Assembly (NCBI GenBank): GCA_036023115.1
Contig: JAYKKT010000073.1
Span: forward strand, 19,329,001 to 19,393,000
Origin: Brasenia schreberi
Lineage: Eukaryota > Streptophyta > Magnoliopsida > Nymphaeales > Cabombaceae
DNA: 64,000 nucleotides
Direction: 5' to 3'
The position numbers and the translations under genes are program-made. The notes below the pieces were generated by a model. That model was given only the letters and a program-made list of their open reading frames with translations. It had not been told where the DNA came from and ran no database searches. Shown here piece after piece: positions 1-64,000 of the stretch (within the stretch, counting starts at the first letter, position 1; each line of letters begins with the position of its first letter).

Positions 1-220
1 TCAAAGGGGAGCCGAAATCCGAGAGGTGGGCGACGTACTATCATGCGCGAGGCCTTTCGTGCGAGGGGAGCTCGGCAGCGTTCACCCAGAACTCCCTAAA
101 TTAATCGCCGTGCTGGCGTCCGCCGGTGCCGGCGAATGCTGGCACAAGCACGGTGACTTTCTCCATCACTTGGTCGAGGCCCACAGGCCAAAACACGTTC
201 AAGAACATGGATGGATTCCA
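1..220 (+). pseudogene. Broken exon resembling a plant DUF6817-type protein
   Basis: An open frame enters from the left edge of the window. Its stretch VHPELPKL followed by AGAGECWHKHGDFLHHL resembles the N-terminal part of plant proteins carrying the uncharacterised DUF6817 domain (GECWHKHG core), as recalled from family knowledge. Similarity stops after the codons for VEAHR at about 193, with no GT donor at that point. The frame then runs into an AT-rich stretch and a decayed retrotransposon, and ends at 313. I read it as an exon truncated by rearrangement or insertion. The function of the family is unknown to me. The upstream part is outside the window, so an intact gene that ends unusually cannot be excluded. 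Confidence 0.4.
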
Positions 221-574
221 CGGATTCCCACGTACGGCTTTTTCGAAAAGATTTTTTTTTCTTTTTCATTGAATCATTTCTATTACGTATTCTCTCATAT
301 AGACTATTTGTAGAGAGTGAGTCTCACTTCATTTTGTCTGTTATAAAATATTTTATTTTATTTATGTAAAACATGTTTTTTCAGGTTTTTAAAGTAAAAA
401 ATAACTACGATTTGGCGTTATCTTTCAATTGGTCATTCGAGACAAGTAATCTTATATAGAGGTTTTTACTCTCACTTTTACGAGGTTTTTCAAATCATGT
501 CATCTATGACTTGTTACAATTATTACCGTTGGTAGTTTCTTACCTACACAACAATTATTTTTAAACATATCTCA

Positions 575-3500
575 AACTTATGTTTGTAACATGATTTGAG
601 AAAGAAGAGGTCTGCCAACATATCATCAGTTGGCATATATGAGATGGATATTTCCTTTCTCATAACCATATCATGAACATAGTAGTATTTAATATGCTTA
701 CTTTTGAATTATCATCTCTACTCTTAATCAGAGTAATTACTCCATTGTTGTTATAATAAACAATAATTTTCATGTTATATCTAGCTTCAAATCACATATG
801 AAGTAGCTTATACAAATGGCACTTGTTGTAGTCATACATCAAGCCACATACTCAGTCTCATGTGTATATAACATTATATAGCCTTGTTTCTTACCTGCCA
901 AATAAACAACTTCACCTCCAAATAAAAATATTTGTGCAGAGGTTAATTTGTTGTCATCTTTACTCCCAGCAAAGTCACTATCTGAATATTCTACCATTTT
1001 AAATTCATATGCTTGAAAGCAAAGTTTAAAGTCTTTTATTTTTTGAGATATGTTAGAATTTTTTTCACAATTATCCAATGATGTCAACCAAGATTACTTT
1101 GATATCAACTTATAAGACTAACAACAAAACTGATATCAGGTCTTGTACACAATATAATATACATTAAGCTACTCATAGCTTGTGCATAAGGAATATTAAG
1201 CTTATCGTCTCTCTCATCGGAACAATCGACCTTACTAAATTTGACCCTTTAGCAATGAGTGTAGATACAAACTTGCATTCGCCCATTTTAAACTTCTTTA
1301 GAATATAATTGATATATCTCTCTTGACTTAGGTATAAGGGTTTAGATTCTTTGTATCGAGAAATCTTTATACTCAGGATATTGGATGTTTCTCTCATATC
1401 CTTCATTTCGAACCTTCAGTTTAACCATAACTTGGTTTTGACAATGATCTCATCGTCATTCCCAATCAATAAAATGTCATCTACATATAACGAGAGTATG
1501 ATAAAGTGGCTCCCACTGTTTCAAACATATACACAGTGATCAAGTTCATTAGCCACAAACCCAAGTTCAACTATGTCATTTTGAAAAGGAAAATACCATT
1601 GACAAGGTGACCTTTTAAGGTCATATAGGGATTTTTTCAACCTATATATTTTATCTTCTTATACTTTAACTTTATATCCTTCGTATTGTTACATATATAT
1701 GACTTCATCTAAATCTTCATTTACAAAAACAATCTTTACATCTAACTGATGTAAAACCAAATTATTATTTGCTAATATTGTTAGGATTATTTTTATTGAT
1801 ACAAATTTTACAACAAGAGAACAGTCTCACCATAATTTATTTCTCCTTTTATGAAAATCCCTTTGCAACCAGACTCGTTTTAAACTTATCAATAAACTCA
1901 TCGACTTTATATTTCTTTTTTAAAACTCATTTAAAGCCTATGACTTTCGTTCCTTTTGAAAAATCAGTCAATTCTCAGACTTAAATATTCTCAATGGATT
2001 CAATTTCCTCCTCGATGGCCTTTTTCTACTTTAATGATTTAGATAAGTTAATAGCCTGAAGATATGTCAAGTTATTATATATCTACCAAATTACACATTT
2101 CTTCTACAAAATAAGTGTGATATTCCTTTAAGTAGGAGAGTGTGACTCTAAGTCTTTTATGTCTATTTAAGGATTTGGTTTAATCAAGAAGATTATCTAT
2201 GAGTTCAAATGATGATAGATCTAGATATATTATATCATCAATACATTTATCATCATTTTTAAAGATGTCATTCTTAGTGTTCTTTAAGAATTCAGTATCC
2301 CTACTTTCTATTACTCCATGGTCCTTATGATAAAACTAATATCATTTCTATCCTTAAGATATCCAATAAATATACATTTTAAAGATCTACTGTTTAGTTT
2401 GTCTCTAGACTAATCGAGGATCTTTATATGAGCGATAAATTACCACCTTTTGAGATACCTAGATTTGGTTTTCTTCCAAACCACATCTTATATGGTATAG
2501 AGAATACTTATTTACAAGGTATTTTGTTGAGTATATACACAATTGTACTTATCACTTCTCTCCAAAATATCTTACGAAAAGAATATCTATTAACATAGAG
2601 GTCTTGTTATATTTTTCTACTACACCATTATATTGAGATGTATTAGGCATTGTATTTTGCTTTGCAATACCAAAATCTTTACATAATTCTAAAGATTTTG
2701 CACAAGTGTATTCTCCACCTCTATCCGATCCTAAAACTTTGATTATATGTCTAAGTTGATTTTCAACTTCTTACTTATATTCTTTGAATACTTTAAGTGT
2801 TTGAGATTTATGTGCTAAGAGTTATATGTATATATATCTTGAGTAATCATCGATAAATATTTTAAAATAAATATTTTCTCGATGTGATCGTACTCTAAAA
2901 TGTCTACATAAATTAGTATGAATTATTTCCAACAGGGTTGTTGCTCTTGTTATTTCTTGAAGAAATGTTTTTCTTGCCATTTTTTCTTATATACATGCTT
3001 CACACTTACTAAAAATGTTTTCTCGAAATTCAAACAATAAGTCAAAATCGGATAACTTTCCTAACTTTTTTAAACTTATATGCTTGTGCATTTATGTCAA
3101 ACATTCACATCAACATAAAAGGCAATATCAATATAAGCATAAGAATCATTATCTGTATTCAATTTGAACAATCCTTGTTATCATCAAACAATCTAGAAAA
3201 AGCTACCCTTTCATGCTTTTCCTCACTTACCTTGCTAGGGACAAACTTGACTTCAAAACCCTTCTTGACAAAGGGAAAAACCGAAATAAAATTATGCCTT
3301 ATTGATGACATAATTAATTGATAAGTCAGTATAATTGGTATGCTTTATACATATATTCTAAAGGATCCAACTATGAGAATATCTAAGAAAGTGTTGTTTC
3401 CTATTATATATCATATGTTTTTCTAGCTTATATTCCTTTAGGTCCATAGCTCCTTCTTTGATCTTTGAGATATGTCTTATTGCTCCTAAATCAATCCACC

Positions 3501-4250
3501 AACCAGATATTAGGTGGTATATGTAGAGTCATTCTGAAATCATGCACATTATGTCTTTCTTCTCTAATTGACCACATTGTTGGATGTTTCTGTCGCCAGT
3601 CTTTTTTTGGCAAAAATTTCTCTTATAGTTTCTCATTTTTGCATAGTTAAAATACTTAGCCCGAGAAGTGGTTTCCTATGATTTCTTAAAAGTTTGATTG
3701 TTTTTCTTGTTATTATTGTCAAACTTCTTGTTTGATTTATTCTTTATCTGGTTTAGTCTCGAGGTTGACACTATATATTCTTAAGCTACTAACAATTTAT
3801 ACTTTTTATTTTTATTCATATGTTCTTGTTTAATTATTAGTTTAAGGGGTAACTCAAAAATGTTTGGTTCAGCTCCTAATCTAAGGGTTGTGGATATTTG
3901 TATAGTTTCAGGAATGATTGATTTTGTTACAACTAAGTCTCTTGTCATTGCTAACATTTGGTTTACATGTTCTACTATATTATCTCTTTTCATTTTATAG
4001 TAGTTGTATTTTTGTAGTATTTTATACACTTCATTTTCTTTTTCTGTTGCATTTGGAGTAGGTGGTGAAACTATTTCTATTAGAACATAGTTTACACCTT
4101 TAAGTTAAGTGCCAACGAGATACGTCTTTTTCAGGTTTTAAAATTTGAATCGTTTAGCTTTTTTGTTTTTGTCAACTTTGATACATAAATTTCGGAGTTT
4201 ATCTTTGATTTGTTTAGCAAAATAACAATAAGACGGTCTAAAAAAAATAA
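575..4250 (-). mobile_element. Decayed Ty1/copia retrotransposon, minus strand
   Basis: Read on the minus strand, the copia domain order is recognisable through many stops and frameshifts. A gag (UBN2-like) piece lies at 4029-3781. An aspartic-protease-like stretch, WLVDFGAIRHIS, lies near 3510-3440; normal copies have DSGA. Integrase fragments with SDRGGEY and NGVVEK lie at 2770-2560. Reverse-transcriptase pieces run from about 2050 to 1173, including a palm-to-connection part at 1406-1173. RNase H with YSDSDFAGSKDD lies at 1087-839, followed by the C-terminal EDMLADxx-like motif near 620. No intact reading frame remains. I could not define long terminal repeats or a target duplication, so the limits are approximate. 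It probably caused, or followed, the break in the exon at the left edge. Confidence 0.8.
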
Positions 4251-4259
4251 ACCACAACA

Positions 4260-5100
4260 TCCAACACAGATATTAGATAACGAATATCTAACCACTAAAA
4301 TGCAATTTATAAAATGTCTAGGTATTGACCTTAAAATATCCCAACATACCTTAAAGTAATTTCAATTGATACTTAGGTATCAGTTTGAAAATACTCTTAA
4401 CTTGATTTTGTTATTTCAAAATCAATGTGATAATAAAACTGTAATTTTTCTCTTATATTATGCCACTCTAACTTTTGAAAAAATTTCAAGGGTAAACCAC
4501 GAATTTTACCCGTTTGTCTATTTTTGTAATTTTTCAAAAAGACTCAAGGCAGAATAGTAAAATGACACCTAGTTTTTTGTAAAATTCATGATTGATAGAG
4601 GGCAAGATAGTAATTTTCTCCCTAAGTCTAAATCTTTATTTTTCTTAAAGATAGGGATAGTGTTGTCTTTTTATACTCTAGCAAACTTGTGAAATTACGC
4701 TCGTTTAGAGGCAATAGTGTAATTTCATAGGTCATTTCATAATTTTCATAAACTGCGAGAGGATAGTTTTGTCTTTTCGTCTGGTAAGGGCAAAACCATC
4801 TTTTTACTTTAAAATATATAGACTTTATTAATTTTTCCAATGAAAAATAAAAATGGCTAAGGGTATAACGGACTTTTCAGTTCGCTCCTCGAGGTGGTTT
4901 TAGAAGACTGCAATTTTTCCACTCATGATTTTTAGAAACCGCTGGGAGGTTTTTGAATCTTCGAGTAGAGAGGGGGAGAGAGAGGATGAGAGAGGGAGAT
5001 TTAATTTACTGAAAATAGATTGTTTAATCTCCTTTATCTCTTTCTTTGATTTGAGAATTGATTTTCGTGTACTCTGGGCATCGTTTCTAACAAATTCTGT
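4260..5100. other. AT-rich spacer without a recognised gene
   Basis: Short open frames here have no family resemblance or coding character. The stretch from about 4940 to 5010 is purine-rich (GAGAGAGG) and may be part of the 5' region of the small gene that begins at 5175, but no TATA box or start site can be assigned with confidence. Confidence 0.4.
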
Positions 5101-5174
5101 CATGATAATGCAGATGGCACCATCAAGGAGCAGCAGATTAATGGTGAACAGGGGGTGAGTATTTTGGGGAGAGG

Positions 5175-5585
5175 ATGGAAGAAATAGAGCTTGTGATACC
5201 GCCTGTGTTCAACAAATGTTCGAAGATATTGGATCCAGAGGATCAATTAGAAGTTAGGGACCTTTACTGGCAGGCTGTGAGTTGCAAAAGGGAAGCAAAT
5301 GAGAGAGTGGTAGAGTTGCTGGTTAGGTGTTGTGAGAAGAACCTGTTTGTTGGGGAATCCCATGCAGTGTTGGGCCAGGCCTATCTGTCTCTTGGGAGGT
5401 ATGACGAGGGGGAGAGAGAGGCGCAATTGGGGCTGAGGCTGATGCTAGAGTGGGGGAGTAGTTGGGATAAGAGGATGCCGTGGAAGGGATGGATCGCGTG
5501 GACCAGGGTGCTGCTCACCAATGCCAGGGACCAGTCTTGGCCTAACAATGCTTGGGGCATTCTCAACCTTGGCCTTATTAAATAA
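5175..5585 (+). CDS. Small TPR-like plant protein (136 residues)
   Basis: A single open frame ends at TAA 5583-5585. The protein is soluble and helical: a first part with VIPPVFNKCSKIL, then LYWQAVSCKREANERVVELL, then a tetratricopeptide-like helix pair (HAVLGQAYLSLGRYDEGE REA) at about residues 62-84, and a tryptophan-rich end (WDKRMPWKGWIAWTRVLL). This matches a conserved but uncharacterised plant family usually annotated as TPR-like. The start at 5175 is the first ATG after an in-frame stop at 5145-5147. A different frame is open just upstream from a possible acceptor (ATGCAG at about 5107-5112), so upstream exons or a frameshift are possible. The sequence is much less AT-rich than the flanks. 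No substrate or partner can be inferred. Confidence 0.65.
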   Translation: MEEIELVIPPVFNKCSKILDPEDQLEVRDLYWQAVSCKREANERVVELLVRCCEKNLFVGESHAVLGQAYLSLGRYDEGEREAQLGLRLMLEWGSSWDKRMPWKGWIAWTRVLLTNARDQSWPNNAWGILNLGLIK

Positions 5586-5938
5586 AATGCTCATAATTAA
5601 GTTATTAATTACTTTTCATTTTCACGAATAAATAGGTTTGATCAGTTTGGCTGAGGTTGGTGAAGAGTCCCTTGCTATATAACTTTATCTCGAGTCCCCC
5701 GTGATTTTTTTGGATCTATCTAATGGCACTCTTCCATTACTTCAATATCTGAAACAATCTTCTGCCTTTGGTGTGAAACTGAAACAATCTAACTTGAATA
5801 CTTCCTGTGCGTCTGGGATCATGTGATAGATCTCAAATAAGATACAGAGTAGTGAAGAAAGATGTATCGGATTATCATGCCATGTATTAAGTTCGAATTT
5901 AACAGAATAATCTTGTAATGCGAAGGGACTTGTGCAGT

Positions 5939-6022
<84 letters not shown>

Positions 6023-6930
6023 CTAGTCAATACATTCTTCGTCTCTTTCCTGAAAGAACTTTTTAATATGCTCGAGAAACTCACTGTCAAATTAATCGTT
6101 CTACTTTCAGTGTTTGAAATCCTTCTGTTCCTTCAGCCATCGAGCTCACCATTATGATGTGAACCATACCCAGGGTTCTTTGTTTGCTGCCGTTGCCAGG
6201 CCTGAGCTGCAGACAAGATTACTCAATTATAAGCCCTATGCGAACTAAAGAAACCTTAACTATTGAAATTTCTCAAAATTATCAATGGGATTAGCGATTC
6301 TTTACAAATTTTATAGCTCCACAATCATAGACTGGAAGCCAGTATTCACTGAACAGAAAATCTACTCTACTGTATTCCATATTATTAAATTAAAAGTAAT
6401 TATATGTATATACATACATTTATATGTATGTAAAATATATACATACATTTATATGTATATAAAATATATACATATACACACATATGACACACATGTACTC
6501 TATATGGACACACATTCACGCACGCATACACACATGTATGAATATATAGCGCAGCAGGGGTGTCTTTACCTTAAACGCCATTCCACCTCTCCCTGCTTGC
6601 ATGTCTTCTCTGCCTCGCTCCATCCAGCAGCAGATTGAATTCTTTCCCTTGAGAACATGGTGCGGGTGGAGTGGGTAGAGAGTGCCATCCTTCATCTGAA
6701 CCCACTTCGAGGTTATTGGGGTATCCATCTCGACCCATTTGGATGGAGGTAACACGTTCGACACCTGAGCGATGTACATCTAGTAGGGCCTGCCTAACCC
6801 ACTCATTAGGCAGACCCGACAAGATTGTACATGGCCCAGGTATCAGCTTCTGACCATCTTGAAAGTTCTTTATAGTAAACACATATAGGTTTGGCTACCA
6901 TTATCATACATAGTTTCTTTTCTTCTTTTT
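5586..6930. other. Intergenic, microsatellites, no gene seen
   Basis: The interval holds a perfect AT dinucleotide run at 5943-6020. It also holds imperfect repeats of about 33 bp built on CATACATTTATATGTAT from about 6405 to 6475, followed by ACACAC/CACGCA stretches to 6540. The open frames here are by-products of the repeats. A moderately GC-rich stretch at 6550-6860 is open on both strands but resembles no family I know. Confidence 0.6.
5943..6020. repeat. (AT)n microsatellite, 39 units
   Basis: An uninterrupted AT dinucleotide tract of 78 bases. Its purity suggests a recent and probably length-variable locus. Confidence 0.97.
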
Positions 6931-6937
6931 TGCTACA

Positions 6938-7055
6938 AGAGAAGGCCGAAGTCTAACACACACACACACGCATGCACCCCTGGGAGTCAAACTCCCGAAC
7001 AGCAGCATCAGCACCAAGGTGCACTGCCGTTGAGCTAACGCTCTGGGTGCATTAT
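6938..7055 (-). mobile_element. tRNA-derived SINE, minus strand
   Basis: Read on the minus strand, the sequence begins near 7055 and shows an internal RNA polymerase III promoter. Box A-like TTAGCTCAACGGCAG lies at about 7040-7026 and box B-like GAGTTTGACTCCC at about 6994-6982. A GTGTGT tract and a short unrelated tail follow. The spacing and order fit a tRNA-related SINE head. No target duplication was resolved. It lies just downstream of the 3' end of the BRO1-like gene. Confidence 0.65.
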
Positions 7056-7720
7056 TATAGACGGTTTTGTCTAGATGAAATTCCGACAAATAACATTCCC
7101 AGCATTTTGCAAATACCATGATTCTAAATAACCAATGAAGTTTTATACTTTATGCACCTATGGTCGGGAAATAAGATTTTGGTAATATAAAATAAATTCT
7201 AATAATAACATATAACATGGCTCATCTCCATATATACTTTAAAGTTTAGAAGAATACACTTATTCTAAAATAGCCAATGGACTCTCAGGTCCGGAACAGC
7301 AAACAATCGTGTGTCATGGGATCATCGCCATCTTTGCAAACCTCAAGTATGAAACCATGACATTTACTGAAAAGAATATTGTCAGCGTAAAATACTAAAC
7401 TCGAACAAAATGGATAATCTACACAAACACTTCATTATGGCACATCCCTTGCATTCCTCGTGGGACTGTGCTTTCAAACTCTTCACTTGGATTGGCACTC
7501 GCTCCGTTGCATTGACATTGATCAACCTCGATGACCATCATCACCAATGAGATCCAAACTGTAGACGGGGAAATCAAGGGCTCATGGAAATACATAAATA
7601 AGCCAAAAATGTACGTCAGAACTGCTCAACGAGCGTGTGGTCCATGGTGGAGATACAACTTGCTTCCCCGTTACTGTTGCTAATTCGATTTGAATTCGCG
7701 TATCCTGAAAGCAGTCGGGG

Positions 7721-18344
<10,624 letters not shown>

Positions 18345-19838
18345 ATCTTGGATCTTATATCTGCACCAAGGAAAAAGTTGGTGACTCAAGAACCACCAAG
18401 ACAATCAGAAGTACATGAAGAGATATGTTCGTTAGAAAGTCCAAAATAAGCTAAGCAAAAAGAATTGCATGAACCAACACAAGAGGTGAAGAAAAACAGA
18501 ACGATTATACAATATCACAGATAAAGATCATTTGTGATATAACCCAACCAAGAAACTTAATAGAAGTATATCATATCATTTGTAAAAGGATCCATGGCAT
18601 CATATGAGAGAAGCACCAAATGCAGTGAAATAACTAAGTGACAAGAGATTGGAGATCTAATTTTTCTTAAGTCAGTTTGTCCTTTTACATACGACAAGTC
18701 TCTAAGACAAAACTGCATGTTGTCTACTCAGAAACCACCATAGTAAGACCCCTTTCAAACACAATAAGGAGTCCTACACGTTGTCTAGGATCTTCTGATG
18801 GTAAATATATCATTTCTACCATATGTGCATTTATATATACAAATAAGGCTCTCTTCGGGAAACAATGAAACAGATAAAACAGTATTTTCAGCCATAGTGG
18901 CTGTACTTAAGAGAAACTTCTGTTAGTAAAGAAGTATTGGCTGGGATTGGTACTTTATGTAAATGGCTTTTGTGACAGAAAATGAAGCTCAATCAAGAAT
19001 TTCTAACATCATCAGTGTTAGTTTTTTAAAACAATAATTTGGTCAGAAAAGTTTATGTGCTCGGGCACAAACTGATGAAAGTGTGAGGATCTGCTGAACG
19101 TTTCCCTTCAGAACCATACCCATCAACAACCTTCCATATAACAGAAGTTTCTAACTGAAGTTCCACAGCCACTTGTGGCTGAAATATACTTTACTTTTCG
19201 ATGATTCCAAACAGACCCTGAGTTTGTTCCTGATTTTGAAAGAGAGGAGACCCACATCAAATCAGAAGCTTTTTAGCTAACCACAAAAAATTCAGCCAAG
19301 TCCAGAAAATTGTCACACCCTAAACATGAAACTGCTTACCAAACTAGCAACCCAAGCGAGTGTTCACCCTTGACTGTAACGAGTTTGAGCGTTTGCTTGA
19401 AACTTTCCTTGGTTGAGTTCCTGGGCAAGTTATAAGTTACTGAGAAGCACCTCAGACAACCAAAAAGCAATAAAGATCACATGAAACCCAAGAGTACAAA
19501 GGGTCTAGAAAGGCAATGGTTGATCTACTTGGAGAAATCTAAGGAGTAAAATCCTCAACTCATTAAATGCCAACAAACATGACAACGATTTCATAAATAG
19601 CTGGAGCAAAATGGAGAGTGACATTTAGAGATACAGACGAAGTAAAGGCGTGGTTAGACGTTAGAAAGAAAAGGGGGAAAAAGAGCAAGCTTCAGCCAGA
19701 TCAACATCTTTGGCTTTAATATAATACTTGTGGTGCTGGATAATGGAGCGAAATTTGCAGCACAGATCAAACGAGTGTAAAACCAATTCCGGTAAGAGTT
19801 CGGCCAGGACAGGAAACAGGCATTTGTGATGATATACT

Positions 19839-19879
19839 ACAACTACTAAGCCTTTTCCCATACTAGACGGGGTCGACTA
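19839..19879 (-). mobile_element. 41-bp 5'-truncated RTE insertion with perfect target duplication
   Basis: The last bases of the RTE 3' end (complement of CCGTCTAGTATGGGAAAAGG plus a short GTT-type tail) are bounded by perfect 17-bp direct repeats, ATTTGTGATGATATACT at 19822-19838 and 19880-19896. It lies in the leader intron of the BRO1-like gene. Confidence 0.9.
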
Positions 19880-20656
19880 ATTTGTGATGATATACTGAAA
19901 AACGAAATTGTAAAGGGAAAACAGAAAGACAGAAGAAGAATGGATCGTTGACATGTCCATGTAAAGGACCGAAATTTTTCATCTTTTCAGAATCCAAACA
20001 TTCATTCAAAAAGGGACTTCCTTTTTCTTTTTCAGGAAAAGGAGATACGAACAGTTTGTCAAAACAAGAAAATTATCAACGTTCAGGAAAGGCAATCCGT
20101 CAAAATTGTCGTAAACATAAAGGGAGAATCCATCAAATACTAGCCTAACTCCTACTGGAAGTAACACCTCCTGTAAAGCAATTAAAGGAATAAAAATTTG
20201 TCAAAACAAAACGGAAGATAGGAATCACCAAGAGCGTGAACAAGAAAGAGTTCATGAAAGTTATAAATCTACAGAGGGAAGAGAAGGAAGACAAATCCAC
20301 ATCAGGCGAACGAAAACAGGTTAGACAAAGTATCATCGATTAAGAGGAAGTACGATATGAGGTCTGAAATATGAAATTACGAGGTTAAATTCATCCGAAA
20401 TTTCGACCAGAAGTTTGCTTAAAATCTACCTGCAATAACAATGGAAGGAGAAAAGGACCTTTGCTGGGGACTAATCAAGCTCTCACCAAAATCAACAGAG
20501 AACTTCATAAAACAACAAAATTTGGGCGTGAGCTGGTTAAAGAAAGAGACAGTAGGGCAAAATTGAAGCAAATTGTGTGGAAGACAATGTAAAAGGAGAC
20601 CAAAAAGGGAAGCAGTGAGCAAAACTTGAAAAAAGAAAAGGATAGATGAAAGCTAC

Positions 20657-20960
20657 CTTTGTTCTCCACTGTGTCATGGTCGGAGGGAAACGATGGTGCT
20701 CATCAATCTTCGATGAAGAGGTGGAGACAAGCACGTCCTCTGTCTTCTTCTTCGGATGCAAGAGACGCAGAATCGACAGCTATCTAGGATTTTGCCTTGC
20801 CCGTCGCACCCAATTCTCTCTCTCTCTCTCTCTCTGAGTGACGAGGGAGTATCGAGTCCGAATTTATCTTACGATGCCTACTCCCTCACTCTCTCACTCT
20901 CTCTCTCTCTCTCTAATGAATCAGCGTGGATGACGACGGCCTGTGTCCTCAGCCGCCCAA
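20657..20960 (-). promoter_or_regulatory. 5' untranslated exon and pyrimidine-rich promoter of the BRO1-like gene
   Basis: A non-coding first exon on the minus strand ends at a good donor (AACAAAG, then GTAGCT) at 20657. The matching acceptor (TTGGTGCAG) precedes the ATG exon at 18360, giving a leader intron of about 2.3 kb. Upstream, on the plus strand, CTCTCT runs at about 20815-20835 and 20893-20915 are of the kind common around plant transcription starts. The leader contains at least one short upstream open frame (ATGAGCACC, nine codons), which could damp translation. The exact start site is not visible. Confidence 0.55.
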
Positions 20961-23570
20961 TACATAAAGTTGCTTTTCCTTTTTCCCAATTGATTTATTT
21001 AACAAAACAATAAAAGAAGTTAGTTGCGCAACTGGCATCTTATTATTCGTCGCGCAAGGTAAGAAAGAAACCTTTGACAAACGTCCCATCTCATGAGGGT
21101 GCCTAGTCACCGCACGGCCGACATCGTCTACTCACTCTCCTCACCTCTACCCCCCTCTCTCTCTCTCTCTCTATCTATATATATATATAGAAAAAGAGAG
21201 AAGGAGTCTTAATTAGATAAAGTCTTTTGATATTTAACATTAATGGTTGAATTACTTTATATTTTAAAATGCATTAAATCTAAAACATAGTACAATAATA
21301 TTTTTAACTCAAATCTCTATTTTTTTAATATCAAAAAATCGATCTGTGAAAATACACTAAAAAATAATATCCAATAAAAAGAAGCTAACAGCCGTTTCGA
21401 GCAGCTTCTGCCCTTTGCATCTCTCTTAACTTGGTCACTAGCGGATCCAAAAGTTTGTTTTGAGTCGGACGGATTTCAGGTTTGAGAGGAGTGTGCTTTA
21501 AAAACTTCTAACTTCTTTTTACAAATTTCAATAAACGTTTGAAATTTTTCAGAATTTCAGATGAGAAGGCTGCCCTACCTTACTACAATATGCATCCGCC
21601 GTTGATCTCAGCTAACATTTCATGTCAAAGAGGGTTTCATGTTTTTATAGAAAAGTTGGTTCTTGCACTCATGGTGTTAACCCACCTGAGAGGCTCTGAA
21701 CTCAACCAGATGGAGAGTGTCGGTTCGATTCCTGGGACGTCCATACCTTCCATTGTGAAAAGGAAAAGCTGCAGTTTAGTGATTAATCGAAAGGTCATGT
21801 TGTGACGAGGAACTGAAGTTTTTTTTTCTTTTCCAGCCAACACCATTCGACCCGAAGACCCGACAAAGAGCCTGGTTATTCCGGCTCAAGTTCACCACCA
21901 CTATAGGGTAAAGCTCTCCTCCCAGTGCTGGTTTTCTCCATTCACAATCAAACTGGAAGGGAAAGAAGCATCTAATGAGCCAACCAAACTTTTTTTTTCC
22001 TGAAAGGAGCTGAACGCGTTTTCCCTAATTTGTTGCATGTGAGTGCCTCAACCGCCAAAGTCGTCTAACAGAGCCCACCTGGCGCGCATGGACCACGTTG
22101 GGTCGTTCATTTCAACTTTTTATAGACAGGAATGCCCTTGCCAACTTCTGGGAAAGGTACCAAGCCAAGGTCGTTTGCCTTTCGTCAGCCTCGTGGTTTT
22201 ATGGGAAGGAAAAATCTTTTGGTTTAAATATAACGTCCCTTATGGAATAACAGTTATAAACAAGAACAGTGTAGAGTAACTACAAGTCCAAATACAGCCT
22301 CTCAGGGAGAAGCACTTCCTTCAGCTTCCTAAAAATAGCAATTATTGTGCACTCAAGAGTCTTACCTTACCTGGAAGGACTCTTGACGAAAGCTGTGAGT
22401 TTGATTAAAAAAAAAATTATACCTCAAACCATAACCAAACGTTTCAAAGCCATTGGTTTCGGAGCAGTTTTGGTTTGAGTTTGAAATCGTCTGAAATCAG
22501 TAAAAAAGAATTAAATTTATATCTTAAAAGAAAAAATAAAAAGATCCAAATCAGATCATTTGAAACCATTGATTCTTATTTCAGGTCTGTTCCGATTCCA
22601 TAAAAGATGGACCGGATCAGAACTGACTGATCCATCCGAGTTTGGTTCCTAGTTCTATTTCCCTGATTCTGGTTTTACCCAGTTCCTAAACCGGTTCAGT
22701 TCCTACGGCCATGTCCACACACACACACAGATAAACTAACGGTGATTATCATGTCTTCTTGACAAAGAGGCGCTCAATCTTTTTTTTACTGATTTCAGAC
22801 TGAATTTTCGATAGTTTTGAAACGTTCTGTTATGGTTTCAGGTTCCAGGAAAATCCAAATTGCCCTTGAGTGAAGCTCAAGCTCACTGCTTTGGTAAAGT
22901 TAATCGAGAGCCCAGACAGGTGACTCAGTGTGCACAACCATTCCTAGTTTTGGGAAGCTGAAGGATGAGCTTCTCCCTTAGACGCTGCACCAAACAACAA
23001 ATAAATTAGTAAAAATCAACTGTGCTTCGAACAGATGCTCTCAGAAAAAAGTAGGAGTTGCCCGTCGACCAATCAATTCTAATTAATAAGGGATAGCAAC
23101 AATTGAAATGAAAGTCTCCGTCTCTATGGAAATGAAAGACCTTGTGTATTTAGGGCTGCACTTCTACCTGCCATTAAAAGATTAATTGTACACGTGTTGC
23201 TCAGGCCAATGGGCTCTTTTTAAGTTTTAAAGGAAAATCAAGCTTAAAAGGATCCAAAAGCAAACACTGGCCTGTTGTCAGGCTGCATGATTCACATAAA
23301 ATTCACCAATTTTTAGAATTTTGGGATCAAAACCAACCTAGGTTTGATTCGGAACCTTTAGTTATCACATTCAACTGTACAATTTGAGAAACACAAGACG
23401 CTTTCTATTTTTCTTAACGTTTTCGTTCACCCCTTTCTTCAAAGACTGTAACCGTTTACACGCTTATGCAAGAAACAGAGATTTCCTGCGCCTGAATGAG
23501 ACAGTAACAGCGAACTTCCTAGTTAGGTACCAAAGGAAACTGTATCCAACAACTTAATCTCGGCCTTATC
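20961..23570. other. Spacer between two minus-strand genes, with repeats
   Basis: The spacer holds a CT/AT microsatellite at about 21150-21190 and a SINE at 21640-21840. It also holds a stretch at 22430-22710 rich in GGTTTCGG/CCGGTTCAG-like words, resembling a degenerate dispersed repeat related to the one at 53800-54190. I see no coding sequence. Confidence 0.5.
21640..21840 (+). mobile_element. tRNA-derived SINE, plus strand
   Basis: A clear box B, GGTTCGATTCC, lies at 21721-21731 within GTGTCGGTTCGATTCCTGGG. A box A-like TGGTGTTAACCCACCTGAG lies about 45 bp upstream. An unrelated body follows, then a T-rich tail near 21820. Target duplications were not resolved, so the limits are approximate. 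Confidence 0.6.
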
Positions 23571-23582
23571 TGATACCTTTGA

Positions 23583-25344
23583 TTAATTTTGATCTAATAT
23601 TACAGAATTCCCCAAGGCGATGCCGGTAGGTGCTTGATGGGATCCTTCACGAGATGAGGCCTTCTCGGTGCCGAAAAAGGAGCAATTCTGAAAGGCATCT
23701 AGACTGCTGGCAATGAGGCCACTGAGGCTGCTCAGGTTATCAACGTTCAACAAACACTGGCTCTGTAACCTTGACGAAGAAAACCCGAAGTCTAGCATGC
23801 ATCCTAAGGAATCAGGCTGCAACAAAAAACACGAGACGAGATGAGCAATCAGATCAGCTATTTCCTTGAATTAATTTATGATGATCATCGAAAGTAAAAA
23901 ATAAAGATGATGTGCATACCCAGTAAGTGTCTAAGATGCCAAAGTTTTTTTCACCCTCTTGGTTTTGTTCGATGCTCTTCGGATCAGCTTCAACATCTTC
24001 AGCATCGTACCCTGTTTCATCGAGCTCCTGCTAGAGGAAGATCAGTGTCACAGATAGTAAGAAACAGAACTGTAGGGATGATGGTTCAGCACCAAAAGAC
24101 CCTTCATCACTTACGAGACGGTTGGAAAGTAAAGGAAGTTATCCTTTTCTCTTTTTTATAAAATGTATACCTTCTCATGTCATCAACTTGCAAAAGAAAA
24201 GGATTTACTGTTCAACTGCATGACAACACAGATCCTATATTCCATTGAAACAAGGGAGACAGGGATCATCTTCACTCCAAAAATTATTAACAAAATCCTC
24301 AATCCCAAACAGTAGCCCTAAAGGCATCTATCATCTCCACTGCCATTTCAGGCTCCCGAAGAAAACCTAAGCTCTTGCCACAGTTTGGGCATAAAAGTTA
24401 TCTATTTGTTATCACATTGTCAGTTGTCCATAATGTATACCTTGTCCTTTTCAGCATAAATCCAAGATCAGATGTACAGGAGAACTCGTTGATTTTTTAT
24501 GGGTAGAAACACAAAATTGAACCATATCCACTTCAACACAATGGAAAACTGGAGTACCCAACCTAGAAATCCTTGTCTATTTTTCTGTCAAAATTAATCT
24601 TTTCTAATGCGCGCTTGCAGAATAGCAAGAAAGAGGAAATTTGTTCAAGACGTTTGTTTCAATCTTTTGTTGAATATACACACCTCAACTAATTCAGCAC
24701 ATCCAGCTGTATGTGCAAAGATACTCTGGCCACCTTTCTCTGTTGAAGCGTTTCTGGATGAATGACAAACATTATCCTGTGAACTACGATTCTTCTGAAA
24801 GGAAAATGCATCGCGTGTATCCTCTGCATCCCAAATGGATGGGTGACAAATATTAGCAGACACGCTGTTGGTATTTTGATGAAGGGCCATATGAGTTGCT
24901 ATTGCTGCATCAAATGAATCAGAATAAAATGATGTTGGGTGAAGACCAGCACTGCTGGTCACAGCACTTTGAGTTTGTTCAAAATTTATGGCATCTGCTG
25001 GAATGGATGCTTCATACAAAAGATCACCCACACTGTAATTGGTGATGCTATCCGCCCACTCTGCTGCTGCAAAGGTGGCTCCAACACCTTTCTGCGTGTC
25101 CTTTTGCTGCATGTTGCCCTGAATGACGATGGGGAAACAATAAGACATCAGGATACTCGAAAATTAACAAAGCAACGAGAGAGAAAATACCATACCGCAT
25201 TTTGAAAGAGATTGTGAAGAAACCCATTGGTGCCCTCTTCATTCAACCAGGGGGTTGAAGGATGCTCTGATGATGATGTCCGAAGGTTGTTCTTGATGGG
25301 TGTAACACCTCTAAGATTCTTTTCATTATCAACAAAGCAGCTAT
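23583..25344 (-). CDS. TKI1: TSL-kinase interacting protein 1-like, 3' part (4 exons)
   Basis: Exons in transcript order are 25344-25196, 25118-24684, 24027-23920 and 23816-23583 (TAA). All junctions are GT-AG and in phase, giving about 307 C-terminal residues. Recognisable blocks are EWADSITNYSVGDLLYEAS, SDSFDAAIATHMALHQN, SIWDAEDTRDAFSFQKN, TYWPDSLG and LIASSLDAFQNCSFFG, in the order I recall for plant TKI1, a nuclear SANT/Myb-domain protein identified through binding to the TOUSLED kinase. The first exon here starts in phase 1, so at least one upstream exon with the SANT and following domains is required. I find none between 25345 and 28600, where repeats and an RTE lie. The gene is therefore either 5'-truncated or has a very distant 5' part. 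Good splice sites and the open frame argue against long decay. Confidence 0.75.
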
Positions 25345-25449
25345 CTGCACAACTATTTATATAAAAAATGATAAAATAAATCTGACAGTGAAGTGTAGGT
25401 ATTTACCACTCATCCATGAATATAAGACATTTTACACTAAAGCTTAACA

Positions 25450-25690
25450 AGTAACTTTCATAAGGATCTTAGTATAATTATTTAGTAAATATGTCCAACC
25501 TTAATTAATTGGTTTTTAATAAATAATGTGGGGGAGTCTTTGTGGTGTGGGTGTAGGTTTTAGACCAAAAGCTCCGCAGGGCAGGGCAGGTCACGTCGGG
25601 TTCAGTCCTAAACAGTTTTGTGCAAGTCAAGTTCGAGTTGGGTGCAAACCCACCCCATTGCCACCTTACCTCTAGTATGTGGACACTGAA
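25450..25690. repeat. Dispersed repeat, copy 1
   Basis: The sequence around TAGTATAATTATTTAGTAAAT (25470) followed by a GC-richer block ending near ACCCCATTGCCACC is paralleled at 28370-28570. There the same AT-rich word precedes a similar GC-rich block ending CGCCTCATTGCCATCC. Both look like copies of one non-coding repeat family. Its class is unknown. Confidence 0.5.
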
Positions 25691-25834
25691 ATGAGTAGAT
25701 TTACGTGGCAGTTTTGTTGTGTATTTCTGTACAACGATGTTTTTGGGGCATTGAGGGAATGGCAAAATTGAAAAGTCCCGATCTGACTCGAATAATAAAT
25801 GTTGTGAATTTATATACATGTTCATACAATATAA

Positions 25835-25844
25835 ATATAAATAA

Positions 25845-25886
<42 letters not shown>
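25835..25886. repeat. (AT)n(GT)n microsatellite
   Basis: An AT tract followed directly by a GT tract ending near 25886. Confidence 0.95.
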
Positions 25887-26065
25887 ATGCTTTTTTACTT
25901 ATGTAAGGTTGAAATTTCAAATTTTCATTTTTACTTGTGTAAGGTTGAAATTTCAAAATTTCAGCTGCAACCTTGATTTTCTATTAAATATGTGATGTGT
26001 TGTGGAACTCTTATAAGAAGGACCTACAGTTGTATTTTCCAAGATCTTTTTTCGTTGCATTGTGA

Positions 26066-26663
26066 CTTCTTTTAAGTTAATATTGGGTTACATCAAGGAT
26101 CAACTTTAAGTCCATGCTTATTTATAATGGTGATTGATGAGTTAACAAAACATTTTCAATATGGTATATGTTATTTATAGATGACATTGTGTTAGTGAAT
26201 GCATCTAAGAAAAATATTATAGAGTAGCAATTAGATGTGTCATGTTTTATGGTTTTGAGTATTGGGTAGTTAATCATGTTCAAAGATGTTTGTGACAAAA
26301 ATGAAGATGTTGAGATGGATGAGTGGTCATACAAGAAAAGACCGTATACATAATGAGGTTATTATAAATAAATTATGTATGGCACCAATAGAGGATAAAA
26401 TGAGAGAATATCGTTTAAGGTGGCTTGGAAATGTAGAAAAAAAATCAAAAGAAGAACCTCTAAGAAGGTATAAAATACTAGAATTTGAAAGTATTAATAG
26501 GGATAAAAGGACGACCACAAAAGTGTTGAAAAGAAACAATAAAAAATAATCTAGCTTATTGTGAGTTAACTCCTTACATGACACGTGATAGGGTTATGTG
26601 GAAATAAAGAATCCATGTAGCCGACCCCGTCTAGTATGGGAAAAGGCTTAATTATTTGTTTAT
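26066..26663 (+). mobile_element. RTE LINE, internally deleted, with target duplication
   Basis: It is bounded by perfect 14-bp repeats TCGTTGCATTGTGA (26052-26065 and 26664-26677). It holds part of the reverse-transcriptase palm (near 26170, where the catalytic FADDIV-type motif has mutated), a deletion, then the C-terminal region (26286-26549, MLRWMSGHTRKD) and the 3' end CTAGTATGGGAAAAGGCTTA. No functional enzyme is encoded. Confidence 0.9.
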
Positions 26664-27039
26664 TCGTTGCATTGTGAAGTCAAAATTTCCTACTGTTGGA
26701 GAAAGAAGAACCCTACTATATCTTAAACACTTTATGCATGAGTTGGTCTTTAAGGTAGACCCTAATACATCTTGTAAGTCTGTGAAGAGACTTGGTGTTT
26801 ATCAAACTTGAAGCATTTGATGACACTATCAATATCGTGAGGTAATTTATCCTTGGTAGCCATAACAAAATATTTCGCGTAGTGTATTTTTTATTTATTT
26901 TTGTTAATCAATCCTTCGACACACACACAGACTGACGCTGTCTCCATCTTGTGAAGAGACTTGGGTCATGCATGCATACACTTCCACACACACAGAATGA
27001 CGCTCTCTTCATCTTCGTGTTTCTTTTGCTTTTTTTTAG

Positions 27040-27165
27040 TTTGGGGAGACCGACCAAGTAAACACGCCCCAAGAATCGAACTCACACCTACACGTTATTG
27101 AGTCTGGGGGCCCTGCCAGGTGCGCCAGTGCCCTAAGTGCTTCAATTTTCGTATTTATTGCTGAA
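27040..27165 (-). mobile_element. tRNA-derived SINE, minus strand
   Basis: Read on the minus strand, it shows CACTGGCGCACCTGGCAG (box A region) at about 27133-27116 and GTGAGTTCGATTCTTGGGGC (box B) at about 27089-27070, followed by a GTTTACTTGGTCGG tail. This is the standard layout of a plant tRNA-derived SINE head. The target duplication was not resolved. Confidence 0.65.
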
Positions 27166-27639
27166 ATATATTTGCTTGAGACAATGCATGTTTCCCGATT
27201 ATAAATTTACATATTCAAATGAACTTGCATTTGTTGACATTTTTAATTGCAGTGACAAAATCCTTCCTCTTTTCTCTCTCTCTCTCTCATGTATATATAC
27301 ATAGAGAGAGAATAGGAGTTGCTATATAGACTTCCATCTCAAAATTTCTTGACGATCACCAATGTTCTTACTATCACACGAATGGTAGTGATGAAATCGT
27401 CCATTCACATCATACATATAAATTAAATACCATTAATCTTCGCATTGATGTAAACGTATAGAAGTCAATATAAGCTGGCCCGACCCATGCAAGGCCACGG
27501 GCCATACCGATACATATAAAAAAATATACAACAACTAAACTTTTTTCTATACTAAATAGAGTCATGTACGTGGGTTCTTTGTTTCCACATAACCCTATAG
27601 TGTGCCATGCCGAGTGGAGATAACATATAAAATATATTA

Positions 27640-27990
27640 TATATAGTTTTTCGATTACATTTATATTTGTAAAGTTTTCTTTGTTATATGTATAGTTTCT
27701 TAGTACATGTATATATATAGTATATATGCGTAGTACATATGATTCATATATATACATATGTATATATGTGTATAGTTTTTTCAATTGTATATATACATAC
27801 ATGTATATATATACTCCACATATATGTATAGTTTTTCTATTAGATGTATATATATGAATATGAGTCATGTATACTACATATATGTGTATAGTTTTTAAAT
27901 ACATGTATATATATGTATATGCATATATATACTACATGTATATGTATATATATTACACATATATACATTACATATACATATATATAGTTC
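27640..27990. repeat. AT-rich minisatellite built on TATGTATAGTTTTT
   Basis: Imperfect units of about 55-65 bp each contain GTATAGTTTTT, a short T/A-rich variable part and an alternating TA/TG run. The repeats generate long meaningless open frames on both strands. Confidence 0.8.
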
Positions 27991-28600
27991 TTTTATTACA
28001 TGTCTCGTTGAAACTCGAAATACTGAGGTTGGATTTGAATATCAAACAAATTCGGATTGAGTTTTATAGATTCAATCCAATAACTAATGGGCTGTGTTTC
28101 CGGGTTCCGGGCTTTTCAACCCTACTTCAAATATGGGTCAGAAATCTTTGGGCTGACCCCCGGCCACAGGACCAGGCTCATTTTGACGTCTATACGTAGA
28201 CGAGCAAGATGATATGTGCCATCCGTGTGATCAAGTGCATATCGTCTAGTAAAATCAAGCATTGGAGACTGTCTAGTCTCTTATATATATACATGTATAT
28301 GCATCGTGTAGGTATTTATACTTAAAATATAATATCTTATATATATTAAGTATTATCAAATAATCTGTTATAAAGATTTTAGTATAATTATTTAGTAAAT
28401 ATATTCAGTAATTATTGGAGCGGGACGAGTTATTTGCAGCGTGGGTAAGGGTTCTGACTCGAAGATCCAGAGGACGAATCGGATCGGATTCACCCCTGGA
28501 CAATTTTGTGCCGGTCGTATTTGATTTGGACGCAAACACGCCTCATTGCCATCCATAGTTCCGTACTGGAAGAGCACGTCAAAAGAATGTGAACGTGCGT
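27991..28600. repeat. Dispersed-repeat debris, including copy 2 of the 25.5-kb repeat
   Basis: From 28370 the sequence parallels the repeat at 25450-25690. The part before it (28080-28190) is GC-richer, with GGGCTGACCC-like words, and resembles no gene. Confidence 0.45.
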
Positions 28601-28930
28601 TATGCTGACGCGGGAAGGTCCCTGCGAAATTCTTTGACACCACGCCAAGCAATCGTCGACCTTGCTCTGTGTCGCGGAAAAGTGGTCGCCGACCTGAAAC
28701 TTTTGGGTTGTGAATGCCGCTTACTTTTGCAAAGGAATTCGGGGAAGTAGTGTGATCGCCTCTTTTTTCGCGAAACGTTATCATCGGAAAGCCGCCACGG
28801 GGCGGCAATACCTGGCGTACCCGCCATATCACGCAAAACTCTCTCTCCCTCCGTCTCCCTCAATCCGTTTTCCCAATTTTACCTCCTTTTTCTCTTTCAC
28901 CAGAGGCCTAGCTGTTACCTCTTCAGGTAT
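28600..28930 (+). promoter_or_regulatory. Probable promoter and non-coding first exon (+)
   Basis: A GC-rich, CpG-containing island about 300 bp long stands out from AT-rich surroundings. It is followed by a CT-rich leader (CTCTCTCCCTCCGTCTCCC at about 28840) and a strong donor (CTCTTCAG, then GTATGCTCC) after 28926. This is the usual look of a plant first non-coding exon. The nearest plus-strand coding exon is the Smr-type exon at 33011, so it may belong to that gene, with the gene-fragment array lying in its leader intron. That link is inferred only. Confidence 0.45.
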
Positions 28931-29729
28931 GCTCCTCTCTCTGTTACACACACGCGGTTTCTGCTTCACACTTACCGAGTGAGTGCACTTATAGCGATTT
29001 AATGCAATGTGTTTTTTGGGCGATTGTGAGGTGAATCGAACGATGTCTCCCATTCACATGGTGGGTGTCCTTTCTCTACACAGAATACATCTGCTTATAC
29101 TAGTTGGTCTGCGTCCCTTCACATGGTGACTGCAGCCCCTTTTTGAGCTCTCCTGGCTGTTTACTTATGCAACCGAAGGTCTTAACTTTAATGCCACGTT
29201 CTATATCAACAAATTCCTCTGCCCTCTTTAATTGCTTAAAAAAGACTGATTTTCTGTATTTTTTTTAATTTTTCAGTCCCTTCTGGCTATTTTCCAAGCA
29301 ATCTCCTTTGCTGCAACACTTAGCCTTCCTCGCTTTTCATTTTCAGGAGCTTCATGGCTGTAATAACTATTCAATTTTACGTTCATGGTTGTCTTTTTCA
29401 ACAACTTTTATAGCTGTAAATTTCTGCAACTTCAATCACTGCAAATATAATAATTTTGGCAGTCCTCATGACTGCAATTTTTAACATTTATCTATTTTTT
29501 GTAAACTTTCAAGAATTAGCATTCAAGAATTAACATATTGGAGACATTCCATCCAATCTGCCAACAACTAAACATTGGCGCCCTACACGGCTGCCTTCTC
29601 TACCTCAGCATCTTAATATTATTTTCTTAACATCTCCGTCACTTTTTCGACATGATCTCTTGATAAAGAAGATGGAACTGTACTAGTAATTCACCATACT
29701 CTCTCCTTCAACATGATTCATATATGTCT

Positions 29730-30023
29730 ACAATTGTGAAAGGATTCCTCTCAAAAAACTGAGCACCAACTGACGTGCACTTAGCCTTTAACTGGAAAGA
29801 ATGGCTCCCGCTTAATCGTTTCCATGAGTATGCAACCCACGAACCATATATCAACAGTAGTATACTCTGAACAATTTAATAACAATTCTGGTGCACGAGA
29901 CCAGCTTGTGACAACATATTTAGTCATGAAGTCTACCTCTGAGGTAGTTCTGGCAAGTTCAAAGTCACATATCTTAAGCCAGTGCACCTTCCTTTGATGC
30001 TGAAGAATCAACGCTAACACCAC
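29730..30023 (-). pseudogene. MAP kinase fragment
   Basis: The minus-strand frame contains [18 protein letters not shown], then [20 protein letters not shown], then [14 protein letters not shown] and REPFFP. These are the DFG, activation-loop and APE to subdomain IX region of a plant MAP kinase. The activation-loop TEY is changed to TKY and DFG to DFE, so it would be inactive. Only about 70 residues of the kinase are present, without introns. Confidence 0.85.
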
Positions 30024-30059
30024 TTCTTGTTTCTTTCAGCTTCATCCTGCTTTGAACTC

Positions 30060-30450
30060 TTACTTGAGCCTTAAATGATTCGAAGCACTTTAGAGAATTT
30101 GGCATACACATATCCGATGACAAGTGTCAGGCCACACATTAGCTAGTGCACTTGCTATTGTTGAATCTTGACCTGTCAAAAATTACTTTTGGCCGCTTTC
30201 CATTCATGGCCTTTTCAAAGGTTTGAAATAGTCACTCAAAAGTCTCGATTGTCTGATCATATATCAATGCTGCACCAAAAACAGTCACTTCCTTGTGATG
30301 ATTTATGCCAACAAATTGTGTGAATAGTCTTCCAGGATTGTTTATGGTGAGTGTAGTGTCAAAACACAAAACATCACTAAAAGAATTTTTGTAATGAGAT
30401 CATCTTCATCAAGTTGCACTGAAGAAGGAAGGATCTTCCGCTGATTTACC
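30060..30450 (-). pseudogene. FAR1/MULE transposase-domain fragment
   Basis: Across frameshifts, the minus strand reads LDEDDLITKI, DVLCFDTT, FTQFVGINHHKEVTVFGAAL, ETFEWLFQTFEKAMNGKRPK and ASALANVWPDTCH. This is the order of the MULE transposase domain in FAR1/FHY3-related proteins. The FAR1 DNA-binding and SWIM zinc-finger parts are absent. It is a piece of either a FAR1-related sequence gene or a mobile MULE. Confidence 0.8.
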
Positions 30451-30509
30451 TGCAAGATATTGCATCACGGCTCAGGTCTCCACCTGATGGTGAACATGCA
30501 CGTTTTGTT

Positions 30510-31180
30510 CTTAAATAGTTTTTTTTTTTGAAATATACACTGAATTTCTTCTGATCAACTTCACATTAATGGAAAAGTAGAACCAATTGAAGAATGAACT
30601 CTTCCTTTTTTTTTCTTCTTCATCGGTTTCATCAAACTGATATACTCCAAATGATGACACACATGGTTTATTTCCACCAGTCCCAAAAACAATTAGATAA
30701 AGAGCCACCAAGAAAAATGGCAATGATCGTGCTAGTTGTATGACATTTATCACCATGTCATGATGGTTTAAGTCCATTAACTGATGCAGATAAAGTCAAC
30801 AAGGTCATTCCAAAAAAATATATATGGAAGAGAAGAATAGCAATAACCAATCTTCCAAAGCGGGCATAAGCAAGAAAGGCACTGAATAATGGAGCAAAGT
30901 AGCATGTCCCTGACCAATTTATAACAAAAAATTTGCAGCTTGGGCACTTCCCTGGTTGAGACGATCAATCAATTAGTTCACCAGGTTTGTACTCATTCCA
31001 TAGTATGCCAATCTTTCGCAGCATTCATTTCCTAATATGAAGGGGCAAGTTTTCCGGTTTCCAAATTTACTCATGACAACAGGTTCTCCTTTGATATCTA
31101 TAGTACCATCTTGCATCGTCACCTTATGTTGTGCTGGCAGAATACTTTTACTTCCTTTATCTGCAGTAACTACTTTATTT
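30510..31180 (-). pseudogene. NPF (NRT1/PTR) transporter N-terminal fragment
   Basis: Minus-strand blocks in order are MQDGTIDIKGEPV and CPFILGNECCERLAYYGMST near 31120-30990; then FSAFLAYARFGR and [13 protein letters not shown] near 30900-30790; then [30 protein letters not shown] and [13 protein letters not shown] at 30720-30540. They match the first half of plant NPF proton-coupled nitrate/peptide transporters, closest in feel to the NPF8/PTR group. The ExxER-type N-terminal motif survives, but frameshifts, a stop and the missing second half make it non-functional. No introns are visible. Confidence 0.88.
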
Positions 31181-31518
31181 ACGTGGATAATGGATAACAG
31201 TTACCATTCTTCTTTTCCAAAAAAACGGGGGATAAGACTTAATGGTTTACTTTCTCATCCAATCAGAAAAAAAGAAGTTTCCATAACTACTTTCCCACAA
31301 AATCAGGCAACTAATTTGGAACTTTACTTTTCCAGCATTTGATTATTCAAAAATTTTGAAATTACCTTTCTCAAAAGATTCAAATATTCCTTTTCAGGAT
31401 TTTGTTGTAACCTCTCCTTTTGACAAAAAAAATCTGGAACACCATATCACTTTTGGCAGCTAATCACCTCAAGCCAGCCCCCAATATTTTGAACAGCTTT
31501 TGGATATCCAAAAGCATA

Positions 31519-32166
31519 TCATATGATCGAAAAACATTGAAATTCTTCATACGATTCTGACAACTGATGGAAATCACACTCTACGCTATATACATTTAAA
31601 CTCTCATGACATTGCAGAATACGTTTGAAACATACATCCAGAACATCACGACCATCTTCAAACAACTTTAGTAAGTCGAATATGAATACTTTATGGTCAA
31701 AAGATGGTCTTTCGTTGAGCATTTCGTGAGATCGTAATCCTGAATGAACCTCCTGATAGTTTTCTCCACAAAACCATGTTTCCTTGGTTGAATCATCACT
31801 TCCACACCGGAGCCTGTCAGCCAGACAATGCTTATGATATTTGCACTCGTACTGTACACATTGTTTCAGCACGGAAGAACCCAAAGCATCTTGCTGAAGG
31901 ACTGCTTCACCATATATCTCACAAGTGCAGTATGGGCAATACCAATTGTCATCAGGAAGCATCTGATTTCCTAAACACGTATGATGAAAAGTAGAAGGGC
32001 AGTTGTCACAACATGTTAATACACCTCCATCCCCACAAAGTCCACGGGTATCATCATTAAGGTCTACTTCAGCCTCATCCACCATACGCTTGCCAACTTT
32101 CCTGGCCTTGTATTCAGCTGACCAAGCCTGAAGCTGACAGAGGGTGAACGAATCACCAGTCTCCAT
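31519..32166 (-). pseudogene. PHD-finger fragment of the IDM1-like family, 215-codon open frame
   Basis: The frame starts METGDSFTLCQLQAWSAEYK. It then carries a PHD finger: CGDGG, CCDNCPSTFHHTC and WYCPYCTC, at about residues 43-85. A second Cys/His cluster (CVQYECKYHKHC) and WFCGENYQEVHSGL follow. This order is that of plant PHD/acetyltransferase proteins like IDM1 (increased DNA methylation 1), which read histone marks. The acetyltransferase domain is absent: after SGLRS the sequence changes to an unrelated leucine-rich tail (residues about 145-215) whose origin I do not recognise, so this is a chimera. The first PHD Cys pair is altered (RGLCGDGG). It is open across 648 bp, so expression is possible but unproven. 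Confidence 0.7.
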
Positions 32167-32520
32167 AAAAAAGGTTCAACAAGGAACGACCAACTTTGGA
32201 GCCAGCATGAATTTTAACTTCTAACAAGGAAAATATCTTATTGCAGCACTTACAACTTTAGAGGCATCCAAATACAAGACTCAAATCTATTGCCAAGCTA
32301 CTCAAAAATTTCATTATTTTACTGTTTATTCACAACCGCAACAACTTCATTACCCATAGAAACATCATCTTTCTAAGTATCATCACGTATCCATATCAGA
32401 ATACCAACAATGGTGATACAAATCTGCACAAACAGAACTTGGACAGATTCTGCCTTTCACGCCTCACCCACCATTGATTTATTCATCTCTCGAATTTGCA
32501 CATCCACGATCTTCACCATT

Positions 32521-32866
32521 ATGCTCTGATACCATATTGTAATTCAGAGAAACGCAGCGGATAATAAACAATATAATATATTGATAAAAGAAGAAGATTA
32601 ACAATCGGAGGTTAGAGGAAGGGGCAGACCTCCAATGGAGGCCGCCCCCTCTCTTTCTTAATCCCAACAACCTTAAACCCTAATACAGCCTATCAGCCCC
32701 TATATAAGGAGTTGTAAAATATAAAATGACCAAAATACCCTAGTACAAAAAATTACCAAAATGCCCTTACGACTTCGGACAATTACAATAATACTTTAAA
32801 CATCAATTTTACTGTCCTAAGACATTATATGTACTAAAACTGACTCTAAACTCATATTCTTCAACA
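32521..32866 (-). mobile_element. Copia-type LTR with primer-binding site (5' end of a minus-strand element)
   Basis: A TG...CA bounded block at 32538-32866 (329 bp) contains a TATA-like CTATATAAGG on the plus strand. Adjoining it, read on the minus strand, is TGGTATCAGAGCAT (32534-32521), the initiator-methionine tRNA primer-binding site of plant copia elements. No gag or pol follows; instead, about 350 bp further along the same strand, the PHD fragment begins. I found no second LTR below 29.7 kb. It is either a truncated element or the 5' end of a retrotransposon carrying gene fragments. Confidence 0.65.
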
Positions 32867-33010
32867 ATGTAAGTATTGTCTTTTGAAAAGATTCAAGTAA
32901 GTTGGTTTGTTCCTTAATCCTTTTTGGTCCTTTCTTAAGATTTCACTTCCATTCTTTTGACGTGTCAATACTGCTCACCTGAATATTGACCTGTATTTGC
33001 TCGTGGTCAG

Positions 33011-33691
33011 ATATGCTGCAGACAGATCCCAAAATGTACGAAGAAGAAGTCAACTTCTTCTGTTCAGAAGATGATCGTCAGGAAAAGGATTTGGAATTGT
33101 TGCTTCATTGTTTCCCATCATTTTCACTTGAGGACATTGCATCTGCTTATTGCAAATCTGATAGGGACGTAGATATTGCTGTCGATATTCTGTCTGGCTT
33201 GCAAAAGCAAGATCACAGCCAAGAGGTTCATTCTGATTGTGCTGGTTCTCTGAAACCACGACATTCAGGAAATTCAGGTTCTGAGCAAGTCAAAACAACT
33301 GGGTCTGGTGGAACATCTGAACTTGGAGAATCTCAGATTCCAAATCCTTCACTGAAAGAGGAGGCAGTTGATTGTGTGCAAAATAACTTCGAAAGATCGA
33401 AGAGATCAAAAAACAGGAAGGCCCCTGTATCCGTTGGCATGGTTTCTAGCATTTTAGGGAAAGGATACGTAAGACCTGCATCATTTCAGAGTGAATCAGC
33501 TAGCCCAACTGACCAGATGAGATCAGTGGCAAAGGAGCTAGGAGAGAACAGCAGTGGGTTTGCTAATGGTGCTGAATCTGTTTGTGACCAAAGCATGGGG
33601 TCCAATCGCAGGAAGTGTGATGAGGAGTTTTTGTTTTCCATGTTTGGAGATGGCTGCTGCTTCGACACAGATGTGATCAGAGATGTTTTCA
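33011..33691 (+). CDS. Smr-domain-type protein, exon 1 with CUE-like region
   Basis: A large exon follows an acceptor (CGTGGTCAG, then ATATGCTG). The first ATG in frame is at 33013 and the exon ends at a donor (TTTTCA, then GTGAGT) after 33691. The protein begins MLQTDPKMYEEEVNFF. It then has a CUE/UBA-like helical region, LLLHCFPSFSLEDIASAYCK and VDIAVDILSGLQ (about residues 27-62), a polar linker, KAPVSVGMVSSILGKGYVRP (about residues 134-153), and near the end FLFSMFGDGCCFDTDVIRDVF. This arrangement matches plant Smr (MutS2-like nuclease) domain proteins of the Arabidopsis At5g58720 type. The Smr and DUF1771 domains should lie downstream and are not in the window. An upstream exon is possible because the open frame continues 5' of the acceptor. 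Confidence 0.8.
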
Positions 33692-34530
33692 GTGAGTATT
33701 TTGATTTATATTAATTTGCCTATTGTGTATTTATTGCATTTGTTCATCTGTTCCAAATGTGTGACCTTAAAAACCTAAACCTATAATGTTAGATTTTGAA
33801 CCATGTACTGCTAGGAATCCTCTTTGGCAGAATGCTTTTGACAATTGTTAATCACAAATTATGCAATTGCGTGCTTTCTTGACATGCATCTAATTTCTGG
33901 TGATTTGCGGTTGTCATCCCACTCAAACTAATGTTAGACTTTAGATTATGTATTTTGTACTTCGTGTCATCCTTTGGATAAAATGTTCTTGCCAATTGTA
34001 AGTACAACAATGGAGAGATTGCCGAAACTCCAAGCCCAATAGATTTCATAAATCTTGCTGGTCAAGTAAGCACATTCATTACCAAAAAGTTTGGTTCCTT
34101 TTCATATACTCAAGTGTTCTGGTATTTTGAAGAGCCCCAGAATTATGTTTTTGATCACATTTGGTCTGGTTAAGGAAAGGATTTATGTCACAGAAGGATT
34201 CATCCTCTCACAATCTTTTTGCAAGGAGAAATGGATTCTCTCAAGTTGAATAAATTTGATTCTCTTAAGGGCTGCTAAGATGGAGACAGTGGAGGTGAAT
34301 CGATGGTTTTCATTTTCTGATACCAAAATGCAGGTTCTGAACTTCTAAGTAGCGATATGGGTCATATTACCCAAGAAAAAATCAAGAACAATTTTAAACA
34401 ATTCTTATAAATCAAAAATTGGGCAAACAATTAATTCAAATTATAAATACAACTTTCATTTCCTTTTATTCTACATCCTGTCAAGAAGCATTAGAGGCAA
34501 TAACAACAACTAAGCCTTTTCCCATACTAG

Positions 34531-34967
34531 TGTAATGAAGTCTATGCTTCAATATAGTTGCGAAAGATCAATGAGTGGACAATACCACAAAGTAGCAATC
34601 ACAAGCCCTTAGAAAAGGGAATAGCCGAGAGCAACAAGTGTATGCGAAAAGGAGAATAAACAAAGCACGAGCTTGAATAAATAATCGTTATTCATTAGCC
34701 ATCAAAGGCTTGAATTTACAAGAGATTACAAGCGTATTTATAGAAGAAAAAGGAATGAAAGAGAGTGAGAGAGTGAGGGAGTAAAGGGAGAAGAAAGAGG
34801 GAAGAGAGGGGGGCTGGTTGCAGCCAGCCCCCAACGGTTACAAAACTAGCCGTTGGGGACCAGGGCCCCCAACGGCTAGTGGCCCCCCTGGCCCTGTTCC
34901 GGATGGCCCAGTGGGCCCTAGCCTGGCCGGCCCGGGCCAGAGGGGCCCAAACCCATTTTTCCTAACA
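34531..34967 (-). repeat. 3' LTR of the copia element
   Basis: It starts TG and ends CA (TGTAATGAAG to TTTCCTAACA on the plus strand). The plus-strand right half is very GC-rich and can fold: GGGGGCTGG/CCAGCCCCC near 34810-34833 and CCCCAACGG/CCGTTGGGG near 34831-34859 are perfect inverted pairs. Confidence 0.95.
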
Positions 34968-34974
34968 CCCCCCC

Positions 34975-37726
34975 TCAAACTGACAGCTCCATGACTTGAA
35001 GTTTGCCAATTAAAGATTGAAACCGAGGGGCAGGTAAGGACTTGGTGAACACATCTGAAAGTTGATATTCTGATTTTACAAACTGTAGTGTCAAGTTGCC
35101 TTCTAAATGCTCTTCACGAACATAGTGACAATCCATCTCTATATGCTTGGTGCGCTCATGAAAGGTATGGTTGTTGGCTATATACATAGCGCTTTTGTTG
35201 TCGCAGAACATTATTGGAGAAGCTACCAGTTGTATGCTCAAGTCTTAGAGTAGTTGTCGCAACCAAGTTAGTTCTGTAGTAGTGTGGGCCATTGCACGAT
35301 ACTCTGCTTCTATGGACGAAAGAGACACCTTTTGTTGTTTCTTGCATCTCCATGAAATAAGTGAGTGACCAAGGAATATGCAATATCCAGTAGTAGAGTG
35401 CCTGTCATTCACATCACCACCCCAATCAGCATCAGTATATGCAAGCAACTGAAATAACAAGGAGGAAGATAGAAATACTCCCTTAGTTGAGGTTTGTCGA
35501 ATATAACGAACAATCCTCATAACAGCACTCATATGCACTGAGGTGGGTGCATGCTGAAACTGACTTACAGTATGAACAGCATGAGCAATATCAGGCCGTG
35601 TTATGGTGAGATATGTGAGTGCTCCAACCATCTGTCTATAAGGTGTGGGATCACTCAGAAGTTCACCATCAACTAGGCGCATCTTCTGGTTGATTACTTC
35701 TGGTGTCTCAATAACTTTATCATCTATAATACCTGATCTAAGAATAACATCATTAGTAAACTTAGTTTGTGATAAAGAAATACCATCGGCATAAGAAAGG
35801 ATTTCCAAGCCCCTAGAAAGTAAGTGAGAGGTCAAGATCTTTCATCTCAAAATCTTGGCTTCAAAGCCCATTTAGGCAATTAATCTTGTAGTTTCATCAC
35901 CCATTAATAATCATATCATCAACATAAAGAAGACAACATTACCATTTTCAATATTTTTCAGCAAAAAGAGCATAATCATGAGCACCGGGAAGAGAACCCC
36001 AACCGAATGTGATACATCTTGTGAAAACTAGAAAAACTAAGACTCGATAAGTGTTTATTTAAGACTATAAAGAGCCTTACGAAGATGACAAACCTTGTCA
36101 GTCGCATGCTGTATCCTGAGGAGGACGTATATAAACCTTTTTCTTCTAACCTCACCATTAAAGAAGACATTTTTAAGATCCATTTGTGTAAAGACCACGT
36201 TTAAGTGGCCGCAATGGCGCAATATTCGAACAGAAAGGTATGCATGCAATGTATAAAAGTTTCTTCATAATCAATTCCATATTCTTCATAATCAATTCCA
36301 TATTCTTGAGAATAACCCTTGGCAACCAATCTAGCTTTATAATGATCTAATGAGCCATCACCATTAGTCTTGATTTTATAAACCCACCTACAACCTATAG
36401 TCTTTTTGTTTGATGGTCTAGAGACTATATCCCAAGTTTGGGCTCTAAATAAAGCATCCAACTCTTCATTAATTGCATGAGTCCATTCTTGTGATAATTG
36501 AGCTTCTTTAAAGGTTCTAGGTTCCTTTATAACTGAAATATTTGTTACTAAAGCTCTATTGAAAAACTATCATATGAGACAAATCTTTCAGGAGGTCTAG
36601 AATCACGATTTGACCGTCTAGGAATAGGCATAGATCTCCTATTGTAATGTTGATCAAAGGGTGTAATAGAATGTCTGGTAATCATAGGTTCATCAAGCTC
36701 ATTTTCTTCATGAATTACCTCTTCACCTAAAATATCATTTAAGAAGGAGTAGGAGGAGTCATTAATAGAGCTATCATCATCCATGCTTTTAAAAACATAT
36801 TCATTTTCAAAAAATCTAACATCTCGAGATACATAAAGCTTATCATTTTTACAATCATAACACCTATATCCCTTTTTGGTTATTCCATATCCTAGAAAGA
36901 CACATTCTATGGCCCGAGATGATAATTTATCATCTTTGTCAGTATAAACAAAGCATTTACATCCAAAAACATGCAATCTAGAATAGTTAGGAGAAACTTT
37001 AAAAAGTTTTTCTATAGGAGACATATTTTGTAAAACCGAAGAGGGCATCCGATTAATTAAATAGACTGTAGTCATAATAGCTTCTACTCAAAAATTTTTG
37101 GGAACACTACTTGACAAAAGCAAAGTTCTTGTGGTTTCCAAGATATGTCTATGCTTTCGTTCGGAAACACCATTTTGTTGAGGAGTCTTAGAACAAGAAG
37201 TTTGATGTATAATCCCAAACTTATTGAGATGATTTTCAAAATCCTTTGATATAAACTCTCCTCCTGAATCCGATCTAAAAATTTTGATTTCTAAATCAAA
37301 TTGATTCTTTACAAGATTATGAAAAATAACAAAATTTTGAAAGACATCGGATTTTGCTTTTAAAAGATATACCCATGTATACCTAGTAAAGTCATCTACA
37401 AAAATAACATAATAGGAAATGCCTCCTTTGGACAAAACAGGTGCCGGACCCCATACATCCGAATGAATTATTTCGAAGGGTCTTGTTGTAACATGTGTTT
37501 TGTTTGGAAATGGGAGATGTTGCATTTTACCAAGAATACAATCTTTGCAAGAAAAAGATTTCTTAAATTTCATTCCAAGAGGACATTGATACAATTTTTG
37601 AGCATTAAGATGTCCAAGTCTCTTGTGCCATAAAAGAGCATCATTTGTCAAAACATTAACATATCCTATACTATGCAAATAATCCATAATGTAAAGTCCG
37701 CCCTCTCTATGGCCATGCCCAATCAC
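34975..37726 (-). pseudogene. Copia pol: integrase, reverse transcriptase, RNase H
   Basis: At 37726-37088 are the pre-integrase HLN motif region (LLWHKRLGHLNAQKL) and the integrase core with acidic residues in IIHSDVWGP, IFRSDSGGEF and NGVSERKHRH. The integrase C-terminal part is at 37075-36548. The reverse transcriptase starts in 36461-36201 (TIGCRWVYKIKTNGDGSL), has the catalytic LYVDDM near 35930-35908, and RNase H at 35835-34975 (YTDADWGGD, SLSSIEAEYRAMA, HIEMDCHYVRE). Stops and frameshifts between the segments prevent a single polyprotein. A 21-bp duplication gives EYGIDYEEYGIDYEE at about 36310-36265. Confidence 0.92.
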
Positions 37727-37916
37727 CTTCTTCGAGAGGCGGTCCTATACAATACATCCGGTGGATGAAAAGGTTATAACACAATTTTGATCCAAAATTT
37801 GGGATACGGAAAGTAAGTTTAAATTTAATTTTAGAACAACACTAATTTTGGAAACTTCAAAATTCTTGTTTTGCAGGTCACCAATTTTATCAACGTTTAA
37901 TTGTGTACCATCCGCC

Positions 37917-38101
37917 TATGTAAGGAATCACCCTTGCATGGCCGGTCCCAAGCCCGGAAAAAGGAGGAGGGTTGTGTTAGGCTTCCGACAGCCAGCGTAA
38001 AACTTTTTCAAACTTAACATGGATTCTAAAAAAAAATAAAGAATCCATGTAGCTGACTCCATCTAGTATGGGAAAAGGCTTAGTTGTAGTAGTAGTAGTA
38101 G
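37917..38101 (+). mobile_element. Internally deleted 185-bp RTE derivative inside the copia element
   Basis: A perfect 20-bp target duplication, TTAATTGTGTACCATCCGCC, flanks it (37897-37916 and 38102-38121). The left part is the RTE 5' leader (CCCTTGCATGGCCGGTCCCA; CTTCCGACAGCCAGCGTAAA). The right part is the RTE 3' end (CTAGTATGGGAAAAGGCTTA) plus a GTA-repeat tail. Everything between is deleted, so it must have moved with a helper RTE enzyme, like a SINE. Confidence 0.93.
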
Positions 38102-39128
38102 TTAATTGTGTACCATCCGCCGTATAAACACATGATAAGGGTTTTTGAACACATGATTTTAAGATATGTTCATTACAAGTCATATGAAATGAAGCACCCG
38201 AATCAAGAATCCAAGAGATCGTACCTTGAGTTTTTTTTGTTGAAGATGAGCAAGCCACACCAACCGTTGCTTTTTCCTTCATTTGGGCTTCAAGTTGCTT
38301 TAATTTTTGTTCAAGTGCAAGAAGGGAAGAAGACGAAGCATGTTCTTCTACTACGGCCACCTTCTTTTTCAATTTTGGGCAATTTGGCCTTATATGCCCG
38401 GCTTCTCTACAATGATGGCAAATGATGTCTTTTCTTCCTTCTTCACTTTTGAAATGAGGAGGTCGGTAAGCCTTCATATTTGCTCCGGGTTTTGATGCGG
38501 CTAAGGCGGTGTCTTTTTGAAGTCTTGCTTCATTCATTCTTGTTTCTGCCATTTGAAGATCGGTAAGAATCTCTTCTTTTGTAGGAAAAGGTTTTCTATG
38601 AATGAGTGATGATCTTACCCCTTCAAATTCTTCCCGGAGACTTCTTAGAAATTGATATACAAAGTTCTCATTGTCTTCACATTGTCTCTCACTAAGACAT
38701 TGTGTACATTTCTTTTTGTAACCATACAATTGATTCCAAACATTGGAAAATTCTCCAAAAAATTCGTTTACCCCTTTATCTCCTTGTTTAAGTGAGACCA
38801 ATTTGTCTCTTAATGCCATCCTATGCGCCAAATCGCTTTGAACATGAGATTTTTTTAAATATTCTCATGCTTCTTTAGCGTTAGTGAAATCGGCCAAAGT
38901 GTCCCTAGTGTGCTCGTTTACATTATTCATGAGCATCCATAGGATTGTTCTATGGCCTCCTTCATATTCTTCTTTTTGTTCGAGTGTAGCATTAATAGAG
39001 GGTTCTACCTTTGAACCACTTACATAGCCCCATAATTTTTTGAAATACAAATAGTTTTCCATAGATTGGGCCAATGTTTTATAGTTCGAAGGTGTTAGAC
39101 GAAAATTGAAACCCCCTTTATCATCCAT
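37977..39128 (-). pseudogene. Copia gag and protease
   Basis: Gag starts at 39128 (MDDKGGFNFRLTPSNYKTLA) with a UBN2-type region and is interrupted by a stop between 38865 and 38831. It then continues in the same order with a zinc knuckle CHHCREAGHIRPNC (about 38420-38380) and the protease active site WILDSGASFHMTC (about 38222-38185). The frame runs into the RTE derivative inserted at 37917-38101, which separates protease from integrase. Confidence 0.9.
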
Positions 39129-39274
39129 AGTTAAAGGAGAAAGAAACTAAAGAGGTAAACTTACAAAATATGATCGACACGCTTCTCGAGGTAATGAACA
39201 ATACAAAATACGATTGGCACGCTTCCTAAGGCAACGAGCAATACTCCCACGATCGAAAAATGGCTCTGATACCA

Positions 39275-39713
39275 TGTAATGAAGTCTATGCTTCAAATTA
39301 GTTGCGGAAGATCAACGAGTGGACAATACCACAAAATAGCAATCACAAGCCCTTAGAAAAGGGAATAACCGAGAGCAACAAGTGTATACGAAAAGGAGAA
39401 TAAACAAAGCACGAGCTTGAATAAATAATCGTTATTCATTAGCCATGAAAGTCTTGAATTTACAAGAGATTACAAGCGTATTTATAGAAGAAAAAGGAAT
39501 GAAAGAGAGTGAGAGAGAGTGAGGAAGTAAAGGGAGAAGAAAGAGGGAAGAGAGGGGGGCTGGCTGCAGCCAGCCCCCAACGGTTACAAAACTAGCCGTT
39601 GGGGACCAGGGCCCCCAACGGCTAGTGGCCCCCCTGGCCTTGGCCCGGATGGCCCAGTGGGCCAGGGCCTGGCCGGCCCGGGCCAGAGGGGCCCAAACCC
39701 ATTTTTCCTAACA
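39275..39713 (-). repeat. 5' LTR of the copia element
   Basis: It is the direct copy of 34531-34967, with small substitutions and a few single or dinucleotide indels (for example GAGAGTGAGAGAGAGTGAGG in place of GAGAGTGAGAGAGTGAGG). The hairpin-forming GC-rich part is conserved. Confidence 0.95.
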
Positions 39714-42538
39714 ACTACATGGGGCCGACTACATGGATTATTTGTTTCCACATAGCCCTATGTTGTGTGTTAACTCAATATAATCTAGATCATTCTTTAT
39801 TGTATCTTTCCAATACTTTTGTGGTTGTCCTCTTCCTCTTTTAATATTTTCACAATCTAGTTTTCATATCTTCTCATGGGAGCATCCTTTGGTCATCTTT
39901 CTACATGTCCAAACATCTTAAACGATTTTCCTTTATTTTATCCTCTATTGGTGTTATTCCCAATTTGTTTATAATAACCTCATTATGTATACGGTCTTTC
40001 CTTGTATGAACACTCATCCATCTCAATATCTTCATTTTTGCTACAGACATCATTTGTATATGTTTATCATTAACAGCCAAACACTCATAACCCTAAAACA
40101 TAGTAGGTCTAATTGTTGCTTTATAATATTTACCTTTCAACTTTAATGGTATCTTCTTTATCACATAGAATACGTGATGCCTCTCTCCATTTTAACCAAC
40201 CAACATTAATTCTATGCGTAATATCTCCATCAATTTTTTTCATCACTTTTAAAAATAGATCATAGGATTTAAAACTTTCCTTGTGAGAGATAACTTTCCT
40301 TGTGAGAGATGCAATGTGTGTCAATCTTAATTTCTATGTCGTGTGAAGTGTCTAAATGATCAAACTTACATTCCATATATTATGTCTTTATTCTACTGCG
40401 TCAGAAGCTTTTACTTTCTTTCTCCCCATAGTTCTAATTTCCTATTAACTTTTTCCTTATACTCATCTACTAACACAGTGCCATTTTCAAATAACATACA
40501 CGAAGATACTTCATCTTGAATATATTTTGTTTACTTATTAATGAGTAATATAAATAAATATGGACTTAAAGTTAGCTCATACACCAATTGCTTTTAAAAT
40601 TCAAAATTCTTTTAAAATTACCAAAAACGAAATATAGTATCATGCCACCAAGGGAGTATCATTTGAATGCACGATATGAAGTATATCAATAAACTACCAT
40701 ATCATATACGATTACCTATGTCACAAATAACGGTTAGTAGGATGTCAAGAAGCATTAGATGCAACCACTTTTAAAATTCAAATTTCTTTTAAAATTACCA
40801 AAAACCACATTTATGAGAGGTGGTTATATATAAGGGGTGGTTTGAAGCTATGTCACATGAGTGCGGACATGGGTGCGGGATATGGCAAATTTTAAAAATT
40901 TTGGGTAAAGGGACACAACTAAGATATATATAATAATATATATATATATATATATATAATATTCAAAGTAGAGCAAGTGAGACATTAACATATGTATATG
41001 ATAATAGTAAGTACACATCTGTATATTAAAGCAAAACACGTAGACAACTACTAATTTTATCTTAATACAATAATAAATCAAAAGAAAATCTTAATGTTTG
41101 ATAAATAAAATGAGCCTGTACATGATAAATTGATAAATCATACTATCGGATAAGTGAGTTCCATATTAAGAGTGCAAATCTTGGCTTCATCTAAATCATA
41201 TTCCTCCGGATTTGCATTTCAATATTTCGATGCTCCTTCATTGCAATATATTCAAATAAATAACAGTAAAAGATGAAACAAAATCACCATGATTAATATA
41301 AAAGAAAATAATTTTGAAAGCTGTAAAATACTTAGTTATCTGTACTCGACATTATATCGTAAAACCAATCTTAGATTTAAATGGACATAAACGAGGTCTT
41401 CAACATGACTACTTTAGAGATTATTCTTTTTGATATTGTGAATTTGAGAATATCTAATCCAATTCCTTTCATAACAAGATAAAGTTGGAGGTTGAGATAA
41501 TAATTTTGATGCTAACTTTTTAAGTAGAGACATCTCAAATCCATAACATGCTTACCAATTTAGTGGATCTTGATAATCTCTTGCCTCTAGTGCTTCTAGT
41601 GAATCAAGTATGTCTCAAGAAAACTTTCCACATTTAGAATTTACTTGCCTAAGTATGAGTCACGATAAATCCTTCCCAAACACATTTGCCTATTCTTTGT
41701 TATTTCTGGATCTTGATTAGGAGGAATGCGCCCATTGCTCTCATGCAACCATTTCTTCTTATAATATCTTGGATTTAAATAATGTACTAAACAATGCAAG
41801 GGAGTCTTGTTTTTGTCCCATTTTGAAACAAATATAGAATTAATATGATTATAAATCGATGACGTCTCATATTGTTGTTTTTTCCCATACTTCAAAATTA
41901 TTGACTCAACTTTTTCAATCATGATATCCCATAAATTTTATGGGCAATCGGTTAATCTTTATAAACTTCTCTCAACATCTCCCAAATAGGCTCTACGAAT
42001 TCAAGAAAATATGATACCTTCTCCCACCATAAATCATTAAGAATAATGGCCTTACTAACTGCCTGAGTCCTTTCTTTATCTTCAACCTTTTTATCATAGT
42101 ATAAATCCCAACTTAAATGAGTAACCATATTAACCAATGATGTCTTGATTGTCTTGAATCTTTTTACCATCACAATCAAAGAAGCAAAACATGTTTCTAT
42201 AACCTTCAACAACTTTAAATCATAATGTCTATCGAATATGACTGTAATTAAATGATAATTCATTATAAATTCTTTATCTTTATACACTCTGCTGCCATAT
42301 CTTCTTATATACGAGAAAGAGCCAAATTTAAACCGTGAGCTATATATAGTATCCAAAAAATGTGTAGTTAATAACATTCAAAACTTAATCCTTCACTTTT
42401 ATAATTAGATGTATTATTAATGATTATTTTTACAACAGTATCTGGTCCAATACTCTTAATAAATTCTAGTTTTTACAATAGTATATGATCCAACATTCTT
42501 AATAACTTATACGAAAAAATCTTTTAAGTAGCCTACAA

Positions 42539-44205
42539 CAGTGTTGTCTGACGCGTATCGTATCGTGTATCGCTGGGTTCCATGATACGGGTGTATCGTA
42601 TCGTATCGTATCACCTGTATCTTACTTTAATATTAAAAAATACAAAAATATTTAAAAAATCAAGAAAAATTAGTAAAAATCCCAAAAAAATCAAGGAAAA
42701 TCAGGAAAAATCAGACAATTGCTTTAAATTCATATAATGCAAAGTTTAGTACAGATTGAGCATTCAACATTGAACAATTGCATCCAAATTTACATATTTT
42801 GAATCAATAAAATGAAATACATTTACATTTTACAAATTGTAAACAAGATCACCTGAGTGAGTGATATTGTTACTTGATGATATCCCCTTTTTCTCTTACT
42901 GGAGACTAGCTTTTTAACTAATACATGAGCTCCATTTCTCACTTCACAGACTGAGTTAAGCCTCACACAAGTTGATCATGTTCAACTCATTGGAAGTCAT
43001 GTAAAGTGAACCCTAAAATAGTGAAGTTGTGAAATGCTCACTCAATGAACCGAGACAACCAAATTGTTCTTCATTGTTTGCGATTTCATGAAATTAAAAA
43101 TTGGTAGCAGAAATATACCTAAAAGTTGGCAACAGAAAGGAAAATGATTTTGTCACAATTTTTATTTATTCATAAATTATTCTTATTCAATAAATGAAAT
43201 TATAAAGGCAAATTTACATGTTACATACACAACTTGCAATCCCAAACAAGCATATCAGAGGATGCTTTGGAGAGAAGTGAAGAGAGGTCAGAAACCTGCA
43301 ATTGGTCGTATCGCCTGTATCACACGATACAGAGTGATAAGTTCTGTTTTACGATACTCTTAGGCTATGTCATACGGGTGCGGGTGCGGGTGCGGGATAC
43401 GGCAAATTTCAAAAATTTTGGGTGCGGCGACACGGCTAGTGTATATAATATTATATATTATATATAATATTCAACCTAAATAAATCAATCATAATACAAC
43501 TAGTATTTTCTAATTTTGGGTGCACATAGGTATCAATTAGCAAGTTCTCACATAATGATCTGAAACTTACAATCATTTTATGAGCTACAAAATATCGAAG
43601 TTATGGATTCAAAGAGTTTCGAGATCTTTAGTAGGATATAACATATACTAGTATTTGTGTTAGGATCCACTAGTGATGTCATACTCTTCTGTTCTATTGA
43701 TCAGGTAATGTTTTTGGTCTTTAAATGTGTTTGGTGACAAAGATTATTCTGTGCAAAGGCATACAGTATGGAGTCAAGAATCCAATCACATTAAGTAATA
43801 AGAAACCAATTGTTCGCACTCAAAATCATTGAAGCTAATATGATATACAACTACAAGTCTACAATAGCAAGTACACAACTTTATAAGTTTATATTAAAGC
43901 AAAACATATAAATGGTAAACAACTACTAATTTCATCATAATACACAAATCAATCTTCATTATCCGGACCCATTTAACCGTGAGTTACAAAAAAAAAAAAA
44001 TTGTTTTTGCAATTTTTTTTTGCCATGCTGCACCCGACACGGTGTCGGTGTCGGTGTCGCACCAGTGTCGAGGTCGACACTCGTCGACACTCCACCCCTT
44101 AGAAGTGTCTGTGTGACTTAGCTCTTAGGTGTATCGTATCGTGGTATCTCACCGTATCGTACGATACGGTGCGATACCTGCGATACCACGATACAGATAA
44201 CACTG
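42539..44205. mobile_element. hAT element B, inserted in the transposase gene of element A
   Basis: A perfect 8-bp duplication GCCTACAA (42531-42538 and 44206-44213) flanks inverted termini CAGTGTTGTCTG and, reading in from the right, CAGTGTTATCTG. CAGTG-type ends plus 8-bp duplications define hAT. Next to both ends lie dense TATCGTATCG/GATACGATAC words as subterminal repeats. It has no transposase of its own, so it is non-autonomous. Element C lies inside it; without that it is about 0.9 kb. Confidence 0.9.
43365..44121. mobile_element. hAT element C, inserted in element B; short relative of element A
   Basis: A perfect 8-bp duplication CTCTTAGG (43357-43364 and 44122-44129) flanks termini CTATGTCATAC and, reading in from the right, CTAAGTCACAC. 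The left subterminal region (GGGTGCGGGTGCGG, then GATACGGCAAATTTCAAAAA) is the same as the left end of element A. The right one (GGTGTCGGTGTCGG, TCGACACTCGTCGACAC) resembles A's right end. At 757 bp with no coding, it is a deletion-type non-autonomous member of the A family. Confidence 0.88.
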
Positions 44206-44214
44206 GCCTACAAT

Positions 44215-46480
44215 TTTAATTTTTCCATATGCATCGACAAACTTAAAAAATATAGGACTACTGATTGAATAAGCAATAAAATTAATGAGTGGACGCCTTT
44301 GAATATCACTTTATCCACTAGAAATAATACAAACACTATTAATTTCTCATAAAAACTTCTTATGTTCTAAAAGCCTTTCAATATTAGTTTTTTCTTCTTT
44401 AATAATCATGGTTCACAATTTTTAAGAACTTCGAGGAACATAACCATTCAAATTACAATTATCCAACAAAGTGACAAGATCTTTCCAATATTGATTTCTT
44501 GGTACGATAAAAGGAAGTGAACTTGAAAAGAAAAATCTTCGAACATTTGTATCCATCTCTTCCCTTCCAACTACATTAAATAATTTTTAAATTGCTCCTC
44601 TAAAATCTTTATTGAAGTCACTTTGCATTATCTTTCTTTTCTTTTTTTATCTTCTTTGTATCCACCAAATAATAGAATACTTACTCCTGTTTTGCTCCTT
44701 CCTTTCTTCTTTTCATAATCCTCTTGCTTTTTAATAATTATTTTCGAAAGCCTCATCTATATTTGGGTGTGATCTTATACCATGCTTTGATAATTTCAAA
44801 GATGAGCTTTCACTCTTGTATAAAACCTTGTGAAACTCATGTTACAAAATTTACACATAAAATGTGTATTACCTCCACCACTTTTTATGGTTCTCACTTT
44901 TGCACGTACATCCATAATGGTGCATCATCACGAGGTGTTTAAATTGAAAGAGTTGATGATCTTGAACTTGAAGGAATACTACTATGAGAACTCCCGATCT
45001 CAATTGATATTCCTTTTCCTTTCCTTTTGTCGGTCATATTTATGATCAACTCAAATAATAGTCTCATTTAAAAATATAAACAATATTAACAACATAATTT
45101 TAGGATCCTTATAGGATAACATGTACCTAATACATTAGATTATTCGGCAGAGTTTACAATCTTAATGGATTCATATGCATTTTATGATCCTTATAGGATA
45201 AACAGGCACCTGATAACATTAACCTCAAAGGGATTCTAAGTTGGCCAAACTTTCTTAAAGTGCATTAATGTAGAGAATATGATAGAACTTACAAGAAAAG
45301 GGAAGGAAAGTAAAGAAACATAAAGCGTCGAATGGGAATAAAAGTATTTTACTTACCTCTATCAGTTATGGATGTACATACAAAACTATCATGCATAGTA
45401 TAGTCTACTATACATATCAATCACTAAAAAACTTGATTTGCAAAACGAAAAGTTCAAACTCAAAGAAACCCAAAACCCCCAAAGCAAGAATACCTCTTTG
45501 CATATCAACAAAAGAAAGAAGTGCACGACTAATAAGTTGTTAATAGCATGTATGTACCATAGTGGTAAGAATCAAGATAATAGTATATAAATGGTATAAC
45601 ACTACATCATACAATACACAAGATACAAGTATAATAAAGAAACCATCTACGGTATCATGGGGATTGGGGGATCATACCGTGAGCAAAAAAAAATCCAGAA
45701 AAGGTGGTTATATCACCTTTTAGGGGCATCCCAGTCTGGCGTCGACAAGGCAACCCAATGAGTAACAATGCTGGGTCGTTGGCTGGCGTGGAAGGTGAAG
45801 AGGAACGAGGAACCAAAGTCTGAAGTCAAGAGTCTCAGGACAACTTTGGAATAAAGGCCCACACTTGACCTATAGGGGTTGGACGATTTTGGACTTCGAC
45901 ACGTTGATTGTATCAAAAAATTACTTTGACACGTTGACTTGTCGAAGTTTCATGACACCGTGTCAGTGTCATTGTTTCACGAGTGTCGTGCTGACACTTC
46001 ACCTCCTAGAGGTGTATGACACAGGTTTGAAGAATCGAAGATGCTTCTCCCTATTTGAAAACCTTGTAGCCGAATAACACTCATGCAAAAGGCACAAAAC
46101 CACGCAAAAGTTGCAGTGAAAACTTGAGGATTCTGGTGGTCTTTATAAGCCAAGGGCGATATGCACCTATATAATGTGATCAGACCGATACAATACCAGA
46201 CTGCGATACACCCCTTCTATAGTATGATACGGGACAATACGGATACTGTCATTGTGCACAACACATGACTGCACAAGCAATCACTATGCACCATGTACAT
46301 CACTGTGCGATCACTGTATACAGCATAGTGCAGTGCAGTCCCTGTGACTGCACTGCTTTTTATGCCGTTTTATGTGAATTTCTTTCTAATATATTAGAGG
46401 GTGTTGATACATCTAATGTATCATGTTGAATTTCACAGAAATACAATATGTATCTGCTAATAATGTCCAATATAGGCAAC
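44215..46480. other. 5' part of hAT element A and its right flank
   Basis: Apart from the BED-finger part noted above, 45050-45950 holds non-coding hAT sequence. From 46033 to 46480 the flank holds words like GATACGGGACAATACGG (46205-46240) that recall the ends of element B. It is possibly an older relic of that family. Confidence 0.4.
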
Positions 46481-46481
46481 A

Positions 46482-46805
46482 TGTTAAATGTAGTGCATTT
46501 GATAAGCTGCCCCTAGTGCCTCCAACGACTACTTGCTGGCCAACGGCTAGTTGCCTGGCCAGCACTTGCAACTGCCCCTTTTGCTGTCCCACTTCCTCTC
46601 TCCTTGATGTGTAAATCCCTCTATAAATACTGCACTCTTATATCAATAAAGTATGTTGTCTAGCACAACTTTTATTTATAGTTTGTCTCTCTTGATACTT
46701 GCATTCTTGACTGGAGACATCCATTGTTGGATGGTTTAATATCTTGGCACTTTGACGAATTTCAACTTAAGTGATTCAACCTTCGATTATCAACAAATAT
46801 TTATA
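46482..46805 (+). repeat. 5' LTR of the second copia element
   Basis: It starts TGTTAAATG and ends AATATTTATA, where the terminal CA has mutated to TA. It contains CCTCTATAAATACTGCACTC, a good TATA-box context, and AATAAAG as a possible polyadenylation signal. Confidence 0.85.
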
Positions 46806-49800
46806 TGGTATCATAGCCTCATTTTGAAGAATTTGAGTACATCAGGAAACATGTCAAGATTACAAATTTTGTGAAATCATTCGAAAGATAATTCTAAACT
46901 TTTGTTTTACATAAAATAGAAAGCAAAAATGAATCTTTTAGATGCATTCTTGACCTAAAATGCTATCAAAGTTTGACAAGATAAATAAAAAGTATTTTTT
47001 ATCTAAAAACTTTTGTGATTATATTGATCGTACGATCAATAACCGATTTTAGATATCGAAGGTTTGGATATGATGTTTTTAAGACACATGAAAAATATAA
47101 GCAAAATCTAAAAACTTGAGAAAAGATGAATACTAAAGTAACTTGGATTATTTATCAAAATATAGATGAAAAACTTAGAAATAGAATTAGTGTTTTCGAA
47201 AGTGCTTTCAAAACTTGGGAATATTTGAAAAAGATTCACTCTCAAGATGATTTTGTCTTTTAAATTGATTTAATGGAAATGATGATAATGCTTAAGGAAG
47301 GGAATTTAAGCATTAGAGACTATCACAATGAGTTTTCAAAATTATGGACTCAACTTAGAAGTTTTGATAAATTCGAAAAACTTCAAAAAAATGATGAATT
47401 TAAAGAGTTTTTGGATAATCAATATTTCTTTTTATTTATATGCAACTTAAGAGATGATTTTGAAAACATTAGATCAAACTTAATACATAGAAAACCTAAA
47501 CGAAAAGGAGACTCATTTTTAACCGATCTTATTATGGAGGAAATAAGATTAAAAACATCAATATTACAAAAGAAGTTGTTCTTGCCGCCTCCAAACGAGG
47601 AGTTAATATCAAGGTGTAAAGCCCCGCATCTGAAAAACTTCAAAGGACTAAGAGAAGGAACAAACAAGAAACCCACGGGACCGTGGCAAAACAATGACAT
47701 CATATATCACTATTGCAAGGAAAGTGGGCATATCAAAACCACTTGTCTTGGTTTTTAGTTTGGGTGCTTTTTTTAATATGACTCATTGTGATAAATCCTT
47801 AAATGAATCTCATGATATCTTTGGAAAGCACGTCGGTTGACACAAAACATTAAATTGAAAAAGTAGAAAATTTTGAAAACGGTAATTTTAAAATTTAAAA
47901 TGTAAGTTTTATACCTAAACTCAATTTAAACTTACTTTCAGTTGCTCAAATTTGTGATAATGATTGTATAGTTACTTTCTCATCCAAGCATTGTGTGGTG
48001 CATGATCAGATATCGAAGAAGGTAATTGGTTAAGATCATAGAGAAAATGGACTATACAAAATGGATTGTTTAGTTATGCCAAATTTTGAATCTTATAATG
48101 TAGCCCAAGATTCTACTCTTTGGCATAAACGACTTGTATATTTGGATATACATAAATTATGTAATTTTCTTTTTTAGAAAAAAATTAAGAAACAAAAGTT
48201 TGAATGTAAAGAATGTGTTCTTGAAAAAATGCATCATCTTCCTTTTGGAGAAAGAAATTATGTACCAAACAAAGCATTTGAATTAATACATTTTGATGTT
48301 TGGGGTTCTACCCTTGTTGTTTCTAAGGGAGGAGTTCAATATTATGTGATATTTGTAGATGATTTTACTCGTTTTACTTGGATATATCTTTTGAAGCACA
48401 AATCGGAAGTATTTGAAAAGTTTGTAACCTTTTGCAACCTTGTTAGAAATAAATTTGGCTCTACTATTAAGATTTTTAGATCTGATTCACGAGGAGAATA
48501 CATGTCAAATGAGTTTCAAAAATTTATTGAAACCAATGGAATTTTGGATAAAAAATCTTGCACTAAAACCCCTTAACAAAATGGCTTAGCTGAGAGAAAA
48601 CATAGGCATATTATAGAAACATGTACAACTATGTTGATTGCTAGTAATGTTCCTAAGTTTTTCTGGGCAACATATTATTAATAGAATGCCTTCAACCAAA
48701 CTTTAAAATATTTTGTCCATTTGAAAAACTATATAATCTTTCTACTTATTATGAAAAACTTAGAGTTTTTGGGTGCAAATGTTTTGTTTATACGAACAAA
48801 AATGATAAATTGTCTTCTAGGGTCATTGAATGTGTATTTCTTGGTTATGAAATAGACCAAAAAGGTTATTGATGTTTTGATCCTGTTAATGATAAATTGT
48901 TTGTTTCTAAGGATGTAAAATTCTTTGAAAATAATGCTTACTATAAGACTAAATCTTTCGAAAGTTCCGAATCATCTTTATCTCAAGATTTCTTTAATTT
49001 AGAAGAAGACGATGATTGCGACTTTGAAGCTCATCAAGATATTCCTCATGAGTCTAGTGATGTCTAAAATGAAATTGTTGATCCACAAGCCATCATTGAA
49101 CCCTTTCCATTACATTATACTAGATGACATAGAGAATCTAATAACACATGTTTAAAACCTAGAGTTTCAAAACCTCCTCAACATTTTGTTTCTTAAGAAT
49201 CTTTTAAAGTTTAAACCTCAACGAAAAAATTTGATTGCAACTTTTCATTAAGTAAAAGAACCCAAATTTTATCATGAAGGTAAAGGTATTCCAGAATGGG
49301 AAGATGCTATTAGGGATGAACTTAGAGCCTTAGATAAAGCTCAAACATGGACTGTAGTACCGATGCCTAAGGATAAGAAGGTTATTGGATGTTGATGGGT
49401 GTATAAAATTAAAACTCATAGCAGTGGTAATATTGAGAGATATAAGGCCAGATTGATCGCCAAGGGTTATACATAAAAATATGAAATTGATTATGATGAA
49501 ACTTTTGCTCCTGTTGCTAGAATTATTACTATTAGAACTCTAATAACTCTTAGTGCCATTAAAAATTAAGATATATATCAACTTGATTTTAAAAATGCTT
49601 TTTGAATGGATATTTAACTGAAGATGCTTATATGACTTTCCCTCTCGGTTTTAATGTTCTCTAGGATCATGTTCTTAAACTGCAAAAAGCATTGTATGGC
49701 TTGAAACAAGCCTCGAAGGCTTGGTTTGATCGATTTGAAAAATTCATGCATCTTCATAACTTTATATCTTGTTATACTGACATTGCTTTGTTTATACGAA

Positions 49801-50779
49801 AGACAGATGTATGTATTGTTATTTTGCTCTTATATGTGGATGATATGATCCACTGTGAGTGATGAAGCAGGGATTGAGGAGGTTAAACATAACCTTTATC
49901 AGGAGTTTGATATAAAGACTTAGGACTTCTTAACTATTTTTTGGGTATTGAAATTATTAGAAACAATTGTGGTTACTTTATGTTTTAAACTAAATTTGCA
50001 AATGATATAATTGAAAGATCCCGTATCACAGACAACAAAACAGTGGATACTCTTGAAGTTCTTGGTACTAAGTTAAGATGCACTGATGGAGAAAGATTAG
50101 ATGACCCCACCCTCTACGGACAACTCATAGGTGACCTTACCTATTTCACTATTATCCGTCTTGACATTCCTCGTGCAGTTCATACATCTAGTCAATTTCT
50201 CCAAGCACCTACCTCTGTTCATATAAGTGATGTTATGCGCATTATTCGATATGTAAAAAACTCTACAAACAAGGTTTTTTTAAACTTTTTCGTCTTTTGA
50301 TTTATCTATGTATACGAATGCTGACTGGGGTGGAGATGTCAACAATACATACTCTACGACTGATTTTTGTTTTTTTAGGTGAATCACTAATCTCCTGGAA
50401 GTGCAAGAAGCAACAAAAGGTGCCACTCTCTTTAATCAAAGTAGAATATCGATGAATGACTACTGCTGCTATAGGGATTTCTTGGATTACAACTGTTTTG
50501 AGCGATATGGATGTTACTTTTCAAAAACCTGTCACTATGTATTATGACAGCAAAAGCACTATGGACATTTCTTCCAACAACACTTTCCATGAACATACGA
50601 AGCATATTGAGATGAATTGTTATTTTGTTCATGAAGAATGCTTACAAAAGAAGATAACTTTGTGTTATGTCACATCAGAGATGCAACTAGCTGATTTCTT
50701 CACCAAATCTTTTTCGGCCACTCGCTTTCATTTCTTGTTGGATAAACTTTCGGTATATACACCGTAAGTTTGAGGGAGG

Positions 50780-50999
50780 TGTTAAATGTACCAACGGCTA
50801 GCGCTTGCAGTTGCCCCTTTTACTGTCCATCTTCCTCTCTCCTTGACGTATAAATCCCTCTATAAATACTATACTCTCATATCAATAAAGTATGCCATTC
50901 TTGACTTGAGACATCCATTATTGGATGGTTTGATGTCTTGGTACTTTGACGAATTGCAACTTGGGCGATTCAACCTTCGATTATCAATAAATATTTACA
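50780..50999 (+). repeat. 3' LTR of the second copia element, internally deleted
   Basis: It matches the 5' LTR at both ends (TGTTAAATGTA to AATATTTACA) but is about 100 bp shorter. It lacks one block near its start and another after AATAAAGTATG. The same TATA context CCTCTATAAATACTATACTC is kept. Confidence 0.85.
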
Positions 51000-51167
51000 C
51001 ATGTTACAACATTACTAGGTGAAATATGATATGTATTTGCACATATTGTACAATACATACAACATGTTACAACATTACTGAAATGCATCACTTGTCTCTA
51101 TGGTGGGTTTGTCCTTGTGGATGGAGAGGCTGAAAGTTTTCTAATTTTTTATTTAGTAAATGTGAAA

Positions 51168-51530
51168 AATGAAGATGTTGAGGTGGATGAGGGGTCACAA
51201 AAGAAAAGATCGTATACACAATGAGGTTATTAGAAACAAATTAGGAGTGATATCAATAGAAGATAAAATGAGAGAAAATTGTTTAAGATGGTTTGTACAT
51301 GTAGAAAGACGACCAAATACATAATGAGGTTATTAGAAACAAATTAGGAGTGATATCAATAGAAGATAAAATGAGAGAAAATCGTTTAAGATGGTTTGGA
51401 CATGTAGAAAGACGACCAAATAAAGCTTTAGTAAGAAGGTATAAAATACTAAATGGGGTTGGCTACATTAATTCTTTATTTCTACACAACCTTATCATGT
51501 GTTATGCTGGCAATTAACTCAACACGAGCT
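51168..51530. mobile_element. Rearranged RTE fragments, tandem duplicated and head-to-head
   Basis: A plus-strand piece of the RTE C-terminal coding region (GAAGATGTTGAGGTGGATGA at about 51170) contains a near-perfect duplication of about 100 bp (51212-51310 against 51322-51418). At about 51450 it switches to the complementary strand of the RTE 3' region (GGGGTTGGCTACATTAATTC, on to 51530), forming an inverted junction. Confidence 0.8.
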
Positions 51531-52204
51531 AAATGTGAAAAAAGTGTATTGTACCATAACATACAATATAAATTGATTATCATATATTTGTATACCCCTT
51601 GATGTGTGGGGTCAAATATTTGGTTTAGAACATTCTTTTTGTGGTCATGATTTTGAAGGTCAACCAATCATTTTGCATAACCTGTTCTGTCTTGTTTTTC
51701 ACATTATCAATGTTCTTACTTGGGCAATTCTTTGGCACTTTAATTAATCTCTTTTCACTATTATAATATCTTATTTTTCTGTTTGGTAGTTTTGAACTGT
51801 AATAGAGTAATATTGCCAATATAGTTTGGGAGCTGTTCTACTTAATAATATTTACTTATTTAATTTCTTCTGATTTTGAAGTTTAATGTATCATTAACAC
51901 CATGTATTTGATTCAACATGATTGTTTGATGACCTAATGTGTTAGTTGTTGCAACATTGTGGTCTGCATAGTGCATACTCATTTATGACCATGAACATTT
52001 TGGTGTGTTTTTTGTCTATTACTTGCAAACAATAAATATAAGTTATTGTATGGTGTTACATATGTAAAAAGTATAATTTTGTATATAATAAGAATTCGTT
52101 TAAAATAATATGAAAAACAGTTCAAATGAAAATTGGGTGGTGGCAGGGTCTGGTAGTGGTTGTGGTAGGAAATGCTGGTGGCTGTGATGGGCGGTAGTCT
52201 ATAT

Positions 52205-52632
52205 ATAGTGATGAGTGTTTGACAGTTAATCATCAATACGTGCAAAAGATGTCGATAGAAATGAAGGTGCGGAGATGCTCAAATAGATGTGGTTACCGTT
52301 ACACAAGGAAATATCATATTTACAATGAGGTTATTCAAGACAAATTGGGAGTCACTAATAAATGATAAAATGAGAGAAAACAATTTAAGATAGCTTGGAC
52401 ACGTGTAAAAGCAATAAGAGAAAGATATGGTAAGAAGAGTGAGAAGAAGATAACGATCTGGTAAGAAGGGGTGAGAAGAAGACCATAAAAGTGTTGGAAG
52501 AATACAATCAATAATGATCTAGCTGTTATTGAGTTAAATATTATCATGACACATGATTGGGCTCTATGGGGGCAAACGATTTTGTAGTCAACCCCATCTT
52601 TAATGGGAAAAGGCTTAGTTGTTGTTGTTGCA
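52205..52632 (+). mobile_element. RTE LINE 3' fragment, plus strand
   Basis: It begins in the C-terminal coding region (GACAGTTAATCATCAATACG at about 52217) and ends with GGGAAAAGGCTTAGTTGTTG. Coding is heavily mutated. On both sides lies G-rich GGTGGTGATGG-type low-complexity sequence (about 52130-52195 and 52640-52810). Confidence 0.85.
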
Positions 52633-52639
52633 ATTAGCG

Positions 52640-53210
52640 GTGGATGATGAAGGCTGCATCAGGTGGTGCAATCGTGGGGACAATTGGTGATGGTAGGTGG
52701 AAAGTGGTGATCATGGTGAATGGTTGTGATGGTAGTGGAGGGAAGTGGTGGTGATACAATAACAGGCATTGGTGGTGATAGTAAGTGGCAAAGGTGCTGA
52801 TAGTAGCGGTCACCAAAATAAATGGAATAGGAAGAAAAAGTAGGTCCTTCCTTTTATATATATGCAACTGAATCAAACCAATGATTATGCTAATTATTTG
52901 ACATAGATAAAAGAAAGCATCAAAACTGCAAACGATGAGTTATAATGATATAACAGAATTATCCGCCTTCTAAGGACATCGAAGCAGGGCCAGGGAATTG
53001 GGCAGCAGACCCTGGATCCTCATCCTTGTTACGCATTTGTTTTGCTCTGGCTACAAGTGAACCATTTACTTTCCTGCCCCTGTTATTGGCACAAGTTCCA
53101 TTCTACTATGCACACCTTTACTGAAACTATTGTGTATTTTCTTTGTTTTGGCTTTTCCATTGACAGATGCTATATACTGTTGAGCTAAAACTAATGATCA
53201 CTCTTCTTAA
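52640..53210. other. Intron sequence without recognised elements
   Basis: A GGTGGTGATGG low-complexity stretch, then ordinary AT-rich intron leading to the exon 2 acceptor at 53217. Confidence 0.5.
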
Positions 53211-53217
53211 TGTGCAG

Positions 53218-53243
53218 GCTATTGTGAATACGATGTTCAGCAG
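53218..53243 (+). CDS. Smr-type protein, exon 2 (26 nt micro-exon)
   Basis: After the acceptor CTTAATGTGCAG, 26 coding bases complete the split serine codon left by exon 1 and encode SYCEYDVQQ before a donor GTATAG. The family continues the exon 1 motif VIRDVF with a cysteine/glycine-tyrosine-D-V/M stretch, so phase and content both fit. The preceding intron is about 19.5 kb long. Confidence 0.75.
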
Positions 53244-53799
53244 GTATAGTTAAAAATCATTTACCAACAAAGAAAACTTTTGATATGGGAAGGTCATCTT
53301 ACTTATGTTGCAGTACATCCATTCTTGTTAGATGAGCGTCTAGTATGATTTTGAAAGCATAATCTCGGTGTTGAGGAGTGATGTACACCATCTATCATGT
53401 TACCATAAAGCAAGATATGCATATGATGCATTTCTTTGGTTGGGGTTCGTTTGCAAGTTTCATTTGAAGCTTCATTTTAGGTATCAATTTCAAGTTTTCT
53501 CAAGCGTTTGCGGAAATAATTTAGTGATTTTCTTGAAGCATCTAGTGGACCCACTTTCTCAAAGCAAGCGGAATACACACTAAGACTGGCTGTCTTGTTA
53601 TGAAATCTCTAAAGTGTAATTTAAAGATTTGTAAGTGTTCTTGATGAGATTGATGGCTTTCTATTTTGAAGGATGCTCAAGAACTTAAACAAGATTGAGA
53701 GGGTAAAAAATTGATATCCTTTTCTTAAGGGCATCTTGACTTCCGAACAAGTGGATCCGGTACATTTTCATTATTTGAGAAGATGAAAGAAACTAAGGT

Positions 53800-54190
53800 A
53801 GACATGGCCTGTTTGTACTCGGAGCGTCGGTTTAAACCGGCCGGAGCTGACCCCAAATCAAAACCAGAACCGTCAGTTTCATTTTTTACTGTTCCAGTCC
53901 TTCCGGTTTCAATTTTTAAATAAAATATTAGTTTCTAATTTAATGCTTTACATTTTATACTGTAACATTTAATGCAGTGACATTTAATGATGTTTTGACA
54001 TTTAATGCAGGTAACATCATTGAATGGCAAGCCACCATGTCTTTTAATAAAATACGATTTAAGTCAGGATGACTTGCAATTTCATAATAACAATGTCAAT
54101 TTACTAATATCACTTGGTATTTTAATAATTTTTAATTTTATTTTCGGTTTTGATTTTGCCACAAAACCGGTAGTTATGGACCCGTTATGA
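53800..54190. repeat. Degenerate dispersed repeat with TTTAATGCAG units
   Basis: The left part has TCGGTTTAAACCGGCCGGAG and the right part TTCGGTTTTGATTTTG and AAAACCGGTAG, with three imperfect ACATTTAATGCAG units between (about 53965-54012). It resembles the block at 22430-22710 in word content. I cannot assign a class. Confidence 0.4.
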
Positions 54191-54733
54191 AGATTTGGTT
54201 TCAAATTTCTTAGTGGAAAAGTTGTAAATTACTATTGAAGGCTCATCCATGAGCGTACGAGCCTGTTATGACTTTAAAGAGGCAATAGGTTACTTATTAA
54301 CCGTCGTTTAGTAGAATTTTCCATTGGCTCTCAATCTGAAGACGAGATTCTGTTTGACATGGTTCCTATCGGTCTCTTATAGTGCTTGAGTGATCAAAAG
54401 GTGACATCATGGTCTTTGGAACACTTACTCTTTCACTAAAGATGATGTAAAATCAATCATGCACCTTATAAAGTGGAACTGAACTGGAACTAAAGCATGT
54501 TTGATCATTACTGGAAGTTGATTCAGTTTGGTATTTCTTCAGGTACCTTGTAGTTTGCGTTCTTTTATCCCTTGATATTTCACTTCGAAAGTATTATCAC
54601 AGCTCTTGACCGTTTGGTTGCATAATCTACTCTAACCATTCATGTTTCTTTTTTTCTTTTGATGTGTGAAAACTTACTTTCCTGTTTAGGTTGTTACGGG
54701 AAATTATGAGTGTATTAATTTCCCTATTTCCAG

Positions 54734-54811
54734 GCTGTAGATAAGTTGCTTCACATCTCAAATTTAGCTATTGAGGAGGAGCATGCTCTTCACTCCAGCG
54801 GCATTGACTTG
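54734..54811 (+). CDS. Smr-type protein, exon 3
   Basis: Acceptor TATTTCCAG and donor GTGAGA bound 78 bases (26 codons, phase 0) reading AVDKLLHISNLAIEEEHALH. This continues the CUE-like helix in the family, in which a K-x-x-D-K-L-L segment follows the micro-exon. Confidence 0.75.
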
Positions 54812-55814
54812 GTGAGAATGTTTTCTGCAAGTAATGCCCATTGATATCAATGTCTTGATTATTTGTTTCTTAATGTAATTGAGAGCTGCTATTGTTGATG
54901 CAAATCTGTGAAATCACTTGAGGTTTCTGTTCTTCTCAAGTATTACCTGTCCATTGTGCTTTCCTTGCTTGGAATTTTATAAAGTAGATATGTATTTCCT
55001 TGCTATTACAAAGATCCATTGTATGTGACTTTCTTGCCAAAGGAAGCAAGCTTAGTGCTCATCTACTTCATAGTTTTTACCTGAATGTTCAATCAAACAG
55101 ATTCAGGAGCTCAATTCAGTTCTGCAGTTTAGATCCATCTTTGTCATTTTTCCTTATAAAGTCATTAATTCGTTGAAAAATCCTAATTCCATGTTATGAT
55201 TGAAACACTGTACTTTTAGAATTTTATTTGGTGCCTTAGTTTCTTTTAATCAATTTTCAATCTCATTGCTTTCGTAGATTCACTCTTGTTATAGAAGTAT
55301 GAGTGGGTTGAATGCTGGAGCTCTTCTTCATTTTTTGTGTGGAAAGATTGAACTTTTCACTGAATGTTGGTAAAAATTGCATGGACTGAATAACCTGATT
55401 ATGTTCAACACAAGTACAAAATTGACTTACGACCTTCAACTCGTAGAGATCAGTGGAGCAATTTGGAAGACATAATTACATTTTAGACGTTCAGAGAACA
55501 AGTATATTTGTCGTGCGACCATGTTGTATGGAGCTAGAAACCACAACGATAGTCAAGAGTAGGGTTGGGAAATTTTGTCTATGAATTGTTCTATGCCTCA
55601 ATATAACAATTTGCGTGCCATATTGCATGATCAGATATGGTAGTTGTATCATTTCCATGAGTCCTTGAATGTTACTTTTCTTTGATTGATAACTTAGGTT
55701 CAATTGCATTGATTTGTGTTGGTTTGTCAAAAATGTAGGCTTCAAATATACTAAATTCCTGTCCTATGTTTAAATATAAAAAGAAGAAAAAATATACCCT
55801 TTTGTTGCTTCTGT

Positions 55815-57190
55815 ACAACAACAAAGTCTTTTTCCATATTAAATGGGGTCAACTATATAGATTCTTTATTTCTACTTAGCCCTATCATGTGCCATGTTGG
55901 CATGATAGTTAACTCAACATAAGCTACATCATTCTTTATGTTTCTTTTCAACATTTTTTTGGTCTTCCTCTTCTTGTTTTACCATTTTCACAATCTAGTT
56001 TTTCATACCTTCTTATTGGAGTTTTCTTTGGTCGTCTTTCTATATATCCAAACCATCTTGAACGATTTTTTTATTTTTCCTCATTTTATCCTCTATTGGT
56101 GCCACTCCTAATTTATTTCTAATAATCTTATGTATATGATATTTCCTTGTGTGACCACTCATCCATCTCAACATCTTTATTTTTGCCATAGATATCTTTT
56201 GTATATATTGATGATTAACTGCCCAACACTCAGAACCATAAAACATAGTAGGTCTAATTGTTTCTCTATAATATTTACCTTTCAACTTTAATGGTATCTT
56301 CTTGTCACATAAAATACAACGCGACCGCGTCTCTCCATTTCAGCTTTAATGGTATCTTCTTTAGGTATTTAAAACTTTCCTTGTGAGAGATACAATGTGT
56401 GCCAATCTTAATTTCTATGTCCTCTTATCAAACTTATATTTTATATATTAACACCCTATCGTAATCTTTTTCTAGATCAATAAATATCATGTGAAGTTTT
56501 TTTTTTGCTCTAAAATGTTTCATAAGACGTCTCAATAGGTGAATCGATTCAATGGTAGATATGCCTGACATTAATGCAAATTAGTTCCCTGTTGCACTTA
56601 ACCTATCTTTAATAATTTTTTAGCTCATTAACTTGATACCCCGATAATTCGCACAATATGGATGTATCTCTTGTTCTTGTATATAAGTATAAGTGTACTC
56701 GCTCTCCATTCCTGATGCATATTTTGGTTTCTCCATATTTCATTATAATAGTCTTGTGAGTCAAGTGATCCCCGTCTCGTAGAATTTTATATATTTCTAT
56801 AGAAATATTGTTTGGTCCAACAATTTATCAACCTTCATATATTTAAGAGCCTCTTTGACTTCATTATTTTGAATATGTCTATAGAAATTACGGTTTATAT
56901 ACTTTTATGATTTGGCTTACTCTCTTGAGATAATACTACCATCTTTATTTTCATTAAAAACTTATAAAAATAAAATTTTCATCTATTTTTGATATCATCA
57001 TTTGCCAGTAGAATCTTTTGATCCTCATCTTTGATGCATCTAACAAAACTAAGATCATTACTTTTTTTTTTATCTCTATCCTTAGCTATCCTAAAAATAT
57101 CTCTTTAACCTTTTCTTGAGTTAAGCTTTTATATAAATCCTCACACTTTTTTGGCTTTTGTTTCACTAATGGCCTTTTTCAAGATATTTC
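55815..57190 (-). mobile_element. RTE LINE, minus strand, 5'-truncated
   Basis: The 3' tail (complement of GTTGTTGT, then a mutated GGGAAAAAGAC) lies at 55815. C-terminal coding runs at 56285-56040 (ETIRPTMFYGSECWAVNHQY; MLRWMSGHTRKY). Reverse-transcriptase fragments continue to 56900, and the pre-RT region (ETKAKKCEDLYKSLTQEK; SFVRCIKDEDQKILLANDD) lies at about 57180-57000. It is therefore one of the longer RTE copies here, though full of stops. Confidence 0.85.
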
Positions 57191-57407
57191 CTGAGGCCGG
57201 AGCATGGTGCCTATAATTCAAACTTTAAACTTCAATGTAACATTCATATGGACATGCTATAATGCTCTTCAACACTATCAAATCCAAATGTGATCTTCTA
57301 AGTTCATCTATGTTTTCTTATGATATGACGATTCTCATAAACTATGTTATTTTCAACTTTTATCTTCGCTTATTTAATTTTATAATATTCTTTAGGAGTT
57401 GTTATTT

Positions 57408-58157
57408 AATAGAAAATTGGAACTATGGAGAGAAGCATTAGAAAGTAAAGGCTTTCGACTTAGTAGAATAAAGACAGAATATATGGAATGTAAGTTTGAT
57501 CGTTTGGTTACTTCAGAGGACATAAATTAAAATTGGCACACATTGTATCCTCCAAAAAGAAAGTTTAAATACCTAGGGTCAATTTTAAGAGTGAAGGAAG
57601 AATTGATGGAGATGTTACACATAAAATTAATGCTGGTTGGTTAAAATGGAGAAGATCATCAAGTATTCTTTGTGATAAGAAGATACCATTAAAGTTAAAA
57701 GGTAAATATTATAGAGCAACAATTAAACCTGTCATGTTTTATGGTTCTGAGTGTTGGACAGTCAATCATCAACATGTACAAAAGATGTCTGTGACATAAA
57801 TGAAGATGTTGAGATGAATGAGTGGTCATATAAGAAAAGACCGTATACATAATGAGGTTATTATAAATAAATTATGTGTGGCACCAATAGAGGATAAAAT
57901 GAGAGAATATCGTTTAAGGTGGTTTGAACATATAGAAAGAAGATCAAAAGAACCCGTAAGATGGTATGAAAAATTAGATTTTGAAAGTATTAAAAGAGGT
58001 AGAGGACAACCACAAAAGTGTTGAAAATAAACAATAAAGAATGATCCAGCTTATTGTGAGTTAACTGCTAATATGGCACATGATAGGGCTTTGTGGAAAC
58101 AAAAAATCCATGTAGCCGACCCCATAGTATGGGAAAAGGCTTAGTTGTTGTTGCTGC
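57408..58157 (+). mobile_element. RTE LINE, plus strand, with target duplication
   Basis: The flanks TTTAGGAGTTGTTATTT (57391-57407) and TTTAGGAGCTGTTATTT (58158-58174) form a 17-bp target duplication with one mismatch. It starts in the reverse-transcriptase thumb region (GAAAATTGGAACTATGGAGA) and ends AGTATGGGAAAAGGCTTAG followed by a TTG tail. It is 750 bp long and non-coding in practice. It stands head-to-head with the minus-strand RTE at 55815-57190. Confidence 0.9.
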
Positions 58158-58487
58158 TTTAGGAGCTGTTATTTGTGATTTATACTTAAAGAGACACTCA
58201 CAATTTGCTGCTTTATGCCTAGATTTTTGGTTTTTTATCATGTTTTTTGTATGTGCACTTTTCTATATGATGATATACTAATTGGCCTTATTATACATAT
58301 CGATGTATAATTTACACAGACCTGATCTCAATATAACGTACACATCCTTGTCATGTGCTGTGTGACATTGCCTTGTAAATTTCTGGAGACCTTTGTGATT
58401 GAGTTAGAATAGTCTACAAGTTTGTGTTCGCTTCTTGTTAAAATCTGTTGCTGATTGTGCTCAAATTTACATGGTTATGTGTTGCAG

Positions 58488-58635
58488 ATGCTCCTCATAG
58501 AGCGTCTCCAACTTCCCAAATGGGTATATTTCTTTAGTGGATCTAACTAGATTACTTTTATTCTCAGGTTGCGGGTAGGAAGCTGAAATTGACTTGTCAT
58601 TCTTATGATGAAGAAATGCAGGTCCGCACTTGCTG
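58488..58635 (+). CDS. Smr-type protein, tentative exons 4 and 5
   Basis: Exon 4 is 58488-58523 (acceptor TGTTGCAG; MLLIERLQLPKW; donor GTATAT). Exon 5 is 58568-58635 (acceptor TTCTCAG; VAGRKLKLTCHSYDEEMQ; donor GTATGA). They keep the phase left by exon 3 and are open together only in that frame. I do not recognise the residues as part of the family, so these exons rest on splice signals and phase alone. Later exons with DUF1771 and Smr domains would lie beyond 64 kb or be lost. Confidence 0.4.
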
Positions 58636-58815
58636 GTATGATGTTATATCTGTTGGCATCTGTGCATAAGCTCCTCCGTAACTTTATTTTGATAAATATA
58701 AATCTCTAAATTAGTTAAGGTTATGGAATTGCAAAGGAACATTCATCACAATTTGGCTATTCTATTTGTTGCTGGTTGAATATGATTTGTGAGTAAAATT
58801 CATACTTACTCTGCA

Positions 58816-60414
58816 ATGTTGTAATAATCGTATTGGTGCCCATATCACATAGGGCACCCATACACGATAATCATGCCGTATCGCACGATACTCAATATTT
58901 AATCCTATATAATAAGAAAAAATTGTAAAAAAACATAAAAAATCCAAAATATAGAAATTTTGAAATTAATCAACAAAAGGTAACACATTTTTAGAAAATA
59001 CAATCAATATTAAACATAATCCAATTAATAACAATTAAGCATTGGCATGACAATGACGTTTCACAATCAATAATAACTAGAAGAGTAAGAAAGTTGAAGT
59101 TGTTAAACTACAAACTAAAACTAACATGTAGTTTATTAATTTACGTATTTTCATTCTTGAACTCAAATCCTCAAGCATTATGTGTAACACATGGGGTCCA
59201 CACTAAGGATGGATGGCTTGATCCAAACATCTTACTAGTTGCTTTAAAATTTATGTATTATCAATAATGAAGTGAACAATATTTTCAACACCAATACCCT
59301 CAATAGCAACTTAAAAAATAGAGAGCAAGTTGTTTGCAATTTTATCAATATGAGAGAGGTCATATGATTTCAAAAACCATATCCCCTTTGGAAAGTAGAC
59401 CAAGAAGTTCACCAATGATCTATTCTCGTTATCTGTCCAACCATCAACCATGATAGAACAATCAATAACCTTTCACGACTCCTTGAATTCAGAAGGACAA
59501 TATCAACTCATTTTTGTAATAATTTATTTCTCAAAGGATGATATGTAGGGACCTTATAACCTGAACCTACACTAGCAATAACATCAACCATACATTGAAA
59601 GAAAAATGAATTTATAACATTAAAAGAAAGGCAATTTTCATAAGAAAACTTTGCATACTTCAGATCTACTTTCTTAGTTATCTCTTTAAAACCATAGTTG
59701 ATCTAATGTTTGGTTGAACTTATGAAATCATACATGGAAAAATGAATTTATTCTAGTGCCTCTACCTCCTCTATCACCCATCACAGTCATCATATGAACA
59801 CTGTCTCTTGCAATGGAAGAAAAACCAACCTCACTGCTTATGCCACCAAAACCTACACTCTTTTCCTTATCTCGTCTTCTCTTTGTCTCTTGAACTATCA
59901 ACTTCTCAACTATACCATAAATTTATTTACCATATATATCTTGAGAAGCATCTTTAAATTATTGAGACATATTACAACTATCTATTTTTGCTCTTTTTGT
60001 CATAATTTTTTATTTTCTTTGTAGCTTTCAAAACTTGCCAAATTTAATACTTGGTTCAGATATATACCATGAATTTCAAAACTTATTTGACAAGCACTTC
60101 AAATATTTTTTTGATTCTTGCAAGATTATGTTTATACTTTCATGCTTAACCTCTTTAGAGAACATGCACCTATTTACAAGCTTATTGTCTTTATACGCTC
60201 GATATAATACTTTCACGCTAGATCTGACCGATCGAATGTCATTAAAGTGAGCAGAGATAAACCATAACAAGAAAAAGGCTTTAAAAAGTGAGGAATCTTA
60301 GAATCTATAAAAACCCTCATTTTTTCAATTGAAAAATTAGGTGATAAAGGAAGAATGGAGTATGCTACGGTTTTGATAAAAACCTATGGATTTTCATGGT
60401 TTAAGAGAAAAACA
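58816..60414 (-). mobile_element. hAT relic D with DUF659 transposase N-terminal half
   Basis: The left end CAATGTTGTAATAATCGTAT followed by ATCGCACGATAC-type words resembles the ends of element B. On the minus strand, 59700-59180 reads through stops as ARFFYENCLSFNVINS, GSGYKVPTYHPLRNKLLQK, VIDCSIMVDGWTDNENRSLV, NFLVYFPKGIWFLKS and VENIVHFIIDNT. This is the DUF659 portion of a plant hAT transposase. The C-terminal domain is absent. No target duplication was found, so the limits are approximate. Confidence 0.7.
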
Positions 60415-60960
60415 CAGTGTTGTTTGCACCGTATCGTGTCATGTATCATTTTGCTCCACGAGACAAGTGATCGTATTATAAAAATTATTTAAATAAAAAT
60501 AGAAAAAATTGAAGAAAATTCACGAAAAATGAAGATAATTTTAAACAATTCCTACAATTCAAAAGTTGAGGAAACATTCATGATTCACTATTAATTTAAT
60601 GTATAAGCATTTGCGCAGTATAACTTTATGATTAAAAAGTAGCAAAATTATTACTTTTATAATTGAGAAAAAAAGAATTACATCTTATAATGAGGATCAT
60701 CAACTAAATAATCTTCATCTTCTTCTCCTCCTTGTTCAAGATCATCACCACCTTAAATAGCAAAATCAATATCATCATCCCCTTGTTGAAATTGTTGTGC
60801 TCCTTCCAAATTGATCCATTGAATGTCTTCTTCAATTTAGAGTAAATTTGCTTCATCATCTTCTATAATCCAAAGATATCAAAATTATCAAGACTTATTG
60901 GATCAAATTGGTTCCCATACTTACTTGAGTTTAACTTTCTTAATTGCCTGCAAGAATGAT
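60415..60960 (-). mobile_element. hAT relic E, element-B-like end with transposase C-terminus
   Basis: It starts with CAGTGTTGTTTGCACCGTAT, nearly the terminus of element B, followed by the same A/T-rich pattern (GAAAAATGAAGATAATTTTA). On the minus strand, 60900-60680 encodes an acidic tail (IQWINLEGAQQFQQGDDDID; LEQGGEEDEDYLVDDP) of the kind found at the C-terminus of hAT transposases. It is cut at about 60960 by a sequence beginning CTATGTTGCATGG. Confidence 0.6.
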
Positions 60961-60963
60961 AAG

Positions 60964-61079
60964 CTATGTTGCATGGATACGGATACGGTACCGGTATCGG
61001 GTACGGGGTACACAATTTTAAAAAAAACTAAGGTACGAGTACGTCACTATTAAAAAACACAATAAAAAAATAAATTTAC

Positions 61080-61121
<42 letters not shown>
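60964..61121. mobile_element. End of a further hAT element-A-family copy
   Basis: CTATGTTGCATGGATACGG, then repeated GGTACGGG-type words, then ACACAATTTTAAAAAAAAC and a TA tract (61083-61119). This is the same layout as the left ends of elements A (40848) and C (43365). No right end was found before the copia element at 61.8 kb. Confidence 0.55.
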
Positions 61122-61129
61122 TATATACA

Positions 61130-61800
61130 CAATTATATAGAACATTCTATATTTTAAAGAGCATTCTAGTGTTTGAGAATAATTATATTCTAACTATGAG
61201 AATGTCATTTATATTCTTCTTGAAAGTAAGAACAATTAAACAGCTTACCCAAACATCCAAGCCATCTACAAATTTTCTACGAAGACTGCCGAACTGCAAT
61301 AAGAACAACCAAATATATCAAAATTGACTCCTCACCTGAAACTTCATGGTCCAACCTTTTGTCCGAATTGAATCAACCTGCCGCCGAATTAACAAGGCAG
61401 AATCTGGCACATAACAGGCCAAATATCTGTCTCATATTCACCAAGAAATCAATAACGCATAATCTACTGCATATTAAGGTACAAACTGCATCTGGTGTGT
61501 GTTAAGCCGATCTGAACACAAACTGTGAGATCGACAAAACATATTGTATGAAGAATATTTATTGAAGAATCAACCTGGCAAGGTATGCATTTTTTTTGTT
61601 TTGCCCAAATATTCACGGCATATTATATCGTGTGACATCAACTGCCAACTGCATCTTATCTACATCAAGTTGAAGTAACAATCGGTACACTAGCCGCTGG
61701 AAATTGCAGAATATTTCCTGTCACAGACAAACACATACATATTAGTTCACATACTCGACGTATACAAATAATGGAAAGAAGGATGAAAGAGAGGAACAAC
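61130..61800. other. Spacer upstream of the third copia element
   Basis: No coding sequence is recognised. It probably includes the 5' LTR and leader of the copia element that follows, but I cannot set LTR borders because the 3' LTR is outside the window. Confidence 0.4.
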
Positions 61801-61804
61801 AATC

Positions 61805-64000
61805 AGTTACAGGTGGTAATGAACAGAAACTAGAGCCATTCCAAATCACGAATATTTGTTTGGAAGGAAGAAATTACAGAGAATGGGCAAGATCAATTGA
61901 GCTAGTTCTACGTGCACATGGAAAACTATCAGTTATTAAACCAAGTCAGCCACAACCAGATGAAGACAATGCAGATTTTGAGCGATGGTCCAAAGATGAT
62001 GCATTTGTTAGCTCATGGCTTCTCCAATCAATGAAAGATTTTGAGCGATGGTCCAAAGATGATGCATTTGTTAGCTCATGGCTTCTCCAATCAATGAAAG
62101 ATTTTGAGCGATGGTCCAAAGATGATGCATTTGTTAGCTCATGGCTTCTCCAATCAATGAATCAGATTATTAGTAAAACTTTTATGTATTTAGAATTAGC
62201 TGCAGATAAGATTTGGACAACAATTGAAGAAGCATTTTCAAGACAAAGCAATATTGCTAAAGAATATGAGATTATTGAGAAAATAAGGAGATGTCGTCAA
62301 GGAACTAGATCAGTTAGTGAGTATTACGGAGAATTACGTGAATTATGGAATAAACAGAGATACTTTGTAGAAAATAAATGCAGTCATTGTGTAAAAGAAA
62401 GAACACCAGAAAGTGACATTCGAAAAGTATTTGATTTACTTTGGGGAATCTCACTTGAATATGAATCAATCAAGTTCAATATTCTCAAGAAAGAAGATAT
62501 GCCATCACTGGGAACAATATATTCACTCTTATTGAGAGAGTAAGATCGAAAAAACTTAGAAAAAGGAGAACATACTCAAACTGAAAAATCTGTATTTGCT
62601 GGTAGAGGTAATATGAATTATCAGAGAGGTAGAGATTCAGTCAGAGGCCGTGGAAGTGGAAGATTTCAGAATTATGAAGATAAAAATAAATTGCAATGCA
62701 TTCATTGTGGAAAAAGAAGACACACAAGATAACATTGTTGGGAAATTATTGGATGACCTGCAGAGTATAAGAATTATGGCAGTCATGTGGCTGCTACATC
62801 TGAGAAAGAAAAAGCAGAACCAAATCCTATAGATGAAATGGCTGAATTGAAAAGCAACTTGCAGAAATAGAAAGTCGACTTCGTGACTAACCTTCGACCT
62901 CATCACCAAATATTGAAATGAGCTAGCCTACTTCCTAAAGTATCAGTGGTAACTTCTTCAGAAAAAATTCTATATATTAAAATTATTGGGTGATTGATTT
63001 AGGGGCTATAGATCATATGGTAGGAGATAAATCTAACTTCAGAGAATATAAAGTTACTCATATACCTTAATATGTAAAGATGGCAAATGATTCCTTAATT
63101 CCATTGGAAGGAACAAGAGAAATTGAAGGAATTTTTTAAAAACTTAATTAAGTGATATACATTCCCAAATTTCCAGTAAATTTACTTTCTGTAAGCTCAT
63201 TGATTAGATATATGAATTGCTCAATCACGTTTACTCCATCCGGTTGTTTTTTTTAGAATCTGAGGACGGGAAGAACCTTTGGACGTGGTGAATTGAAGAA
63301 TGAGTTGTATATACTTCCTGGTCCACATCCTACAATACAGAGAAAAGCATTGGCAGTTATCCCTACAGAAGAAGAAATAAGACTTTGGCATAGTAGATGA
63401 GGACATTTACGTATTTCTAAAATTTGTGAGTTTGTTCCTTTTGTAATCCCAAAAGATTTAGTTATTCAATGTGATGTGTGTCAGAGGGCTAAACATCATA
63501 GAGCCTCGTTTCCTAGTAGTGATTCTAAGTCGTTAGTTCCATTTTAGTTAATACATTCTGATGTATGGGGTCAATGTTTGATACCTTCCTTGGAAAATTT
63601 TAAATACTTTTTTACTTTCATTGATGACTATTCAAGGCTTACATTTGTTTATCTTATGAAATCAAAATCAGAAATATCATCTATTTTCCCTATGGTTCAC
63701 TGTCTAATTAAGACTCAGTTTGGGTACACCATTAAAACCCTTAGATCTGATAATGGTAGTGAATTTTGCAATTCTACTTTGGAATCATACCTTCAAAGTC
63801 ATGGCATTCTTCATCAAACTTCTTGTGTGTACACCCCACAACAAAATAGAGTTGTTGAAAGGAAAGACAGACACATTTTGGAAATCGCACGAACCCTCTT
63901 ACTTGAACATAGTGTTCCAAAATATTTTTGGCTAGAAACGATACTTACAGTTGTATATCTCATGAACAGACTTCCTTATGTGGTCCTTGGTGTAAAATCT
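61805..64000 (+). mobile_element. Third Ty1/copia retrotransposon, 5' part, runs off the window
   Basis: Gag (to 62543) starts with a CLEGRNYREWARSIELVLRA region and carries three tandem 63-bp units (61974-62162), giving DFERWSKDDAFVSSWLLQSM three times. A zinc knuckle CIHCGKRRHTR-x-HC lies near 62700-62740, a protease-like YWVIDLGAIDHMV near 62983-63020, a pre-integrase LWHSR-x-GHLRISKI near 63390, and the integrase core to the window end (LIHSDVWGQ, LRSDNGSEF, RVVERKDRHI). Stops occur (62541, before IHSDVWG and elsewhere) and NGVVER is changed to NRVVER. The D of the protease motif is kept, but DSGA reads DLGA. It is a different copia lineage from the two upstream. Confidence 0.92.

What the first reader, a model, noticed from the sequence alone, without database searches (positions are those of the whole stretch)
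40840..46032. Three hAT elements nested inside one another, each with a perfect 8-bp target duplication
Element A (40848-46024, duplication GTTTGAAG) carries a BED/DUF659 transposase. Element B (42539-44205, GCCTACAA) is inserted in that transposase gene. Element C (43365-44121, CTCTTAGG) is inserted in B. C has the same ends as A, so the A family was still active after B had broken this A copy. The order of events is therefore readable: A inserted, B broke A, then a short A relative entered B using transposase made elsewhere.
Basis: partly seen in the sequence, partly recalled or inferred. Interest (0 to 1): 0.85.

Follow-up and report, generated by a model that had tools for sequence, protein, structure and literature searches.

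The report
Three nested plant hAT transposons
A dead jumping gene in a flowering plant's DNA was hit by a second jumping gene, which itself carries a small relative of the first; it is a clear but ordinary example of transposons piling up inside one another.

Summary
A (40848-46024), B (42539-44205) and C (43365-44121) are each bounded by a perfect 8-bp duplication.

A carries a decayed DUF659/hAT transposase on the minus strand. B splits its DUF659 domain: profile positions 2-72 lie on one side, 77-138 on the other. Of 113 homologous proteins, 97 match on both sides of B. With one duplication copy kept, B's flanks align without a gap to all six relatives tried. So A's relatives do not normally contain B.

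C's two ends resemble A's, not B's. B has its own terminal repeats and GTATCG repeats, which continue on both sides of C.

Nesting shows that B entered A and C entered B. It does not show that C arrived after B broke A, because B could already have carried C. Nor does it show that A was here when B landed. A also has at least nine stops and several frame changes, so B need not have killed it.

Host-genome copy tests could not be run (search did not complete). Nested Ds elements are known in maize. Ordinary; low interest.

The parts
40848..46024 (-). Element A: decayed autonomous-type hAT (DUF659) transposon, 3502 bp of its own DNA; transposase gene on the minus strand
   Evidence: Ends shared with C; transposase homology; length
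40840..40847 (.). Left target duplication of A, GTTTGAAG
46025..46032 (.). Right target duplication of A, GTTTGAAG
44215..44932 (-). 5' part of A transposase, right of B: N-terminal region and first half of DUF659 (profile 2-72), with stops and frame changes
41339..42530 (-). 3' part of A transposase, left of B: second half of DUF659 (profile 77-138), following region and hAT dimerisation region (by homology), with stops and frame changes
42416..42501 (-). 43-bp tandem duplication (copies 77% alike) inside the DUF659 region, a further lesion of A's gene
42539..44205 (.). Element B: hAT-like element without detected coding capacity, 902 bp of its own DNA, terminal repeat CAGTGTT(G/A)TCTG matching 11 of 12, GTATCG subterminal repeats at both ends
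   Evidence: no Pfam match above cut-off in the four B translations scanned
42531..42538 (.). Left target duplication of B, GCCTACAA
44206..44213 (.). Right target duplication of B, GCCTACAA
43365..44121 (+). Element C: 757-bp member of A's end-family, same orientation as A, inserted in B's right subterminal repeats
43357..43364 (.). Left target duplication of C, CTCTTAGG
44122..44129 (.). Right target duplication of C, CTCTTAGG
43863..43954 (+). Internal stretch of C that matches A's left subterminal DNA 41003-41079 (92 columns, 72.8%)
   Evidence: realigned with score 96 against a maximum of 80 in 200 shuffles
43475..43862 (.). 388 bp of C without a BLASTN match to A or elsewhere in the window at E 1e-6 and 60 columns (filler)

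Best explanation
Three independent cut-and-paste insertions of hAT-type DNA transposons into one another in a flowering-plant genome. A is a once autonomous DUF659/hAT element. B, an apparently non-autonomous element of a different hAT-like family, entered A's transposase gene in the DUF659 domain. C, a short element with A-family ends and no detected transposase, entered B's right subterminal repeats. Each insertion made an 8-bp staggered-cut duplication. B and C would have been moved by transposases made from other copies: for C one recognising A-family ends, for B one recognising CAGTGTT ends with GTATCG repeats. Shown: the anatomy, the separateness of the three, and B's precise insertion into a gene that is continuous in relatives. 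Inferred: transposases acting in trans, and the simplest in-place order A, B, C.
For: Exact duplications at all three pairs of ends. DUF659 profile matched at 2-72 right of B and 77-138 left of B. 97 of 113 homologues match on both sides of B; in 88 of those 97 the right-hand match ends at 44215, two bases from B's duplication, and in 73 of 97 the two matches are only 9-12 residues apart in the relative. The one-copy empty-site reading was tried on six of the 113 relatives: it aligns ungapped over 72 residues to each of P0001-P0005 and over 71 to P0009, with no extra or missing residue at the join. C's left and right ends match A's (scores 108 and 40 against shuffle maxima 29 and 22) and not B's. 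16 of the window's 28 GTATCG sites lie in B's 902 bp, 6 in its first 100 bp and 10 on the two sides of C; none in C or in A's own DNA.
Against: No second copy of B was available, so B's outer limits and C's absence from other B copies rest on this one locus. A's and C's terminal repeats are weak alone (8 and 9 of 12). The CpG-decay test of relative age went the expected way (A lower than B and C) but was not significant (permutation fractions 0.22 for B over A, 0.44 for C over B, 0.20 for C over A). By the criteria, 16 of 113 homologues did not match on both sides of B (7 upstream only, 6 downstream only, 3 neither); three of the six downstream-only ones do match upstream, but their match runs on 40-61 bases past B's right edge into its duplication and B. 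Of the 97, 12 have gaps of 44-92 residues and 7 have gaps under 8 or overlaps.
Confidence: 0.93

Rival explanations
1. B already carried C when it jumped into A: C entered B elsewhere, and B+C then moved as a unit. The three elements are the same but the last two events are reversed.
For: B's terminal repeats and duplication are intact around C, so B+C (1667 bp) has the anatomy of a mobile unit. Nesting alone cannot exclude it.
Against: C splits B's right GTATCG subterminal repeats, which would be expected to lower B's mobility, by analogy with Ac, whose transposase binds repeats in the terminal 200 bp (passage of PMC3260210). Inference only.
Confidence: 0.2
2. A brought B (and perhaps C) with it: B entered A at another locus and the composite then moved here by transposase acting in trans.
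For: A's ends and duplication are intact around B and C; nothing at this locus excludes it.
Against: It needs an extra step and mobilisation of a broken element; no copy elsewhere could be looked for.
Confidence: 0.08
3. A, B and C are parts of one composite element that normally looks like this.
For: C's ends match A's, as parts of one system might.
Against: Relatives of A's transposase match on both sides of B's site in 97 of 113, 73 of them with only 9-12 residues between the matches; B has its own ends and duplication; C has its own duplication inside B.
Confidence: 0.02
4. Chance: random 8-mers and weak inverted ends read as insertions.
For: Simulated windows give about 8 pairs at least as good as C's and 49 at least as good as A's by duplication and terminal repeat alone.
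Against: A and C set each other's boundaries by homology; B's pair is expected 0.03 times per window; homologous proteins confirm B's insertion point.
Confidence: 0.01

Closest known systems
Maize Ac/Ds family, nested Ds (Ds-l4 inside Ds-l3-15; chromosome-breaking double Ds), PMC3260210
   Same: hAT elements with 8-bp duplications; a non-autonomous element nested in another element of the same system; nesting of this kind is described there as rarer than for LTR retrotransposons (passages seen).
   Different: Here the related pair A and C is separated by an unrelated element B, giving three layers; A is a DUF659-type element with different ends.
Plant DUF659/Dimer_Tnp_hAT transposases (closest named: Nymphaea colorata LOC126410608, LOC126410604, LOC116257376, LOC116252633; Victoria cruziana)
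   Same: These align to A's strung-together transposase fragments at 37-47% identity over 91-100% of the query.
   Different: A's copy has stops, frame changes, a 43-bp tandem duplication and B inside it.
MITE-like short derivatives of the hAT element BuT2 in Drosophila willistoni (PMC3942097, passages seen)
   Same: Short elements of 532-927 bp sharing the outermost parts of a larger hAT element, many with 8-bp duplications; C is 757 bp.
   Different: C keeps about 110 bp of A-like left end plus a further A-like stretch and 388 bp of unrelated filler; copy number unknown.

Membership tests
hAT superfamily (element A) | 8-bp target duplication | tested here: met
   GTTTGAAG on both sides
hAT superfamily (element A) | hAT-type transposase with C-terminal dimerisation region | tested here: met
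   Homology over the gene to 113 proteins, 78 of which are listed with both PF04937 and PF05699 (four relatives rescanned). In A itself Pfam reaches its cut-off only for DUF659 (36.9 bits against 34.7), and PF05699 was not matched
hAT superfamily (element A) | N-terminal BED zinc finger | tested here: inconclusive
   No Pfam BED match in A's fragments or in P0003, P0004, P0005, P0008; a CxxC motif in A, source names of some relatives, and PF02892 listed for 1 of 113
hAT superfamily (elements A and C) | Typical terminal repeat start [T/C]A[A/G]NG (PMC6027215, section 12 read); typical rather than defining | tested here: not met
   All four ends have T at the second position: CTATG, CTGTG, CTATG, CTAAG; the other specified positions fit
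hAT superfamily (element B) | 8-bp target duplication and terminal repeat of pattern [T/C]AGNGNNG | tested here: met
   GCCTACAA twice; left end CAGTGTTG fits 8 of 8, right end CAGTGTTA all but the last position
hAT superfamily (element B) | Mobilised by a hAT transposase | not testable with these tools
   No coding capacity was detected in the four B translations scanned; no related autonomous copy was available
A's own element family (element C) | Shares both ends with A and makes an 8-bp duplication | tested here: met
   Left 77.5% over 120 columns; right score 54 against shuffle maximum 32; CTCTTAGG twice
MITE (element C) | High copy number of near-identical short copies | not tested
   Host genome search did not complete

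The most novel reading that the evidence does not exclude
A and C form a nested pair of same-family, same-orientation ends about 5 kb apart, comparable to the maize 'double Ds'. While an A-family transposase was present, mismatched pairs of ends (A-left with C-right, C-left with A-right) could have been used together, making this a chromosome-breaking or segment-moving configuration. It survived only because the family fell silent. The family would also be a DUF659 hAT lineage with unusual CT-starting termini.
Probability: 0.12. Interest if true: 0.4.

Novelty: new member of a known kind. Interest (0 to 1): 0.22.

Why it matters
It is a clean worked example in which a protein-level empty-site test, rather than visual reading, supports a nested insertion. 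It also shows what nesting cannot tell: the order in which nested units arrived at a locus. For the host plant it names two hAT-type end-families (CTATGTCA with GTGTCG repeats; CAGTGTT with GTATCG repeats) that can be used to mask repeats and date activity. It does not change any general understanding.

Tried and rejected
Relative ages by CpG decay: observed CpG over TpG/CpA ratio 0.52 (A), 0.74 (B), 0.78 (C), in the expected direction but not significant by block permutation; the CpG-rich subterminal repeats may drive it. Rejected as evidence of order.

Five single ORFs of A against Pfam gave almost nothing (one DUF659 match at E 0.1), because the gene is broken into short frames; longer fragments read through with X gave the DUF659 result.

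Host identification: a host-gene exon gave only two unnamed homologues at 32-34% identity. For the LINE reverse-transcriptase fragment the best of 908 matches (120 listed) was an unnamed JGI protein at 72%; listed proteins with an organism name reached at most 61%. The host is therefore only 'a flowering plant', perhaps near the water lilies, because the closest named transposases are from Nymphaea and Victoria. This is an inference.

A possible further B-like relic in A's right flank (46150-46270) was compared with B's ends: scores 20 and 20 against shuffle maxima of 22 and 23; the reverse complement scored 26 and 21, for which no shuffles were run. Not convincing.

Literature: seven searches. 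One search (terminal sequence as text) listed only irrelevant papers, none opened. No report of this locus or of a three-layer hAT nest was seen in these listings, but they are capped lists and most subscription papers are not held. Papers opened: PMC3942097 (passages), PMC6027215 (passages and section 12), PMC3260210 (passages).

The Ac/Buster target-site classes (recalled) were considered for sorting A, B and C into hAT families and dropped: three sites are too few, and the consensus was not in the passages read.

Full report
What is there. A is 40848-46024, B is 42539-44205 inside A, C is 43365-44121 inside B. Without their inserts and one duplication copy each, A has 3502 bp, B 902 bp and C 757 bp of their own.

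Chance. A scan for exact 8-bp duplications 400-6000 bp apart with inverted 12-bp ends was run on the window and on 60 first-order Markov simulations; duplications of fewer than three letter types were left out. Matches of at least 11 of 12, as for B, are expected 0.03 times per simulated window; the window has two, B and a pair lying in a retrotransposon's two long terminal repeats. At least 9 of 12, as for C, is expected about 8 times (23 seen), and at least 8 of 12, as for A, about 49 times (84 seen). So the perfect duplications do not by themselves prove A and C. What does is that A and C are homologous and therefore mark each other's ends. Their left ends match from the element edge over 120 columns at 77.5%. 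Their right ends score 54 against a maximum of 32 in 500 shuffles. A further internal stretch of 92 columns matches at 72.8% (score 96 against a maximum of 80 in 200 shuffles). The duplications then fall exactly at ends fixed by this homology.

A's gene. Read on the minus strand, A holds a broken hAT transposase. Pfam finds DUF659 in two pieces: profile positions 2-72 in the fragment right of B (28.5 bits, below the 34.7 cut-off) and 77-138 in the fragment left of B (36.9 bits, above it). A search with the fragments strung together gave 113 homologues, 78 of them listed with both PF04937 and PF05699. The best match is an unnamed JGI metagenome protein (P0001); the closest named ones are from water lilies (Nymphaea colorata, Victoria cruziana) at 37-47% identity. 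Against P0001 the aligned pieces contain nine in-frame stops and the pieces left of B lie in three successive frame changes; the reading at B's junction adds a stop and one more frame change. There is also a 43-bp tandem duplication inside the DUF659 region.

B interrupts A. All 113 homologues were aligned to the region. By the criteria used, 97 match on both sides of B, 7 only upstream, 6 only downstream and 3 on neither side; three of the six downstream-only ones do match upstream, but the match runs 40-61 bases past B's right edge and so failed the criterion. Of the 97, 88 have an upstream match that ends at 44215, next to the duplication at 44206-44213. In 73 of 97 the two matches are 9-12 residues apart in the relative but about 1.7 kb apart in the window; 12 show gaps of 44-92 residues, and 7 show gaps under 8 or overlaps, as can be expected of local alignments to a frameshifted gene. 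When about 120-150 bases on each side of B are joined with a single duplication copy, the reading aligns without any gap across the join to each of the six relatives tried: P0001 (unnamed), P0002-P0005 (Nymphaea colorata), 72 residues each, and P0009 (Quillaja saponaria), 71 residues.

B itself. B's ends match 11 of 12 (CAGTGTTGTCTG and CAGTGTTATCTG) and fit the plant hAT terminal pattern [T/C]AGNGNNG in 8 of 8 and 7 of 8 positions (pattern from section 12 of PMC6027215). The hexamer GTATCG occurs 28 times in the window: 16 times in B's own 902 bp (6 in the first 100 bp, 10 in the stretches on either side of C), never in C and never in A's own DNA. So B's right subterminal repeat array continues on both sides of C, which supports that C interrupts B. 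No Pfam match above cut-off was found in the four translations of B and the one of C that were scanned, so B is non-autonomous as far as tested.

C. C's ends match A's (scores 108 and 40 against shuffle maxima 29 and 22) and not B's, and C lies in A's orientation. It has no detected transposase and 388 bp of filler without a BLASTN match in A. The best reading is a short, non-autonomous member of A's family moved by a transposase from another copy. All four A and C ends start with CT, which departs from the usual [T/C]A start at the second position; I treat this as a family peculiarity because the transposase and the 8-bp duplications are hAT-like.

What the order is, and is not. Nesting shows that B entered A-element DNA and that C entered B-element DNA. 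It does not prove the sequence of these two events at this locus: C may have entered B elsewhere and arrived with it, or A may have arrived with B inside. C's position within B's subterminal repeats makes a prior ride somewhat less likely, by analogy with Ac, whose transposase binds repeats in the terminal 200 bp (passage of PMC3260210), but this is inference. Relative CpG decay was tried as an independent clock and was not significant. Nor is it shown that B inactivated A, given A's many other lesions.

What is known. Nested hAT elements are described: in maize a Ds-l4 lies inside a Ds-l3, and nested Ds elements can break chromosomes, which the authors give as a probable reason why nested Ds are rarer than nested LTR elements (passages of PMC3260210). 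Short hAT derivatives sharing a larger element's ends are described too (passages of PMC3942097). This locus is a new member of a known kind.

Limits. The organism was not identified beyond a flowering plant, possibly near the water lilies.

Noticed in passing
59164-59675 (-): A second, separate fragment matching DUF659 hAT transposases: 32-42% identity to 11 of the 12 relatives tried.
   Followed up: no
34531-39713: Copia-type retrotransposon (minus strand) with long terminal repeats 95.7% alike over 439 columns; its right edge abuts a LINE fragment (39714-40573), so it may be nested in a LINE.
   Followed up: partly
46557-50997 (+): Apparently older copia-type element with end repeats about 72% alike over 247 columns (46557-46803 and 50796-50997), just right of A.
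   Followed up: no
11355-12917, 26064-26656, 39714-40573, 55815-56936, 57407-58156: Several related LINE reverse-transcriptase fragments, up to 90.9% alike; best homologue of one of them an unnamed JGI protein at 72%.
   Followed up: partly
61973-62168: Near-perfect tandem repeats of about 63 bp inside an open gag-like frame, giving the same 21 residues three times.
   Followed up: no
46150-46270: GATAC-rich stretch just outside A's right end that weakly resembles B's subterminal repeats; not clearly above shuffles.
   Followed up: partly
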